The position numbers and the translations under genes are program-made. The notes under the pieces are model-generated. The model was given only the letters and a program-made list of their open reading frames with translations, ran no database searches and was not told where the DNA came from. DNA of 64,000 bases from Luteimonas sp. YGD11-2 (GTDB taxonomy: Bacteria; Pseudomonadota; Gammaproteobacteria; Xanthomonadales; Xanthomonadaceae): contig NZ_CP035376.1 of assembly GCF_004118975.1 (NCBI RefSeq), positions 1,054,001 through 1,118,000 on the forward strand. Reading direction: 5' to 3'. Positions 1-64,000 of the stretch are shown piece after piece (the stretch's first letter is position 1; each line of letters starts with the position of its first letter).

Positions 1-576
1 GACTTCTACCGTGCCACCGGCGGCGACGAGCGCCTGGCGGCCGAGCGCATGGCGCCGATCATCAAGGATTCGCTGCGCAACGAGATCAACGCCCGCACCC
101 TGACCCAGCTGGTGTCCGGCGACCGCGGCGAGGTCATCGCCAAGCAGCTTGAGACGATCAACAACGGCGCCCGCACGCTGGGCATGCGGATCATCGACAT
201 CCGCCTGAAGCAGATCGACCTGCCCACCGACAGCGACGTCATCCAGCAGGTCTACAACCGCATGCGCGCCGAGCGCAAGCAGGTGGCCAGCCGGCTGCGC
301 GCCGAAGGTGAGGAGCAGGCACGCCTGATCCGCGCCCAGGCCGATCGCGACCAGGCAGTGATCCTGGCCGAGGCCGAGCGCGATGCGCAGACGCTGCGAG
401 GCGAGGGCGATGCCGAGGCCACCCGACTGTACGGCGAGGCGGCCAACCGCGATCCGGCATTCTTCGCCTTCCAGCGCAGCCTCGAGGCGTATCGCCGCTC
501 GTTCGAGGACGGCAACTCGGTGATCGTGCTCGAGCGCGACGATCCGTTCCTGCAGTACATGCGCAGCGACCGATGA
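1..576 (+). CDS. hflC: Protease modulator HflC, 3' part
   Basis: This is the C-terminal 191 residues of HflC; the gene starts upstream of the window. HflC is an inner-membrane SPFH/band-7 protein that forms the HflKC complex around the FtsH protease and modulates its activity. The visible part carries the end of the band-7 domain (the stretch around IIDIRLKQIDLP), then a charged helical region rich in RAEGEEQA-type repeats and the family-typical tail with FFAFQRSLEAYRRSF. The stop overlaps the start of the next gene by 4 bp, so the two are translationally coupled. hflK presumably lies just upstream. The family assignment is secure. Confidence 0.95.
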   Translation, partial: DFYRATGGDERLAAERMAPIIKDSLRNEINARTLTQLVSGDRGEVIAKQLETINNGARTLGMRIIDIRLKQIDLPTDSDVIQQVYNRMRAERKQVASRLRAEGEEQARLIRAQADRDQAVILAEAERDAQTLRGEGDAEATRLYGEAANRDPAFFAFQRSLEAYRRSFEDGNSVIVLERDDPFLQYMRSDR

Positions 577-761
577 GCGATCTGTGGGCCGCACTGTGCC
601 TGGTCGCAGTGCTCGAAGGGCTGATCCTGTTCGCGATGCCGGGCGGCTGGAAGCGCACCATGGTGCAGATCCTGCAGTTGCCGGACAACCAGGTGCGCGG
701 GCTGGGTGGCATCACCCTCGCGATCGGGTTGGTGGCGCTGTACTTCGTGCGCGGCGGCTGA
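573..761 (+). CDS. DUF2065 (YjeT-like) small membrane protein
   Basis: This 62-residue protein has two hydrophobic segments, near residues 3-22 and 43-60, separated by a short basic loop (GGWKRT). Length, layout and the position directly after hflC match the DUF2065/YjeT family, which in many gammaproteobacteria sits between hflC and purA. Its biochemical role is unknown. It overlaps hflC by 4 bp (ATGA) and is followed by a strong terminator, so it closes the hflKC operon. Confidence 0.85.
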   Translation: MSDLWAALCLVAVLEGLILFAMPGGWKRTMVQILQLPDNQVRGLGGITLAIGLVALYFVRGG

Positions 762-822
762 GCCGCCGCCCAACCCGGGCCCCGGCGGGCTGGCACCCGC
801 CCCACAAACCCGGATAATGCGC

Positions 823-859
823 AAAAGCCGGCAGGGGCGTCGCAGCCCCCCGGCTTTTT
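823..859 (+). terminator. Rho-independent terminator after hflC-yjeT
   Basis: This is a nested hairpin. The outer arms AAAAGCCGG (823-831) and CCGGCTTTT enclose a second GGGGC/GCCCC stem, and the right arm ends in five T residues. It lies between the DUF2065 gene and purA. Confidence 0.75.
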
Positions 860-913
860 CCGTGTCTGGCGCTTGCGTGGCGGCCACTCCCCGATGGAGC
901 AGGCCGCGGATGA

Positions 914-2272
<1,359 letters not shown>

Positions 2273-2296
2273 CCGCAGCGTTCGCCCCGCAGCAGG

Positions 2297-2320
2297 AAAC
2301 CCCGCGCAAGCGGGGTTTTT
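2297..2320 (+). terminator. Rho-independent terminator of purA
   Basis: Perfect 9-bp arms AAACCCCGC (2297-2305) and GCGGGGTTT (2310-2318) around a GCAA tetraloop, running into T residues. It ends just before the next start codon at 2325. Confidence 0.85.
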
Positions 2321-2324
2321 GCCG

Positions 2325-2843
2325 ATGCAGCCGCTGAAATACCTCGGCGGCTATCCGCCGCAGGTGCAGGCACAGGTGCGCGAGCTGATCGCGCAGGACC
2401 GGCTGGGCGCGCTGCTGGCCGCGAGGTACCGCGACGCCCACGCCGTGCGCAACGACAGCCAGCTCTACGCCTACGTGCAGGCGCTGAAAGAGCGCCACAT
2501 GCGCAAGGCGCCGCCGCTGGGCAAGGTGCTCTACGACGGCAAGCTGCAGGTACTGAAGCATGCGCTGGGCACCCACACCACCATCTCGCGCGTGCAGGGC
2601 GCGCGGCTCAAGGCCAGCCGCGAGATCCGCATCGCCAGCGTGTTCCGCGACGCACCCGCGGACTTCCTGAAGATGATCGTGGTACACGAGCTCGCGCACA
2701 TGAAGGAGGCCGAGCACAACAAGGCCTTCTACCAGCTGTGCACGCATATGGCGCCGGACTACCACCAGCTGGAGTTCGACCTGCGGCTGTATCTGACCGG
2801 GCTGGAGTTGAGTCCGGCCGGTGCGCGCGAGCCGGCGGAATAG
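2325..2843 (+). CDS. YgjP-like zinc metalloprotease (DUF45/M48-related)
   Basis: A 172-residue protein with the zinc-binding motif HELAHMKEAEHNKAFY in its C-terminal half. The HExxH plus downstream H/N residues are typical of YgjP-like (DUF45) gluzincins related to the SprT and WLM families. There is no signal peptide or membrane segment, so it should be cytoplasmic; the substrate is unknown. I chose the ATG at 2325 because the reading frame upstream of it overlaps purA and the purA terminator and shows no family similarity. The family call is good; the function is not established. Confidence 0.82.
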   Translation: MQPLKYLGGYPPQVQAQVRELIAQDRLGALLAARYRDAHAVRNDSQLYAYVQALKERHMRKAPPLGKVLYDGKLQVLKHALGTHTTISRVQGARLKASREIRIASVFRDAPADFLKMIVVHELAHMKEAEHNKAFYQLCTHMAPDYHQLEFDLRLYLTGLELSPAGAREPAE

Positions 2844-2955
2844 CGGCGTCTTCGTGCCGGTCGATGACCGGTGCGGCCCCGCCTCGCGCTTCGTCATCGC
2901 AGAGTTATCGCGGGGCTGCTAGCGTGCCCGCTCCCTGAATAGGCTTCCGCTGCCG

Positions 2956-4167
2956 ATGCGCCGATTCCCGCGTCTTGTAGCCGTTCCGATCGTGTTGCTG
3001 GCCCTGGTCGCCTGCGGCGAGGACGCGCCCCCCGAGGCCGTTCCCAGCCTCGCGGTCGTGCTGGCCACCCCGCAGCAGCAGGAGGTCACCCGCGAGGTGG
3101 TCGCTTCGGGTGCGGTGGAAGCGTGGGAAGAGGTCTCGGTGGGCGTGGAGCTCTCCGGGCTGCGGGTGGCCAGCGTCGAGGTCGAGGTGGGCAACGCGGT
3201 GGCCGCCGGCGACGTGCTGCTGCGTGTCGACGACCGCACGCTGGCGTCGCAGCTGCAGCAGTCGGAAGCCTCGGTGCGCGAGGCCAAGACCAATCTCGAG
3301 ACCGCGCGCCGCCGTGCCGCGCGCGTGCGCGAACTCGCCGGCGAGCGCCTGGTCGCGCTGCAGGATGCCGAGCAGGCCGAGGCCGAGCGCGACAACGCGC
3401 AGGCGCGGCTCAATACCGCGATCGCGAGCCGCGATGCCGCGCGCGTGCAGCGCGACTTCACCGTGGTGCGCGCGCCGGTATCCGGCGTGGTGTCGGCGCG
3501 CAGCGTGCAGCCCGGGCAGGTGGTCGGCGCCGGCGGCGAGCTGCTGCGGTTGATCCGCGATGGCCGCCTGGAATGGCGTGCCGAACTCGCCGAGGCCGAC
3601 CTGCTGCGCGTGGGCACCGGCACCCCGGTGCAGGTGGATACGCCGATCGGCGCGGTCGAAGGCAGCGTGCGCACGGTGTCGCCGGCGCTCGATCCGCAGC
3701 GCCGCACCGGCACCGTCTACGTGGACCTGCCCGATCCCGGCCCGCTGCGCGCGGGCATGTTCGCGCAGGGGCGGCTGGCGCTCGGCCGCGCGCAGGCGCT
3801 GCTGGTGCCCAACGAGGCCATCGTGCGCCGCGACGGCCGTGCCTATGCCTTCACCGTGGAACCCGATGGCCGCGTGCGCGAGCGCGGCGTGTCGGTGGGC
3901 AGCACCCACGGCGACATGATCGAAGTGCGCGATGGCCTCACCGCCGATGACCGCGTGGTCGCACGCGGCGCCGGCTTCCTCGGCGATGGCGACCTGGTGC
4001 GCGTTGTCGACAGCCCGGCAGGCGCCGATGCCGCCAACGCGCAGCCCGCCGCTGATGCGGGCACCGATGCAGGGGCCGCGCCCGCGAGCGCACCTGCAGC
4101 GCCTTCCGGCGCCGGCGCCACCCGCGAGGCCACCCACGACGCCGCCACCGGGACGCTCGCCGAATGA
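2956..4167 (+). CDS. RND efflux periplasmic adaptor (membrane fusion lipoprotein)
   Basis: A 403-residue AcrA/MdtA-type adaptor that would bridge an inner-membrane RND pump and an outer-membrane channel. It begins with a lipoprotein signal peptide (lipobox LVAC, Cys around residue 21). A biotinyl-lipoyl-like half, a long alpha-hairpin rich in Q, E and R (about residues 95-165), a second lipoyl half (VRAPVSGVVSAR) and a beta-barrel domain follow. The last 60 or so residues are a low-complexity Ala/Pro/Gly tail. The stop overlaps the RND permease start by 4 bp. The substrate is unknown; no regulator gene is adjacent. Confidence 0.93.
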   Translation: MRRFPRLVAVPIVLLALVACGEDAPPEAVPSLAVVLATPQQQEVTREVVASGAVEAWEEVSVGVELSGLRVASVEVEVGNAVAAGDVLLRVDDRTLASQLQQSEASVREAKTNLETARRRAARVRELAGERLVALQDAEQAEAERDNAQARLNTAIASRDAARVQRDFTVVRAPVSGVVSARSVQPGQVVGAGGELLRLIRDGRLEWRAELAEADLLRVGTGTPVQVDTPIGAVEGSVRTVSPALDPQRRTGTVYVDLPDPGPLRAGMFAQGRLALGRAQALLVPNEAIVRRDGRAYAFTVEPDGRVRERGVSVGSTHGDMIEVRDGLTADDRVVARGAGFLGDGDLVRVVDSPAGADAANAQPAADAGTDAGAAPASAPAAPSGAGATREATHDAATGTLAE

Positions 4168-7100
4168 ACTTCTCCGCGTGGTCGATCCACCGGCCGTTGC
4201 CGGCGATCCTGGTGTTCATCCTGCTCACCGCCGCCGGCCTGGTCGCCTTCAACCGGCTGGCGGTGTCGCAGTTCCCGGACCTCACCGTACCGGTGGTCAA
4301 TGTCACCGTGATGCTGCCCGGCGCCAGCCCCAGCACGCTCGAGACCCAGGTCACCCGCAAGATCGAGGACGCCACCGCCAGCATCCCCGCGCTGCGCAAC
4401 ATGGCGTCCATCGTCAACGAAGGCGTATCGACCACCATCCTCACCTTCGAGATCGAGAAGGACGGCACCATCGCCAAGGACGAGGTGCGCGATGCCATCG
4501 ACCGCGTGCGCATCGACCTGCCGGCCGACGTCGAGCCGCCGATCGTGTCGCTGGTCAACGTCACCGGCGGCGACATGCTGCATTACGCCGTCACCGCCGA
4601 TGGCTGGAGCGACGAGGAGCTCAGCTGGTTCATCGACGACACCGTGGCCAAGCGGCTGTTCGCGGTGCCCGGCGTGGGCGCGGTGCGGCGTATCGGCGGC
4701 GTCGACCGCGAGATCCGCGTCGCCCTGCGGCCCGAGGCCGTGCAGGGCTTCGGCGTCAGCCCGGCGCTGATCAGCCAGCAGCTCGCGCGCATCCAGCAGG
4801 AACAGCCGGGCGGGCGCACCACCGTGGGCGGAGGCGAGCAGGCGGTGCGCACCCTCGGCACCGTCGATTCCGCCGCCGACCTCGCCGACTTCCCCATCTC
4901 CATGCCGGACGGCCGCAGCGTGCGCCTGTCGACGCTGGCCACCGTGAGCGACGGCCACGCCACCGTCAGCCAGCGCACCACGCTCGATGGCCGGCCGGTG
5001 ATCGGCTTCGCCGTGCAGCGCACCACCAACACCAGCGAGGTCGACGTCGGCAACGCCGTGCGCGAGAGCGTGGCGAAGCTGCAGCAGGAGCAGCCGCGCG
5101 TGCGCGTGGTCGAGGTGGCCTCGACCACCCAGGTGGCCGAGGACTCGTTCGACTCCTCGATGCACATGCTCTACGAGGGCGCGGCGCTGGCGGTGCTGGT
5201 GGTATTCCTGTTCCTGCGCGACTTCCGCGCCACCTTCATCAGCGCCGTGGCGCTGCCGCTGTCGATCATCCCGACCTTCGCGGTGATGTACTGGCTGGGC
5301 TTCAGCCTCAACATGATCACCCTGCTGGCACTCGCCGTGGTGGTGGGCATCCTGGTCGACGATGCCATCGTCGAGGTCGAGAACATCGACCGCCACCTGC
5401 GCATGGGCAAGGCGCCAAAGCAGGCCGCGCTCGAGGCAGCCGACGAGATCGGACTGGCGGTGATCGCGACCTCGTGCACGCTGGCGGCGGTGTTCATCCC
5501 CGTGGCCTTCATGCCCGGCATCCCGGGCAAGTTCTTCCGCGAGTTCGGCTGGACCGCGGCCGCGGCGGTGATGTTCTCGCTGCTGGTCGCGCGCCTGATC
5601 ACGCCGATGATGGCGGCCTACATGCTGAAGCCGCTGCCCGAGCACAAGGGCGACTCGAAGCTGATGCAGTGGTACCTGCGCTTCGTCGACAACGCGCTCC
5701 AGCACCGCAACCGCACGCTGGTGGTCGCGCTGGCGATCTTCATCGGCTCGCTGGCACTGCTGCCGCTGCTGAAGGTGACCTTCATCCCGCCCACCGACGG
5801 CATCCAGAGCAACGTGCTGATCGAGCTGCCGCCGGGCACCGCGCTCGCCACCACCGAAGAGGTGGCCGAGACCGCGCGCCGGCGCATCGCCGACATCCCC
5901 GAGATCGAACACGTGTTCGTCACCGCCGGCAGCAACTCGGGCGCCAACGGCCCCGCGGGCGACCTCACCAGCGCCGAACTGCGCAAGGCCACGCTCACGA
6001 TCCGCTGGAAGGACGACCGCGACCTGACCCAGTACGAGCTGGAAACGGTGGTGCGCGAGCGCCTGGCCGATCTTCCCGGCGTGCGCCTGAGCTTCCAGGG
6101 TGGCGAACCGGGCCGTGCGCTGCAGCTGGTGCTGGCCGGCGATGATCCGGTCAAGCTGGCCGCGGCCGCGCGCGACGTGGAGCGCGAGATCCGCCAGCTG
6201 CCGGGCCTCGGCACGGTGGGCTCATCGGCTTCGCTGGTGCGCCCTGAGGTGATCGTGCGCCCGGACCCCGCACGCGCCGCGGACCTGGGCGTGTCGACGG
6301 CCGACATCGCCGCCGCCACCCGCGTCGCCACCCGCGGCGACTACGAGCAGTTCCTCGCCAAGCTCAACCTGCCCGAACGCCAGGTGCCGATCCGCGTGCA
6401 GCTGGACGAACGCGCGCTGTCGGATCCCTCGCTGCTGGGCCAGCTGCGCGTGCCCACCGCCACCGGTGGCAGCGTGCCGCTGTCGTCGGTGGCCGAGATC
6501 ACCACCGCCAGCGGGCCGTCGCAGATCGACCGCTTCGACAGGCGTCGCAACGTGACGATCACCGTCGACCTCAACGGCATGGCGATGGGCGAGGTGGAAG
6601 GCCAGATCGACGCGCTGCCCTCGCTGCAGAACCTCCCGCCGGGCGTGGACCGCCAGGCCGCCGGCGACAGCGAGATCTTCGCCGAGATGTTCGGCGGCTT
6701 CGCCATGGCCATGGTGGCCGGCATCTTCTGCGTCTACGGGGTGCTGCTGCTGCTGTTCAACCACGCCAGCCAGCCGGTGACGATCCTGGTCGCGGTGCCG
6801 CTGGCCGCGGGCGGCGCGTTCGGCGCGCTGCTGATCACCGGCCTGGACATCTCGCTGTCGGTGCTGATCGGCCTGATCCTGCTGATCGGCATCGCGGTCA
6901 AGAACTCGATCCTGCTGGTCGACTACGCCGTGATGGCCGAGGAAAAGGGCATGACCCGCCACGAGGCGCTGATGGACGCGTGCCACAAGCGTGCGCGGCC
7001 AGTGATCATGACCACGCTGGCGATGGGGGCGGGCATGATGCCGATCGCGCTGGGTCTGACGGCGGATTCAAGCTTCCGCATGCCGATGGCGGTGGCGGTG

Positions 7101-7244
7101 ATCGGTGGGTTGATCACCTCGACGGTGTTGAGCCTGGTGGTGGTGCCGGCGGCGTACACGCTGGTGGATGATGTGGAGGAGCGGGTGCTTGGGAGGTTGC
7201 GGCGGAGGGCCGGAGACGCCAGTGAGGTTGCGGCGCCACCATGA
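4164..7244 (+). CDS. RND (HAE-1 type) multidrug efflux permease
   Basis: A full-length 1026-residue proton-driven inner-membrane efflux pump of the AcrB/MdtB/MexF class. The N-terminal TM1 (residues 10-30), the large porter domain and TM2-TM6 (from about 335) are visible. The proton-relay pair in TM4 is present as D399-D400 in GILVDDAIVEVENI. The TM10 lysine is kept in GIAVKNSILLVDYA. The gene overlaps the adaptor upstream and the outer-membrane channel downstream by 4 bp each, so the three form one tripartite pump. The substrate range cannot be read from the sequence. Confidence 0.95.
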   Translation: MNFSAWSIHRPLPAILVFILLTAAGLVAFNRLAVSQFPDLTVPVVNVTVMLPGASPSTLETQVTRKIEDATASIPALRNMASIVNEGVSTTILTFEIEKDGTIAKDEVRDAIDRVRIDLPADVEPPIVSLVNVTGGDMLHYAVTADGWSDEELSWFIDDTVAKRLFAVPGVGAVRRIGGVDREIRVALRPEAVQGFGVSPALISQQLARIQQEQPGGRTTVGGGEQAVRTLGTVDSAADLADFPISMPDGRSVRLSTLATVSDGHATVSQRTTLDGRPVIGFAVQRTTNTSEVDVGNAVRESVAKLQQEQPRVRVVEVASTTQVAEDSFDSSMHMLYEGAALAVLVVFLFLRDFRATFISAVALPLSIIPTFAVMYWLGFSLNMITLLALAVVVGILVDDAIVEVENIDRHLRMGKAPKQAALEAADEIGLAVIATSCTLAAVFIPVAFMPGIPGKFFREFGWTAAAAVMFSLLVARLITPMMAAYMLKPLPEHKGDSKLMQWYLRFVDNALQHRNRTLVVALAIFIGSLALLPLLKVTFIPPTDGIQSNVLIELPPGTALATTEEVAETARRRIADIPEIEHVFVTAGSNSGANGPAGDLTSAELRKATLTIRWKDDRDLTQYELETVVRERLADLPGVRLSFQGGEPGRALQLVLAGDDPVKLAAAARDVEREIRQLPGLGTVGSSASLVRPEVIVRPDPARAADLGVSTADIAAATRVATRGDYEQFLAKLNLPERQVPIRVQLDERALSDPSLLGQLRVPTATGGSVPLSSVAEITTASGPSQIDRFDRRRNVTITVDLNGMAMGEVEGQIDALPSLQNLPPGVDRQAAGDSEIFAEMFGGFAMAMVAGIFCVYGVLLLLFNHASQPVTILVAVPLAAGGAFGALLITGLDISLSVLIGLILLIGIAVKNSILLVDYAVMAEEKGMTRHEALMDACHKRARPVIMTTLAMGAGMMPIALGLTADSSFRMPMAVAVIGGLITSTVLSLVVVPAAYTLVDDVEERVLGRLRRRAGDASEVAAPP

Positions 7245-8719
7245 CTGGCATCACGATGGCGGCGGCCGGTGCAATGGAGTGGCAGGTGTCGACAGGCAAG
7301 GCTGGCAGGCTGGGTGGGGCATACCGTCGGCGATCCCGCGCCGCGCACGGACGGGCATTCGGTCTGGCGTTGGGTCTGGTCCTGCTTGTACCGGCCACCT
7401 CGGCACTCGCGCAGGATGCGGACGCACTCAGCTTCGATCAGGCGCGCGAGCGGTTGGAACGGGTCTCCGACGCGCTGGCTGCCGCGGACGCCAACCTGCG
7501 CGCCCGGCAGGACCTGTCCGATGCGACCGCGCGCCTGCGGCTGCCGGAGATTTCGCTCGAAGCGCGCTACCTGGAGTTCCAGAAGACGCTGAGCTTGCCG
7601 CTGGGTTCGCTGGCGCCAGTGGGCGAGGCGTTCGGCATCGAAAGCCCGTTGCGGTTCCAGGAGCGCGACCGGCGATTGCGTCCGGTGTTGACCACGGTGC
7701 TGCCCCTGTACACGGGCGGGCAGATCCCGGCCGCGCAGGCGGCGGCCGCGGCCGCCCTGCGTGGGGCGGACGCGGAGCGGGCGCAGCAGTCCCAGAAGCT
7801 GACGTCGCAACTGGTCCAGGCCTACTTCGGCCAGGGCCTGGCCGAGCAGGCGCTGAGCGTGCGCCGCGAGGTACGCGACGGCATGCGGCAGCACGTGGCC
7901 CATGCCGAATCGCTTGAACGCGAAGGCTTCGCCACGCGCGCGCAGGTGTTGCAGGCGGTCGTCGCGCGCGATGCCAGCGAGCGCGAGTACCAGAAGGCGC
8001 TCAACGACCGCGACGCCGCGGCCCAGACCCTGGCGCTGCTGCTGCGCAGCGATGGACCGGTGACGCCGATCACGCCGCTGTTCGTGGTCGGTACATCGCC
8101 GGGCACGCTGGAGGCGTTCACCCGGGCCGCGCTTGAGCGACACCCCCAGCTGGCGCAGCTGCGGGCGCTTGACGACCAGACGGGCGCAGGCGTGCGTGTG
8201 CAGGAGGCGTCACTGAAACCGCAGGTGTACCTGTTCGGCCAGTACGACCTGTACCGCGAGGACGCGCTGCTGACCGACACCGATTGGGCCTTCGGCATTG
8301 GCCTCAAGTACACCTTCCTGTCCGGGCGGGATCGCCCGCGCCAGATCAGTGCTGCGCGCGCGCAGCAGGAGCAGGCGCAGGCCGCACTGCGCGAGGCGCA
8401 GAACCAGATCAGGATCGGCGTGGCACAGGCCTGGAATGCGCTGGAAACGGCACGCCAGCAGTTCCTGCTGCTCGACAGCAGCATCGAGCAGGCGCGCGAG
8501 AACCTGCGCCTGCAGGAACTGGCGTTCCGCGAGGGGCAGTCGACCTCGCTCGATGTCATGGACGCCAGGCTCGGCCTTGGCGCCGCGCGGGTCGAACACG
8601 CGCACGCCGCCTACGACTATTGCGTGGCGTTGGCGCACCTGCTCGAGCTGGGTGGCCAGTCGGCGCGCTTTGGCGAGTACATCCGCAAGGCAGACCACAG
8701 GGTATTTCCCCATGAATGA
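7241..8719 (+). CDS. TolC-family outer membrane efflux protein
   Basis: A 492-residue outer-membrane factor with two coiled-coil repeats of the OEP fold, for example ALRGADAERAQQSQ-type helices and the C-terminal SLDVMDARLGLGAARVEHAHAAYDY segment. The ATG at 7241 overlaps the RND stop (ATGA) but puts about 35 polar residues ahead of the export signal (basic RRRSRAAHGR, then a hydrophobic core ending ALAQ). A later start is therefore possible. The gene sits between the RND pump and a HlyD/ABC-2 module and overlaps both, so one channel may serve two pumps. Confidence 0.9.
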   Translation: MTGITMAAAGAMEWQVSTGKAGRLGGAYRRRSRAAHGRAFGLALGLVLLVPATSALAQDADALSFDQARERLERVSDALAAADANLRARQDLSDATARLRLPEISLEARYLEFQKTLSLPLGSLAPVGEAFGIESPLRFQERDRRLRPVLTTVLPLYTGGQIPAAQAAAAAALRGADAERAQQSQKLTSQLVQAYFGQGLAEQALSVRREVRDGMRQHVAHAESLEREGFATRAQVLQAVVARDASEREYQKALNDRDAAAQTLALLLRSDGPVTPITPLFVVGTSPGTLEAFTRAALERHPQLAQLRALDDQTGAGVRVQEASLKPQVYLFGQYDLYREDALLTDTDWAFGIGLKYTFLSGRDRPRQISAARAQQEQAQAALREAQNQIRIGVAQAWNALETARQQFLLLDSSIEQARENLRLQELAFREGQSTSLDVMDARLGLGAARVEHAHAAYDYCVALAHLLELGGQSARFGEYIRKADHRVFPHE

Positions 8720-9746
8720 ACCCGCTCCGCCGCCGCCGCCGCCACCCGTGGCTGCGGATGCACCGTCCGGCCGCCGTCGCCTGCGCCTCGTTGCCCTGGG
8801 CGTGATTGCCGTGATCCTGGTCGGCGGCCTGTGGCTGGCGTTCCGCAGCCCGGCGGACCTGGTGCAGGGCATGGCCGATGCCGACAGCATCAACGTGTCG
8901 GCCAAGGTGACCGCGCGGGTGTCGGCGCTGCTGGTGGCCGAGGGCGAGCGGGTCGAGGCCGGGCAGGTACTGTTCGAGCTGGACAGCCCCGAGATCGCCG
9001 CGAAGCAGCGACAGGCCGAAGCCGCGCTCGCGGCCGCGCAGGCGCTGGCGGACAAGGCCGAGGAGGGCGCGCGCGTGGAGGACATCCGCGCAGCGGAGGC
9101 CAACTGGCGGCGCGCCCAGGCCGGACACGAACTGGCGCGTTCCACCTTCCAGCGCCTGGAGCGGCTGCATGCCGAGGGCGTGGTCACCCGGCAGCAGCGC
9201 GACGAGGCCCGTGCGAAGGCGATCGATGCCGAGCAGCAGGCGCGCGCAGCGCAGGCGCTGTACGAACAGGCGCAGGCCGGCGCCCGCGAACAGGACAGGA
9301 GCGCCGCGCAGGCGCAGGTGCGGCAGGCCGAAGGCGCCGTGGCCGAAGTGCAGGCGGCCGAAAGCGAAGTGCGCGGCCGCGCGCCGACGGCCGGCGAGGT
9401 GTCCAAGCGGCTGGTCGAAACCGGCGAGCTGGTGGCGGCCGGCTATCCGGTCTTCACCCTGGTCGACCTCGACCACATGTGGGTGGCGTTCCACCTGCGC
9501 GAGGACCAGTTCGCGGGCCTGGAGGTGGGCCGCCGCCTGCGCGGTTCGATCCCGGCGCTGGAGCGCGAGGACGTCGAGTTCGAGGTCTACCACATCAGCC
9601 CGGCCGGCGATTTCGCGACCTGGCGCGCGACCCGGCAGTCGGCCGGCTACGACGTGAGGAGTTTCGAAGTGCGCGCGAGGCCGGTCGCGGAAGTCGCAGG
9701 CTTCCGGCCGGGCATGAGCGTGCTGTTCGCATGGCCGCAACGCTGA
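8712..9746 (+). CDS. HlyD/EmrA-type membrane fusion protein
   Basis: A 344-residue adaptor with one N-terminal transmembrane helix (about residues 22-45) after a proline-rich cytoplasmic start. A lipoyl-like domain (INVSAKVTARVSALLV), a long Ala/Gln/Glu-rich coiled coil (about 95-215) and a C-terminal barrel follow. Unlike the adaptor at 2956 it has no lipobox. It resembles the YhiI/YbhG-type partners of ABC-2 exporters. It overlaps the TolC gene by 8 bp and the next permease by 16 bp, which implies tight co-translation. Confidence 0.9.
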   Translation: MNEPAPPPPPPPVAADAPSGRRRLRLVALGVIAVILVGGLWLAFRSPADLVQGMADADSINVSAKVTARVSALLVAEGERVEAGQVLFELDSPEIAAKQRQAEAALAAAQALADKAEEGARVEDIRAAEANWRRAQAGHELARSTFQRLERLHAEGVVTRQQRDEARAKAIDAEQQARAAQALYEQAQAGAREQDRSAAQAQVRQAEGAVAEVQAAESEVRGRAPTAGEVSKRLVETGELVAAGYPVFTLVDLDHMWVAFHLREDQFAGLEVGRRLRGSIPALEREDVEFEVYHISPAGDFATWRATRQSAGYDVRSFEVRARPVAEVAGFRPGMSVLFAWPQR

Positions 9747-10918
9747 CGCGGCCCACGGCACGCGAGGCGTTCGTCCGTTCGGCGTTGCGCGAGTGCGCAC
9801 GGCTGCGCGCCGATCCCTGGGATCTGGCGTTGGCCACGTGGGTCCCGCTGCTGGCGCTGGCGCTGCTCGCCTGGATGTTCTCGGCCGGCGTGCCGCGCGA
9901 GCTGCCGGTGGCGGTGGTCGATCATGACAACAGCGCGGTCAGCCGCGAACTCGTGCGCAGGCTCGATGCCGTGCCGGGCCTGCGGGTGGCCGCGCGGCCG
10001 GCGGACCTGACGCAGGCCTGGTCGGAGGTGCGCGCGGTCCGGGCGTTCGCGGTGGTGCACGTGCCTGCGGGCGCCGAGCGCCAGGTCCTGCGTGGCGGCA
10101 GCGCCGTTGTTTTCGCCTACTACAACGCCAGCCACCAGACGGCAGGGCAGGCGGTACTGCGGGGGATCGGAGAGGCGGCGCAGGCGACCAGTGCGCATCT
10201 CGTACGCCGTGGGGTGGCGCGGGTCGGCGGGGCGCAGGCGGTCCGCCCGCCGCCGCTGCGGGTGCAGGCCACCGTGCTGGGCAACGCCGCGCGCAGCTAC
10301 GAGCACTTCCTGCTCGGCCTGCTGTTCCCGGCACTACTGCACCTCGCCGCCTGCCTGGCGATGGTGGGCGCGCTCGGGCGCGAACTGCGTGACGGCAGCG
10401 CGGGCACATGGCTGGCCGGGTGCGGCGATCGCCTGCTGCCGGCGGTGGCCGGCAAGCTGGCGCCGTACCTGCTGCTGTTCACCGCCTACGGCACGCTGTC
10501 GCTGGTCTGGCTGGCCGCGATCCGCGGCGGTGTGGCCGGCAGCGCGGTGCTGCTGGTCACCGCGCAGGCGGCGATGTACCTGGCCTACGGCGGCATCGCG
10601 CTGCTGCTGGTCGGGGCCACCCGCAACATGGGCACGTCGCTGTCGCTGACCGGACTGTACGCGGGCACGTCGCTGGCGTTCTCGGGCGCGACGTTCCCGG
10701 TGCAGGGAGCGCCGCTGTTCGCACAGGTCTGGAGCCAGCTGCTTCCCTTCACCGCCTACCTCAAGCTGCAGGCGCAGCAGCTCGACCTGGGTGCGGCATG
10801 GACGGCCTCGCTGTCGTTGCTGGGGACCTTGCTGCTGTTCGTGCTGGTGGCCGGCGGCGCGGGGCTGCGCCTGTATGCGCGCGGAGCGCGCGATCCGGCC
10901 TCCTGGGGGCAGCGATGA
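9731..10918 (+). CDS. ABC-2 type permease (YhhJ/YbhS-like), first of two
   Basis: A 395-residue membrane protein with the ABC-2 exporter layout. TM1 lies near residues 30-50, then comes a large periplasmic domain beginning with LPVAVVDHDNSAVSRELVRRLDA, and then five hydrophobic helices from about residue 195 to the end. In the usual E. coli-type systems a HlyD adaptor and two such permeases work with an ATPase. No ATP-binding-cassette gene is present in this operon. The energy source is therefore unknown, and the ATPase may be encoded elsewhere. Confidence 0.85.
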   Translation: MAATLTRPTAREAFVRSALRECARLRADPWDLALATWVPLLALALLAWMFSAGVPRELPVAVVDHDNSAVSRELVRRLDAVPGLRVAARPADLTQAWSEVRAVRAFAVVHVPAGAERQVLRGGSAVVFAYYNASHQTAGQAVLRGIGEAAQATSAHLVRRGVARVGGAQAVRPPPLRVQATVLGNAARSYEHFLLGLLFPALLHLAACLAMVGALGRELRDGSAGTWLAGCGDRLLPAVAGKLAPYLLLFTAYGTLSLVWLAAIRGGVAGSAVLLVTAQAAMYLAYGGIALLLVGATRNMGTSLSLTGLYAGTSLAFSGATFPVQGAPLFAQVWSQLLPFTAYLKLQAQQLDLGAAWTASLSLLGTLLLFVLVAGGAGLRLYARGARDPASWGQR

Positions 10919-12027
10919 ACCAGGTCAGGGCCGCCTTCCTGGAGACTCTGCGCGCCGTGTTCTCGGACCGCTACGCGGTGGTGACGCTGATCGGCGCCGT
11001 GGTGCTGTACTCGTTCTTCTACCCGGTCGCCTACCGGCACCAGGTGGCTTCGCAGTATCCGGTGCTGGTGGTCGACCTCGACCATAGCGCCATGAGCCGC
11101 GCCCTGGTGCGCAAGGCGGGCGCGGTGCGCGCGGTGAGGATCGTCGGCGATGCGACCTCGGTGGAGGAGGCCCGGCCAAGGATCGCCCGCGGTGAAGCGC
11201 AGGGCCTGCTGGTGGTGCCCGCGGGGTTCGAACGCGGGATCCTGCGCGGCGGGCAGGGACAACTGGCGCTGTACGGCAGTGGTGCGTTCCTCGGTCGCGG
11301 CGGCGTGGTGCTGGAGGGCCTGGGCGAGGCCGCCGCCGCGTTCGCGCGCGAGGCCGCCGTGGTGCAGGCAGGTTTCGCAGGTGCGCCCGGCGCAGCGCCG
11401 CTGCAGGTGGTGGCGCGGCCGCTGTTCAACACCCGCGAGGGTTACGGCAGCGCCGTGGTGCCGGGCGTGGCACAGCTGATCGTGCAGCAGACACTGCTGA
11501 TCGGCATGCTGGTCATGGCCGGCACGCGTCGCGAACGCCTGGGTCGGCTGGCGTTCTCGCGCAGCGGCCTGCTCGGCATCGCCGCCGCGTTCGCGCTGAT
11601 CGGCGTGTGCAGCATGCTGTACTACAACGGTCTGGTGATGTGGCTCCAGGACTATCCGCGTGGGGGCAATCCGCCCGGTACGCTGGTGGGCGGAGCGCTG
11701 TACGTGGCCGCGGTGGTGGCGTTCGCGCTGTTCGCGGGCAGTTTCTTCCGCACCCGCGAACGGCCCTTCCAGCTGATGCTCGTCACCGCGCTGCCACTCT
11801 TCTTCCTGTCCGGGCTGTCATGGCCGGCCGTGGCGATGCCACAGCCCCTGGCGTGGCTGGCGAAGCTGGTTCCCTCCACGCCCGGCATCAACCTGATGGT
11901 GAAGTTCAACCAGATGGGCGCAAGCTTCGCCGAGGCGCTTCCCGAGTTGTGCAACCTCGCGTTCTTGACACTGCTGTATGGCGCGCTGGCGGTGTGGCGC
12001 TACGCCCCGGGGCGGGACGGCGCCTGA
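10915..12027 (+). CDS. ABC-2 type permease, second of two
   Basis: A 370-residue paralogue of the upstream permease with the same architecture: TM1 near residues 22-40, an extracytoplasmic domain starting YPVLVVDLDHSAMSRALVRKA, and a C-terminal bundle of about five helices. It overlaps the previous gene by 4 bp and ends the six-gene efflux operon. The pair would form a heterodimeric channel fed through the HlyD protein and the TolC-type exit duct. No Walker motifs occur in either permease. Confidence 0.85.
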   Translation: MNQVRAAFLETLRAVFSDRYAVVTLIGAVVLYSFFYPVAYRHQVASQYPVLVVDLDHSAMSRALVRKAGAVRAVRIVGDATSVEEARPRIARGEAQGLLVVPAGFERGILRGGQGQLALYGSGAFLGRGGVVLEGLGEAAAAFAREAAVVQAGFAGAPGAAPLQVVARPLFNTREGYGSAVVPGVAQLIVQQTLLIGMLVMAGTRRERLGRLAFSRSGLLGIAAAFALIGVCSMLYYNGLVMWLQDYPRGGNPPGTLVGGALYVAAVVAFALFAGSFFRTRERPFQLMLVTALPLFFLSGLSWPAVAMPQPLAWLAKLVPSTPGINLMVKFNQMGASFAEALPELCNLAFLTLLYGALAVWRYAPGRDGA

Positions 12028-12056
12028 CGGGCCGGTCACGCAGCACGGGGCCGGGG

Positions 12057-12150
12057 CGGCTTGTGCGCGGGTATCGGAGATGGTCTGCGCGCTGGATGTC
12101 CTGGCCGACAATCCGTTGATCGGTCGTCTGGTGCCTGGGAGCCACGACTT
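12057..12150 (+). pseudogene. Fragment resembling a RelE/ParE toxin
   Basis: In this short stretch one frame reads MVCALDVLADNPLIGRLVPG, the kind of segment found in the middle of ParE/RelE toxins (LxxLAxxPxxGR). There is no N-terminal strand before it and no C-terminal RELVI-type end after it. It therefore looks like a decayed scrap between the efflux operon and the M3 peptidase. The resemblance is short and the call is tentative. Confidence 0.35.
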
Positions 12151-12214
12151 CCGGCACGACGCAAACGGCGGGCCAATGCACTAGATTGGGCGGTCAACCG
12201 ACCGGAAGCCATTC

Positions 12215-14341
12215 ATGATCCTTCGTTCGTGCGTCCTCTCCGCCGCCATCGCAGCCACCCTGATGAGCACCAGCCTTCCCAGCGCCGCCCAGTCGACCCC
12301 GCCGGCCGCCCAGCAGTCCGCCAATCCGCTGGTTGGCGCCTGGAGCACTCCGGACGGCGTGCCGCCCTACGACCGCATTCGCCCGGAGCACTACGAGCCT
12401 GCCTTCGACCGGGCCATCGCCGCGGCGCGCAACGACAGCCAGGCCATCGCGAAGGATCCGGCCGCGCCGACCTTCGAGAACACCATCGAGGCGATGGAGC
12501 GGTCCGGCCGCGAGTTGTCGCGCGTGGCGAGCACCTTCTTCACCGTGGCCTCCGCCGATGCCACCCCGGCCAACCAGGCGATCCAGAAGGCCATCGCGCC
12601 GAAGCTGGCCCGGCTGTCCAACGAGACCATGCTCGACCAGGCGCTGTTCCAGCGCGTGGATGCGCTCTACCAGCAGCGCGCCGACCTGGGCCTGACGCCG
12701 GAACAGAGCCGCCTGCTGGAGCAGACGCACAAGCGCTTCGTGCGCGCCGGTGCGGCGCTCTCGCCCGATGCGCGCACGCGCGTGGCGGCGATCAATGAAG
12801 AACTCGCCAACCTCGGCGTGGCCTTCGGCCAGAAGCTGCTGGCCGACCAGAAGGCCAATGACGTGTTCCTGGGCGCTGCCGAAGTGGAAGGCCTGCCGGC
12901 CGACCAGACCAGCGCCGCGGCGGCTGCGGCGGAAGCCGCCGGCAAGCCGGGCCAGTACCTGTTCCCCGCCACCCGCTCGGCCGCCGAGCCGTTCCTCACC
13001 GCCGCGCCCAACCGCGATGCGCGCGAGAAGATCTGGCGCGCCTTCACCTTCCGCGGCGACAACGACAACGCCAACAACACCAGCGCCGAGATCAAGCGCC
13101 TGGTTGAGCTGCGCATCGAGCGCGCGAAGCTGATGGGCGCCGACACCCATGCCGATTTCGTGCTCTCCGACGCCATGGCCAAAACCCCCGACGCGGCGAT
13201 GGAGCTGCTGATGGCGGTCTACACGCCGGCGCTGGAGCGTGCGAACGAGGAGCTGCGCGACATCCAGGCCCTGGCCGCGAAGGACGGCGTCACCGACGTC
13301 CAGCCCTGGGACTGGCGCTACTACGCCGAGCAGGTACGCAGCGAGCGTTTCGCGCTGGACGAGGCGCAGGTCAAGCAGTACATGCCGCTCGACGGCATCG
13401 TCGATGCGATGTTCGAGACCACGCAGAAGCTGTTCGGCCTCACCGTGCACGAGCGCAACGACATCCCGGTCTACGCCGACGGCGTGCGCGTGTTCGAGAT
13501 CCGCGAGGCGGATGGCCAGAAGGTCGGCCTGTTCTACGCCGACTGGTTCGGCCGCCCCACCAAGCGCCCGGGCGCCTGGATGAACAGCATCCGCGTGCCC
13601 AACGGCCTGCTGGGCGAAAGCCCGATCGTGGTCAACAACCAGAACATTACCCGGCCCGCGGCCGGCGAGCGCGCGCTGATCTCGCTGGACGAAGCGCAGA
13701 CCCTGTTCCACGAATTCGGCCATGGCCTGCACGGCCTGCTGTCGACCGCGCATTACCCGAGCCTGTCGGGCACCGCGGTCTCGCGTGACTTCGTCGAGTT
13801 CCCCTCGCAGGTCTACGAGCACTGGATCACCGAGCCGACCGTGCTGCAGGCGCATGCCCGCAATGCCGACGGCGAGGCGATGCCTACGGAGATGCTCGAG
13901 TCGCTGCTGAAGGCGCAGACCTTCAACCAGGGCTTCTCCACCGTGCAGCAGCTGTCGTCGGCGATCCTCGACATGCGCCTGCACCAGCTGACCGAACTGC
14001 CGGCCGATTTCGATGCCGGCGAGTGGGAAGCCGCGCAGCTGCGCGAGCTGGGCGTGCCGGAGGAGATCGGCATGCGCCACCGCCTGCCGCACTTCAGCCA
14101 CATCTTCGATGGCGGCTATTCGGCCAGCTACTACGCCTACACCTGGGCGGAAGCGATGGACGCCGACGGCTTCGATGCGTTCAAGGAAGCCGGCAACGTG
14201 TTCGACCCGGAGCTTGCAGCGAAGCTGCGCCGCGAGGTGTACGAGGTGGGCAACACCCGCGACCCGGCCGAGAGCTACAAGGCGTTCCGTGGCCGCATGC
14301 CCACCGCGGATGCACTGCTGCGCAATCGCGGCCTGAAGTGA
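12215..14341 (+). CDS. dcp: M3 family zinc metallopeptidase (peptidyl-dipeptidase Dcp-like)
   Basis: A 708-residue exported oligopeptidase. It starts with a signal peptide (hydrophobic segment at residues 8-22 ending AAQ). The zinc site HEFGHGLH begins at residue 499, inside the typical ETLFHEFGH-like context (LFHEFGHGLHGLLS). The C-terminal GGYSASYYAYTWAEAMDADGF block is characteristic of Dcp/OpdA enzymes, which release dipeptides from short peptides. The signal peptide suggests a periplasmic Dcp rather than cytoplasmic OpdA. A TAGATT box sits about 30 bp ahead of the start. It is monocistronic with its own terminator. Confidence 0.93.
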   Translation: MILRSCVLSAAIAATLMSTSLPSAAQSTPPAAQQSANPLVGAWSTPDGVPPYDRIRPEHYEPAFDRAIAAARNDSQAIAKDPAAPTFENTIEAMERSGRELSRVASTFFTVASADATPANQAIQKAIAPKLARLSNETMLDQALFQRVDALYQQRADLGLTPEQSRLLEQTHKRFVRAGAALSPDARTRVAAINEELANLGVAFGQKLLADQKANDVFLGAAEVEGLPADQTSAAAAAAEAAGKPGQYLFPATRSAAEPFLTAAPNRDAREKIWRAFTFRGDNDNANNTSAEIKRLVELRIERAKLMGADTHADFVLSDAMAKTPDAAMELLMAVYTPALERANEELRDIQALAAKDGVTDVQPWDWRYYAEQVRSERFALDEAQVKQYMPLDGIVDAMFETTQKLFGLTVHERNDIPVYADGVRVFEIREADGQKVGLFYADWFGRPTKRPGAWMNSIRVPNGLLGESPIVVNNQNITRPAAGERALISLDEAQTLFHEFGHGLHGLLSTAHYPSLSGTAVSRDFVEFPSQVYEHWITEPTVLQAHARNADGEAMPTEMLESLLKAQTFNQGFSTVQQLSSAILDMRLHQLTELPADFDAGEWEAAQLRELGVPEEIGMRHRLPHFSHIFDGGYSASYYAYTWAEAMDADGFDAFKEAGNVFDPELAAKLRREVYEVGNTRDPAESYKAFRGRMPTADALLRNRGLK

Positions 14342-14365
14342 GCCACCGCCAGCGGCGATGAAAAG

Positions 14366-14395
14366 AGGCGACCCGGGCAACCGGGTCGCCTTCTT
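14366..14395 (+). terminator. Terminator of the M3 peptidase gene
   Basis: Perfect 11-bp arms AGGCGACCCGG and CCGGGTCGCCT around a GCAA tetraloop, followed by TCTTT. It starts 25 bp after the stop codon. Confidence 0.85.
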
Positions 14396-14453
14396 TCCGG
14401 ACGGGCGCGGGTGCCTTGGAAGCAGCGGCGCCGCCGTCGGACGCCGCCCGGAC

Positions 14454-15122
14454 CTAACCGGCCAGGTCGGGGAAGGTCTCGGCGAGCGAGCCCTCGTCGG
14501 GCAGGATGTAGAAGACCCCGCCGCGTTCGAAGGTCGAGCGCACGACGTCCTCGTAGAACTCCGGCGACACGTTGATGCAGCCGTGGGTGACGCGGTTGTC
14601 GTCGGGCGTCGGCGAGGCGAGGCGTTCGGCGCGCTTCTCGTCTGGAGCCCCGGTGGCGGTGGGGTGGATGGACACCGCGGACTCGTAGTCCACCCACAGC
14701 ACGCGGCCCGCGTCGATCGACGGCCCGTAACCGCCCACGAAGCGGCCGGCAGGGGTGGTGCGGTCGCGGCCCGGGATCTCGCGCAGCGCGAGGCCGGCAA
14801 TGCCGGGCGCGGTGTGGTCGCCGACCGCCGAGCCGAACAGCCCGGGTGCAGCGCCGCGAAGCCGGCCGTCACCGCCGAACACCAGGATCTGCGCCGCCGC
14901 CTTGTCGATCACCGCGAACGGATAGCCCTGGTGGTCATTGGCCGCGACCACCCGGCCGGCGAGTTCGATCACCGTGTCGGAGACGTCCTGGCCCTGCGGC
15001 AGCTGGTCGACCGCGGCAGCGGGCCTGGCGGCATCTTCGGCGCTGGCCATGCCGACGCCCGCGAACGCCAGGGCCAGCACCAGGGCGCCATGCAGGGCGC
15101 GCTTGGTGGGAAGGGTGCACAT
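14454..15122 (-). CDS. L,D-transpeptidase (YkuD) family protein
   Basis: A 222-residue exported enzyme with an N-terminal signal peptide (hydrophobic residues 11-27, cleavage near ASA-ED). Enzymes of this fold make meso-DAP cross-links in peptidoglycan or attach lipoproteins to it. The active-site signature is visible as SIHP (His153) and THGCINVSPEFY with the catalytic Cys at residue 182. It is followed on the same strand, upstream, by a small Lpp-like lipoprotein gene. The two could be functionally linked, since L,D-transpeptidases tether Lpp in E. coli; that link is inference. Confidence 0.88.
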   Translation of the reverse strand: MCTLPTKRALHGALVLALAFAGVGMASAEDAARPAAAVDQLPQGQDVSDTVIELAGRVVAANDHQGYPFAVIDKAAAQILVFGGDGRLRGAAPGLFGSAVGDHTAPGIAGLALREIPGRDRTTPAGRFVGGYGPSIDAGRVLWVDYESAVSIHPTATGAPDEKRAERLASPTPDDNRVTHGCINVSPEFYEDVVRSTFERGGVFYILPDEGSLAETFPDLAG

Positions 15123-15160
15123 ACGGATGGGGATTCCTCGAAAAACGGATCAGACAAACG

Positions 15161-15220
15161 CCGGGACCCGACGCCCATGCAGGCCATCGGGTCCCGGGAT
15201 CGGGCCGTGGGTCACGGCCC
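15161..15220 (-). terminator. Double hairpin after the Lpp-like gene
   Basis: Two inverted repeats lie just downstream of the lipoprotein stop. The first is GGGCCGTG/CACGGCCC with a 3-nt loop (15202-15220). The second has 11-bp arms CCGGGACCCGA/TCGGGTCCCGG with a 15-nt loop (15161-15197). No strong T-run follows, so they may stabilise the mRNA end or end transcription inefficiently. Confidence 0.5.
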
Positions 15221-15231
15221 GGGCAGCGCGA

Positions 15232-15501
15232 TCAGCCGCGCGGCACGCGGCGCGGGGCCGATTCCAGCTGCTGCACGCGGCCTTCGATCTGGTCCAGCCG
15301 CTGGTTGGCGCGCTGGGCGGCCTGGTTTGCGGATTCCGCGCTCTGGGCCGCGCTCTGCACCCGCGTATCGACCTGGTCGAGGCGCGAATTGATGCCTGCG
15401 AACTCGTCGTCATAGGTGGCGCAGGCGGAAAGGCCCACGGTGGCGAGCAGTGCCACACCGAGCGTACGTGCCACCACCAGATGCTTCTTCTTCAGGAACA
15501 T
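15232..15501 (-). CDS. Small Lpp/OprI-like outer-membrane lipoprotein
   Basis: An 89-residue lipoprotein with a basic start, a hydrophobic core and the lipobox LSAC (Cys27). The mature part is a heptad-like coiled coil rich in Ala, Gln and Asn (INSRLDQVDTRVQSAAQSAE), as in murein lipoprotein Lpp and OprI. Unlike E. coli Lpp it ends in RRVPRG with no C-terminal lysine, so covalent attachment to peptidoglycan is not evident. Two ATGs lie close together. GAGGAG abuts the first and stands 6 nt before the second, so I chose the second. Confidence 0.8.
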   Translation of the reverse strand: MFLKKKHLVVARTLGVALLATVGLSACATYDDEFAGINSRLDQVDTRVQSAAQSAESANQAAQRANQRLDQIEGRVQQLESAPRRVPRG

Positions 15502-15660
15502 GACCATCTCCTCTGTCGGGGGCCTCGAATATAGCGGCGTTTGCGGCGACGCCGTGACCCGCCTTCAGCTGACGTTCCATGTCGTGCAATAGCGATGAAG
15601 GAGCACAAAGTGACCTTGAGCGGCACGCTCGTACCCACGAAACCGGCCCCGCGGCCCAGG

Positions 15661-16083
15661 TCATCGCACCGATGGCCCCCGGTCCGTCGGGCCGACCACC
15701 TCACCGTCTTCCTTGGTGAACGGCTGCGCCAGCGGCGGCAGGATCTCCAGCACCACTTCGGAAGGCCGGCACAGCCGGGTGCCGGTGTCGGTGACCACGA
15801 ACGGGCGGTTGATCAGCACCGGGTGCGCGAGCATCGCGTCGAGCAACTGGTCGTCGGTCAGCGTCGGATCGTCGAGGCCCAGGTCGTCGTAGGGCGTGCC
15901 CTTGCGGCGCAGCGCATCGCGCACGCCGATGCCGGCGGCGGCGATCATCGCCACAAGCTGCTCGCGCGACGGCGGATCGCGCAGGTACTCGACCACCGTC
16001 GGCTCGATGCCGGAATGGCGGATCAGCGCCAGGGTATTGCGCGAGGTGCCGCAGGAAGGGTTGTGCCAGATGGTAGCGTCCAT
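15661..16083 (-). CDS. arsC: Arsenate reductase (glutaredoxin-dependent)
   Basis: A 140-residue cytoplasmic reductase that converts arsenate to arsenite for export. The active-site loop HNPSCGTSRNTL with catalytic Cys11 is intact. The arsenate-binding arginine region (PVLINRPFV) follows near residues 87-96. It lies 9 bp behind arsH on the same strand, so arsH and arsC form one transcript running away from arsR-arsB. The class is the glutaredoxin-type ArsC of enterobacterial plasmid R773 rather than the thioredoxin-linked type. Confidence 0.95.
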   Translation of the reverse strand: MDATIWHNPSCGTSRNTLALIRHSGIEPTVVEYLRDPPSREQLVAMIAAAGIGVRDALRRKGTPYDDLGLDDPTLTDDQLLDAMLAHPVLINRPFVVTDTGTRLCRPSEVVLEILPPLAQPFTKEDGEVVGPTDRGPSVR

Positions 16084-16092
16084 GGGTGGCCT

Positions 16093-16833
16093 TCAGGTTC
16101 CGGTGGAGGTGGCGGCCGCTGCCAGCGCGGCGGCGACCAGGTGGCCCTTGCGTTCGCTGTAGCGGCTGGTCAGGTAGTCGCTGTGGCCGCGCACCAGCAG
16201 GGTGAACTTCACCAGCTCCTCGATCACGTCGACCACGCGGTCGTACAGCGCCGAAGGCTTCATGCGGCCGGCCTCGTCGAACTCCTGCCAGGCCTTGGGC
16301 ACCGACGACTGGTTGGGGATGGTGACCATGCGCATCCAGCGCCCGAGCACGCGCATGGCGTTGACGGCGTTGAACGACTGCGAGCCGCCGCTGACCTGCA
16401 TCACCGCAAGCGTGCGGCCCTGGGTGGGGCGCATGCCGCCATCCTCGAGCGGCAGCCAGTCGATCTGGTTCTTGAACACCGCGGTGAGGGTGCCGTGGCG
16501 CTCCGGGCTCACCCATACCTGGCCCTCGGACCACAGCGACAGCGCCCGCAGCTCGCGCACCTTCGGGTGGTCGGCCTCGCAACTGCCCTGCACGGGCAGG
16601 TCGCGCGGATCGAACACCCGCGTCTCGGCGCCGAAGTGGCGCAGCAGGCGCTCGGCTTCCAGCGCCAGCTTGCGGCTGTAGGACTCCGGACGCAGCGAGC
16701 CGTAGAGGATCAGGATCCGCGGCGGGTGGCCGCCGTCGACACCGAGGCGGGCGGCATCGGGCACCTCGAGTGCGGCGGGGTCGATGTTGGGCAGGTCGTC
16801 GGGGACCGCGGTGATTGCGCGTTCGAAATTCAT
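16093..16833 (-). CDS. arsH: Arsenical resistance flavoprotein ArsH
   Basis: A 246-residue NADPH-dependent FMN reductase family protein. The FMN phosphate-binding loop [15 protein letters not shown] is near residues 55-69 and the ArsH-typical [21 protein letters not shown] follows. Characterised ArsH enzymes oxidise trivalent organoarsenicals or reduce quinones or metal oxyanions. It is the first gene of arsHC and starts only 17 bp from the divergent arsR. The predicted transcription start falls on the A of its ATG, and no Shine-Dalgarno sequence precedes it. Confidence 0.94.
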
Positions 16834-16844
16834 TCGACTATTCT
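16815..16844 (+). promoter_or_regulatory. Predicted arsR-arsB promoter (leaderless)
   Basis: -35 TTGCGC (16815-16820), an 18-nt spacer and -10 TATTCT (16839-16844). Seven nucleotides after the -10 box is the A of the arsR ATG (16851). The -35 box lies inside the arsH coding region. Confidence 0.55.
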
Positions 16845-16869
16845 AGAAACATGGAATTGAACGACGCAA
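16840..16869 (-). promoter_or_regulatory. Predicted arsH-arsC promoter (leaderless), overlapping arsR promoter
   Basis: Read on the minus strand: -35 TTGCGT (16869-16864), an 18-nt spacer and -10 TAGAAT (16845-16840). Seven nucleotides on is the A of the arsH ATG (16833). Its -10 box overlaps the arsR -10 box on the other strand, inside the palindrome TTCTAGAA (16841-16848). A single bound ArsR could block both. Confidence 0.55.
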
Positions 16870-17198
16870 GCACCGCGCTCTCCGCGCTGGGCCATGTCAC
16901 CCGCCTGTCGATCTTCCGCCAGCTTGTGGAGGCAGGCCCCGAGGGGCGCACGCCCGGGCAGATCGTCGAAGCGCTGTCGCTGCCCGGGGCCACGCTGTCG
17001 TTCCACCTCAAGGAACTCGCCGCTGCCGGGCTGATCGAGGGCGAGGCGCATGGCCGCAACATCTCCTACCGCGCCGACTTCGACGCCATGAACGGCCTGC
17101 TCGAATTCCTCACCCGCAACTGCTGCGATGGCGATGCCGGCCGTTGCGCGCCTGCCGCGCCCCCGTCGACCAAACGCGCGCCGGCGCGCAAGGCCTGA
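16851..17198 (+). CDS. arsR: ArsR-family arsenite-responsive repressor
   Basis: A 115-residue winged-helix repressor. The recognition helix region LPGATLSFHLKELAAAGLIE lies at about residues 44-63, with a wing in GEAHGRNISYR. The C-terminus carries C91-C92-x6-C99, a cysteine set resembling the As(III) site described for the Acidithiobacillus-type ArsR rather than the ELCVCDL motif of the R773 type. Starts upstream of 16851 would lie inside arsH. The gene is followed 3 bp later by arsB, so the repressor controls its own efflux pump. Confidence 0.92.
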   Translation: MELNDASTALSALGHVTRLSIFRQLVEAGPEGRTPGQIVEALSLPGATLSFHLKELAAAGLIEGEAHGRNISYRADFDAMNGLLEFLTRNCCDGDAGRCAPAAPPSTKRAPARKA

Positions 17199-17201
17199 TC
17201 C

Positions 17202-18488
17202 ATGCTGCTGGCGCTTGCGATCTTCGTCGTCACCATCGTGCTGGTGATCTGGCAGCCACGGGGCCTGAGCGTGGGCTGGAGCGCGAGTTTCGGCGCGTTG
17301 CTGGCGCTGGCCACCGGCGTGGTCGGCCTCGCGGACATCCCGGTGGTCTGGGGCATCGTCTGGAACGCCACGCTCACCTTCGTCGCGGTGATCCTCATCA
17401 GCCTGTTGCTGGACGAGGCCGGCTTCTTCGAATGGGCCGCGCTGCATGTCGCGCGCTGGGGTGGGGGCCGCGGGCGCACGCTGTTCGTGCTGCTGGTGCT
17501 TCTCGGCGCGGCGGTCTCGGCGCTGTTCGCAAACGACGGCGCCGCCCTCATCCTCACCCCGATCGTCATCGCCATGCTGCTGGCGCTGCGCTTCAGCCCC
17601 GCGGCCACGCTGGCCTTCGTGATGGCGGCCGGCTTCATCGCCGATACCGCCAGCCTGCCGCTGGTGGTGTCCAACCTGGTCAACATCGTCTCGGCGGACT
17701 ACTTCGGCATCGGCTTCGCCGAATACGCCGCGGTGATGGTGCCGGTGAACCTGGTCTCGGTGGCCGCCACGTTGCTGATGCTGTTGTGGTTCTTCCGTCG
17801 CGAGATCCCGGAGCGCTACGACGTCAGCCAGCTGAAGGACCCGCGCACCGCCATCCTCGACCGCACCACCTTCAATGCCGGCTGGGGCGTGCTGGCGATG
17901 CTGCTGGTGGGCTTCTTCGGGCTGGAGCGCGTGGGCGTGCCGATCAGCGCCGTCGCCGGCGCCGGCGCGCTGGTGCTGCTGGCGGTGGCGGCGCGGGGCC
18001 ATGTCATCCCCACCCGCAAGGTGCTGCGCGAGGCGCCGTGGCAGGTGGTGGTGTTCTCGCTGGGCATGTACCTGGTGGTGTACGGCCTGCGCAACCAGGG
18101 CCTCACCGACCACCTCGCCGTGCTGCTGGACGCCTTCGCCGGCCACGGCCTGTGGAGTGCCACGATGGGTACGGGCCTCCTCACTGCGTTCCTCTCCTCG
18201 GTGATGAACAACATGCCCACCGTGCTGGTGGGTGCCCTGTCCATCGATGCCAGCCAGGCCGAGGGCGTGGTGCGCGAGGCGATGATCTACGCCAACGTCA
18301 TCGGCAGCGACCTCGGGCCGAAGTTCACCCCCATCGGCAGCCTCGCCACCCTGCTGTGGCTGCACGTGCTGGCGCGCAAGGGCATCCGCATCACCTGGGG
18401 CTACTACTTCAGGGTGGGCATCGTGCTGACCCTGCCGGTGCTGCTGGTCACGCTGGCGGCGCTGGCGGTGAGGTTGAGTGTGGGGTGA
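17202..18488 (+). CDS. arsB: Arsenite efflux membrane protein ArsB
   Basis: A 428-residue inner-membrane antiporter with about 12 hydrophobic segments. It starts with [31 protein letters not shown] sequence (the WQPRGL block is typical of ArsB) and holds the conserved [16 protein letters not shown] and [11 protein letters not shown] stretches of the ArsB/NhaD ion-transporter superfamily. It exports arsenite using the proton gradient. No arsA ATPase gene is present, so it acts alone. It directly follows arsR. Confidence 0.96.
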
Positions 18489-18566
18489 GCGAGGACCGGC
18501 CGCGCGTGGATCGCGAAGCTCCCGCCATGGCCTGACGCTCGCCGCGGGAACGCCGAAGTTGGATGA

Positions 18567-18586
18567 TGCGTTGCAATTGCAACGCA
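18567..18586 (+). promoter_or_regulatory. 20-bp perfect palindrome, probable antitoxin operator
   Basis: TGCGTTGCAATTGCAACGCA is a perfect palindrome centred 22 bp before the start of the RHH-type antitoxin gene. Such sites are the usual autoregulatory operators of toxin-antitoxin modules. There is no other recognisable promoter between arsB and this gene, so the operator may cover the -10 region. Confidence 0.6.
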
Positions 18587-18598
18587 ACCGGGTCTGAG

Positions 18599-18874
18599 AT
18601 GAAAACGGCATTCCTCCCGTCCCTACGTGTCGATCCCGAACTCCGCAAGGCCGCCGAGTCGTTATTGCAGGAGGGCGAAAGCCTGTCCAGCTTCGTCGAG
18701 CAATCCGTGCGCGCGCAGGTCAAGCTGCGGCAGCAGCAGGAGGCGTTCATCGCCCGTGAGCTGGCCTCGCGGGATCAGGCGCGCGCGCACGGTCGTTATG
18801 TGGACGCCGCTGACGTCCTGACGGGGTTGGGGCGGCAGCTCGACCATGCGAGGAAGAAGGCAGCACAGATGTGA
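18599..18874 (+). CDS. Antitoxin, ribbon-helix-helix-like (YlcI/YnfO or ParD-like)
   Basis: A 91-residue small protein. The N-terminal FLPSLRVDPELRKAAESLL is the form of a ribbon-helix-helix strand and first helix, followed by GESLSSFVEQSVRAQVKLR and a charged C-terminal tail. It is followed with overlap by a broken ParE/RelE-type toxin, which identifies it as the antitoxin of a former type II module. The chosen ATG gives the conserved N-terminus; the frame upstream runs through the palindrome. The toxin is disrupted, so the protein is now probably an orphan regulator or is decaying. Confidence 0.75.
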   Translation: MKTAFLPSLRVDPELRKAAESLLQEGESLSSFVEQSVRAQVKLRQQQEAFIARELASRDQARAHGRYVDAADVLTGLGRQLDHARKKAAQM

Positions 18875-19154
18875 CCTTCCGCGTCCGCTTCACGGAGGAA
18901 GCGCAGGACGACCTCGACCGCAGCGAAGGCGGCTTCGCGATCCGGAGCGCGCACTCCAGTCCATCCATGACGGCATCCGGGTGCTCGAACTCGCGCCGCT
19001 TAGCTGCCGCCGCGCGGCCGGCGGCGATCCATTCCTGCGCGAACTGGTAATCGGCATCGGGGCCAGCGGCTACGTGATGCTGTTCGAGATCGAAGAGGCG
19101 CAGACGGTGACGGTGCTGGCCGTGCGGCATCAGCGCGAGGGCGATTACCGCTAG
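18871..19154 (+). pseudogene. ParE/RelE-family toxin, frameshifted
   Basis: The expected toxin N-terminus VTFRVRFTEEAQDDLDR begins at a GTG overlapping the antitoxin stop. After about 17 codons the similarity continues in another frame as ERALQSIHDGIRVLELAPLS, then the C-terminal FLRELVIGIGASGYVMLFEIE and VLAVRHQREGDYR with its own stop at 19152. The middle (the usual LYDFLLERD-like helix) is missing or scrambled around 18922-18945, so the gene has an indel or short deletion. In the first frame translation would run out at about 19048. A functional toxin is unlikely unless the shift is a sequencing error. Confidence 0.7.
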
Positions 19155-19480
19155 AGCGGAGGCCGCAACTCAAACGCTAAAGCCCTCGTCGACGGCGGCC
19201 AGCTGGGCATCCTCAGCGGTCAGGTGGCGAGGTTCTGGCTCTTGCTCACTGCAATCTCCTTTGCATTCTATGTGGGGCGCCTGGCGGCACGCGACGCGTG
19301 CCTGTAAGCCCGTCACCGCCGCCCCGCCGCAGTCCCTGTGGCGTGAGTCAGCTTCGGCCAGCAACGCTGGCGGTGGAGCGAGGGGAGTGTGCTAGATCCG
19401 AGGGCCGCGAATACGCAATGCCGCAGAAGATGAGGTTGCAGCGCTTACCATTGCAGACCTGCATTCTCGGCGGGGGGGAC
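19155..19480. other. Intergenic region before the restriction island
   Basis: These 326 bp contain no convincing gene. On the minus strand, short frames end in LTAEDAQLAAVDEGFSV near 19170, vaguely like the C-terminus of a small antitoxin, with stops nearby. I read it as debris or chance. No clear promoter pair for the downstream nuclease gene was recognised; a G-run stands 4 nt before its ATG. Confidence 0.4.
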
Positions 19481-20368
19481 ATGGCCAACATCAGCAAGCG
19501 CCGCACCGGAGAACTGGTGCGAGAGCTGTTCAAGATCCTGCTCGCGCAGCCGGAGGGCATGCGAGCGGTCGACGCTCTGGCCGCGCTGGCGAGCTGCATC
19601 ACGATGACAGAGCACGAGGCCGGCGAGTACGAAACCGGTGGTCGACGCTTCGAGAAGATCGTCCGCTTCGGCACCGTAGCCCCGGTCAAGGCTGGTTGGA
19701 TGATCAAGGACAAGGGGGTCTGGACGGTCACATCTGAGGGCGAGGCTGCCCTGCAGGCCTTCCCGGATCCCGAGCAGTTCACGCACGCGGCGCGCGCGCT
19801 CTATAAAAAATGGAAGAGCGCACAGCCCGAACCTGCCGGCGACGAGGAAAGCGATGAGCTCACCGAAAGCTCCGCGACGATCACTCTAGAAGAAGCTGAG
19901 GAAATGGCTTGGGCGGAGATCGAGGCCTACTTGGCTGCGACACCGCCCTACGACTTCCAAGAGCTAGTCGCCGCTCTGCTCAAGGCGATGGGTTACCACG
20001 TGAGTTGGATCGCGCCGCCCGGCAAGGATGGCGGCGTGGACATCATTGCCTACAACGATCCGCTGGGTACCCGCCCGCCCCGGATCAAGGTCCAGGTCAA
20101 GCGCAACGCGAACTCGCCGCGCATCGATGTGATGGGACTGCGCAGTTTCATGGCTGTGCTCGCCGATGGCGACGTCGGGCTGTTCGTCGCGCTTTCCGGC
20201 TTTACCAAGGATGCTGACTACGAGGCGCGCCAGTCCCATCGCCGGGTCAGCCTGATCGATGCGCGTCGCTTGCTAGAGCTGTGGACCACGCATTACGCCC
20301 AACTGGATGATGGCGCCCGCGCGCGGCTGCCGCTGAAGCCGGTCTGGTTCCTGGTCGGGGACAAGTAA
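19481..20368 (+). CDS. Mrr-like restriction endonuclease
   Basis: A 295-residue protein with an N-terminal winged-helix (Mrr_N-like, about residues 8-95), a charged linker, and a C-terminal PD-(D/E)xK nuclease domain. The catalytic set is visible: E161 in FQELVAALLKAMGY, D187 in GGVDIIAY and Q205-x-K207 in KVQVKR. Mrr enzymes cut DNA carrying foreign methylation. Here the gene opens a type I restriction locus and is followed 3 bp later by a small unknown gene. I chose the ATG at 19481 because family similarity starts at MANISKRRTGELV and upstream codons are unrelated. Confidence 0.85.
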   Translation: MANISKRRTGELVRELFKILLAQPEGMRAVDALAALASCITMTEHEAGEYETGGRRFEKIVRFGTVAPVKAGWMIKDKGVWTVTSEGEAALQAFPDPEQFTHAARALYKKWKSAQPEPAGDEESDELTESSATITLEEAEEMAWAEIEAYLAATPPYDFQELVAALLKAMGYHVSWIAPPGKDGGVDIIAYNDPLGTRPPRIKVQVKRNANSPRIDVMGLRSFMAVLADGDVGLFVALSGFTKDADYEARQSHRRVSLIDARRLLELWTTHYAQLDDGARARLPLKPVWFLVGDK

Positions 20369-20371
20369 GTA

Positions 20372-20665
20372 ATGGCTGCGAACAACGAGCTCGACTTGCG
20401 GTTCTGGTTTGAGCACCGCAATGGCAAGCGCCTCTATCCCTATCGGCTTACCAATCAGAAGACCGGAAAGGTCGCTTTTCGGGTGGCGCGCCCCGGGACC
20501 GGTGCCAACCGCAACGAAAACCAGATCGAGCTGGAAGACGTGGAGGAAGTATTCCGCTATGTCTTCGCGCTCGGTTACTCGGTCCGCCTGCGCGGGCACG
20601 ATCCTAAATTCAACGGGCTTTACAGCCCCCACGGCCACAGCATCGTCAAGACCTCGGAGTCCTGA
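20372..20665 (+). CDS. Unknown 97-residue protein in the restriction locus
   Basis: I do not recognise a family. The protein is polar, with no signal peptide or membrane segment: an N-terminal ELDLRFWFEHRNGKRLYPYR, a central VAFRVARPGTG and a helix ELEDVEEVFRYVFALGYSVR. It lies 3 bp after the Mrr-like gene and 23 bp before hsdM on the same strand, so it belongs to the same transcript. It could be a small partner or modulator of the nuclease or methyltransferase; that is only inference from position. Confidence 0.7.
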   Translation: MAANNELDLRFWFEHRNGKRLYPYRLTNQKTGKVAFRVARPGTGANRNENQIELEDVEEVFRYVFALGYSVRLRGHDPKFNGLYSPHGHSIVKTSES

Positions 20666-20688
20666 CGGAGCACGAAGAAGCACACGCA

Positions 20689-22170
20689 ATGATCACAGGC
20701 ACCATCAAATCCCAGGTCGACCGCATCTGGGACGCTTTCTGGAGCGGCGGCATCTCCAACCCCATGGAGGTCATCGAGCAGATGACCTACCTGCTCTTCA
20801 TCAAGCGGCTGGACGAGCTGCACACGGTGCAGGAGAAGAAGGCCAACCGCCTCAAGCGCCCGATCGAGCGGCCGGTCTTCGACCCCGGCCAGCAGCACCT
20901 GCGCTGGTCGAACTTCCGCCAGTTGGGCGACCCGGCCGAGCTGTACCGGGTGGTGGCCGAGGAGGTCTTCCCCTTCATCAAGAACCTGGGCGGCGCGGAG
21001 GACTCCACCTACGCCACCCATATGAAGGATGCGCGCTTCACCATCCCCACGCCGGCGCTGCTGGCCCGGGTGGTGGACATGCTCGACGCCATCCCCATGG
21101 ACGACCGCGACACCAAGGGCGACCTGTACGAGTACATGCTCGGCAAGATCGCCTCGGCCGGGCAGAACGGGCAGTTCCGCACCCCGCGGCACATCATCAA
21201 GCTGATGGTGGAGATGATGGCGCCCAGGCCGTCTGACACCATTTGCGACCCGGCCTGCGGCACCGCCGGCTTCCTGGTCGCCGCCAGCGAATACCTCAGC
21301 GAGCACCACGGCCAGGAGATCTACGCAACGCCCGAGGCCGCGCGCCGCTTCAACCACGACACCTTCCACGGCTTCGACTTCGACAGCACCATGCTGCGGG
21401 TCGGCTCGATGAACATGCTGCTGCACGGGGTGGAGAACCCCGCCATCGAGAACCGGGACAGCCTCAGCGAAGGCCACGCCGGCGTGGCCGGGCAGTTCAG
21501 CCTGATCCTGGCCAACCCGCCGTTCGCCGGCTCGCTGGATTACGAGAGCACCGCCAAGGACCTGCAGCAGATCGTCAAGACGAAGAAGACCGAACTGCTG
21601 TTCCTGGCCCTGTTCCTGCGCCTGCTCAAGCCCGGCGGCCGCGCCGCGGTGATCGTGCCTGACGGCGTGCTGTTCGGCTCATCCAAGGCGCACAAGACAC
21701 TGCGGCGGATGCTGGTGGAGGATCAGAAGCTCGACGGCATCGTCTCCATGCCCTCGGGCGTGTTCCGCCCCTATGCCGGCGTGTCGACCGCAATCCTGCT
21801 GTTCACCAAGACCGACTCGGGCGGCACCGACAACGTCTGGTTCTACGACATGCAGGCCGACGGATACTCGCTGGACGACAAGCGCAACCCGCTGGATGCG
21901 GCGAAGCATGAGAGCAACAACCTGCCGGACATCCTGGCGCGCTGGCGCAACCGTGATCGCGAGGCGGGCCGCGCGCGCACCGAGCCGAGCTTTCTGGTGC
22001 CGAAGGACGAGATCGCCGGCAACGACTACGACCTGTCGATCAACCGCTACAAGGAAGTGGTGTACGAAGAGGTCGAGTACGACCCGCCACAGAAGATCCT
22101 TGCCGAGCTGAGGGAGCTGGAGACAGAGATCATGCGGGGAATGGAGGAGTTGGAGGGGATGCTGAAGTGA
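20689..22170 (+). CDS. hsdM: Type I restriction-modification methyltransferase subunit HsdM
   Basis: A 493-residue N6-adenine methyltransferase subunit. An N-terminal HsdM helical domain (DRIWDAFWSGGISNPMEVIEQMTYLLF) is followed by the AdoMet-binding motif DPACGTAGF at 187-195 and the catalytic NPPF at 276-279. With HsdS it methylates the target sequence and protects the host. Its stop overlaps hsdS by 4 bp. It appears intact and of normal length. Confidence 0.96.
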   Translation: MITGTIKSQVDRIWDAFWSGGISNPMEVIEQMTYLLFIKRLDELHTVQEKKANRLKRPIERPVFDPGQQHLRWSNFRQLGDPAELYRVVAEEVFPFIKNLGGAEDSTYATHMKDARFTIPTPALLARVVDMLDAIPMDDRDTKGDLYEYMLGKIASAGQNGQFRTPRHIIKLMVEMMAPRPSDTICDPACGTAGFLVAASEYLSEHHGQEIYATPEAARRFNHDTFHGFDFDSTMLRVGSMNMLLHGVENPAIENRDSLSEGHAGVAGQFSLILANPPFAGSLDYESTAKDLQQIVKTKKTELLFLALFLRLLKPGGRAAVIVPDGVLFGSSKAHKTLRRMLVEDQKLDGIVSMPSGVFRPYAGVSTAILLFTKTDSGGTDNVWFYDMQADGYSLDDKRNPLDAAKHESNNLPDILARWRNRDREAGRARTEPSFLVPKDEIAGNDYDLSINRYKEVVYEEVEYDPPQKILAELRELETEIMRGMEELEGMLK

Positions 22171-23363
22171 CGGTCGCGACTGCTACGCTCTACGAAGTCG
22201 CAGATATCAATCCGCGCTTTGATCGAGCTGAGTTCTCCAATCTGGCGGAAGTCGTCACCTTCGTTCCGATGGCGAAAGTATCCGAAGTGTCGGGTGCGAT
22301 CACCACAGAAGAACACCGCCCGGTCGGTGAGCTGCTTAAGGGCTTTACACCGTTTTCCGACCGGGATGTTCTGGTTGCGAAGATCACGCCGTGTTTCGAG
22401 AATGGAAAGATTGCTCACGCAAGAATCAGTAAACGCGCGGGGTTTAGCTCCACCGAGTTCCATGTCGTTCGTGCTGATACGGAGCGGCTTGATGATCGAT
22501 ATCTATTCCATTTCTTGCGGCAGCCCCTGATCCGCGTTCGTGGTGAGAAGCGGATGACCGGCAGTGGCGGTCAACGCCGCGTGCCGAAGGCATTCTTGGA
22601 AAGTTTGAAGGTGCCGCTTCCGCCGCTTGCGGAACAGCGCCGCATCGCGGCGATCCTGGACAACGCCAACGCGCTGCGCGCCAAGCGCCGCGAAGCCATC
22701 GCCAAGCTCGACCAGCTGTTGCAGTGCGTTTTTATCGACATGTTCGGCGACCCGGTGACGAACCCGAAAGGCTTGTCTGAATTATCGCTCGGCGAGCTTG
22801 TAAGCAGCACCAAGATTGGTCTGGTTCGCTCAGCCAATGAGTTCGGTGAAGATTTTGATATTCCCTACGTACGGATGGATGCGGTATCTGCCGATGGCAA
22901 ATTCCTGCCAGACAAGGTCAAGAAGACTAGCGCCAGCGAATCGGAGATGAGTGATTACGCGTTGGAGCCTGGCGACTTCCTTTTCAACACGCGTAACTCC
23001 AAGGAACTTGTTGGCAAGACATGCGTTTATAACGGGCCGCCGGGCTGGACGTTCAACAATAACCTGATGCGTATCAGGTTCAAGGAAGGGGTTGCATCTT
23101 CTGTGATTGCTATGCAATTCCAGTTCGGGCGCGTCAAGCGGGAACTCGAAAAGCGCAAGTCCGGGACCACGAGTGTCTATGCTGTTTATTGGCGGGAGTT
23201 GCAGTCACTTCCACTTTTGTTGCCACCAGCTAGCCAACAGCAAAAGTTCGCCGCCATCAAAGCGAAGATCGAAGCCCACAGGCGCGCCCTGCAACGCCAC
23301 GGGACCCAATTCGACGATCTCTTCGCCGGCGTCCGACAACGCGCCTTTGCCGGCACGCTTTAG
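22167..23363 (+). CDS. hsdS: Type I restriction-modification specificity subunit HsdS
   Basis: A 398-residue subunit with two target-recognition domains. TRD1 spans about residues 1-150 and ends PLPPLAEQRRIAAILD. A central conserved helix region (NALRAKRREAIAKLDQLLQ) follows. TRD2 then ends with the equivalent LPPASQQQKFAAIKAKIEAHRRAL. The TRDs decide the bipartite DNA target. Both TRD-coding stretches are visibly less GC-rich than the flanking conserved helices, as expected for exchanged recognition modules. The recognition sequence cannot be predicted. Confidence 0.95.
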   Translation: MTVATATLYEVADINPRFDRAEFSNLAEVVTFVPMAKVSEVSGAITTEEHRPVGELLKGFTPFSDRDVLVAKITPCFENGKIAHARISKRAGFSSTEFHVVRADTERLDDRYLFHFLRQPLIRVRGEKRMTGSGGQRRVPKAFLESLKVPLPPLAEQRRIAAILDNANALRAKRREAIAKLDQLLQCVFIDMFGDPVTNPKGLSELSLGELVSSTKIGLVRSANEFGEDFDIPYVRMDAVSADGKFLPDKVKKTSASESEMSDYALEPGDFLFNTRNSKELVGKTCVYNGPPGWTFNNNLMRIRFKEGVASSVIAMQFQFGRVKRELEKRKSGTTSVYAVYWRELQSLPLLLPPASQQQKFAAIKAKIEAHRRALQRHGTQFDDLFAGVRQRAFAGTL

Positions 23364-23366
23364 CTC

Positions 23367-23660
23367 ATGCCCGCCTACCAGCCGCCCTTCCAGCTCACCC
23401 ACCGCATGACCGCGCTCGTCGCGGACATCGCCGAACGGCTGGGCGCCTGGAAGGCGGCCAACCGCGGCGCGTTGCTGCCGGAGCTGCGCCGCGGCAACCG
23501 CATCCGCTCGCTGCAGGCTTCGCTGGCGATCGAGCAGAACACGCTGAGCGTGGAGCAGGTCACCGCGGTGCCAGCCTGCAAGCCGGTGCTGGTCTCGCCG
23601 AAGGTGATCAAGGGTCCGCTGACTGCGGTGGCTCGCTCGAGGCCATCCGCGACAGCCTGA
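23367..23660 (+). pseudogene. Fic-family protein remnant (N-terminus only)
   Basis: The 97 codons begin PPFQLTHRMTALVADIAERLGAW and continue RRGNRIRSLQASLAIEQNTLSVEQVTAV, which is the N-terminal Fic_N region of Fic adenylyltransferase proteins often found beside hsdS. The similarity stops soon after and the catalytic HxFxxGNGR motif is absent. The reading frame ends in unrelated sequence. The gene is a truncated relic sitting 3 bp after hsdS. Confidence 0.75.
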
Positions 23661-23776
23661 GAGGCTGTAGCCAACAAACACGGGTGGAAATGCAGGTAGA
23701 AGCGCGGGTGGAACCAGGGTCCGGCGGCGGTGACATTCGCCGGCGACGTGGCATGACAGTGGACGGGCTGATTTGA

Positions 23777-23786
23777 GTAATATTAC
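23777..23786 (+). promoter_or_regulatory. AT-rich palindrome GTAATATTAC upstream of ATPase gene
   Basis: A perfect 10-bp palindrome in a locally AT-rich patch, 51 bp before the ATPase start and upstream of its predicted -35 box. It stands out in this GC-rich sequence and could be an operator; no regulator is identified. Confidence 0.3.
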
Positions 23787-23802
23787 GATTCTTAGGGGGG
23801 AT

Positions 23803-23831
23803 TTGTAATCCGCATAAAGTGCCTATAGACT
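23803..23831 (+). promoter_or_regulatory. Predicted promoter of the AAA ATPase gene (leaderless)
   Basis: -35 TTGTAA (23803-23808), a 17-nt spacer and -10 TAGACT (23826-23831). The predicted start of transcription, seven nucleotides on, coincides with the ATG at 23838. No Shine-Dalgarno sequence is present (TCTCCCC precedes the ATG). Confidence 0.45.
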
Positions 23832-23837
23832 CTCCCC

Positions 23838-25031
23838 ATGGACCCGATCTCCAATCCCTACACCCCGGGTGCAGGCACCCAACCACCGGAACTCGCTGGC
23901 CGGGATGAACTGCTGGAAGCCGTCCGCATCGCAAGCGAGCGCGTGCGCGCCGGCCGTCATGCCAAGAGTGTGCTGATGATCGGCTTGCGCGGTGTCGGCA
24001 AGACCGTGCTGCTCGACCGGATGCGTCGGAATGCAGAGGCTGCGGGCATGGAGACGGTGCGCGTGGAGGCGCCGGAGGGCCGGTCGCTGCCGGCAATGCT
24101 GGCACCGCAACTCCGACAGGCCCTGCTGCGCCTGTCGAGGAAGGAGCAGGCAAAGGAACTGGCACTGCGAGGGTTGCGGGCACTTGCCGGCTTCGCCAAG
24201 GCCCTCAAGGTGAAGTTCGCGGACATCGAAGTCGGCATCGATCTGGAGCCCGAGCCGGGGCTGGCCGATAACGGTGATCTTGAACACGACCTGCAGGCAC
24301 TGCTCGAGGCCGCGGGAGCGGCCGCCGGTGCCGCCGGTAGCGCGCTGGTCCTGTTTGTCGATGAACTGCAGTACGTGCCCGAGGAGCAGCTGGCTTCGCT
24401 GATCACCGCGCTGCACCGGTGTGCCCAGCAACAGGTGCCGGTCATGCTGGTCGGCGCCGGCCTGCCGCAGCTGCCGGGGCAGATGGGCCGGGCCAAGTCG
24501 TATGCGGAACGCCTGTTCGATTTCCCGTTCGTAGGCCCGCTGGACGATGACGCGGCGCGCGCCGCGCTGGAGGTGCCGGCGGCCGAGTTGGGTGTGCGCT
24601 ACGAACCGGAGGCGACGGCGCGCGTGCTGGCGGCGACGGAGGGCTACCCCTACTTCCTGCAGGAGTGGGGAAAGCACGCCTGGGATGTCGCCGAAGCGCC
24701 GCCGATCGACTCGCAGGATGTCGAGATCGCGTCGCGCGAAGCGACTGCGGCGTTGGACGAGAGCTTCTTCCGGGTGCGCTTTGATCGCCTCACTCCGGCC
24801 GAGAAGCGCTACTTGCGCGCAATGGCCGAGTTGGGCCCGGGGCCACATCGCTCGGGCGATATCGCTGCAGTGCTGGGGCGAAAGGTCACGGCACTGGGTC
24901 CCACGCGCAACCAGCTGATTGCCAAGGGCATGGTCTGGAGCCCCAGTCACGGCGATACTGCGTTTACGGTGCCGATGTTCGACAGCTTCATGCGGCGGAT
25001 CATGCCGGGGGATGATTGGCGGACCGCGTAG
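23838..25031 (+). CDS. AAA-type ATPase between hsdS and hsdR
   Basis: A 397-residue cytoplasmic P-loop ATPase. Walker A is GLRGVGKT at residues 49-56 and Walker B is LVLFVDELQ at 169-177. A sensor-like region (MLVGAGLP) and a C-terminal winged-helix-like part (SGDIAAVLGRKVTALGPTRNQLIAKGMV) follow. It resembles the AAA_16/STAND-like or archaeal-type ATPases that bind DNA or act in defence; no effector domain is seen. It sits 52 bp before hsdR with its own promoter and may be co-transcribed with hsdR. Its role in the restriction locus is unknown. Confidence 0.82.
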   Translation: MDPISNPYTPGAGTQPPELAGRDELLEAVRIASERVRAGRHAKSVLMIGLRGVGKTVLLDRMRRNAEAAGMETVRVEAPEGRSLPAMLAPQLRQALLRLSRKEQAKELALRGLRALAGFAKALKVKFADIEVGIDLEPEPGLADNGDLEHDLQALLEAAGAAAGAAGSALVLFVDELQYVPEEQLASLITALHRCAQQQVPVMLVGAGLPQLPGQMGRAKSYAERLFDFPFVGPLDDDAARAALEVPAAELGVRYEPEATARVLAATEGYPYFLQEWGKHAWDVAEAPPIDSQDVEIASREATAALDESFFRVRFDRLTPAEKRYLRAMAELGPGPHRSGDIAAVLGRKVTALGPTRNQLIAKGMVWSPSHGDTAFTVPMFDSFMRRIMPGDDWRTA

Positions 25032-25083
25032 TGGGATTGAGCGCCCGCGCTGGACACAAGGCGCGAAAGCGGTGGGGGACGCA

Positions 25084-28000
25084 ATGACCAACTTCGATTT
25101 CTTGCAAGCCGAGTTCAAGCCGCTCTACGAACCGGCGCGCGGCGCCGAACAACTGGTTTACTCCGACCCGCGTGCCTGCTGCATGCGCACCCGGCATGCG
25201 CTGGAGCAGGCGGTGCACTGGCTGTACCAGCACGACCTCACCCTGCGGATGCCGTACGACAACGGCCTTGGCGTGCTGCTGACCCAGCCCGAGCTCGAGC
25301 GGCTGCTGCCCCCGCATATCCATCAGAAGACCCGGCTGATCCAGAAGCTGGGCAACCAGGCAGTGCACGGCACCGGCCGGATCGGCCCCGGTGATGCGAT
25401 GCGGCTGGTGCGGGAGCTGTTCCATGTGCTGTTCTGGCTGGCGCGCACCTACACCCGCGGCAGCGACCCGAAGAGCCTGGAGGCGACCTTTGACGAGAAG
25501 CGGGTGCCGCACCTGGTCCGCGCAGACGAGGCGGTGGCCTTCACCCGGGAGGAGCTGGAAAAGCAGGAAGCGAAGTTCCGCGCGCAGATCGAGGCGCAGC
25601 ACGCCGAGATCGAAGCACGCGAGGCGCGCATCGCCGAAACCAGTGCCAGCCTGGCCGAGCGCGAAGCGGCGCTGGCCGACCTGGACGCCCAGCTGGCACA
25701 GGCCCGCGCCCAGCTCGCCGAGGCCAAGGCCGCGAACCTGGCGGTGCCCGACACGCACGACTACCGCGAGGCCGACACACGCCGCTTCCTGATCGACGTG
25801 CTGCTGCGCGAGGCGGGCTGGGAAGTCGGCCGCGATGCTTCCGCCGAGGTGCCGGTCACCAGCATGCCCAACCAGAAAGGCGAGGGCTTCGTTGACTACG
25901 TGCTGTGGGGCCGCGACGGCAAGCCGCTGGCCGTGGTGGAGGCCAAGCGCAGCCTCGTCGACCCCGACGTGGGCCGTCAGCAGGCCAGGCTCTATGCTGA
26001 TTGCCTGGAGAAGGAGAAGGGCCAGCGGCCGCTGATCTTCTACACCAATGGCCACCGCACCTGGCTGTGGGACGACCGCCGCGCGCCACCGCGCGAGGTG
26101 CAGGGCTTCTACACCCGCGACGAACTGGAGCTGGCGATCCAGCGCCGCAGCCTGCAGCAGGACCTGAAGGGCCTGCCGGTGAACCGCGAGATCGCCGGGC
26201 GCGAGTACCAGATCCGCGCCATCCGCTCGATGGCCGAGGCCTTAGCGTCCGGGCGTCGCGCCGGTCTGCTGACCATGGCCACCGGCACCGGCAAGACCCG
26301 CATGTCGATCGCCCTGGTCGAGCTGCTGATGCGTGCCAACTGGGTGAAGCGGGTGCTGTTCCTGGCCGACCGGGTGGCGCTGGTGAACCAGGCTGTCAGT
26401 GCCTTCAAGACGCACCTGCCTGGTTCCAGTCCGGTGAACCTGGTAACGGAGAAGGACGGGCAGGGGCGCGTCTACCTGTCCACCTACCCCACGATGATGG
26501 GCCTGATCGAGCAAATGGAAGGCGACCGCCGCCGCTACGGCGTCGGTCACTTCGACCTGGTGATCATCGACGAGGCCCACCGCAGCGTGTACCAGAAGTA
26601 CGGCGCGATCTTCCGCTACTTCGACAGCTATCTCGTCGGCCTGACCGCCACCCCGCGCGACGAGGTGGACCGCGACACCTACCACCTGTTCGGGTTGGAG
26701 ACCGGCGTCCCCACCGATGCCTACGGGCTCGAAGAGGCGGTGGCCGATGGCTACCTGGTGCCGCCGCGGGCGCAGTCGGTGCCGATCCGGTTCGTGCGCG
26801 AAGGCATCCGCTACGACGAGCTCAGCGAGGCCGAGAAGGAACACTGGGAGTCGCTGGATTGGGGCGACCGGGACGAGGCACCCGACGAGATCCACGCCTC
26901 CGAGGTCAACAAGCAGCTGTTCAACGAAAGCACCATCGACCTGATGCTCAAACACCTGATGGAGCATGGACTGAAGGTGGACGGCGGCGACCGGCTGGGC
27001 AAGACCATCATCTTCGCGGTGAACCAGCGCCACGCCGAGTTCATCGCCAGGCGCTTCGACCACCACTACCCGCAGTACAAGGGCGAGTTCGCGCGGGTGA
27101 TCACCCATTCGGTGAAGTACGCGCAGAGCCTGGTCGACGCTTTCAGCCAGACAGGCAAGCTGCCGCAGATCGCGATCTCGGTCGACATGATGGACACCGG
27201 TATCGACGTGCCGGAGGTCGTGAACCTGATGTTCTTCAAGGCGGTGCGCTCGAAGGTGAAGTTCCTGCAGATGATCGGCCGAGGCACCCGCCTTTGCCCG
27301 GACCTGTTCGGTCCGGGGCAGGACAAGACCGAGTTCCTGATCTTCGATTTCTGCCAGAACTTCGAGTACTTCAACGAGCACCCGGCAGGTGCCGCGTCGC
27401 CGCTGAGCGAGCCGTTGGGGAAGCGGCTGTTCAAGAAGCGGCTGGAGTTGTTATCGCTGCTACCTGTTGAGGAGAAGGAGGCGACAACGAAGGCAGCAGA
27501 CGGTCACGCCGACTATTCCGCGCTGACACAGCTGCGCCAGGACCTGGTCGACGGCTTGCATGGCGAGGTCGCGGCCATGAACCAGGACAACTTCATTGTC
27601 CGCACCGAGCTTGAGCACGTATTCCGTTTTGCTAAGCGCGAGCGCTGGGAGACGCTTGCCGAGACCGATCTGGTGGAACTGCGCGAGCATGTGGCCGGCC
27701 TGCCTAGCGAGCTGGAGCACGGGCACATCACTGCCCGCCTGTTCGACCTGGCCTGCCTCAACCTGCAGATCGCCCTGGTCAACGCGACCGCAGACTTTCT
27801 CACCTGGCGCGACAAGGTCATCGAGATCGCCAGCAATCTGGAAGGCAAGGACGCCATTCCTGCAGTCAAGGCTCAGCTGCCGCTGATCCAGGAACTGCAG
27901 ACGGAGACCTTCTGGCAGGACATCACGCTGCCGATGATCGAGAACGTGCGCCGCAGGATCCGTGGGCTGGTGCAGTTCGTGGACAAGACGTCCAGCACGC

Positions 28001-28548
28001 CGGTGTACACCGCGTTGGACGACGAGATCGGCGAGGGTAGCGAGGTGACGCTGACCAGTTTCAGCGCCGGCATCAACCTGGCGCAGTACAAGCGCAAGGT
28101 CGAAGCCTACATCCGTGCCAACGAGAACCATGTCGCTATCGCCAAGCTCCGCCACAACAAGCCACTGACACCCATCGATCTGGAGGAGCTGGAGCGGTTC
28201 GTGTACGGAGCGGAAGTCGTGGGTGGGCGGGAGACGTTCGAAAAGTACTATGGCGACGAGCGGCCGCTGGCGGTGTTCATCCGCTCGCTGGTGGGATTGG
28301 ACCGCAATGCCGCCAAGGAAGCGTTCGCGCAGTTCCTCGACGCGAACCGCTATGGCGCGCAGCAAATCAGGTTCGTGGAGATGATCATCGACCGGCTGAC
28401 CCATAGCGGCGTGATCGAACCCGCCCAAATGTACGAACCGCCGTTTACGGCTATCCATTACGAAGGCGTGGATGGCGCGTTTGGCGATGCCGACGCAGAG
28501 GCGATTTTCCAGATCGTGTCGGCCATCAACTTGCGTGCGGCCGCGTAG
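25084..28548 (+). CDS. hsdR: Type I restriction endonuclease subunit HsdR
   Basis: A 1154-residue motor and nuclease subunit of the EcoEI-like class. An N-terminal DUF4145-like helical domain (1-125) is followed by a long charged coiled coil (about 155-217) and the nuclease domain with D271 and E287-x-K289 (VEAK). The SF2 helicase motor holds Walker A ATGTGKT at 399-405 and DEAH at 496-499, and ends in an EcoEI_R-type C-terminus. It appears complete. The ATG at 25084 has no strong Shine-Dalgarno; upstream codons in frame overlap the ATPase gene and are not family-like. Confidence 0.95.
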   Translation: MTNFDFLQAEFKPLYEPARGAEQLVYSDPRACCMRTRHALEQAVHWLYQHDLTLRMPYDNGLGVLLTQPELERLLPPHIHQKTRLIQKLGNQAVHGTGRIGPGDAMRLVRELFHVLFWLARTYTRGSDPKSLEATFDEKRVPHLVRADEAVAFTREELEKQEAKFRAQIEAQHAEIEAREARIAETSASLAEREAALADLDAQLAQARAQLAEAKAANLAVPDTHDYREADTRRFLIDVLLREAGWEVGRDASAEVPVTSMPNQKGEGFVDYVLWGRDGKPLAVVEAKRSLVDPDVGRQQARLYADCLEKEKGQRPLIFYTNGHRTWLWDDRRAPPREVQGFYTRDELELAIQRRSLQQDLKGLPVNREIAGREYQIRAIRSMAEALASGRRAGLLTMATGTGKTRMSIALVELLMRANWVKRVLFLADRVALVNQAVSAFKTHLPGSSPVNLVTEKDGQGRVYLSTYPTMMGLIEQMEGDRRRYGVGHFDLVIIDEAHRSVYQKYGAIFRYFDSYLVGLTATPRDEVDRDTYHLFGLETGVPTDAYGLEEAVADGYLVPPRAQSVPIRFVREGIRYDELSEAEKEHWESLDWGDRDEAPDEIHASEVNKQLFNESTIDLMLKHLMEHGLKVDGGDRLGKTIIFAVNQRHAEFIARRFDHHYPQYKGEFARVITHSVKYAQSLVDAFSQTGKLPQIAISVDMMDTGIDVPEVVNLMFFKAVRSKVKFLQMIGRGTRLCPDLFGPGQDKTEFLIFDFCQNFEYFNEHPAGAASPLSEPLGKRLFKKRLELLSLLPVEEKEATTKAADGHADYSALTQLRQDLVDGLHGEVAAMNQDNFIVRTELEHVFRFAKRERWETLAETDLVELREHVAGLPSELEHGHITARLFDLACLNLQIALVNATADFLTWRDKVIEIASNLEGKDAIPAVKAQLPLIQELQTETFWQDITLPMIENVRRRIRGLVQFVDKTSSTPVYTALDDEIGEGSEVTLTSFSAGINLAQYKRKVEAYIRANENHVAIAKLRHNKPLTPIDLEELERFVYGAEVVGGRETFEKYYGDERPLAVFIRSLVGLDRNAAKEAFAQFLDANRYGAQQIRFVEMIIDRLTHSGVIEPAQMYEPPFTAIHYEGVDGAFGDADAEAIFQIVSAINLRAAA

Positions 28549-28746
28549 GGAAGGCGCTCGGAGATCGACGTGCCAGTAACAACGCAGTCGATGATCGTGC
28601 AAGCGAACTCCGAGTTTCGACGATCTGGTGGGCGCGTGTTTTGCGTTGCCAGCGCAGTGCGCTGGATCTGACGCCGCGTCGTCGACGTCACGGGCCTGGG
28701 CATGCATCATCAGCGCCTAGCGTGTGCAAGGGTTCTCGAAGTATCT

Positions 28747-29361
28747 ATGTCCGTACTGCCTGCTCAACTGAAGTTGGTCGCCGCACTGATCGCCTTGGCT
28801 CCTGCGTTTTCCGCTGGAGCGGCCGCGCGGAGTGCACCTGCGGCAACCACGCAAAAGAGCACGACCATGCAATCCCCGGTACTCGAACGCTTCGCCACCC
28901 CCGTCGACGGCATCCACAGTGGTGGCCGGATCAGTGCCGACGATCTGCCGGCGCTGCGCGCGGCGGGCATCCGCCATGTGATCAACCTGGCGCCGACGGC
29001 GGAGACGCCCGGCTTCGACGAGGCGGGGGCGGTGCGGGCGGCGGGGATGCGCTACGACACCCTGCCCATTGCCGGCGCGGGTGATCTGGACCGCGAGGCG
29101 GTGGTGGCCTTCGACCGGCTGCTGCGGGCGGCCGACGGGCCGACGCTGGTGCATTGCGCCAGCGGCAACCGGGTGGGCGCGCTGGCGGCGCTGCGTGCGG
29201 CGTGGCTGCACGGTGCCGACGAGGAGGCCGCCGTGGAGGAAGGGCGGCGCTGGGGCCTGCGCGGGCTGGAAGGCGAGGTGCGTGGGCGACTGGCGCGCGA
29301 GCGCTGCGTGGCCGATGCGCGCGACGCTGACGGCGCGGCGCGCTGCGACGCCGCGGGCTGA
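28747..29361 (+). CDS. DUF442-type protein phosphatase, exported
   Basis: A 204-residue protein. A signal-like N-terminus (hydrophobic residues 8-26) precedes a phosphatase domain of the beta-lactamase-hydrolase-like (DUF442) type: SGGRISADDLPALRAAGIRHVINL and the phosphate loop HCASGNRVG with Cys137 and Arg142. The Cys-x4-Arg spacing is that of DUF442 proteins rather than classical tyrosine phosphatases. A second possible start at 28867 would remove the signal sequence. Neighbours give no functional hint. Confidence 0.72.
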   Translation: MSVLPAQLKLVAALIALAPAFSAGAAARSAPAATTQKSTTMQSPVLERFATPVDGIHSGGRISADDLPALRAAGIRHVINLAPTAETPGFDEAGAVRAAGMRYDTLPIAGAGDLDREAVVAFDRLLRAADGPTLVHCASGNRVGALAALRAAWLHGADEEAAVEEGRRWGLRGLEGEVRGRLARERCVADARDADGAARCDAAG

Positions 29362-29447
29362 GTTGGTGCATGTGGGAAGGTTGACAGTCATGACACCCGC
29401 CGCAGCGCTGTGTAGATTCAGGGCCTGAATGGATGCGGGAGACAAGG

Positions 29448-30419
29448 ATGTCGACACTTTGGATCGTCGTTGGCGATACGACCACGAACGGGGGCGCCGT
29501 GATCGCGGGTTCCCCTTTCACGGATGTGCACGGCAAGCCCGTCGCCAGGATAGGTGACGCTGTCGTGTGCGGCCTGCACGGGCCGACATCCATTGCATCG
29601 GGCGACAGCACTCCGATCATCGACGGCGCACCTGTGGCGCGCCACGGTGACAAGTGCGCCTGCGGGTGCTCACTGTTGGCAGTAAGACAGATGTCGACCT
29701 CAGTGGAATCCGCGCCATCGTTTGCCCGCCGGGCTGATGCATCTGCGGTGGGCACTGCCACCGCTGCAGTGATGGGTGCAGTTGCACGAGCCAAGCAGGA
29801 GCAGGAGGAGCACACAGCTGCGGTTGGGTTCGATGGGCGAAGGACTGCTGCCGGCGTCGTAGATCCGTCCAAGGCCCGGGACGCCGTGCGCGACGCCAAT
29901 ACGGCGCTCCGCGAAGCTGGGGCCTACCGGTCCTATGACACGGAACTCGAGGCAGCGCACGCCTGGAGGCAGCACGTGCTGCCCGTGGCGGACAAACACG
30001 GTGTAGAGATCGGTGCCCTGATCACCCGAGATGCCTCGGGGCAGTACCACCTGGGGCCTGCGTTCTCGAACGGCGCTTACGACAACGTCAACGGCCTCCT
30101 CGAGAATGGCCAGCAGGTCGCCGGTACAACCACCGCCTACATCCACACGCATCCCTACCCAGGCGGTTGGGTGGGTGCTGACCGGTCGTTCGCGTTCGGT
30201 GAGGAACCGGACATCACCCGAAGTGGTCTCCTGGGTGGGACCAACATGGGACCGGACGTCGCTGGCGATCTCGTGTCCGCCTACAGTGAGCAGCTCAACG
30301 CATACATCGCCGACAGTGCCGGCCTGCACCAGTTCGATTACAGGCGATACGTGGAACTGCAGCGCCAAAACGCTGGCGGCGTGCGCCTGGGCGACGCTTT
30401 CAGGAGCCTGGGACCATGA
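29448..30419 (+). CDS. PAAR-domain putative type VI secretion effector
   Basis: A 323-residue protein. Residues 1-80 form a PAAR domain (TTTNGGAVIAGSP, PVARIGDAVVCGLHG, ARHGDKCACG), the cone that sharpens the VgrG spike of type VI secretion. After a linker, the C-terminal part (about 140-323) holds AYIHTHPYPGGW, a His-rich motif like those of DUF4329/JAB-like toxin domains; the activity is unproven. The stop overlaps a lipoprotein gene by 4 bp, the usual place for an immunity gene. I chose the ATG at 29448, preceded by GGAGACAAGG. No vgrG or structural T6SS genes lie in the window. Confidence 0.78.
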   Translation: MSTLWIVVGDTTTNGGAVIAGSPFTDVHGKPVARIGDAVVCGLHGPTSIASGDSTPIIDGAPVARHGDKCACGCSLLAVRQMSTSVESAPSFARRADASAVGTATAAVMGAVARAKQEQEEHTAAVGFDGRRTAAGVVDPSKARDAVRDANTALREAGAYRSYDTELEAAHAWRQHVLPVADKHGVEIGALITRDASGQYHLGPAFSNGAYDNVNGLLENGQQVAGTTTAYIHTHPYPGGWVGADRSFAFGEEPDITRSGLLGGTNMGPDVAGDLVSAYSEQLNAYIADSAGLHQFDYRRYVELQRQNAGGVRLGDAFRSLGP

Positions 30420-30919
30420 AGTTGGTCGTGCTCGCGGGCTTGCTCGCCCTGGTTGCCTGCGGTGGTCCGGTGGCGGGTGTGGACGCTGTCGCGCCAGCTT
30501 CGACCCATGGCCCCGTAACCGAGGAGCCCCGCTACTGCACCCAGGCAGGCGGCTTCGAAGTACCGCTGTGCAGATACGAACTTCGGGAACTCGCCGGGAT
30601 TCACGACGACGTGGCTGTCGAGGTTCGGGGATACCTGAAACGCGGGCCAGGGGGCGTGCTTTCTGTTGCTCCGTCACCAGACGGTTCCGGTGCCGTGCCG
30701 ATCACGCAGATCAATCCAGAGCATGCAGAAGGCTGGTATCTCGATGCAGTCGAGGGCCGTCTGGTGGCCGTTCGCGGTCACTACCGCCACGAACAGAGAG
30801 CTCTGGACGTGCTGTCGCTGCGCTGGGTGCAGGAGGAGGGGAGGGAGCCCCCGTCGTTCCCGCCACCTGCACAACGGGGGCGGCCGTCAGCCAGACCCAT
30901 CGATCCCGCCCAGCCCTGA
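30416..30919 (+). CDS. Lipoprotein, candidate immunity protein for the PAAR effector
   Basis: A 167-residue protein with a lipoprotein signal (lipobox LVAC, Cys15). The mature domain of about 120 residues has a beta-rich look (DDVAVEVRGYLKRGPGGVLSVAP, RLVAVRGHYRHEQRALDVLSLRWV), and the tail is Pro/Arg-rich. It overlaps the PAAR effector gene (ATGA). A membrane-anchored periplasmic protein coded directly after a PAAR toxin fits an immunity protein against a periplasm-acting toxin; this is inference. I do not recognise the fold. Confidence 0.7.
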   Translation: MKLVVLAGLLALVACGGPVAGVDAVAPASTHGPVTEEPRYCTQAGGFEVPLCRYELRELAGIHDDVAVEVRGYLKRGPGGVLSVAPSPDGSGAVPITQINPEHAEGWYLDAVEGRLVAVRGHYRHEQRALDVLSLRWVQEEGREPPSFPPPAQRGRPSARPIDPAQP

Positions 30920-31030
30920 TGTGAGGTGGTGCGAACTGGCCGCGCCACGCCACATGCGCTGCTATATGAGGCGGATATCGCTGCCTGATCCACGTGCAGC
31001 GTGGCAGTGACGACCGGCCCGACGGGCGTG

Positions 31031-31133
31031 CTCAGGCCGCCATTTACCGCCCTTTGCTCGCAGTCGTGTGCGCTGGCGTCGGCGCAGCGCTGCATGGCGG
31101 GAGTCGTCCTCGGCAGCGCGGCGCAGCTGTCGA
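31031..31133 (-). pseudogene. Degenerate copy of the 3' end of the copper-binding protein gene
   Basis: These ~100 bp closely match 32046-32150, the 3' end of the Cys-rich copper-binding gene, with scattered substitutions and an insertion of about 8 bp. One minus-strand frame still reads MQRCADASA, the counterpart of MQRCADACAECARHC in the intact gene. It is a partial, decayed duplicate. Confidence 0.7.
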
Positions 31134-31134
31134 C

Positions 31135-31255
31135 TCAGGACAGGAAATCCACCAGCAATTTGCGCTTGTCGACCGGCAGCTTGCGGAAAGCGGCGAGCAG
31201 GCTGGCCTCCTTGTCGCTGAGGCGCCGCGAGGTGGGAGGCGGCTCGCCGGCGCCC
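31135..31255 (-). pseudogene. Orphan C-terminal gene fragment, possibly a regulator tail
   Basis: On the minus strand this stretch encodes SRRLSDKEASLLAAFRKL and then PVDKRKLLVDFLS with a stop at 31135. It reads like the helical C-terminus of a small DNA-binding regulator (XRE-like), but nothing upstream on that strand continues the domain. I cannot name the source family; the call rests on natural-looking composition and its location between two other broken ends. Confidence 0.35.
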
Positions 31256-31300
31256 AGCTGGAACTGCAGCCAGTTCCGGCTGAAGAAACTGCGGCAGCAC

Positions 31301-31927
31301 ATGGAATTCCTCTCGCAGCTGGCGGAACCGCGCACGGCGGACGAGGAACGCGAGTCGGCGCCCGAGGTGAGCGTGGGCGAGGTGGCGATCTGCCTGGAAC
31401 TGCTGGCCGAGCAGGTGTCCATCGTGCTGGACGAGGTGTCGTGGCCGGCACGGCTGCAGGCGGCGAAGGCAACGCCTAAGGCGGCTGCGAAAGAGGACGA
31501 AGACGACGACGAAGAAGACGAGAACGAGGACGAACGCGAGCAGGCCATGGCAGCGCAGGCTGCACCCATGGACGGGGCGCCCGATGCCGAGGCCCGCCCT
31601 CGTTACACCTTCGGCATCACCCTCTCGCAGGTGGATGCGCTGGCCCGCCTGATCCAGGCGGTGTCCGCGCATGGCGACGTGGTGGCCGTGGGGCCGCTGG
31701 ACGATCTGGCCGACGGCACGCTGCCGCAATTGGGGCAGGCAATCTGCGATGCCGCCGATGCGCTGCGCGCCATCCTCGACCAGGTGGAGGACCAGGGGCT
31801 CGCCGCGCCCGCGCGGCCCGGCGTCGCCGAGGCGCGCGCGGCGTACTGCGTCGGCCCTCTAGATGGCACCGCGGGCCGCGGCTGGCGCGCGGGGCCGGGC
31901 GGCATCGGCATCGCATCGGTGCACTGA
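31301..31927 (+). CDS. XAC0095-like protein, probably 5'-truncated
   Basis: From memory, the segment SQFRLKKLRQHMEFLSQLAEPR (starting near 31270) resembles the start of small Xanthomonas proteins annotated as XAC0095-like. A helical region, an acidic low-complexity linker (KEDEDDDEEDENEDERE) and a second helical half with TLSQVDALARLIQAVSAHGDVVA follow. The frame is open back to a GTG at 31001, but codons before about 31270 are read through degenerate fragments of other genes, so the natural start seems lost. The ATG at 31301 is the first one inside the conserved part. Function unknown. Confidence 0.5.
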   Translation: MEFLSQLAEPRTADEERESAPEVSVGEVAICLELLAEQVSIVLDEVSWPARLQAAKATPKAAAKEDEDDDEEDENEDEREQAMAAQAAPMDGAPDAEARPRYTFGITLSQVDALARLIQAVSAHGDVVAVGPLDDLADGTLPQLGQAICDAADALRAILDQVEDQGLAAPARPGVAEARAAYCVGPLDGTAGRGWRAGPGGIGIASVH

Positions 31928-32047
31928 TATCCGCTGGCAGGCGCGGGTCGGCCGGTGGCCCCGGCAGGCGGCGGCCCGCTCCTGCTGGCTCCCGGCTCCG
32001 GCGCTGTTGGCTTTGATCGAACAGCGCGGAGCGGCCGGCCCGGCGGC

Positions 32048-32404
32048 TCAGGCCGCCATTTCCTCGCAGTGGCGTGCGCACTCGGCGCAGGCATCGGCGC
32101 AGCGCTGCATGGCGGGGTCGTCCTTGGCCATCGCGGCGCAGCTTTCGGCGCAGGCGCGGCAGATCGCGGCGCAGGCAGCGCAGGTGTGCACGTGCACGTC
32201 GGCGCCGCGCAGCATGGTGTCGGCGCTGGTCCTGCAGATATCGGCGCAGGCCATCATCAGCGTCATGTGCGCGTGTTCCACGTGCCGGCCGCCCTGGCGC
32301 AGGCAGTGGGCGATGGTCTCCAGGCAGATGGCGTGGCACTCGGTGCAGGCCTGGATGCAGTCGTCGAGATGGCCGGACTGCGCGGTGTCGTGGTCGTGAT
32401 GCAT
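32048..32404 (-). CDS. Cys-rich four-helix copper-binding protein (Csp-like, DUF326)
   Basis: A 118-residue protein with about 16 cysteines spaced as CxxxC and CxxC along predicted helices (CIQACTECHAICLETIAHC, CAACAAICRACAESC, CADACAECARHC). This matches the four-helix-bundle copper storage proteins (Csp family), which bind many Cu(I) ions inside the bundle. It has a His-rich N-terminus (MHHDHD) and no signal peptide, so it is the cytosolic Csp3-like type. The upstream ATGs would add an unrelated Arg/Pro-rich extension. Confidence 0.82.
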   Translation of the reverse strand: MHHDHDTAQSGHLDDCIQACTECHAICLETIAHCLRQGGRHVEHAHMTLMMACADICRTSADTMLRGADVHVHTCAACAAICRACAESCAAMAKDDPAMQRCADACAECARHCEEMAA

Positions 32405-32611
32405 CGGGCTTCTCCCGTCGGTGCGTGGCCCGACCATGCATGCAGGCCCGTGGACGTGCCGTCGCCATGCGGCGGGTACCCAGCGGATGCGGTGCGGGGC
32501 GGCCCCGGGGCGGGGGCATGGTGATCCCGGGTGACGGGGGCTGCCGTCGGCCCGGCAGTCCGGCACGCGGCTTGCGGGGGGAGGGCGTCGATCCACCCTC
32601 CGAGTAACCGC

Positions 32612-32926
32612 ATGTCGCACACCGCGCAGTCCACTGTCATCGCCGGGCCCTGGACGGGCCGGCCCCATGCACCGGCCACCCGCACGCCGGAGCGTCGTCG
32701 CGCCGCCCCGTCGGCCGATGCCGCGCGCCTGCGCGACGGCCTGGCGCAGGCACAGCGCGTCACCCTGGAAGCGCTGGAGATCTTCGGCTGGCGCCTGGCC
32801 TTCGTCCGCCGTCCGCTGTTCCAGGCGCCGATCCCGGTGCTGTTCGACCAGCAGGGCACACGCCACGTGGTGATCCTCGAAGACGGCACCCTGGACGAAC
32901 ACCCGGTGCTGAAACTGCGGAACTGA
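32612..32926 (+). CDS. Unknown 104-residue protein
   Basis: I recognise no named family. After a disordered Pro/Arg-rich N-terminus (about residues 1-35), a compact part reads LRDGLAQAQRVTLEALEIFGW, then RLAFVRRPLFQAPIPVLFD and HVVILEDGTLDEHPVLKLR, a helix followed by three or four strands. It is probably a conserved small cytoplasmic protein of this bacterial family. It begins divergently from the copper-binding gene; the intergenic stretch shows no clear promoter. Confidence 0.65.
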   Translation: MSHTAQSTVIAGPWTGRPHAPATRTPERRRAAPSADAARLRDGLAQAQRVTLEALEIFGWRLAFVRRPLFQAPIPVLFDQQGTRHVVILEDGTLDEHPVLKLRN

Positions 32927-33017
32927 CCGCCCTGCGGCGCCATGCCGCGGCGGGGTGATCGCGCGGCGGAAACCCCCTGCGGCCTAGACTGCGGGCTCCG
33001 CCACCCGGAGAGCCCCC

Positions 33018-33881
33018 ATGGCCCGTGACCCGCAGATGCCAGCCGCCTTCCTAGGCCACGGCAGCCCGATGAACGCGCTCGAACGCAATCGCTTCACCGA
33101 TGCCTGGCGCGTGTTCGGGGCGTCGGTGCCGCGGCCGCGGGCGATCCTTGTGGTGTCGGCGCACTGGTACATCAACGCCACGGCGGTCACGGCGATGCGG
33201 CGGCCGCGCACCATCCATGACTTCTACGGCTTTCCGCAGCCGCTGTTCGACGTGCAGTACCCGGCGCCGGGGCTGCCGGAGATGGCGGACGAAGTCGCCG
33301 AGGTGGCGAAGCCGGACTACGTCGGCGCCGACCACGACGGCTGGGGCCTGGACCACGGCACCTGGTCGGTGCTGGTGCATGCGTTCCCGGATGCCGATAT
33401 CCCGGTGGTGCAGCTCTCCATCAATGCGCAGAAGCCGGCGGAATGGCACGTGGCGATGGGCGCCAGGCTCGCCGCGTTGCGCGAGAGCGGGGTGCTGCTG
33501 GTCGGCAGCGGCAACGTGGTGCACAACCTGCGCGCGATGGACTGGAAGCAGCCGGACGCCGCGTTCGACTGGAACACGCGCTTCGACACCGACGCCCGCC
33601 AGCTGCTGGCCGAGCGCCCGGGTGATGCGGCGGCGCTGGTGGGCCATCGCGATTACGAAATCTCCGCGCCCACGCCGGAGCACTTCCTGCCGGTGCTGTA
33701 CCTGGCCGGCTTTGCCGCCGCCACCGGCGTGGGTGCCGGCGTGCTGGTGGAAGGCCCGGCCTACGGCTCGTTGTCGATGACCAGCTATACCGCCGGCCCC
33801 GACTGCCCGCCGCCCACGCCCGACGGCCCCGGCGCCGCACCGGTGAGCACGCGGCTGCCGCCGGAGGACAGCAATATCTGA
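33018..33881 (+). CDS. ygiD: Class III extradiol ring-cleavage dioxygenase (YgiD/DODA-like)
   Basis: A 287-residue LigB-superfamily enzyme. The motif FLGHGSPMNALE near residue 12 and SAHWYINATAVTA near 49 supply the metal-ligand histidines, with GLDHGTWSVLVHAF and GSGNVVHNLR further on. E. coli YgiD and plant DODA cleave 4,5-DOPA extradiol-wise; the natural substrate here is unknown. A TAGACT -10 box lies at 32985 and GGAG precedes the ATG. The gene is monocistronic. Confidence 0.88.
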   Translation: MARDPQMPAAFLGHGSPMNALERNRFTDAWRVFGASVPRPRAILVVSAHWYINATAVTAMRRPRTIHDFYGFPQPLFDVQYPAPGLPEMADEVAEVAKPDYVGADHDGWGLDHGTWSVLVHAFPDADIPVVQLSINAQKPAEWHVAMGARLAALRESGVLLVGSGNVVHNLRAMDWKQPDAAFDWNTRFDTDARQLLAERPGDAAALVGHRDYEISAPTPEHFLPVLYLAGFAAATGVGAGVLVEGPAYGSLSMTSYTAGPDCPPPTPDGPGAAPVSTRLPPEDSNI

Positions 33882-33890
33882 GGCGGGCGG

Positions 33891-34481
33891 TCAGGGGGCG
33901 ACGGTGCCTTCGCTCGTGGCCACGTCGGTGATCGGGGGCGCCGCAGCTTCGGCCGGCCGGCGTCGGCCAAAGGCCATGTGGTCGAACACGCCATCGCGTC
34001 GTACCCAGGCGTGGTGCAGCGCGGCGCCCGCGTGCACCAGCACCAACGCCAGCAGGCCGTAGGCCAGCCAGGCATGCAGTTCGCGCAGCAGGCCGTAGCG
34101 AGCCAGGTCGGCGTCCATCACTGTGGGCAGCACGAATCCACCCACCCGCACCGGCAGCCCGGCGGCCCCGTGCATAGCCCAGCCGGTGAGCGGCAGCGCC
34201 AGCATCAGCGCGTACAGCGCCCAGTGGCTGGCGCGGGCCAGGGCGCGCTGCAGGACGGGGATGCTTCGTGGCAAGGGCGGGGCATGGAAGCGCAGGCGGT
34301 TGGCCAGGCGCACCAGCACCAGCACCAGTGCCAGCACGCCGAACGCCTTGTGCAGCTGGATGGCCGGCGTGGTCCAGGGCTGCCAGCGATCCACCATGGT
34401 CACGCCCAGGCTCAGTTGGGACAGCAGCAGCGCCGCCATCGCCCAGTGCATCAGGCGTGCGGAAAGCGGGTAGCGGGTCAT
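33891..34481 (-). CDS. Cytochrome b561 family protein
   Basis: A 196-residue inner-membrane protein with four hydrophobic helices. The first carries LMHWAMAALLLSQLSLG and the second QLHKAFGVLALVLVLVRL. SHWALYALMLALPLTGW and ELHAWLAYGLLALVLVHAGAALHH complete the set of haem-ligand histidines. It overlaps the upstream catalase-family gene by 4 bp. The pair catalase-like plus cytochrome b561 recurs in proteobacteria and suggests electron delivery to the peroxidase. Confidence 0.9.
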   Translation of the reverse strand: MTRYPLSARLMHWAMAALLLSQLSLGVTMVDRWQPWTTPAIQLHKAFGVLALVLVLVRLANRLRFHAPPLPRSIPVLQRALARASHWALYALMLALPLTGWAMHGAAGLPVRVGGFVLPTVMDADLARYGLLRELHAWLAYGLLALVLVHAGAALHHAWVRRDGVFDHMAFGRRRPAEAAAPPITDVATSEGTVAP

Positions 34482-35551
34482 GGCGCGCCCTCCAACAGGG
34501 TCTCGCGCGCGCGCCGGCGCAGGCTTTCGGCATAGGCGGCGCGCCGTGCATGCAGGACGGGGTCGGCTGACGGCTCGATGCCTTCCGGCAGCACCAGCGG
34601 GTCGAAGTTGAGGCCGTTGCAGTCGCCGCCCTGCTGCGCGCGCGCGTGGGTGAGTTCGACGGTGCCTGCATCCACGGTGCGGCGGGTGTCCGGCCACGGC
34701 CGCGAGCCGTCATCGACCGGGTCGCCGGGTTCGGCCAGTTGCAGGCGCAGAGTCCAACGCAGCGGGCCGTCGGCCAGGCGCTGTTGGAACTCGCGGCTCA
34801 GCGCGTCATCGGTATGCGGGCCGTCGCCCAGCGGTGCGAACGCGGCCTCCGGCACCATCGCCCAGCGCACCGGCTGGCGCTGGCCATCCGCATCGACCAG
34901 CACGAAGGCGTTGATGCCGTGGTAGCGCGTGTTCGCCCAGCTGTCGCTGGCCTCGTAGCTGGCCTGCCAGGCGCGGAAGGCGGCGCTCTCGGGATGCGCC
35001 TCGTAGAACGCCGCGACGCGCGCGGGGTCCGGCTTGCCGTTGGCGGGGTCGGGCGCCATCGCGCGCAGCTGGTCGTGGAAAGCCTCGGGCGTGCCCACCG
35101 CCAGCACCGGCGGGGTGTTCATCGCCATCCGCCATTGCTGGCCGTCGGCCTGGTTGATCGCCAGCGCCATGCTGCGCACGCCGGCACTGGCCTCGGGTGC
35201 AACCGGGCTGCCGCCACCGATCGACAACCGGCCAAGCACCGGAGACTCACCCTCGAACAACGGCGCCGACGACAGCGCCGTGGCGTCGCCGGAGGCGATG
35301 AATCGGCCGGACACGCACAGCCCGCGGGCGTGCGCGCGACGGAAGCCGGCGTGCATTGCCTCGCCACCACCCTGCATGGTGTCGACAATCGAGCTGGCCC
35401 GGTGCTCACCACCGGTGCCGAACGCGCCGCGCAGCGCGGCAATCCCGGCGGCTGCTGCAACCACCAGGAGAAGGATGATGGCGGTGCGCAATGTGCGGCT
35501 GCGCGCTGGGAGCGGATCACCGGAGGACGGCGTGGGCGGGCGGGACGGCAT
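34478..35551 (-). CDS. SrpA-type catalase-family peroxidase
   Basis: A 357-residue haem protein of the small catalase-related (SrpA-like) family, about two thirds the size of a normal catalase. A single N-terminal membrane anchor or signal (residues 21-41) places it in the periplasm. The distal histidine is H74 in RRAHARGLCVSGRF. The proximal haem-ligand motif R-x3-Y is kept near the C-terminus (RRAAYAESL), after the family-typical NFDPLVLPEGIEPSADPVL. It is co-translated with the cytochrome b561 downstream. Confidence 0.9.
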   Translation of the reverse strand: MPSRPPTPSSGDPLPARSRTLRTAIILLLVVAAAAGIAALRGAFGTGGEHRASSIVDTMQGGGEAMHAGFRRAHARGLCVSGRFIASGDATALSSAPLFEGESPVLGRLSIGGGSPVAPEASAGVRSMALAINQADGQQWRMAMNTPPVLAVGTPEAFHDQLRAMAPDPANGKPDPARVAAFYEAHPESAAFRAWQASYEASDSWANTRYHGINAFVLVDADGQRQPVRWAMVPEAAFAPLGDGPHTDDALSREFQQRLADGPLRWTLRLQLAEPGDPVDDGSRPWPDTRRTVDAGTVELTHARAQQGGDCNGLNFDPLVLPEGIEPSADPVLHARRAAYAESLRRRARETLLEGAP

Positions 35552-35726
35552 GGGGCGTCTGCGTCAGAAAAGGAGGGGCGCGCACGGCCATCATGACCCA
35601 GCGGACCGGAGTGCGCGGTGTGCACGCCGTGACAAAGCGGCCAGCGCCGGTGACCTGCGCCGCTGCCCCGCCTTCATGCCCCTGCGCGTAGCGTGGTTGC
35701 CCCATCCACGCAGGCAGGAGAACGAG

Positions 35727-35990
35727 ATGGCCAACAACGATCGCGAAGGTGGCGTGCCGCCCAAGGGCGGGCACGCAAGTGCCAACGATGAAACCGTGAC
35801 CCCTGGCGGCCATGCCCAGCGCAAGGGCGAAGGCGCCAGTGCGGACGAGCAGCTCCGCGATGCCGGACAGGGCGGCGGCGCCCGCTCCGACGCCGACCGC
35901 AACGTGGCCGATGTGGACCGTGACGGCAGCGGCGGCGACAGCGGCACGCGACAGCAGGGCGGTGGTGCCGAAGGCGAGGGGATGGGCTGA
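35727..35990 (+). CDS. Small low-complexity, Gly/Asp-rich protein
   Basis: An 87-residue, very hydrophilic protein without cysteine, signal or membrane segment. It repeats Gly-rich and acidic blocks (GGVPPKGGHASAND, RNVADVDRDGSGGD) and is probably disordered. The PPKGGH/PGGH segments vaguely recall stress-induced KGG-repeat proteins, but I would not assign it. The start has GGAGAACGAG ahead of it, a good ribosome binding site. Confidence 0.6.
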   Translation: MANNDREGGVPPKGGHASANDETVTPGGHAQRKGEGASADEQLRDAGQGGGARSDADRNVADVDRDGSGGDSGTRQQGGGAEGEGMG

Positions 35991-36129
35991 GGCCCATGCC
36001 TGCTGGCCGGCGCATGGCCGCATGGCCGACGTGCGGTGATCCGGTCACCGCACGTCCCGCGGTAATTTCGCTCCGCTTCCATTCGGCCCGGCCTGGCGTC
36101 GGCGATCCACCGTCACGCAGGAGCACGCC

Positions 36130-37468
36130 ATGACCCGCGGACACAGGGCCCCGGTCGGGGAGGACGCATCGGCGCTGGCCGCGGCGATGGAGCCGCTGCC
36201 GGACGATTTCGACGACGCCTTCGGCGCCGCCTTCGACCGCTACGCCGACCGTCGCGTGGTGCTGCTGGGCGAGGCCAGCCACGGCACCTCGGAGTTCTAT
36301 CGCGCGCGTGCGGCGATCACCCGCCGGCTGGTCGAGCGCCACGGCTTCGGCATCGTCGCCGTGGAGGCGGACTGGCCCGATGCGGCGGCGGTCAACCGCC
36401 ACGTGCGCGGGCTGCCGCAGCGTGAGGGCCAGCCGCCGGTATTCCAGCGCTTCCCGACCTGGATGTGGCGCAATGCGGAAGTCGCCGAGCTGGTCGGCTG
36501 GTTGCGCGCGCGCAACGCAGGGCTTCCCGAGGCGGAGCGTGCCGGCTTCTACGGGCTCGACATGTACAGCCTGGGCGCCTCGATCGAGGCGGTGCTCGCG
36601 TATCTGGATGACATCGACCCGGAAGCGGCGGCCGAGGCGCGCAAGCGCTACGGCTGCCTGACGCCCTGGCAGCAGGACCCGGCGGGCTATGGCCACGCGG
36701 TGACGGCGCGGGGCTATCGCGGCTGCGAGGACGCCGTGGTGCGCCAGTGCCGCGAGCTGCTCTCGCGCAGGCACGACGCTGCCGATGGTGATGACGGCGC
36801 CGCGGCCAGCGAGGACCTCCTCGATGCCGCCCAGAACGCGCGGCTGGTGGCCTCGGCCGAACGCTACTACCGCACCATGTACTACGGCGGCGCGGAAAGC
36901 TGGAACCTGCGCGACACCCACATGTTCGAGACCCTCTGCCAGTTGCTGGAGTCACGGCCCGGCGCACGCGCGGTGGTCTGGGCGCACAACTCGCATATCG
37001 GCAACGCGCGCGCGACGGAGATGGGCCGTTCGCGTGGCGAGCTCAACATCGGCCAGCTGTGCCGCGAGCGTTTCGGCGACGACTGCGCGCTGGTCGGCTT
37101 CGGCACCCACGAGGGCGAGGTGGCGGCCGCCGACGACTGGGGCGACGACATGGAGGTGATGCGCGTGCGGCCCTCGCTTGCCGGCAGCGTGGAGCAGCTG
37201 TTCCACGACACCGGCATCGCGCGTGGGCTGCTGGACCTCGAGGCGGCGCGCCGCGATTCCACGCTGCGTCGCGTGCTGGGCGAGGAACGGCTGGAGCGCT
37301 TTATCGGCGTGGTCTACCGGCCGGCGACCGAGCGGTACAGCCATTACGCCGGCGTGTCGCTGCTGGAGCAGTTCGATTGTGTGGTTCGACCGCACCACCG
37401 CGGTGACCCCGCTGGGCGCGCAGCACCCCGCCGCCGGACCACCCGAGACCTGGCCGACCGGGCTGTAG
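36130..37468 (+). pseudogene. Erythromycin-esterase family hydrolase, frameshift near the 3' end
   Basis: About 415 codons encode an EreA/succinoglycan-type esterase-like protein. The motif LLGEASHGTSEFY at residues 45-57 contains the catalytic His51, and AVEADWPDAAAVNRHV and VVWAHNSHIGNA follow. The family-typical end should read QFD-x-x-VWFDRTTAVTPL. In this sequence VWFDRTTAVTPLGAQHPA is in the next frame, so an indel (net +1 or -2) lies at about 37375-37382. Without correction the first frame runs on to 38166 over the neighbouring gene, giving a meaningless tail. The catalytic region is intact, so partial function or a sequencing error is possible. Confidence 0.65.
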
Positions 37469-37627
37469 CGCGGCCCGGGTGCTTCCGCAGGAACGGGCGC
37501 GTCCGGCTGATGTACGCGCCGGACACCGTGCACGCGCCGTCGGCTGCAGCATGCAGCCCGCGTGGGGGCGGCTTCGCACGGCCTCGACCACGACATCGCG
37601 ACCTTCGGCCGCCTGACAGGAGGCGGG

Positions 37628-38579
37628 ATGGGCAAGCGCATTTCAAGCGGCACGGTGAGCCGGCTGGCGATCAGCCTGCGTTCGAGCTTCTGGTTCCTGC
37701 CGGCAATGATGGTCTCGGCGGCGATCGCGCTGGCGCTGGCGCTGGTGGCGCTGGACCGTGCGCTGGGCACGGCGCCCGCCGAACGCCTGCCGTGGCTGTT
37801 CACGCTGGACGCCGATGGCGCGCGCGAAGTGCTGGCGACCATTGCCGGCTCGATGATCACCGTGGCCGGCGTGGTGTTCTCCATCACCATCGCCGCGCTG
37901 GCGCAGGCGGCCACGCAGTACACCTCGCGCGTGCTGCGCAACTTCATGCGCGACCGCGGCGCGCGCGCACGACGTGGTGGTGCGCATGGATGCCAAGGTC
38001 GGCGAGTTCGCCGCACCCGACCGCCGCCTCGCAAGCATCGGCGCCACCCGCGAGCCCGATGCACGGGCGATGCGCGACCTGGCCTGCCTGTTCGCGGTGG
38101 ATTCCTACCGCACCATCGACCAGGACGTGGCCTTCGGCATCCGCCAGCTGGTGGACGTGGCGCTGAAGGCGCTGTCGCCGGCGATCAACGACTCCACCAG
38201 TGCGGTCACCAGCCTCGACTACATCTCCCTGTTGCTGCGGCGGCTGGCGGTGCGGCGGATCGAGCCGCGGCCGCTGTACGACGGCGACACGCTGCGCGTG
38301 CTGCCGGCGGGGCCGTCGTTTGAGCGTCTGGTGGCGCTGGCATTCGAACAGATCCTGGAGAACGCCGAAGGCAACACCACGGTGCTGCTGCGGATGCTGC
38401 GCGCGGTCGACCAGGTGCATGGCGTGACCCGCTCGCCTGCGCGGCGACAGGTGCTCGAGGACATGCGCGCGGTGGTGGCGGAGGTGGCGCGCGGCACCGC
38501 GCGCAACAGCCGGGCACGGCGGCTGCTGGAGACGCAGCTGAAGGGCCCGGCCTCCGACGAGGACACCGGCGGCGCCTGA
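37628..38579 (+). pseudogene. DUF2254 membrane protein with internal deletion
   Basis: The N-terminal part (start 37628, behind AGGAGGCGGG) shows two membrane helices (FLPAMMVSAAIALALALVAL and IAGSMITVAGVVFSITIAAL) and then TQYTSRVLRNFMRDRG, all typical of DUF2254 proteins. At about 37955-37975 the reading jumps frame to DVVVRMDAKVGEFAAPDRRL, the C-terminal soluble domain ending at 38579 with AINDSTSAVTSLDYISLLLRRL. The next two transmembrane helices and following residues, probably 100 or more, are missing. The gene is therefore broken by a deletion. Confidence 0.72.
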
Positions 38580-38645
38580 ATCCACGGCGCGTGGCGGTGG
38601 CGCCGCTATCATGTGCGGCACTCCTCGCCTGCAAACGGTGCGCCC

Positions 38646-39197
38646 ATGGCCAAGGCCAATCCCCTCCAGGAACAGCTGCTCAAGGCCGGCCTGGTGAAGA
38701 AGTCGAAAGTGGCCGAGGTGGCCCGCGAGCAGGCGAAGGCGCGCATCGGCAAGGCCGCGCCCACCGCGGCCGATGTCGCGCGCGATGCCCAGCGCGCACG
38801 CGAGGAGAAGGCCGACCGCGACCGCGCGCTGGAGGCCGAGCGCAAGGCGGCGGCGCGGGTTGCCGAACTGCGCGCGCAGGCGCGGCAGATCATCCGCGAC
38901 AAGAAGGTGCCGCGCGCTGGCGAAAGCGAATACCGCTTCACCGCCGACGGCGCGATCCGCACCCTGCTGGTCAACGACGACCTCCGCAAGAAGCTGGCAT
39001 CCGGCGCGCTGGTGATCGCCAACGGCGGCGATGGCTATGAGCTGCTGCCGCGCGCCGCTGCCGACAAGGTGCGCGAGCGCGACGCCGCGATGATCGTGCT
39101 CGACCACGGGCAGGACGCAGGCGCGACGGCGGAGGCGAGCTCGGAGGACGATGCGTACTACGCCCAGTTCCAGGTGCCGGACGATCTGATCTGGTAG
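38646..39197 (+). CDS. DUF2058 (YaiL-like) nucleoprotein-associated protein
   Basis: A 183-residue, highly charged cytoplasmic protein. It begins NPLQEQLLKAGLVKKSK, continues with a Lys/Arg/Glu-rich helix to about residue 85 and ends with the conserved half EYRFTADGAIRTLLVNDDLR and YAQFQVPDDLIW. This matches DUF2058/YaiL, whose function is unknown. The ATG at 38646 gives the family-typical N-terminus. Confidence 0.88.
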   Translation: MAKANPLQEQLLKAGLVKKSKVAEVAREQAKARIGKAAPTAADVARDAQRAREEKADRDRALEAERKAAARVAELRAQARQIIRDKKVPRAGESEYRFTADGAIRTLLVNDDLRKKLASGALVIANGGDGYELLPRAAADKVRERDAAMIVLDHGQDAGATAEASSEDDAYYAQFQVPDDLIW

Positions 39198-39337
39198 CCG
39201 GATTCGCGTTGCTTTGACGCCTGTCTGGCGAGTCTGGGCCGCACCACTCGATCGGGGCGGCGCATGCACACGCGGACCAGTACGACGACAGCCGATACGC
39301 GCGCGGCCGACCTGGCTGCACGTGGGGGCGACTGCTG

Positions 39338-40105
39338 ATGGCGCGTCTTCGCCATAGCGACTGGCCGGACCGCCTGTGGATCGTCCGCCACGGCCAGAGT
39401 GCCGGCAACGTCGCGCGCGATCTCGCGGAGGCCGGCGATTCCCACCTGATCGACATCGATACGCGCGATGCGGACACGCCGCTGTCGGACCTCGGTCACC
39501 GCCAGGCGCGTGCGCTGGGCGAGTGGTTCGCCGACATGCCGCACAACCGGCGGCCCAACGTGCTGCTGACCTCGCCGTTCGTGCGGGCGCAGCAGACGGT
39601 GCACGCGGTCGCCGATGCACTGGGCATCGACCACGACGAGATCGGCGTGGACGAGCGCCTGCGCGAGAAGGAGTTCGGGGTACTCGACCGCTATACCGTG
39701 GCCGGCATCCGCGCGACGTTCCCCGACCTTGCGGAGCAGCGCTCGCTGGTCGGCAAGTTCTATTTCCGCCCACCGGGTGGCGAGAGCTGGTGCGACGTGA
39801 TCCTGCGCCTGCGCAGCGTGGTGGAGGTGCTGCGCCGCGACCACGTGGGCGATCGCGTGCTGATCGTCGGCCACCAGGTCATCGTCAACTGCTTCCGCTA
39901 TCTGCTCGAATGCATGGACGAGAAGCAGATCCTCGACATCGACCGGCAGAACGACGTGCCCAACTGTTCGGTGACCGAGTACGCCATCGAGCGCGACCGG
40001 CCGGATGCGCGCTTTGAACTGCAGGTGGCCAACTTCGCGTTGCCGCTGGAAGAGGCCGGTGAACCGGTGACGGCGGACGCGGACGTGCCGGTCGGGCCGC
40101 GATGA
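39338..40105 (+). CDS. Histidine phosphatase superfamily protein
   Basis: A 255-residue phosphoglycerate-mutase-like phosphatase. The catalytic RHG motif is in LWIVRHGQSAGNVARD near residues 12-27, and the second histidine is in VLIVGHQVIVNCF near 178. An insert with LREKEFGVLDRYTVAG and FYFRPPGGESWCDV resembles the variable substrate domain of the family. Substrate unknown. The stop overlaps the next gene by 4 bp, which links it to NAD(P)H-hydrate repair or simply places it in the same operon. Confidence 0.88.
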   Translation: MARLRHSDWPDRLWIVRHGQSAGNVARDLAEAGDSHLIDIDTRDADTPLSDLGHRQARALGEWFADMPHNRRPNVLLTSPFVRAQQTVHAVADALGIDHDEIGVDERLREKEFGVLDRYTVAGIRATFPDLAEQRSLVGKFYFRPPGGESWCDVILRLRSVVEVLRRDHVGDRVLIVGHQVIVNCFRYLLECMDEKQILDIDRQNDVPNCSVTEYAIERDRPDARFELQVANFALPLEEAGEPVTADADVPVGPR

Positions 40106-41010
40106 GCGCGCAACGCGCGGGCCGTGCGGAAGGTTCGGCCGCGCGCAGGATCACGCCCGCGCTGCTGAAGGCCTGGCCGCTGCCGGACCCGGGTGGCGGC
40201 AGCAGCAAGGAGGATCGCGGCCGCGTGCTGGTGGTCGGCGGCAGCCGGCAGCTGCCCGGCGCGGTGCTGCTGACCGGCATCGCGGCGCTGCGCGCAGGCG
40301 CCGGCAAGCTGCAGGTGGCCACGGTGGCCGATGCGGCGATGTCCTTGGTGATGTCGCTGCCGGAGGCGCGCGTGATCGGGCTGCCGGGTGGGCGCACGGG
40401 CGCGATCCGCGATCTCGATGCCGATGCCACCCGTTCGGTGCAAAACGCGGACGCGGTGGTGGTGGGGCCGGGCATGGAACGCAGCACGGCCACGCAGCGC
40501 GTCGCCAGGGCCGTCATCGCCGATGCACGCGCCACCATCGTGCTCGATGCCGGCGCGCTGGATGCCTCGACGGTGGCCGCGTTCCGGCGCCGACGCAGCA
40601 CCGGCGTGGCCATGGTGATGACGCCGCATGTCGGCGAGATGGCCAGCCTGCTCGAGACCGATGAGGACACCGTCAGGGCCAACGCGGAAGCGATCGCCCG
40701 CGAATACGCACGGGCCTGGAACGTGGTGCTGGTGCTGAAAGGCCCGACCACGTGGATCGCAGCGCCCGATGGCCGCCTGTGGGTCAACACCGCCGGCAGC
40801 GTGGGGCTCGGCACCTCCGGCTCCGGCGACGTGCTCGCCGGCGTGATCGCGGGCCTGGCCGCGCGCGGTGCGGGCGCGGAGCAGGCGGCGGTGTGGGGCG
40901 TGTCGCTGCATGCGCGCGCCGGTGCGCGGCTGACGCGCCGGCATGGCCAGGTCGGTTTCCTCGCCCGCGAGATCAGCGGCGAGATCCCGGCGCTGATGCA
41001 CGGGCTGTAG
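40102..41010 (+). CDS. nnrD: ADP-dependent NAD(P)H-hydrate dehydratase
   Basis: A 302-residue ribokinase-fold enzyme that dehydrates damaged NAD(P)HX back to NAD(P)H using ADP. The nucleotide-binding start GRVLVVGGSRQLPGAVLLTG, the central VMTPHVGEMASLL and the anion-hole/catalytic motif GTSGSGDVLAGVIAGL near residue 240 are present. The epimerase (NnrE/YjeF-N) domain, fused in E. coli YjeF, is absent here and must be encoded elsewhere. It overlaps the upstream phosphatase gene. Confidence 0.9.
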   Translation: MSAQRAGRAEGSAARRITPALLKAWPLPDPGGGSSKEDRGRVLVVGGSRQLPGAVLLTGIAALRAGAGKLQVATVADAAMSLVMSLPEARVIGLPGGRTGAIRDLDADATRSVQNADAVVVGPGMERSTATQRVARAVIADARATIVLDAGALDASTVAAFRRRRSTGVAMVMTPHVGEMASLLETDEDTVRANAEAIAREYARAWNVVLVLKGPTTWIAAPDGRLWVNTAGSVGLGTSGSGDVLAGVIAGLAARGAGAEQAAVWGVSLHARAGARLTRRHGQVGFLAREISGEIPALMHGL

Positions 41011-41084
41011 CGGTGCGTGGGCAGGCCCCTGGCAGCGGATTGTGCGAGGCGTTGGGCGGTCAGCGTCGGGTGGGATGCCGCGTA

Positions 41085-41108
41085 TCGCACGCGAGCGCGC
41101 TCCCACAA
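41085..41108 (-). repeat. REP-like extragenic palindrome
   Basis: The 24-bp segment contains the near-palindrome GCGAGCGCGC and ends TCCCACAA. Elements of the form TGTGGGAGCGCGCTCGCG are, from general knowledge, scattered between genes in xanthomonads and pseudomonads. Only one copy is seen in the window. Confidence 0.4.
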
Positions 41109-41153
41109 GGGGGCGTTGCGGCCTTGCGGTTGTCCTGAAGGAGCGGAATTCCG

Positions 41154-41462
41154 ATGCACCTGATCCAGCTGTTTCTTCCGCTCTACGACAATGACGGGCA
41201 GGCGTTCGCGAAGCCGCTGTTCGACACCGTGCGTGGCGAACTCACCGAGCGCTTCGGCGGCGTGACCGCGTTCGTGCGCTCACCCGCGGTCGGCGCCTGG
41301 GAGGACCACAGCGGCGATGTGCAGCGCGACGACGTGGTCCTGTTCGAGGTGATGGCCGACCACGTCGACCACGGCTGGTGGGCGGCGTATCGCGCGCAAC
41401 TGGAACAACGCTTCCAGCAGGACGAGGTGCTGGTGCGCGCGGTGCGCGCCGAGCGCCTGTAG
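41154..41462 (+). CDS. Unknown 102-residue protein
   Basis: I recognise no named family, though the look is that of a small alpha/beta ferredoxin-like protein: HLIQLFLPLYDN, a helix FDTVRGELTERFGG, a strand VTAFVRSPAVGAW and then DDVVLFEVMADHVDHGWWAAYRAQLEQRF. A good Shine-Dalgarno (AAGGAG) lies 11 nt before the ATG. It is monocistronic and appears cytoplasmic. Confidence 0.7.
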   Translation: MHLIQLFLPLYDNDGQAFAKPLFDTVRGELTERFGGVTAFVRSPAVGAWEDHSGDVQRDDVVLFEVMADHVDHGWWAAYRAQLEQRFQQDEVLVRAVRAERL

Positions 41463-41587
41463 CAGGCCGCGCCCACGCGTCCAGGGGCACGTGAGGCACG
41501 TCTCCGCAGAAGGCGGATTGCCCGCGGCTGCATCGGCTTCACCGGCGCAGCGCTAGCGTGGCTTCCCCTGTTTGCGAGGACACCGCG

Positions 41588-41797
41588 ATGAAAGAGCACG
41601 ATCTCCAAGACCGCGAGCGCCAGCCCGACGTCACCCCGAAAGCGCCCGAACGCGGCCCCTCCACCGAGACCGGCATGCCGATCGACAAGGGCGGCCTGGA
41701 CCGCGAGGTCGGTGATATCGACGAGGGAGAAGCCGGCGAAGACAGCGACGACGGCGCGCTGCCCGGCCGCGTGGGTGGGGGGCTTGCCGGCGGTTGA
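41588..41797 (+). CDS. Small acidic protein of unknown function
   Basis: A 69-residue hydrophilic protein, rich in Asp, Glu, Gly and Pro (RQPDVTPKAPERGP, GDIDEGEAGEDSDDGALPG), probably disordered. It has no signal peptide. GAGGA stands 6-10 nt before the ATG. It resembles the other low-complexity small protein at 35727 in style, not in sequence. No function can be proposed. Confidence 0.5.
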   Translation: MKEHDLQDRERQPDVTPKAPERGPSTETGMPIDKGGLDREVGDIDEGEAGEDSDDGALPGRVGGGLAGG

Positions 41798-41810
41798 TTC
41801 CACCGCGCTG

Positions 41811-42069
41811 CCCTCACCCGCCCCTGTCGGGGCACCCTCTCCCGTAAACGGGAGAGGGGTAAAAAGATCGCGCCCGCTTTATCCGTCTCCCGCGTGGATA
41901 GAGGTAGAAGGATCGCAGCCGGCTTGATCCGTCTCCTGCGTGGCGAGGGAGGTAGAAAGATCGCAGCTGGCTTTATCCGTCTCCCGCGTGGGGAGAGGTA
42001 GAAAGATCAGAGCCCGCTTTACCCCTCTCCCGCCTGCGGGAGAGGGTGCCCCGCAGGGGCGGGTGAGGG
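41811..42069. repeat. Intergenic repeat cluster with inverted ends
   Basis: The ends are inverted copies of a 33-34 bp unit: CCCTCACCCGCCCCTG... at 41811-41844 and its reverse complement at 42037-42069, with one bulged base. Between them lie about four imperfect tandem copies of a 45-48 bp unit (TCTCCCGCGTGG, GAGAGGTAGAAAGATCGCAG, GGCTTTATCCG); the GATC words fall at 41866, 41911, 41959 and 42005. Each unit holds a CTCCCG/CGGGAG-type hairpin. The region separates convergent genes and codes for no protein. Confidence 0.8.
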
Positions 42070-42075
42070 CGCTCT

Positions 42076-42483
42076 TCAGCCCCCCGCCGCGCGCCTCACC
42101 GCATCCGGCAGCGGCGTAGGCCGCCCGGTGGCGCGGTCGATCCACACCATCACCACGTTGCCGTCGGCGTACAACGGGGTGCCGTCCTCGCCGACGATGC
42201 GGTGCGACAGCGTCACGCTGCTGGTGCCCAGCCGCTCGCAGCCGAGTTCCACCACCACGTTGGCGGGATAGGGGATCGGCACCCGGTAGTTCATCTGCAC
42301 CGCCGCCAGCAGCGGCGCGGTGGTGTCGGTCACCCACGCCTCGCCCAGCGAATCGAACCAGCGGATCCGCGCCTCCTCGAGGTAGGTCATGAAGTTCGAG
42401 TTGTTGACGTGGTTGAACGCGTCGAGATCGCGCCAGCGCAGGGCGATCGGCATGCGGAACAGCGGGGTGGGGGCGTCGCTCAT
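42076..42483 (-). CDS. Acyl-CoA thioesterase, hot-dog fold (4HBT/YbgC-like)
   Basis: A 135-residue single hot-dog domain. RWRDLDAFNHVNNSNFMTYLEEARIRWF carries the Asp of the 4-hydroxybenzoyl-CoA-thioesterase active site (D-x-x-x-H-VNN-x-x-Y). ELGCERLGTSSVTLSHRI and YADGNVVMVWID follow. The acyl substrate is not predictable. It lies 26 bp after uvrA on the same strand and may share its transcript. Confidence 0.9.
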   Translation of the reverse strand: MSDAPTPLFRMPIALRWRDLDAFNHVNNSNFMTYLEEARIRWFDSLGEAWVTDTTAPLLAAVQMNYRVPIPYPANVVVELGCERLGTSSVTLSHRIVGEDGTPLYADGNVVMVWIDRATGRPTPLPDAVRRAAGG

Positions 42484-42509
42484 CGGGTTGTTCTGTCCTT
42501 CGTGGAGGG

Positions 42510-45506
42510 TCAGCCGGCGGTGCGGGTCTTCCTGGCCGCCTTTTTGGCCGCCTTCTTCTTCGCGGGCGGCCTGCCGGCAAGCCGGGCATCCGGGCGGAGG
42601 CTGGCAACGGGGCCGTCGGCATCGCTTCCCTGCGTGCCCTGTGCGGCCGCCGCGACGGTGTCGGGATCCAGCATCCGCGCCAGGAACTGCCCCGTGTAGG
42701 AGCCCGGCACCGTGGCGACCTGTTCCGGCGTGCCCTCGGCGATGATACGGCCGCCGCGATGGCCGCCCTCGGGGCCGAGGTCGATCACCCAGTCCGCGGT
42801 CTTGATGACATCGAGGTTGTGCTCGATGACCACCACGGTGTTGCCGTCGTCGCGCAGCTTGTGCAGCACCGCCAGCAGGTGCTCGATGTCGTGGAAGTGC
42901 AGGCCGGTGGTCGGCTCGTCGAGGATGTACAACGTGCGTCCGGTGTCGCGGCGCGACAGCTCCTTCGACAGTTTGACGCGCTGCGCCTCGCCACCGGACA
43001 GCGTCGTCGCGGGCTGGCCGAGCTTGATGTAACCCAGGCCCACGTCGACCAGCGTTTCCAGCTTGCGCGCGATCGACGGCACCGGCTGGAACAGCTCCAG
43101 CGCGTCCTCGACGGTGAGTTCCAGCACGTCGTGGATGCTGTGGCCCTTGTAGAGGATCTCCAGCGTCTCGCGGTTGTAGCGCTTGGCACCGCAGACATCG
43201 CAGGGCACGTAGACGTCGGGCAGGAAGTGCATCTCCACCTTGATCAGGCCGTCGCCCTGGCAGGCCTCGCAGCGGCCGCCGCGCACGTTGAAGCTGAAAC
43301 GCCCGGGCGAATAGCCGCGCGCACGCGACTCCGGCACCTGCGCGAACAGCTCGCGCAACGGGGTGAACAGCCCGGTGTAGGTGGCCGGGTTGGAACGCGG
43401 GGTGCGGCCGATCGGCGACTGGTCGATGTCGACGACCTTGTCGAACAGGTCCAGGCCCTTGATCTCGCGATGCGGCGCCGGCGAATGCGAAGCGCCGTTG
43501 ATCTCGTTGGCGGCCAGCGCGTACAGGGTGTCGTTGATCAGCGTCGACTTGCCCGAGCCCGACACGCCGGTGATTGCGGTGAACAGACCCGACGGAATCC
43601 TCAGGTCCACGCCCTGCAGGTTGTTGCCGGACGCGCCCTCCAGCTTCAGCACCATCTTCGGGTTGGCGCGGTGCCGCTTCTTCGGGATCTCGATCTTCTT
43701 GCGGCCGGACAGGTACTGGCCGGTCAGCGATCGCGGCGCTTCGAGGATCTGCTCGTAGCTGCCCTCGGCCACCACCTCGCCACCGTGCACGCCGGCGCCT
43801 GGGCCGATGTCGACGATGTGGTCGGCGAGGCGGATCGCGTCCTCGTCGTGTTCCACCACGATCACCGTGTTGCCGAGGTCGCGCAGGCGGGTGAGGGTGT
43901 CGAGCAGGCGTTCATTGTCGCGCTGGTGCAGGCCGATCGACGGCTCGTCGAGCACGTACATCACGCCGACCAGGCCGGCGCCGATCTGCGAGGCCAGGCG
44001 GATGCGCTGCGCCTCGCCGCCGGACAGCGAGTCCGCCTTGCGTTCGAGCGTGAGGTAATCGAGGCCGACATCAACCAGGAAGCTCAGCCGCTCGCGGATC
44101 TCCTTGACGATCTTGGCCGCGATCTCGCCGCGCCAGCCGGGCAGGGCTAGCTCACCGAAGAACTTCAGCGCGTCGCCGATCGGCAGCACCACCAGTTCCG
44201 GCAGCGGGCGGTCGGCTACGAACACGTTGCGCGCGGCGGCGTTGAGGCGCGCGCCACTGCACTCGGTGCAGGGGCGTTCGCTGATGTACTTCGCCAGTTC
44301 CTCGCGCACTGCGGAGGACTCGGTCTCGCGGTAGCGGCGCTCGAGGTTGGGCACGATGCCTTCGAAGCGGTGCCGGCGCTGGCTGCGCTTGCCGCCTTCG
44401 GTGTAGTAGGTGAAGCCGATGGTCTCGTTGCCGCTGCCGAACAGCACCGCCTCGCGGGTCTTCGCATCGAGTTCCTGCCACGGCGTGTCGACGTCGAAGC
44501 CGTAGTGCTTTGCCAGTGATGCGATCAGCTGGAAGTAGTAGTGGTTGCGGCGGTCCCAGCCGCGCACCGCGCCGGCCGCCAGCGACAGTTCCGGGTGCAC
44601 CACCACGCGGGCGGGGTCGAAGAATTGGCTGACGCCGAGGCCGTCGCAGGTCGGGCAGGCGCCCATCGGCGCGTTGAACGAGAACAGGCGCGGTTCCAGT
44701 TCGGGCAGCGCGTAGTCGCATACCGGGCAGCTGTAGCGCGACGAGAACAGCATCGGCTCGGCATCGGGCGTATCCAGCGAACGCACCGCGGCCATGCCGT
44801 CGCCGAGCTTGAGCGCGGTCTCGAAGGATTCGGCGAGGCGCTGCTTGATGTCCTCGCGGACCTTGAAGCGGTCGATCACCGCTTCGATGGTGTGCTTGAC
44901 GCGCAGCGCCAGCGGCGGCACCGCGTCGATCTCGTAGACCTCGCCATCGACGCGTACGCGCACGTAGCCCTGCGCACGCAGCTGCTCGAACACCTGCGCG
45001 TGCTCGCCCTTGCGCTCGCGCACCACCGGCGCCAGCAGCATCCAGCGCTGCTCGCCGCCTTCGTCGGTCGCGCCGAGCGCCAGCACCTGGTCGACCATCT
45101 GGCTGACCGTCTGCGCTTCCAGCGGATAGCCGTGAAGCGGGCAGCGCGGGATGCCCACGCGGGCATACAGCAGGCGCAGGTAGTCGTAGACCTCGGTGAT
45201 GGTGCCGACGGTCGAGCGCGGGTTGTGCGAGGTCGACTTCTGCTCGATCGAGATCGCCGGGCTCAGGCCTTCGATCGTGTCGATGTCGGGCTTTTCCATC
45301 ACGCTCAGGAACTGCCGCGCGTACGCCGACAGCGATTCGACGTAACGGCGCTGGCCTTCGGCGTAGATGGTGTCGAACGCCAGCGACGACTTGCCGGAGC
45401 CGGACAGGCCGGTGATCACGATCAGCTTGTCGCGCGGCAGGTCGAGATCGATGTTCTTGAGGTTGTGGGTACGGGCACCGCGGATGCGGATGAAGTCCAT
45501 CGCCAT
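42510..45506 (-). CDS. uvrA: Excinuclease ABC subunit A
   Basis: A 998-residue DNA damage sensor of nucleotide excision repair. It has two ABC ATPase modules (Walker [15 protein letters not shown] near residue 34 and [13 protein letters not shown] near 640), two LSGGEAQR signatures and zinc-finger CxxC pairs ([14 protein letters not shown] and [10 protein letters not shown]). The C-terminal tail of about 50 residues is Ala/Lys-rich ([12 protein letters not shown]) and looks disordered. Two close ATGs (MAMD) both fit; no LexA-like site was recognised upstream. Confidence 0.97.
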
Positions 45507-45699
45507 CGGGTCGGGGATCCGGGGTATCGATCAGGCTGGCCGGGCCTGGGGTGGGGGAATGCAGCCGGGCGGGGAGCCAATCGGGCAGCCTACCGAGCCC
45601 CCGAGATGGGGGCAAACCCACGGAATCCCAGCGCAGGGAGGGCGATTCGGCCGAGCTGACCGGCAGCCGTCCGGCCCGCCCGTGGCAGGTTGGTGCGGC

Positions 45700-45729
45700 T
45701 TGACCGTAACTTGCTGAAAGCCCTAGAAT
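45700..45729 (+). promoter_or_regulatory. Predicted rplU-rpmA promoter
   Basis: -35 TTGACC (45700-45705), an 18-nt spacer and -10 TAGAAT (45724-45729), about 60 bp before the rplU start. It would leave a leader of about 57 nt. Confidence 0.7.
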
Positions 45730-45792
45730 TCCGCTTCTGTCCGGCCTCGATGCCGGCAGCGACCACAATAACTACCAAAGGAAGCATTGGTC

Positions 45793-46113
45793 ATGTACGC
45801 AGTTATCGTCACCGGCGGTAAGCAATACCGCGTGATGGCGGGTGAGACGCTCCGCGTCGAAAAGCTCGACATCGAAGCCGGCAACGAGGTCACGTTCGAC
45901 AACGTCCTCATGCTCGGCGACGGCGAAGGTGTGACGCTCGGTGACGCACTCAAGGGTGCCACCGTCGCCGCCACCGTCAAGGCCCACGGCCGCGCCGACA
46001 AGATCCGCATCATCAAGTTCCGCCGCCGCAAGCACCACATGAAGCGCATGGGGCATCGGCAGCACTACACCGAAATCGAGATCACCGGTATCAACGCCGG
46101 CGACAAGAAGTAA
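45793..46113 (+). CDS. rplU: 50S ribosomal protein L21
   Basis: A 106-residue ribosomal protein of standard length. It begins [14 protein letters not shown] and contains the L21 signature region [29 protein letters not shown] chose the ATG at 45793 rather than the TTG two codons upstream because it gives the conserved N-terminus and stands 9 nt after AAAGGAAG. It is the first gene of rplU-rpmA. Confidence 0.98.
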
Positions 46114-46125
46114 GGAGAAGCAGTC

Positions 46126-46386
46126 ATGGCACATAAAAAGGGCGTAGGCTCCTCGCGCAACGGCCGCGACTCCAATCCCAAGTACCTCGGCGTGAAGATG
46201 TTCGGCGGCCAGGCCATCGAGGCCGGCAACATCATCGTCCGCCAGCGCGGCACCCAGTTCCATCCGGGTCCGGGCGTGGGCCTCGGCCGCGACCACACGC
46301 TGTTCGCACTGGTCGACGGCACCGTGGAATTCGCGGTGAAGGGTCCGAAGAAGCGTCGTACCGTCAGCGTCGTCGAAGTGGCCTGA
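46126..46386 (+). CDS. rpmA: 50S ribosomal protein L27
   Basis: An 86-residue protein starting [24 protein letters not shown], the classic L27 N-terminus that reaches the peptidyl-transferase centre. The conserved [15 protein letters not shown] and GRDHTLFAL follow. There is no N-terminal pre-sequence of the Firmicutes type. It lies 12 bp after rplU with AAGGAG ahead of the ATG, and a terminator follows. Confidence 0.98.
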
Positions 46387-46412
46387 CCACCCGCGACCCT
46401 GCCGTATCGAAG

Positions 46413-46434
46413 GCCCCGCTCCGGCGGGGCTTTT
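46413..46434 (+). terminator. Terminator of rplU-rpmA
   Basis: 7-bp arms GCCCCGC and GCGGGGC around TCCG, followed by TTTT, 27 bp after the rpmA stop. Confidence 0.8.
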
Positions 46435-46516
46435 CATTGCGGCCGCGCAAGGCCTGCCGTGAACACGCGGCCGCCGCGCATGCGTCATTGCCGGGTCCTC
46501 CGGCCTGCGCGGGTAG

Positions 46517-47608
<1,092 letters not shown>

Positions 47609-47790
47609 GCGCGGCGGCCGCGGCGCAGGCCCCGCTCCGCTGGTCCCGCTTTCCTGGTTCCGGTCTCGCCTGTCCTTGATCCGGCCGCTGCCGATCCCGG
47701 CTGCGGCTGGTCGCGCCGGCGGGAGTCGTTTCGTCGGGCGGCGACGCCGTCGCCAGTGCGGCTTTCGGTAGGGGCGGGTTTCCGGACAAC

Positions 47791-47814
47791 AAAAAACCCG
47801 GCCGGGGCCGGGTT
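47791..47814 (-). terminator. Terminator of rpsT
   Basis: Arms AACCCGGCC and GGCCGGGTT are almost back to back (the loop opens the inner pair); on the minus strand the hairpin ends in a T-run (TTTTTT). It lies 27 bp beyond the rpsT stop and may also stop readthrough from obgE on the other strand. Confidence 0.75.
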
Positions 47815-47840
47815 CTTGCGGAACGCCTTGCGGCAAGGAC

Positions 47841-48113
47841 TCAGGCAGCGGCCTTGAGTGCCTTGATGCGGGCGGTCAGGCGGCTCTTGTGACGGGCCGC
47901 CTTGTTCTTGTGGATCAGGCCGCGGGCGCTGAACCGGTCGAGGATCGGCTGCGCTGCATTGAAGGCTTCCTGAGCGCCGGCGGCGTCATTGGCCTCGAGG
48001 GCCTTGAGGACCTTCCTGACATAGGTACGCAGCATGGAGCGCTGGCTGCTGTTGCGCTGGTTGCGCACGATGGTCTGCTTCGCGCGCTTCTTTGCGGACT
48101 TGATGTTGGCCAC
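47841..48113 (-). CDS. rpsT: 30S ribosomal protein S20
   Basis: A 90-residue protein with the S20 sequence [20 protein letters not shown], then [15 protein letters not shown] and [16 protein letters not shown]. The conserved N-terminus begins at a GTG codon (48113-48111). An ATG further upstream would add 23 residues not found in S20. AGGA stands 8 nt ahead of the GTG. Non-ATG starts for rpsT are known in other bacteria (UUG in E. coli), where they help autoregulation. Confidence 0.96.
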
Positions 48114-48193
48114 GGTGGAATCCTGGAAATCGGGAGACGGAAACTGGGGTGTCGGCGCCCGGGTATCCGGGAGGCTTGACAAACGAGCCGGAA

Positions 48194-48222
48194 ATTATGG
48201 GGGAAGCAGCGCCGCGGGTCAA
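48194..48222 (-). promoter_or_regulatory. Predicted rpsT promoter
   Basis: On the minus strand: -35 TTGACC (48222-48217), a 17-nt spacer and -10 CATAAT (48199-48194). Transcription would begin near 48187, giving a leader of about 70 nt before the GTG start. Confidence 0.65.
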
Positions 48223-48299
48223 CAATGCGGCATCATGGGCGGTGATCCGCTGGAACCCTGTTCAGCCGCAATGACCACGCCATTCTGCCAGGCCTGCCG

Positions 48300-49907
48300 A
48301 TGAGCGCGCCCGATCCCTCCGCCCCTGCGCCATCGCCGGGAGACAGGGGCCGCCGCGGCGGCCTGCTGCGTTCGACCGCGGTCTTCAGCGGCATGACCCT
48401 GTTGTCGCGCGTCGCCGGGTTCGCCCGCGACATGCTGCAGGCGACGCTGTTCGGCACCGGTGGTGCCATGAGTGCGTTCATCGTCGCCTACCGGGTGCCC
48501 AATTTCCTGCGTCGGGTGTTCGCGGAAGGCTCGATGGCGATGGCCTTCGTGCCGGTGCTCAACGAGATCCGCGAGCGCGGCGATCGCGCGGCGCTGAAGT
48601 CCTTCATCGATCACATGGCCGGTGCGCTGTGCGCGGTGGTGCTGGTCGTCTGCGCCGCCGGCATGCTCGCCGCGCCGCTGGTGGCGCGCCTGTTCGCGCC
48701 GGGCTGGGCGGACCAGCCGGAGCTGCTGGCGCAGACCGCGCAGATGCTGCGGATCACTTTCCCGTACCTGCTCTTCATCTCGATGATGTCGCTGGCGGCA
48801 TCGATCCTCAACAGCACCGGCCGCTTCGGGCTGCCGGCATTCACCCCGGTGCTGCACAACCTCACGATGATCGCGGCAATGCTGTGGCTGGCGCCGCGCT
48901 TCGAGGTGCCGCCGGTGGGCCTGGCCTGGGGTGTGCTGGCAGCGGGATTCCTGCAGCTGGCACTGCTGTGGCCGTCGCTGGGCCGGCTGGGCCTGCGGCC
49001 GCGGCTGCGGCCGGGTTTCCGCCATCCCGAGGTCCGCAAGGTCGGCCGGCTGATGCTGCCGACGCTGTTCTCCTCGTCGGTGGCACAGGTGAACCTGATC
49101 GTCGGCACCGCGTTCGCTTCGGTGCTGGCCGCGGGCAGCGTGGACTGGCTGTACTACTCCGACCGCCTGATCGAGTTCCCGCTGGGTCTGTTCGGCGTGG
49201 CGCTGGGCACGGTGATCCTGCCGCACCTGTCGCGCCGGCACGCGGCCGAGGACGCCGCCGGGTACAACGGTGCGCTCGACTGGGGCCTGCGGATGTCGCT
49301 GCTTGCCGGCGTGCCTGCCGGGCTCGGGCTGCTGTTGCTGGCCGAGCCGATCGTCGCGACGGTCTACAACTACGGGCAGTTCAGCGCGCTCGACACGCGG
49401 ATGGCCGCGGTGAGCCTGAGCGCGATGAGCCTCGGCGTGCCGGCCTTCATGCTGACCAAGGTGCTGGCGCCCGCGTTCTACGCGCGCCAGGACACGAAGA
49501 CCCCGATGCGCGCGGCGATCTGGACCGTGGTCGCCAATATCGTGCTGACCGCGGCGATCACCACGCCGATGTGGCTGGGCGGCGTGGCCGGTGCCCACGG
49601 CGGCATTGCCCTCGCCACGGCGCTTGCCGGCGGACTCAACGCGCTGTTGCTGTGGCGTTCGCTGCGGCGCTCCGGGCTGTACCGGCCGGAGGCGGGCTGG
49701 GGTGGATTCCTGCTCAGGCTGGCCGCCGGCTGCGTGGCAATGGCCGCAGTGGTGGTGCTGCTGCGCCATGGCATCGGCGCGTGGACGGCGATCGACGCAG
49801 CGGTTGAACGGGTCGGCTGGCTGGTGCTGACGATCGGGGCCGGTGCCGGCTGCTACGCGCTGGTGCTGGTGATGCTGGGCCTGCGGCCGCGGCACCTGCG
49901 GCACTGA
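48300..49907 (+). CDS. murJ: Lipid II flippase MurJ
   Basis: A 535-residue MOP-superfamily membrane protein with about 14 hydrophobic helices. It starts LLRSTAVFSGMTLLSRVAGFARD and contains GTGGAMSAFIVAYRVPNFLRRVFAEGSMAMAFVPV-like sequence, the MviN signature, with the conserved arginines of the central cavity. It flips lipid II across the inner membrane for peptidoglycan synthesis. The gene order rpsT-murJ-ribF-ileS is normal for this family. It is divergent from rpsT. Confidence 0.97.
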   Translation: MSAPDPSAPAPSPGDRGRRGGLLRSTAVFSGMTLLSRVAGFARDMLQATLFGTGGAMSAFIVAYRVPNFLRRVFAEGSMAMAFVPVLNEIRERGDRAALKSFIDHMAGALCAVVLVVCAAGMLAAPLVARLFAPGWADQPELLAQTAQMLRITFPYLLFISMMSLAASILNSTGRFGLPAFTPVLHNLTMIAAMLWLAPRFEVPPVGLAWGVLAAGFLQLALLWPSLGRLGLRPRLRPGFRHPEVRKVGRLMLPTLFSSSVAQVNLIVGTAFASVLAAGSVDWLYYSDRLIEFPLGLFGVALGTVILPHLSRRHAAEDAAGYNGALDWGLRMSLLAGVPAGLGLLLLAEPIVATVYNYGQFSALDTRMAAVSLSAMSLGVPAFMLTKVLAPAFYARQDTKTPMRAAIWTVVANIVLTAAITTPMWLGGVAGAHGGIALATALAGGLNALLLWRSLRRSGLYRPEAGWGGFLLRLAAGCVAMAAVVVLLRHGIGAWTAIDAAVERVGWLVLTIGAGAGCYALVLVMLGLRPRHLRH

Positions 49908-49983
49908 CGTCCTTGCCCGCTGTGGAGCGCTTGAGCGCGGTGGCGGGGTCGAGGGCAGGCAGGCCGTATACTGCCGGGCTTCT

Positions 49984-50988
49984 ATGAGCAGGCCCAGCCC
50001 TCGACATCTATTCCGCGACGTTGGCGGCGGTCCGGTATGTCCGGGCGGCAGCGTGGTGTGCATCGGCGCGTTCGACGGCCTGCACCTGGGTCATCAGGCG
50101 CTGGTGCGGCATGCGGTCGCGCGTGCCCGGGACCTGGACGTCCAGCCGGCGGCGCTGAGCTTCGAGCCGCTGCCCCGCGAATTCTTCGGTGCCGACGCCC
50201 CTCCGCCGCGCCTGATGTTGCCGCGTGCCAAGGTCGAAGGCCTGCGCGCGCTGGGTGTGGCCACCGTCGGCCTGCTGCGTTTCAACGCCGCGATGGCAAC
50301 GATGGAGGCTGCGGAATTCGTCCGCGACGTGCTGGTGCGCCGGCTGGCGGTGCGCGAGGTGTGGGTCGGGCCGGGCTTCCGCTTCGGCCATCGCCGCGGC
50401 GGCGATCTCGCCCTGCTGCAACGCATGGGCGCCGGGCTCGGCTTCGCGGCCGGTGAAATCGCACCCTACCTGCACGAAGGCGAGCGCGTGTCGAGCACCG
50501 CGATCCGGCAGGCGCTGGTGGAAGGCGACTTCGCCCGAGCCGCGCGTCTGCTCGGCCGCCCGTACGCGGTTGCCGGGCGGGTCGTGCACGGGCGCCAGCT
50601 CGGGCGCACGCTCGGTTATCCCACCGCCAACCTGCGCTTCGGCGGCAAGGTGCCGGCACTGCGTGGCATCTACGCCACCCGCGTGCACGGCATCGGCGGC
50701 GACGCCGGTCAAAGCCGGCCCTGGCCATCGGTCTCGAGCTTCGGCACCCGGCCGACGGTCGATGGCGTCGAGCCGTTGCTCGAAGCCCATCTTTTCGATT
50801 TCGAGGGCGACCTCTACGGGCGCCGCATCGAGGTCGAATTCGTCGCGCGCCTGCGCGACGAGGAGAAATTCCCCGATCTCGACAGCCTGGTCGCACAGAT
50901 GGACCTCGACGCTGCGCAGGCACGCGCCGCGCTGGCAGCCGCCGACGATCATCCCCAATTGCAGCCACACCATAGGGTCACCGCGTGA
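49984..50988 (+). CDS. ribF: Bifunctional riboflavin kinase/FAD synthetase
   Basis: A 334-residue enzyme. The N-terminal FAD synthetase (nucleotidyltransferase) half has the FDGLHLGH motif near residue 32 and [17 protein letters not shown] sequence opens the C-terminal riboflavin kinase domain (near residue 210). It makes FMN and then FAD. A TATACT box (49967-49972) leaves a very short leader of about 5 nt. No FMN riboswitch was recognised. The stop overlaps the ileS GTG start. Confidence 0.96.
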
Positions 50989-53855
50989 GCGACGACGCCA
51001 ACCGCTACAAAGCCACCATCCACCTGCCCGCGACGGACTTCCCGATGCGCGGGGACCTGCCCAAACGTGAGCCGCAGACGCTGGCGCGCTGGGAGGCGGA
51101 CGGGCTGTACCAGCGCATCCGGGAAGCCGCCCGCGGGCGCCCGCAATGGGTACTGCACGATGGTCCACCGTATGCCAATGGCGTGATCCACATCGGCCAT
51201 GCGGTGAACAAGGTGCTCAAGGACATGGTGGTGAAGTCGAAGCTGCTGGCCGGCTTCGATGCGCCGTACGTGCCGGGCTGGGATTGCCATGGGCTGCCGA
51301 TCGAACATGCGGTGGAGAAGACCCACGGCAAGGTCGGTGAGAAGCTCGATGCCGCCGCGTTCCGCGCGAAATGCCGCGAATACGCTGCCAGCCAGGTCGA
51401 ACTGCAGCGCACCGGCTTCAAGCGCCTCGGCGTGACCGGCGACTGGGACCGACCCTACCTGACGATGGATTTCCGCTACGAGGCGGACATGCTGCGGGCG
51501 CTTGCGAAGATCGTCGAGCGCGGCCACGTGACGCGCGGCTTCAAGCCGGTGCACTGGTGCTTCGACTGCCAGTCGGCACTGGCCGAAGCCGAGATCGAAT
51601 ACCAGGACAAGCAGTCGCCGGCGATCGACGTCGCCTACGTCGCAATCGACGGCTCCACGCTCGCAGGCCGCTTCGGTGCCGCGCTGGAGGAGGGCGCGAC
51701 GGTGGCGGTGCCGATCTGGACCACCACGCCGTGGACGCTGCCGGCATCGCTTGCGGTCTCGATCGGCGCGGATATCGATTACGTCCTGGTCGAAGGCCCG
51801 CTGCGCGACGGCGCACGCCAGTGGCTGGTGGTGGCCGAGGCCCTGGCGGCGAAGGTGCTGGCGCGCTATGGCGTCGATACGGTGACCGTGCACGGGCGCG
51901 AGCGCGGCGCGGCCCTCGATGGCCTGCGCCTGCGCCATCCGTTCTACGACGACCGCGAGATCCCGCTGCTGCTGGGTGAGCACGTGTCCGACGAGGACGG
52001 CACCGGTGCGGTGCATACCGCGCCCGGCCACGGCCAGGAGGACTTCGCCGTGTCCCAGCGCTACGGGCTGGTGGAGGGCACGCCGGCCAATGTGCTGAAT
52101 CCGGTCGACGGCCGCGGCGTGTATCTGCCGACCACGCCGGCGATGGGTGACGCGGCGCTGGCCGGCGTGCACCTGTGGAAGGCCAACGCGCTGATCGTCG
52201 ATGCGCTGCGGGCACGGGGCGCGCTGCTGGCGCACGCGGACATCAACCACAGCTACCCGCACTGCTGGCGGCACAAGACGCCGGTCGTGTTCCGCGCGAC
52301 GCCGCAGTGGTTCATCTCGATGGAGCAGGCGCAGCTGCGTGCGGATGCGCTCAAGGCCGTCGAGGACGTGCGCTGGGTGCCGGACTGGGGCCAGGCACGC
52401 ATCACCGGCATGGTCGAGGGACGGCCCGACTGGACGATCTCGCGGCAGCGTTACTGGGGCGTGCCGATCGCCCTGTTCGTCGACCGCGAGACCCAGCAGC
52501 CGCACCCGCGCTCCGCGGAACTGATGCGCGAGGTCGCCGCGCGCGTGGAGCGCGACGGCGTGGACGCGTGGTACACGCTGGATGCCTCCGAGCTGCTCGG
52601 CGATGACGCCGCGCGTTACGACAAGGTCACCGACATCCTCGACGTCTGGTTCGACTCCGGCGTCAGCCACGAATGCGTGCTCGCGCAACGTGCCGATGAC
52701 GGCCTGCGCAAGCCGGCGGACCTGTATCTCGAAGGGTCCGACCAGCATCGCGGCTGGTTCCAGTCGTCGCTGCTGTCGGGCGTGGCGATGGATGGCGTCG
52801 CCCCGTACCGCCAGGTCCTGACCCACGGCTTCACCGTGGATGCCGACGGCCGCAAGATGTCCAAGTCGCTGGGCAACGTGGTCGCGCCGCAGCAGGTGGT
52901 CGACGCGATGGGCGCCGACGTGCTGCGGCTGTGGATCGCCGCGGCCGACTACCGCAACGAGATGTCGGTTTCCGACGAGATCCTCAAGCGCAGCGCCGAT
53001 GCCTACCGCCGCATCCGCAATACCGCGCGCTTCCTGCTGGGCAACCTCAACGGCTTCGAACCCGCGCAGCACCTGCGTCCGCTCGAGGACATGGTCGCGC
53101 TGGACCGCTGGATCGTGCACCGCGCGTACCGCCTGCAGGAGCGCATCGTCGACGCCTACGAGCGCTACGACTTCCCGGAGGTCGTGCAGGCGCTGTCGAA
53201 CTTCTGCAGCGTGGATCTCGGTTCGCTGTATCTCGACGTCACCAAGGACCGGCTGTACACGATGCCGGAGGACTCGCGCGGGCGCCGCAGTGCGCAGAGC
53301 GCGATGTACCGCATCGTGGAAGCCTTCGTGCGCTGGATCGCGCCGATCCTCGCCTTCACCGCCGACGAGCTGTGGCGCCATCTCCCGGCGGCCACGGCGG
53401 AGGGCCCGCGCCCGGAGCACGTGCTGTTCGCCACCTGGTACGACGGCCTGGCACCACTGCCCGCCGATGCGCCGCTGTCGGAGGACGACTTCGAGCGCCT
53501 GCTGGCGCTGCGCGAGCAGGTCGCCAAGGTGCTGGAGCCGATGCGCGCCAGCGGCGAGATCGGTGCCGCACTCGAGGCCGAAATCGAACTGCGCGCCAGC
53601 GTCGCCGACCAGAACCGTGTCGGCCCGCTGGTCGACGAATTGCGCTTCTTCCTGATCAGCGGCGACGTCACCGTGGTGGATGCCGACGAGGCGGAGGATG
53701 CGCTGCGCATCGTGGCCACGCCGACCACCAGGCCGAAGTGCGTGCGCTGCTGGCAGCATCGTGCCGACGTCGGCGCCGTTGACACGCATCCGCAGATCTG
53801 CGGCCGCTGCGTGACCAATATCGAAGGCGAGGGCGAGGACCGGCGCTGGTTCTGA
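50985..53855 (+). CDS. ileS: Isoleucyl-tRNA synthetase
   Basis: A 956-residue class I synthetase. HIGH appears at residues 69-72 ([11 protein letters not shown]), the editing domain has TTPWTLPAS, and KMSKS is in [13 protein letters not shown]. The C-terminal zinc knuckle [11 protein letters not shown]...ICGRCVTNI is intact. The start is GTG, inside a GTGA overlap with ribF, so it is translationally coupled. The normal bacterial type rather than the eukaryote-like, mupirocin-resistant type is indicated by the zinc tail. Confidence 0.98.
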
Positions 53856-53940
53856 AGCCCGGTCGCCCGCCGCATCGTTCCGCAGCCCGCCGGTGCGGCA
53901 TGATGCCGGCCCGATGGACCACACGAGTGCACGATCACCG

Positions 53941-54441
53941 ATGACAACCACGCGCCCGAAACCCGATGCCCTGGCCTGGCTGCTGCTGTCGCTGGTGGTG
54001 ATCGCGCTCGACCAGCTCACCAAGTACTGGGTGCTGACCAGCCTGCCGGAGTACACCGCGGTCCCGGTGATCGAGGGCTTCTGGAACTGGTACCGCACCT
54101 ACAACACCGGTGCGGCGTTCAGCTTCCTCGCCGACGCCGGCGGCTGGCAGAAGTGGTTCTTCACCGCCCTCGCGATAGGCATCAGCGGCCTGCTGGCGTT
54201 CTGGCTGTCGCGCACGCCGCGTGGTGACTGGAAGACCGCGCTGCCGTTCGCACTGGTCATCGGCGGTGCCATCGGCAACGTGATCGACCGGCAGATCCAC
54301 GGCCACGTGGTGGATTTCATCCAGTGGCACTGGAAGGACTACTACTGGCCCGCGTTCAACATCGCCGACATGGCGGTGGTGGGCGGCGCGATCGGGATCG
54401 CGTTGTTCGGGCTGTTCCAGGACAGCGGGAAGAAGCGGTAG
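53941..54441 (+). CDS. lspA: Signal peptidase II (lipoprotein)
   Basis: A 166-residue inner-membrane aspartyl protease with four hydrophobic helices. It removes signal peptides from prolipoproteins after lipid attachment. The catalytic aspartates are D116 in IGNVIDR and D143 in FNIADMAV. I prefer the ATG at 53941 for length; one at 53914 would add nine residues. It follows ileS by 85 bp, as is usual. Confidence 0.96.
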
Positions 54442-54528
54442 GGGCGGGGGTAGACGGGAGAGGGGCGATCGTGCCGGGCGGGAGCGGGCGTGGCGACTGC
54501 GCTTCAGGCTGACCGCGCGCGGCTCCGC

Positions 54529-54534
54529 TAGAAT
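54529..54534 (+). promoter_or_regulatory. Predicted ispH -10 box
   Basis: TAGAAT at 54529-54534, with a poor -35 region. Transcription would start near 54541, only about 3 nt before the ispH ATG, so the mRNA would be nearly leaderless. Confidence 0.45.
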
Positions 54535-54543
54535 CCGGTCTCT

Positions 54544-55494
54544 ATGGAAATCATCCTCGCCAATCCCCGTGGCTTCTGCGCGGGCGTCGACCGTGCGATC
54601 GAGATCGTCAAGCGCGCCATCGAGACCCTGGGCGCGCCGATCTACGTGCGCCACGAGGTGGTCCACAACCGTTACGTGGTCGAGGACCTGCGTGCGCGCG
54701 GGGCGATCTTCGTCGAGGAACTCGACGAGGTGCCCGACGGCAACACGGTGATCTTCAGCGCCCACGGCGTGTCGCAGGCGGTGCGTGCGGAAGCCGACCG
54801 CCGTGGCCTCAAGGTGTTCGATGCGACCTGCCCGCTGGTGACCAAGGTGCATCTGGAAGTCGCGCGCCACTGCCGCGCGGGCCGCGACGTGGTGCTGATC
54901 GGCCATGCCGGCCATCCGGAAGTCGAAGGCACGATGGGGCAGTGGAGCCGCGAAGGCGGCAACGGCCATATCTATCTGGTCGAGGACGAGGCCGATGTGG
55001 CCAGGCTGGAGGTCGCCCAGCCGGAAAACCTTGCCTACACCACGCAGACCACGCTGTCGGTGGACGATACCCGCAACGTCATCGCCGCGCTGCGCGCCCG
55101 CTTCCCGGCGCTGCAGGGCCCGAAGAACGACGACATCTGCTACGCCACGCAGAACCGCCAGGATGCGGTGCGTGACCTTGCGCGCCGCTGCGACCTGGTG
55201 CTGGTGGTGGGTTCGCCGAACAGTTCCAACTCCAACCGCCTGCGCGAGCTTGCCGAGCGCGATGGCGTGGAGGCTTACCTGATCGACGGCGCCGACGAGA
55301 TCGACCCGGCCTGGATTGCCGGCCGCCAGCGCATCGGCGTGACCGCCGGTGCCTCCGCCCCCGACGTGCTGGTGGAAGGCGTGATCGCGCGCCTGCGCAT
55401 CCTCGGCGCGGGCACGGTCGCCGAGCTCGATGGCGAGCCCGAGAACATGGTGTTCGCGCTGCCCAAGGAGTTGCGGCTGCAGCTGGTGGAGTGA
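54544..55494 (+). CDS. ispH: 4-hydroxy-3-methylbut-2-enyl diphosphate reductase
   Basis: A 316-residue iron-sulfur enzyme, the last step of the MEP isoprenoid pathway, giving IPP and DMAPP. Cluster cysteines lie in [12 protein letters not shown] (Cys12), [12 protein letters not shown] and [12 protein letters not shown]; conserved histidines are in VVHNRYVV and [12 protein letters not shown]. Normal length and context after lspA. Confidence 0.98.
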
Positions 55495-55500
55495 GGGCCT

Positions 55501-55529
55501 TTGACCGCGCCCCCCGCTGCCCCTAGAAT
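55501..55529 (+). promoter_or_regulatory. Predicted tRNA-Thr promoter
   Basis: -35 TTGACC (55501-55506), a 17-nt spacer and -10 TAGAAT (55524-55529); transcription would start near 55536, four bases before the mature tRNA. Confidence 0.75.
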
Positions 55530-55539
55530 CTGCGGCCCC

Positions 55540-55615
55540 GCCGGAATAGCTCAGTTGGTAGAGCGGCGCATTCGTAATGCGTAGGTCGTAGGTTCGATTC
55601 CTATTTCCGGCACCA
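55540..55615 (+). tRNA. tRNA-Thr (CGU anticodon)
   Basis: A 76-nt cloverleaf. The 7-bp acceptor stem is GCCGGAA/TTCCGGC, the D arm is GCTC...GAGC, the anticodon stem GCGCA/TGCGT encloses TTCGTAA (anticodon CGT), and the T arm GTAGG/CCTAT holds TTCGATT. A discriminator A precedes the CCA end, which counts from the encoded CACCA. It reads ACG threonine codons, common in this GC-rich genome. Confidence 0.97.
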
Positions 55616-55622
55616 GGGTCCA

Positions 55623-55650
55623 GACGCCCCGCGAAAGCGGGGCGTCGTCG
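55623..55650 (+). terminator. Terminator of tRNA-Thr
   Basis: Perfect 10-bp arms GACGCCCCGC and GCGGGGCGTC around a GAAA loop, followed by GTCGTTTT. Confidence 0.85.
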
Positions 55651-55750
55651 TTTTGCGGCCGCTGTCATCGCACAGCCATCGGCGTTTCACCGGTTCTACG
55701 CAGTGCGCGTACCAGACTTCCGGCTCCCCACCAGACCCGGCCGGCGCACC

Positions 55751-56062
55751 ATGGACCACAGCTGCATCGATATCTACATCACCCGCGACGTCGACGGGTA
55801 CGTGGTCGCCCCGGCGGGCAGCCCGTTGCCGGAGGACGCCATGACTGCGCTGGGCGGGGTGGTGCACGGCTGGATGCAGCAGGTCGGCGAGGCGGCGCGG
55901 CTGCCGGGCTGGCGCGGCGTGTGCCGCGATATCGATGCCTGCGGCTACAGCGTGCTGTCGGATGAGGATTTCGTGGCATTGCTGCTGCCGGGTGAACTTG
56001 CGCCGCCGCCCACGCCACTGCGCATGCAGCCGGGTGCCGGCGCCGTGGCCGCGGCGGCCTGA
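55751..56062 (+). CDS. Unknown 103-residue protein
   Basis: No family recognised. The protein begins DHSCIDIYITRDVDGYVVAP, holds a central helical part (MTALGGVVHGWMQQVGEAARLPGW) and ends in an Ala-rich tail. It has no signal peptide. It lies 136 bp after the tRNA gene and ends 13 bp before the convergent gene at 56076. Codon usage looks genuine. Confidence 0.6.
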   Translation: MDHSCIDIYITRDVDGYVVAPAGSPLPEDAMTALGGVVHGWMQQVGEAARLPGWRGVCRDIDACGYSVLSDEDFVALLLPGELAPPPTPLRMQPGAGAVAAAA

Positions 56063-56075
56063 CGGTCGGATCGGC

Positions 56076-56765
56076 TCAGGGAGACAGGTCGTAGCGCAGC
56101 CGGAAACGCACCGGCGCGGCCGCGTCGTCGTCGGCAGCGCCGATCCGGTACAGCCGCGCCGCCTGGTCGCCGGCCTCGCGCATCAACGCCGCGATTCCTT
56201 CGGCCTCGACGGTCTCAACGTCGATCACCCGGCCGTCGGCGCCGAAGGTCAGCGTCCACAGGAAGTGGCCGCGATAGTCCTTGGGTGCGACACCGGCGGG
56301 GTAATTGGTGCGCCCCTGCACGAACACCGCGTCGCGGCGATGGAAACCCGCACTGGCGAGGTCGGCCGCGATCTCGACGGGGTCGCGGGCGATCTCGACA
56401 CCGTCATAGGTCAGCACCACTTCGTGTTCGCCGGCGGACAGGCCATGGCGCGCGGGTTCGAATGGATGGCAGCGCACGATCAGCGCAGACGCGGCCACCG
56501 TCTCCTCCACCAGCGTCACCGTAGTCCCATCGCGCTCCGCCAGCAGCCGCACGGTCACATCGGCTTCCGGGAACCTCGAGGATTTCCAGCACAGCTGGTG
56601 CGGGCGGTCCGGCTGCAGGATCAGGCCCAGTGCCACCGGTCGCACCTGCGTGGCGGGGTCGCGTGCTTCCCACAGGAACTCGATATGCCCATGCGGCGGC
56701 GGACGGCCGGCCGCGGCCCCGGAGAGCGACAGCAGCGCGGACAACAGCAGTGCCCTTGTGTCCAT
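56076..56765 (-). CDS. Exported protein of unknown function
   Basis: A 229-residue protein with a short signal peptide (TRALLLSALLSLSGAAAG). The mature part looks beta-rich (IEFLWEARDPATQVRPVALG, LTYDGVEIARDPVEIAADL) and contains a conserved-looking FLWTLTFGADGRVIDVETVE. It is likely periplasmic or secreted. I cannot assign a family. It is convergent with the 55751 gene and divergent from radA, with about 130 bp between the two starts. Confidence 0.65.
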   Translation of the reverse strand: MDTRALLLSALLSLSGAAAGRPPPHGHIEFLWEARDPATQVRPVALGLILQPDRPHQLCWKSSRFPEADVTVRLLAERDGTTVTLVEETVAASALIVRCHPFEPARHGLSAGEHEVVLTYDGVEIARDPVEIAADLASAGFHRRDAVFVQGRTNYPAGVAPKDYRGHFLWTLTFGADGRVIDVETVEAEGIAALMREAGDQAARLYRIGAADDDAAAPVRFRLRYDLSP

Positions 56766-56897
56766 ACGGGTTCCATCGTCCGGAGCTCGCCGCGAGCATA
56801 GCGGGCCGGGTGCCGCCGCGTGCCTGCGTTGCGCGGGTCTCGCCCTGCGCGACGGGCGCCCGCTACCCTGTCGATCCTTTTCGCGGATCCTCCGGCA

Positions 56898-58307
56898 ATG
56901 TCGAAAGCTCCAGCCACGGCCAAGGCCGGTCGCGCGCGTACCGCCTATGTCTGTGCCGAGTGCGGCACCGACCACGGCAAGTGGCAGGGCCAGTGCGCCG
57001 GCTGCGGCGCATGGAACACCCTGTCGGAGTTCGTGATCGAGCCTGCAGCAAAGGCGGCGGCCAGCGGTGGCACGACCCGACGCGCCGGCTGGGCCGGTGC
57101 GGTCGAGGCGCCGAAGGTCACCGCGCTCAAGGATGTGCGCCATATGGAGGACGCGCGGGTGTCGACCGGTATCGGCGAACTCGACCGCGTGCTCGGGGGC
57201 GGCATGGTCGAGGGCGCGGTGGTGCTGGTCGGTGGGGACCCGGGTATCGGCAAGTCCACCCTGTTGTTGCAGGCGGTGGCGCGGATGGCGGCGACGCTGC
57301 CGGCGCTGTACGTCACCGGCGAGGAATCGCTGGGCCAGGTGGCCGGGCGCGCAGCCCGCCTGGACCTGCCCCTCGACGGGCTGCAGGCGCTGGCGGAAAC
57401 CGGCGTGGAAACCATCCTCGAGCACGCCGCGGCCATGCGGCCGAAGCTGATCGTTGCCGACTCGGTGCAGACGCTGTGGACCGAATCGCTGACCGCGGCG
57501 CCGGGCTCGGTGAGCCAGGTGCGCGAGTCCGCCGCACGGCTGGTGCGCTATGCCAAGGAGACCGGCACCGCGGTGTTCCTGGTCGGCCACGTCACCAAGG
57601 AAGGCGGCATCGCCGGCCCGCGCGTGCTCGAGCACATGGTCGATGCAGTGCTGTATTTCGAGGGCGAGAGCGGCAGCCGCTTCCGCGTGCTGCGCGCGTT
57701 CAAGAACCGCTTCGGTGCGGTCAACGAGCTCGGCGTGTTCGCCATGGGCGACAAGGGCCTGAAGGAAGTGCCGAATCCGTCGGCGATCTTCCTGTCGGGC
57801 GGCAGCACCCGCCAACCCGGTAGCTGCGTGATGGTGACCCGCGAGGGCACGCGGCCGCTGCTGGTGGAGGTGCAGGCGCTGGTCGACAGCTCGCCGCTGT
57901 CCAATCCACGGCGCGTGGCGGTCGGCCTGGAAGGCAACCGGCTGGCGATGCTGCTGGCGGTGCTGCACCGGCACGGTGGGGTGCTGGTCGGCGACCAGGA
58001 CGTGTTCGTCAACGTGGTGGGCGGCATCCGCGTGCAGGAAACCGCGGCCGACCTGCCGGTGCTGCTGGCGGTGCTGTCGAGCCTGCGCGACACGCCATTG
58101 CCGGAGAAGACCATCGCCTTCGGCGAGGTAGGTCTGTCGGGGGAGATCCGCCCGGTGCCCAATGGCGAGGAACGCCTGCGCGAGGCGGCCACCCACGGCT
58201 TCCGCCGCGCGATCGTGCCGAAGGCAAATGCGCCGAAGTCGGGATCGGTGAAGGGACTCGAGGTGATCGCCGTCGAACGGCTGGCCGACGCGATCGACGC
58301 GCTGTAG
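56898..58307 (+). CDS. radA: DNA repair protein RadA (Sms)
   Basis: A 469-residue branch-migration ATPase related to RecA. The N-terminal C4 zinc finger (CAECGTDHGKWQGQCAGCGAWN) is followed by Walker A GGDPGIGKST near residue 113, the RadA-specific KNRFGAVNELGVF motif and a C-terminal Lon-like domain. The ATG at 56898 gives the family-typical start; upstream codons in frame are not conserved. Confidence 0.97.
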   Translation: MSKAPATAKAGRARTAYVCAECGTDHGKWQGQCAGCGAWNTLSEFVIEPAAKAAASGGTTRRAGWAGAVEAPKVTALKDVRHMEDARVSTGIGELDRVLGGGMVEGAVVLVGGDPGIGKSTLLLQAVARMAATLPALYVTGEESLGQVAGRAARLDLPLDGLQALAETGVETILEHAAAMRPKLIVADSVQTLWTESLTAAPGSVSQVRESAARLVRYAKETGTAVFLVGHVTKEGGIAGPRVLEHMVDAVLYFEGESGSRFRVLRAFKNRFGAVNELGVFAMGDKGLKEVPNPSAIFLSGGSTRQPGSCVMVTREGTRPLLVEVQALVDSSPLSNPRRVAVGLEGNRLAMLLAVLHRHGGVLVGDQDVFVNVVGGIRVQETAADLPVLLAVLSSLRDTPLPEKTIAFGEVGLSGEIRPVPNGEERLREAATHGFRRAIVPKANAPKSGSVKGLEVIAVERLADAIDAL

Positions 58308-58321
58308 CGGTTGCGGCAGGC

Positions 58322-59113
58322 TCAGCGCGGACGTTGCAGCACCAGTTCCAGCACGAACTTGCTGCCGAAGAACGCCAGCACCAGCAGCACCATCGCGGCC
58401 AGCGTCCAGCGCACGGCCGGCGGTCCGCGCCAGCCGTACCGCCAGCGCCCGAACAGCAGCGCGCCGAACACCAGCCACGACAGCACGCTCAGCACCGATT
58501 TGTGGATCAGGTGCTGGGCGAAAAAGTCATGCACGAACAGCACCCCGGTCAGCAGGGTGGCGGTCAGCAGCACGAAGCCGACCGTGATGGTGCGGAACAG
58601 CAGGGTTTCCAGCTCGGTCAGCGGCGGCAGCGCCCGCAGCCAGCGGTGGAACTCGCGCCGTCGCAACGCGCGTTCCTGCGCCCCCAGCATCAGCGCAAGC
58701 AACGCGGCGATGGCGAGCGTGGCATAGGCCAGCAGCGCGAAGCCCGCATGCAGCTGCAGGCGCCAGTCCAGACCTTCCGGATCGTGGTGCCCGGTAAGGG
58801 CATAGACCAGAAGTGACGCCGTCGCCAGCGGAAACACCACCACCCCCAATGCCGCCGTGCGGCCGCGGAGCCCGAACAGCAGGGTGGCCACGGCCATGCC
58901 GAGACCCACCAGCGACAGCGCCGAGAAGAAGTGCAGGTCGGCGCCGCCCAGGTCGCGCCAGGCCAGCAGGTGTGCGATGCCGTGCAGGATGGTGGCGATC
59001 ACCGCGGGCGCTGCCCAGGCCGCGCCGGTTGCCGCCGATTCGCGCGCCAGCGTTCGCACCAGCATGCCGGTTGCGACGAGGTAGAGCAGGGCCGCGATGA
59101 GAACGATTGTCAT
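58322..59113 (-). CDS. CcsA-like inner-membrane protein (YpjD family)
   Basis: A 263-residue membrane protein with about eight hydrophobic helices and the cytochrome-c-assembly (CcsA) fold. The conserved block around HDFFAQHLIHKSVLSVLSW and GRWRYGWRG is typical of YpjD/CorE-type proteins. It is divergent from ffh, the usual neighbour of ypjD in gammaproteobacteria. The role is unclear; haem or copper handling has been proposed for relatives. Confidence 0.88.
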   Translation of the reverse strand: MTIVLIAALLYLVATGMLVRTLARESAATGAAWAAPAVIATILHGIAHLLAWRDLGGADLHFFSALSLVGLGMAVATLLFGLRGRTAALGVVVFPLATASLLVYALTGHHDPEGLDWRLQLHAGFALLAYATLAIAALLALMLGAQERALRRREFHRWLRALPPLTELETLLFRTITVGFVLLTATLLTGVLFVHDFFAQHLIHKSVLSVLSWLVFGALLFGRWRYGWRGPPAVRWTLAAMVLLVLAFFGSKFVLELVLQRPR

Positions 59114-59190
59114 CGCGGAAGTGTCGCATACGCACCGGCGCGTCGTACGGTGTTTCCCGGCCTGTTCCGGGGCGTTGCGGAGGTCGCGGG

Positions 59191-59196
59191 TATAAT
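59191..59196 (+). promoter_or_regulatory. Predicted ffh -10 box
   Basis: A consensus TATAAT, 33 bp before the ffh ATG. No good -35 box stands at the proper distance. Confidence 0.55.
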
Positions 59197-59228
59197 CTGC
59201 GGCCCTCTCTTCCAAGCGCGGAACCTGC

Positions 59229-60596
59229 ATGTTCGAGTCCCTCACCCAGCGCCTGTCCGGCACCATGGAGCGCCTGCGCGGCCGCGGGCGGCTGACCGAG
59301 GAGAACATCCGCGAAGCCACCCGCGAGGTACGGATCGCGCTGCTGGAGGCCGACGTCGCCCTGCCGGTGGTGCAGGCCCTGATCGAGCGCATCAAGGTGC
59401 GCGCGGTCGGCCAGGAAGTGCTGAAGTCGCTGACGCCCGGCCAGGCACTGATCAAGGTCGTGCGCGACGAACTCACCACGGTGATGGGCGCGCAGGCGAC
59501 CGAGCTCAACCTCAACGTGCCGGCGCCGGCGGTGATCCTGATGGCCGGCCTGCAGGGCGCGGGCAAGACCACCACGGTCGGCAAGCTTGCGAAGCTGCTG
59601 AAGGAAAAGCGCAGGAAGAAGGTGATGGTGGTCAGCGCGGACGTCTACCGCCCGGCCGCGATCGAGCAGCTGAAGACCCTGGCCGACCAGGTGGGGGTGA
59701 CGTTCTTCCCGTCCGATGCCTCGCAGCAACCGGTCGACATCGTGCGTGCGGCGATCGACGACGCCCGCAGGTCCTATGTCGACGTGCTGCTGGTCGATAC
59801 CGCCGGCCGCCTCGCCATCGACGAGGCGATGATGGCCGAGATCAAGGCGCTGCATGCCGCGGTCAACCCGGTCGAAACGCTGTTCGTCGTCGACTCCATG
59901 ACCGGCCAGGACGCCGCGACCACCGCCAAGGCGTTCTCCGAAGCGCTGCCGCTGACCGGCGTGGTGCTGACCAAGACCGACGGCGACGCCCGCGGCGGTG
60001 CCGCGCTCTCGGTGCGCTACATCACCGGGCGGCCGATCAAGTTCATCGGCACCGGCGAGAAGACCGACGGCCTCGACGTCTTCCACCCGGACCGCGTCGC
60101 CAGCCGCATCCTCGACATGGGCGATGTGCTGTCGCTGGTCGAGCAGGTCGAGAGCCAGGTCGACAAGGACAAGGCGCAGAAGCTTGCCGAGAAGGTCGCC
60201 AAGGGCAAGAAGTTCGACCTCAACGACATGCGCGACCAGCTCGAGCAGATGCAGGGCATGGGCGGCATCCACGGCCTGATGGACAAGTTGCCGGGCATGG
60301 GCCAGATCCCGGACACCGTCAAGAACCAGGTCACCGGCAAGGAAGTGCCGCGGATGATCGCGATCATCAACTCGATGACCAGGAAGGAGCGTCGCAACCC
60401 GGCGCTGCTCAACGGCTCGCGCCGCGCCCGCATCGCGGCCGGCTCCGGCACCCATCCTTCCGACGTCAACAAGCTGATCAAGCAGTACCAGCAGATGGAG
60501 AAGATGATGTCGAAGATGGCCCGCGGCGGGATGAAGGGGATGATGCGCGGGCTGCAGGGCATGATGGGCGGGCGCGGCGGGATGCCGTTCCGCTGA
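59229..60596 (+). CDS. ffh: Signal recognition particle protein Ffh
   Basis: A 455-residue SRP54 GTPase: an N-terminal helical bundle, a G domain (G1 GLQGAGKTTTVGKLAK near residue 105, DTAGRL, TKTDGDARGG) and a Met-rich M domain that binds 4.5S RNA and signal sequences (QMEKMMSKMARGGMKGMMRG). The gene is full length. It targets inner-membrane proteins co-translationally. Confidence 0.98.
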   Translation: MFESLTQRLSGTMERLRGRGRLTEENIREATREVRIALLEADVALPVVQALIERIKVRAVGQEVLKSLTPGQALIKVVRDELTTVMGAQATELNLNVPAPAVILMAGLQGAGKTTTVGKLAKLLKEKRRKKVMVVSADVYRPAAIEQLKTLADQVGVTFFPSDASQQPVDIVRAAIDDARRSYVDVLLVDTAGRLAIDEAMMAEIKALHAAVNPVETLFVVDSMTGQDAATTAKAFSEALPLTGVVLTKTDGDARGGAALSVRYITGRPIKFIGTGEKTDGLDVFHPDRVASRILDMGDVLSLVEQVESQVDKDKAQKLAEKVAKGKKFDLNDMRDQLEQMQGMGGIHGLMDKLPGMGQIPDTVKNQVTGKEVPRMIAIINSMTRKERRNPALLNGSRRARIAAGSGTHPSDVNKLIKQYQQMEKMMSKMARGGMKGMMRGLQGMMGGRGGMPFR

Positions 60597-60639
60597 GTCG
60601 CGGCGGCATCCGCTCCATGCTCCGGACCGGGCGGATGCC

Positions 60640-61467
60640 ATGCTGATCTTCCGCAACGGCCACCCGGCCACCGCGGCCGATCTCGCGCATCCGGCACTGG
60701 TCAACGATGGCCACTTCACCACGATGCAGGTCCGTGGTGGCGCGGTGCAGGGGCTGGAGCTGCATCTGCAGCGTCTCGCCGACGCGCACCGCACACTGTT
60801 CTCGCGGGATCTGGATACCGCGCGCGTCCGCGCCGACTGCGCTGCCGCAATCACGGCCAGTGGACTCGCCGATGCCACGTTGCGGGTGACGATCCACCCG
60901 GGCGGCTCCCACCTCGACGCCTCCGGCCCGGTCGTGCTGGTATCCCTCGCCGCGCCGGCGCTCCCGGGTGCCGACGGCCTGCGGCTGAAGTCCTTCGTAT
61001 ACGTGCGCGAGCTACCCGGGGTGAAGCACGTCGGCACGTTCCCGCTGCTGCACTACCGCCGCCTCGCGTGCGTGGCCGGGTGCGACGATGCGCTGTTCGT
61101 GACGGCGGGAGGCCTTGTGTGCGAGGGGTCGTTCTGGAACCTCGCGCTGTGGGACGGCCGGATGGTGATCTGGCCCGATGGCCCCGCCCTGCGCGGAACC
61201 CGCGAGCAGCTGCTCCAGCGCGAATTCCGCCGGGCCGGGGTCGCCCAGCAGGTCCGTGCGGTGGCGCTGGACGAGCTGCCGGGACTGGCCGGCATCTGCT
61301 GCAACTCTCGCGGCGTGCAGCCACTGGCGTCGGTCGATGGCCGCAAACTGAGCGATCCGGCCGCGCTGCTGGCACTGGCCGCCGCCGCGGACGTCCGGAT
61401 CCTCTGGGACCCTCTGGACACGAAGGAGGGTGGGGCCCCTACCGTCGCCGGAACGGCTTCGCTATAA
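60640..61467 (+). CDS. Class IV PLP aminotransferase (aminodeoxychorismate lyase-like)
   Basis: A 275-residue fold-type IV PLP enzyme. The PLP lysine is K129 in [20 protein letters not shown], and the cofactor-binding glutamate is E162 in VCEGSFWN. The family covers 4-amino-4-deoxychorismate lyase (PabC), branched-chain and D-amino-acid aminotransferases; the short length favours a PabC-like enzyme, but I would not name it. It lies 43 bp after ffh in the same direction. Confidence 0.8.
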
Positions 61468-61468
61468 T
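61463..61468 (+). promoter_or_regulatory. Predicted -10 box of the rpsP operon
   Basis: TATAAT overlapping the stop codon of the aminotransferase gene, 50 bp before the rpsP start. The -35 region is weak. Confidence 0.6.
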
Positions 61469-61517
61469 TTCCGGCTTACCGCGCCATCCTGGCGACTGGG
61501 CAACACCGAGAAACTCC

Positions 61518-61778
61518 ATGGTCAAGATCCGTCTCACCCGCGGCGGCGCCAAGAAGCGCCCGTTCTACCACATCATCGTCACCGACTCGCGCAGCGCCCG
61601 CGACGGCCGCAACATCGAACGCGTGGGTTACTACAACCCGGTGGCACAGGGTGCCGAACAGCGTGTCGTGCTCGACACCGCCCGCGTCGACCATTGGGTC
61701 AAGCAGGGTGCGCAGATGACCGACAAGGTCCGCGCGCTGTACAAGGAAGCGGGCAAGGCCCAGCCGGCCGCTGCCTGA
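61518..61778 (+). CDS. rpsP: 30S ribosomal protein S16
   Basis: An 86-residue protein with the S16 sequence [20 protein letters not shown] and [10 protein letters not shown]. It starts the conserved rpsP-rimM-trmD-rplS operon. The ATG at 61518 gives the usual N-terminus. A terminator-like hairpin follows, which may attenuate transcription into rimM, as reported for E. coli where the ribosomal proteins are made in larger amounts. Confidence 0.98.
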
Positions 61779-61786
61779 AGCTGACG

Positions 61787-61812
61787 GCCGCGCCCCGGGC
61801 GCGGCCTTTTTC
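61787..61812 (+). terminator. Hairpin with T-run between rpsP and rimM
   Basis: 8-bp arms GGCCGCGC and GCGCGGCC with a 5-nt loop, then TTTTT. It stands inside the operon and is probably a partial terminator. Confidence 0.7.
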
Positions 61813-61821
61813 GTACGAACG

Positions 61822-62337
61822 ATGACCGATCCCACCCGTCGCATCCTGCTGGGCAGGATCCACGGCGCCTTCGGCGTGCGTGGCGAGCTGCGCGTGGAAT
61901 CGTTCACCGATCCCGAGACCGAGCTCTTCCGCTACCAGCCCTGGACCCTGCGTGATGCGCAGGGCCGCGAGCGGGTGGTGGAAGGTGCGCGTGGCCGTCC
62001 CGGCCCGAAGGGCGTGGTCGCCACGTTGCCCGGCGTCGAGGATCGCGAGGGTGCCGACGCCATGCGCGGCACCGAGATCTGGGTGCCGCGCAGCGCGCTG
62101 CCGCCGCCCAGCGCGGACGAGTTCTACTGGGTCGACCTCGAGGGCATGCGCGTGCGCAATGTCGAGGGCGTCGATTTCGGCACGGTGGCATTCGTGTTCT
62201 CCACCGGCGCCAACGACGTGCTGGTGGTGCGCGACGATGCCCGCGAGCGAATGGTTCCGTTCGTGCGGCCGGATTACGTCATCGGGATCGACATGGACGC
62301 CGGCACCATCCTGGTCGACTGGGATCCGGACTTCTGA
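61822..62337 (+). CDS. rimM: 16S rRNA processing protein RimM
   Basis: A 171-residue 30S maturation factor: an N-terminal RimM domain (LLGRIHGAFGVRGELRVESFTD) and a C-terminal PRC-barrel (EFYWVDLEGMRVRNVEG, MVPFVRPDYVIGIDMD). It binds S19 during head assembly. The gene is intact and follows the rpsP hairpin by 10 bp. Confidence 0.96.
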   Translation: MTDPTRRILLGRIHGAFGVRGELRVESFTDPETELFRYQPWTLRDAQGRERVVEGARGRPGPKGVVATLPGVEDREGADAMRGTEIWVPRSALPPPSADEFYWVDLEGMRVRNVEGVDFGTVAFVFSTGANDVLVVRDDARERMVPFVRPDYVIGIDMDAGTILVDWDPDF

Positions 62338-62442
62338 TCGGAGGCTGCAGCCCCTCGGCTGCTTCGAGCCGCATCGCCTGCGGCGCCCCGGACCGCCTTG
62401 GTATCGTGCGCGGTCTGCAATCCGGCCCCGGGCCCGCCATCC

Positions 62443-63219
62443 ATGCGCATCGATGTGATCAGCCTGTTTCCCGAGTTCGTCGATGCCTGTGCGGGTTTCG
62501 GCGTGGTCGGCCGTGCACGCGAGCGCGGGCTGCTGTCGATGCACGGCTGGAACCCGCGCGATTACGCCGAGGGCAACTACCGCCGCGTCGATGACCGCCC
62601 CTTCGGCGGTGGGCCGGGCATGGTGATGCTGGTCGATCCGCTGCGTGCGGCGATCGCCGCCGCGCGCGACGCCGACCCGCAGCCCGCGCATGTCGTCTAC
62701 ATGAGCCCGCAGGGCAGGCTGCTCGACCAGGCGCGGGTGCGCGAACTGGCCGCGCTGCCGCGGATGATCCTGCTGTGCGGACGCTACGAGGGCGTGGACG
62801 AGCGGCTGATCGCCGCCGAGATCGACGAGGAGCTGTCGATCGGCGACTACGTGCTGTCGGGCGGCGAACTGCCGGCGGCGGTGCTGGTGGACGCGGTGGC
62901 GCGCCTGCGCGAAGGGGTGCTCAACGACGCCGAGTCGGCCGTCCAGGACAGCTTCGAGCCGGACCCCACGATCGAGGGCGGCGTGCTGCTCGATTGCCCG
63001 CACTACACCCGCCCGCCGCAGCATGCGCTGGGCGACGTGCCCGGGGTGCTGATGGGCGGCAACCACGCCGCGATCGCCCGCTGGCGCCGGATGCAGGCGC
63101 TCGGCCGCACCGTGGAACGCCGCCCGGACCTGCTCGACGAGACCAGGCTGTCGGCTGCCGACCGGCGCCTGCTGGCGGAGTACCGTGCCCGGGTCGCGGC
63201 GGGTGAACCGGACGCCTGA
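62443..63219 (+). CDS. trmD: tRNA (guanine-37-N1)-methyltransferase
   Basis: A 258-residue SPOUT methyltransferase that makes m1G37. It starts [12 protein letters not shown] and keeps the AdoMet knot ([33 protein letters not shown]) and the D-x-x-x-x-D linker region. Start set by the conserved N-terminus; the frame extends 15 codons further upstream without similarity. It lies 105 bp after rimM in this operon. Confidence 0.98.
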
Positions 63220-63330
63220 GCGGCGCTGGCATCGCCCGCCCGCATCCGGTTACAATGCCCGGCTAGTTTTACCCGCCAGAGCGTGCGTCCACGTGCACCA
63301 CGCCTACAACGACTCCAACAGGCCAAGAAC

Positions 63331-63804
63331 ATGACCACCAAGCCCTCCCTGAACACCCTGCTGCAGGACTTCGAGAAAGACCAGGCGCAGCGCACCCTTC
63401 CCGAATTCGGCCCCGGCGACACCGTCGTCGTCAACGTCAAGGTCAAGGAAGGCAACCGTGAGCGCGTGCAGGCCTACGAGGGCGTGGTCATCGGCATCAA
63501 GAACGCCGGCCTCAATTCGGCGTTCACCGTGCGCAAGATCTCCCACGGCTTCGGCGTGGAGCGCGTGTTCCAGTCGCACAGCCCGTCGATCGAATCGCTG
63601 GAAGTGAAGCGCCGCGGCAAGGTCCGCGCCGGCAAGCTGTACTACCTGCGTGGCCTGGAAGGCAAGAAGGCGCGCATCAGGGAAGACCTGTCCGCGGGCG
63701 CCAAGGCCAAGAATGCCAAGGCCGCCGCCGACCTCGCCGCAGCCGCACAGGCTGCGGAAGCTGCCAAGGCGGAAGCCGCAGCAGCTGCAGCCGCCACCGA
63801 GTAA
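63331..63804 (+). CDS. rplS: 50S ribosomal protein L19 with Ala-rich tail
   Basis: A 157-residue L19. The core ([74 protein letters not shown]) is standard. About 35 extra residues at the C-terminus are almost all Ala, Lys and Glu ([20 protein letters not shown]), making the protein longer than the usual 115-130 residues. Similar tails occur in related xanthomonads as far as I recall. It ends the operon. Confidence 0.97.
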
Positions 63805-63827
63805 ACCGGTCCGGCAAGCGCGCACGA

Positions 63828-63849
63828 CGGCCACCTCCGGGTGGCCGTT
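63828..63849 (+). terminator. Terminator of the rpsP-rplS operon
   Basis: Perfect 9-bp arms ACGGCCACC and GGTGGCCGT around TCCG, followed by a T-poor TTGCGTTT tail. Confidence 0.65.
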
Positions 63850-63921
63850 TGCGTTTGCGGCGATGACGCGGCGCCCATTCCCCGGGCATAGAATCGTTGC
63901 CGGGTTTCTGCGGAGAGGATC

Positions 63922-64000
63922 ATGTCCACCACTGCCGTTCGCACGGGCCTGGCCGTGCCGGTCATCCTGCTGCTGGCCGCCTGCACGGCGAACACCGCGC
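63922..64000 (+). CDS. Lipoprotein, 5' end only
   Basis: The first 26 codons encode a lipoprotein signal peptide with hydrophobic core VPVILLLA and lipobox LAAC (Cys21), then TANTA at the window edge. GGAGAGGA precedes the ATG. Nothing of the mature domain is visible, so no function can be given. Confidence 0.7.
   Translation, partial: MSTTAVRTGLAVPVILLLAACTANTA

Follow-up and report, generated by a model that had tools for sequence, protein, structure and literature searches.

The seven genes that the initial annotation had read as one composite restriction island in Luteimonas sp. YGD11-2 are probably not one machine, and look like an ordinary type I system lying behind the gene of an Mrr-type nuclease near purA. 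In our preferred reading, to which we assign a probability of roughly two in three, the purA side of the chromosome is a defence hotspot in Lysobacteraceae, where the Mrr stays while type I systems are exchanged behind it, the two nucleases provide complementary restriction, and a Fic gene and an AAA ATPase gene are separate cargo. The analysed stretch (64,000 bases, positions 1054001–1118000 of a 3.2-Mb single-contig genome) is called the window below. Sequence comparisons support the gene identities, the linkage of mrr to type I genes, the change of partners, the chromosomal anchor and the turnover of cargo.

The ORFs, their order and their spacings were confirmed as annotated, and Pfam backs the naming of the Mrr, hsdM, hsdS, ATPase and hsdR genes. 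On the forward strand, the mrr-like gene (19481–20368; 295 aa; Mrr_cat 82.3 bits, Pfam cut-off 21) is followed after 3 bp by the ORF of a 97-aa protein (20372–20665) and, 23 bp after the latter, by hsdM (20689–22170), which contains N6_Mtase (219.1 bits; cut-off 20.4) and HsdM_N (62.8; cut-off 24.5). The hsdS gene (22167–23363) overlaps hsdM by 4 bp and matches Methylase_S in two stretches, as in an HsdS with two target-recognition domains. Next come the N-terminal piece of a Fic gene (23367–23660), the AAA ATPase gene (23838–25031; AAA_16, 61.4 bits) and hsdR (25084–28548), with HSDR_N (30.6 bits; cut-off 25.1), ResIII (123.1; 22.5), EcoEI_R_C (81.7; 24) and DUF4145. From knowledge of the family, the type I enzyme should cut DNA that enters without the cell's own adenine methylation. 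Past the island, the start of an ORF at 29433–30419 reads as PAAR-repeat-like, with a long C-terminal part, and the downstream flank carries two 70-base copies (31070–31139 and 32085–32154; 79% identical, 1015 bases apart).

Three genes of the region had gone unnoticed in the initial annotation. A putative antitoxin gene (18563–18874, forward strand; no Pfam family, named from its place) precedes a ParE-like toxin gene (18846–19154, forward strand; ParE_toxin 29.2 bits, cut-off 23), whose N- and C-terminal parts, on reading all three frames, sit in different frames; the third is purA (980–2272, forward strand), named adenylosuccinate synthetase by reading. We note that ArsC-, ArsH-, ArsR- and ArsB-like genes, also identified by reading, lie at 15661–18488, directly upstream of the toxin-antitoxin remnant.

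Of 395 genomes of the family, 32 contain an Mrr match at E ≤ 1e-20; after three weak matches were dropped, the Mrr set contains 29 loci (the window, L054, L057 and L105–L130). Unbroken copies share 66–83% identity with the Mrr of the window, and D187, Q205 and K207 are invariant in all 26 of them (window included). The protein has an Mrr_cat domain together with the D and QxK residues; the active site of E. coli Mrr is given as PD-QxK in PMC12707154. The N-terminal winged-helix domain Mrr_N scores 22.7 bits against a Pfam cut-off of 29.5. The protein resembles the PADLOC candidate PDC-S02 (4.9e-39) and mREase_IV (1.1e-9) in that it matches both models; the PDC-S02 label tells little of the mechanism, since these models also score a YhcG-type nuclease of different domain make-up. 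Judging from its family, we infer that the Mrr is type IV-like and cuts foreign-methylated DNA. In L128, L129 and L130, which belong to one genus group, mrr is frame-broken, and a type I hsdM still adjoins it. The Mrr loci are not independent, as 14 of the 29 genomes fall into genus group g6 (g6 and g9 may be Xanthomonas). Small toxin-antitoxin genes often precede mrr: among the 26 loci L105–L130, the putative antitoxin has a match ahead of mrr in 18 (49–77% identical) and the ParE-like protein in 16.

The proximity of the Mrr-like nuclease to type I restriction is not due to chance. In 24 of 29 Mrr loci, mrr has a type I hsdM no more than 6 kb away (that of the window from Pfam), and in 21 of these 24 the two genes point in the same direction, so the proposal of the initial annotation that classical and Mrr-type restriction are paired here seems a fair one. 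With the same HsdM queries, which were taken from the Mrr loci themselves, the count is 24/29 for Mrr loci versus 0/11 for loci of the ATPase. No type I hsdM was found in L057, L122, L123, L125 and L127 (5 of 29 Mrr loci; L127 is a 4.9-kb contig), and L122 carries Eco57I-type methylase genes instead.

The partners are diverse. Mrr-linked HsdMs fall into nine subfamilies (M1–M5 and M7 Pfam-confirmed by one member each, M6, M8 and M9 assigned by similarity alone), and 21 of 36 pairs of their representatives align, at 24–35% identity. On a tree of the 26 unbroken Mrrs, in which 9 of 23 inner branches are unresolved, at least 14 changes of partner state are needed, compared with a minimum of 10 for 11 states and an average of 18.5 for shuffled labels; partner type is therefore clustered on the tree and yet has been exchanged repeatedly. 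The Mrrs of the window and L054 have the same partner type but are not sister rows in the tree.

The exchange leaves a boundary in the DNA. Using L106, L107 and L108 as references and considering similarity that spans mrr at ≥75%, we found that similarity across partner types mostly ends +818 to +896 from the start of mrr, which itself ends near +888; an exception is L105/L106, a pair with different partners that remains similar to +1098, beyond mrr. With nine HsdM subfamilies behind it and breaks mostly at the 3' end of mrr, this is a site at which unrelated type I families are swapped. Similarity between Mrr loci often also spans kilobases upstream, and compared with L108, 8 of 23 loci of other partner states become similar again some 10 kb downstream, beyond a restriction system that differs. 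The window resembles the three reference loci only in mrr and in portions of the toxin-antitoxin pair; it also shares the purA region with many Mrr loci, and about 140–190 bp of its downstream flank recur in L111 and L114.

Most Mrr loci are found at one chromosomal site. In 19 other genomes and in the window, purA is located upstream of mrr and points the same way, which places 20 of 29 Mrr loci on the purA side, and purA thus behaves as a conserved chromosomal anchor of the kind expected for an exchange island. The distance from purA to mrr ranges from 105 to 13263 bp in the 19 other genomes; by coordinates it is 17.2 kb in the window, where other genes fill about 17 kb between the two. Upstream of mrr, purA was not found in L054 (about 9 kb covered), L118, L121, L124 and L126 (about 29 kb covered), and L115, L127, L128 and L130 end at contig ends.

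A rival explanation is mere neighbourhood: mrr would be just the usual occupant of a recombination hotspot beside purA and would have no functional link with the type I genes. Exchange by recombination in the flanks requires no function, and among the five Mrr loci in which no type I hsdM was found are two (L123 and L125) with mrr 105–115 bp behind purA. This explanation fits less well with the five places where no purA was found, since mrr sits beside type I genes there too, nor does it readily explain why mrr and hsdM DNA is common to L106, L118 and L121 when their upstream flanks are not. From these two observations the mrr–hsdM pair seems to move together, and we consider mere neighbourhood unlikely, though worth keeping in mind.

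The 97-aa protein was rightly listed as unknown by the initial annotation, as the ORF has no match at E ≤ 0.1 in Pfam, PADLOC, NCBIfam or PHROGs. It is nevertheless a member of a real family, with 34 homologous protein clusters in the database (85 by profile), and its structure model is confident (pLDDT 86.9), with one helix and seven strands; the pI of the protein is 9.6. The family is also optional. Seven strong copies are distributed over loci with mrr (3), with hsdM (4) and with neither (2), some having both. In L053, the 97-aa gene is accompanied by type I genes and a longer Fic gene near purA, with no mrr match. We see this small protein as an optional helper that most likely binds nucleic acid or protein and regulates the nuclease or methylase encoded next to it.

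A closer tie is conceivable, namely that Mrr, the 97-aa protein and the type I system form a three-part unit in which the small protein licenses or restrains the nuclease. The genes mrr, 97-aa and hsdM are adjacent in both the window and L054 in differing surroundings, a 97-aa gene follows mrr in L057 as well, and two weak relatives sit in other type I loci, one of them just behind a GmrSD-like gene. The confident structure model also counts in favour. However, the strong copies are split as described above, the copy in L057 has an inner stop, and 22 of the 24 Mrr loci with a type I hsdM nearby gave no 97-aa match; three further weak matches lie inside proteins of 362–376 aa, in loci without type I hsdM. 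We therefore regard such a unit as improbable. Two of the loci with weak similarity deserve a description of their own. In L058 (8040–10181), the GmrSD-like gene is followed directly by the diverged 97-aa relative, behind a type I system, and in L059 (9250–10659) a 469-aa protein between hsdS and hsdR is weakly 97-aa-like at its N-terminus and has a weak PDC-S11 match near its C-terminus.

The gap between hsdS and hsdR is a cargo bay. Among 16 loci with hsdM and hsdR (mechanical ORFs; three loci without a found hsdM left out), the gap holds, in addition to hsdS, an ORF of 200 aa or more in ten and no such ORF in five, L028 being unclear. The near relatives L053 and L054 (the latter also read as L002) contain longer Fic ORFs in this place (329 and 336 aa, respectively), and the claim of a Fic relic in the window holds, as 82 residues of the piece are 85–89% identical to the start of these ORFs. 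The L054 ORF matches Fic in Pfam and scores as SoFic in PADLOC (2.4e-46); the window differs in keeping only about 82 N-terminal residues, which give no Pfam match and lack the complete Fic domain of SoFic. DNA similarity to the window stops at 23599 (L053) or 23604 (L054) and, for either relative, sets in again at 25074, so the segment 23600–25073 with the ATPase gene stands in place of the remainder of fic. We also observed two further small ORFs between fic and hsdR in L053 (one nucleotidyltransferase-like by reading), which is more cargo turnover, and an ORF of 276–278 aa after hsdS in L002 (12934–13764), L026 and L027, alike by reading, whose L002 copy matches PADLOC PDC-S32.

The ATPase is apparently a lone mobile gene that arrived separately. 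It was found in 11 of 395 genomes of the family, including this one, and 11 loci in ten other genomes were compared. A search with 24 HsdM proteins of nine subfamilies found no type I hsdM in any of these 11 loci (three stretches shorter than 12 kb). Five other copies align with the DNA of the window over the gene itself plus 37 bases or fewer ahead of it; two more do so over parts of the gene, and the remaining copies hardly or not at all. One of the five, L131, has a separate DNA match to the window 9 kb off, over another gene. A promoter of its own for the ATPase gene, as claimed by the initial annotation, seems plausible: a consensus scan found none, but 5 of the 10 copies read have a TATAGA/TATAAT box directly ahead of the ATG.

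According to the hotspot reading, the stable resident would be the Mrr-type nuclease, often behind a small toxin-antitoxin pair. The type I enzyme would cut unmodified DNA and the Mrr wrongly methylated DNA, such that both kinds of invader may be covered, and a changing type I module could renew the specificity. The Fic and ATPase genes would be separate cargo of the hsdS–hsdR gap, Fic being present here as a relic and the ATPase having probably come alone. The activities, the exchange route and the benefit of the pairing are inferences.

If the Mrr is indeed methylation-dependent, it must tolerate the methylation of each resident type I system. A bolder speculation, which we consider a long shot, is as follows: the Mrr might act as a gatekeeper that attacks chromosomes methylated by a newcomer incompatible with it, such that only tolerated type I modules settle, and the 97-aa protein might optionally tune the tolerance for the type I subfamily of the window.

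We also compared the locus from the side of hsdM and hsdR. HsdR relatives (E ≤ 1e-100; up to 2 candidates scored per genome) occur in 20 of the 398 genomes searched in the order, counting this one, and 15 of 21 other places were compared, the six left out being 34–37% identical. In none of the 15 loci did mrr, the 97-aa gene, the ATPase gene or the Fic piece have a match at E ≤ 1e-5 (at least 3.8 kb upstream of hsdM being covered in 11 of them), an outcome that the initial annotation had itself named as speaking against its reading and which places the extra genes outside the system defined by this hsdM and hsdR. A single integrated defence system of seven genes, in which the ATPase would be the sensor and the 97-aa protein the adaptor, is very improbable: the seven genes are all on one strand, with spacings from mrr to hsdS between a 4-bp overlap and 23 bp, but no compared locus has the seven-gene order, none of the 15 compared hsdR relatives matched an extra gene, no type I hsdM turned up near the ATPase in the 11 loci elsewhere, and Fic is a relic in the window. 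As weak Fic-like matches occur in 2 of these 11 ATPase loci (L133 and L141; 25% and 33%), a tie between Fic and the ATPase is conceivable.

Besides correcting the impression of a composite seven-gene machine, our results point to a purA-side defence hotspot in Lysobacteraceae and show that restriction loci have a further accessory, a small protein of an uncharacterised family. They also provide a natural experiment, in which one Mrr lineage has been kept next to nine type I subfamilies, for the most part at a single place in the chromosome.

Comparable islands have been described in enteric bacteria. In PMC12707154, the immigration control region (ICR) of E. coli and its relatives is presented as an island whose conserved anchor genes enclose type I families that replace one another, together with type IV nucleases (Mrr among them) and toxin-antitoxin genes. 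The loci studied here are alike in combining a conserved anchor, exchanged type I families, Mrr and toxin-antitoxin genes in one island; they differ in that the anchor is purA and that a single Mrr lineage is retained, with many type I subfamilies taking turns behind it. The second comparison is with the RptR/DarTG2 island of EPEC (PMC12255303). RptR is described there as a 79-aa protein with at least four helices, helix 4 being the recognition helix; the 97-aa protein was considered as a regulator of this type and is set apart from that description by its length and by its one helix and seven strands. The likeness lies in the exchangeable defence cargo, as that paper likewise suggests that the hsdS–hsdR gap holds cargo; the cargo in the window is instead a Fic relic and an ATPase gene.
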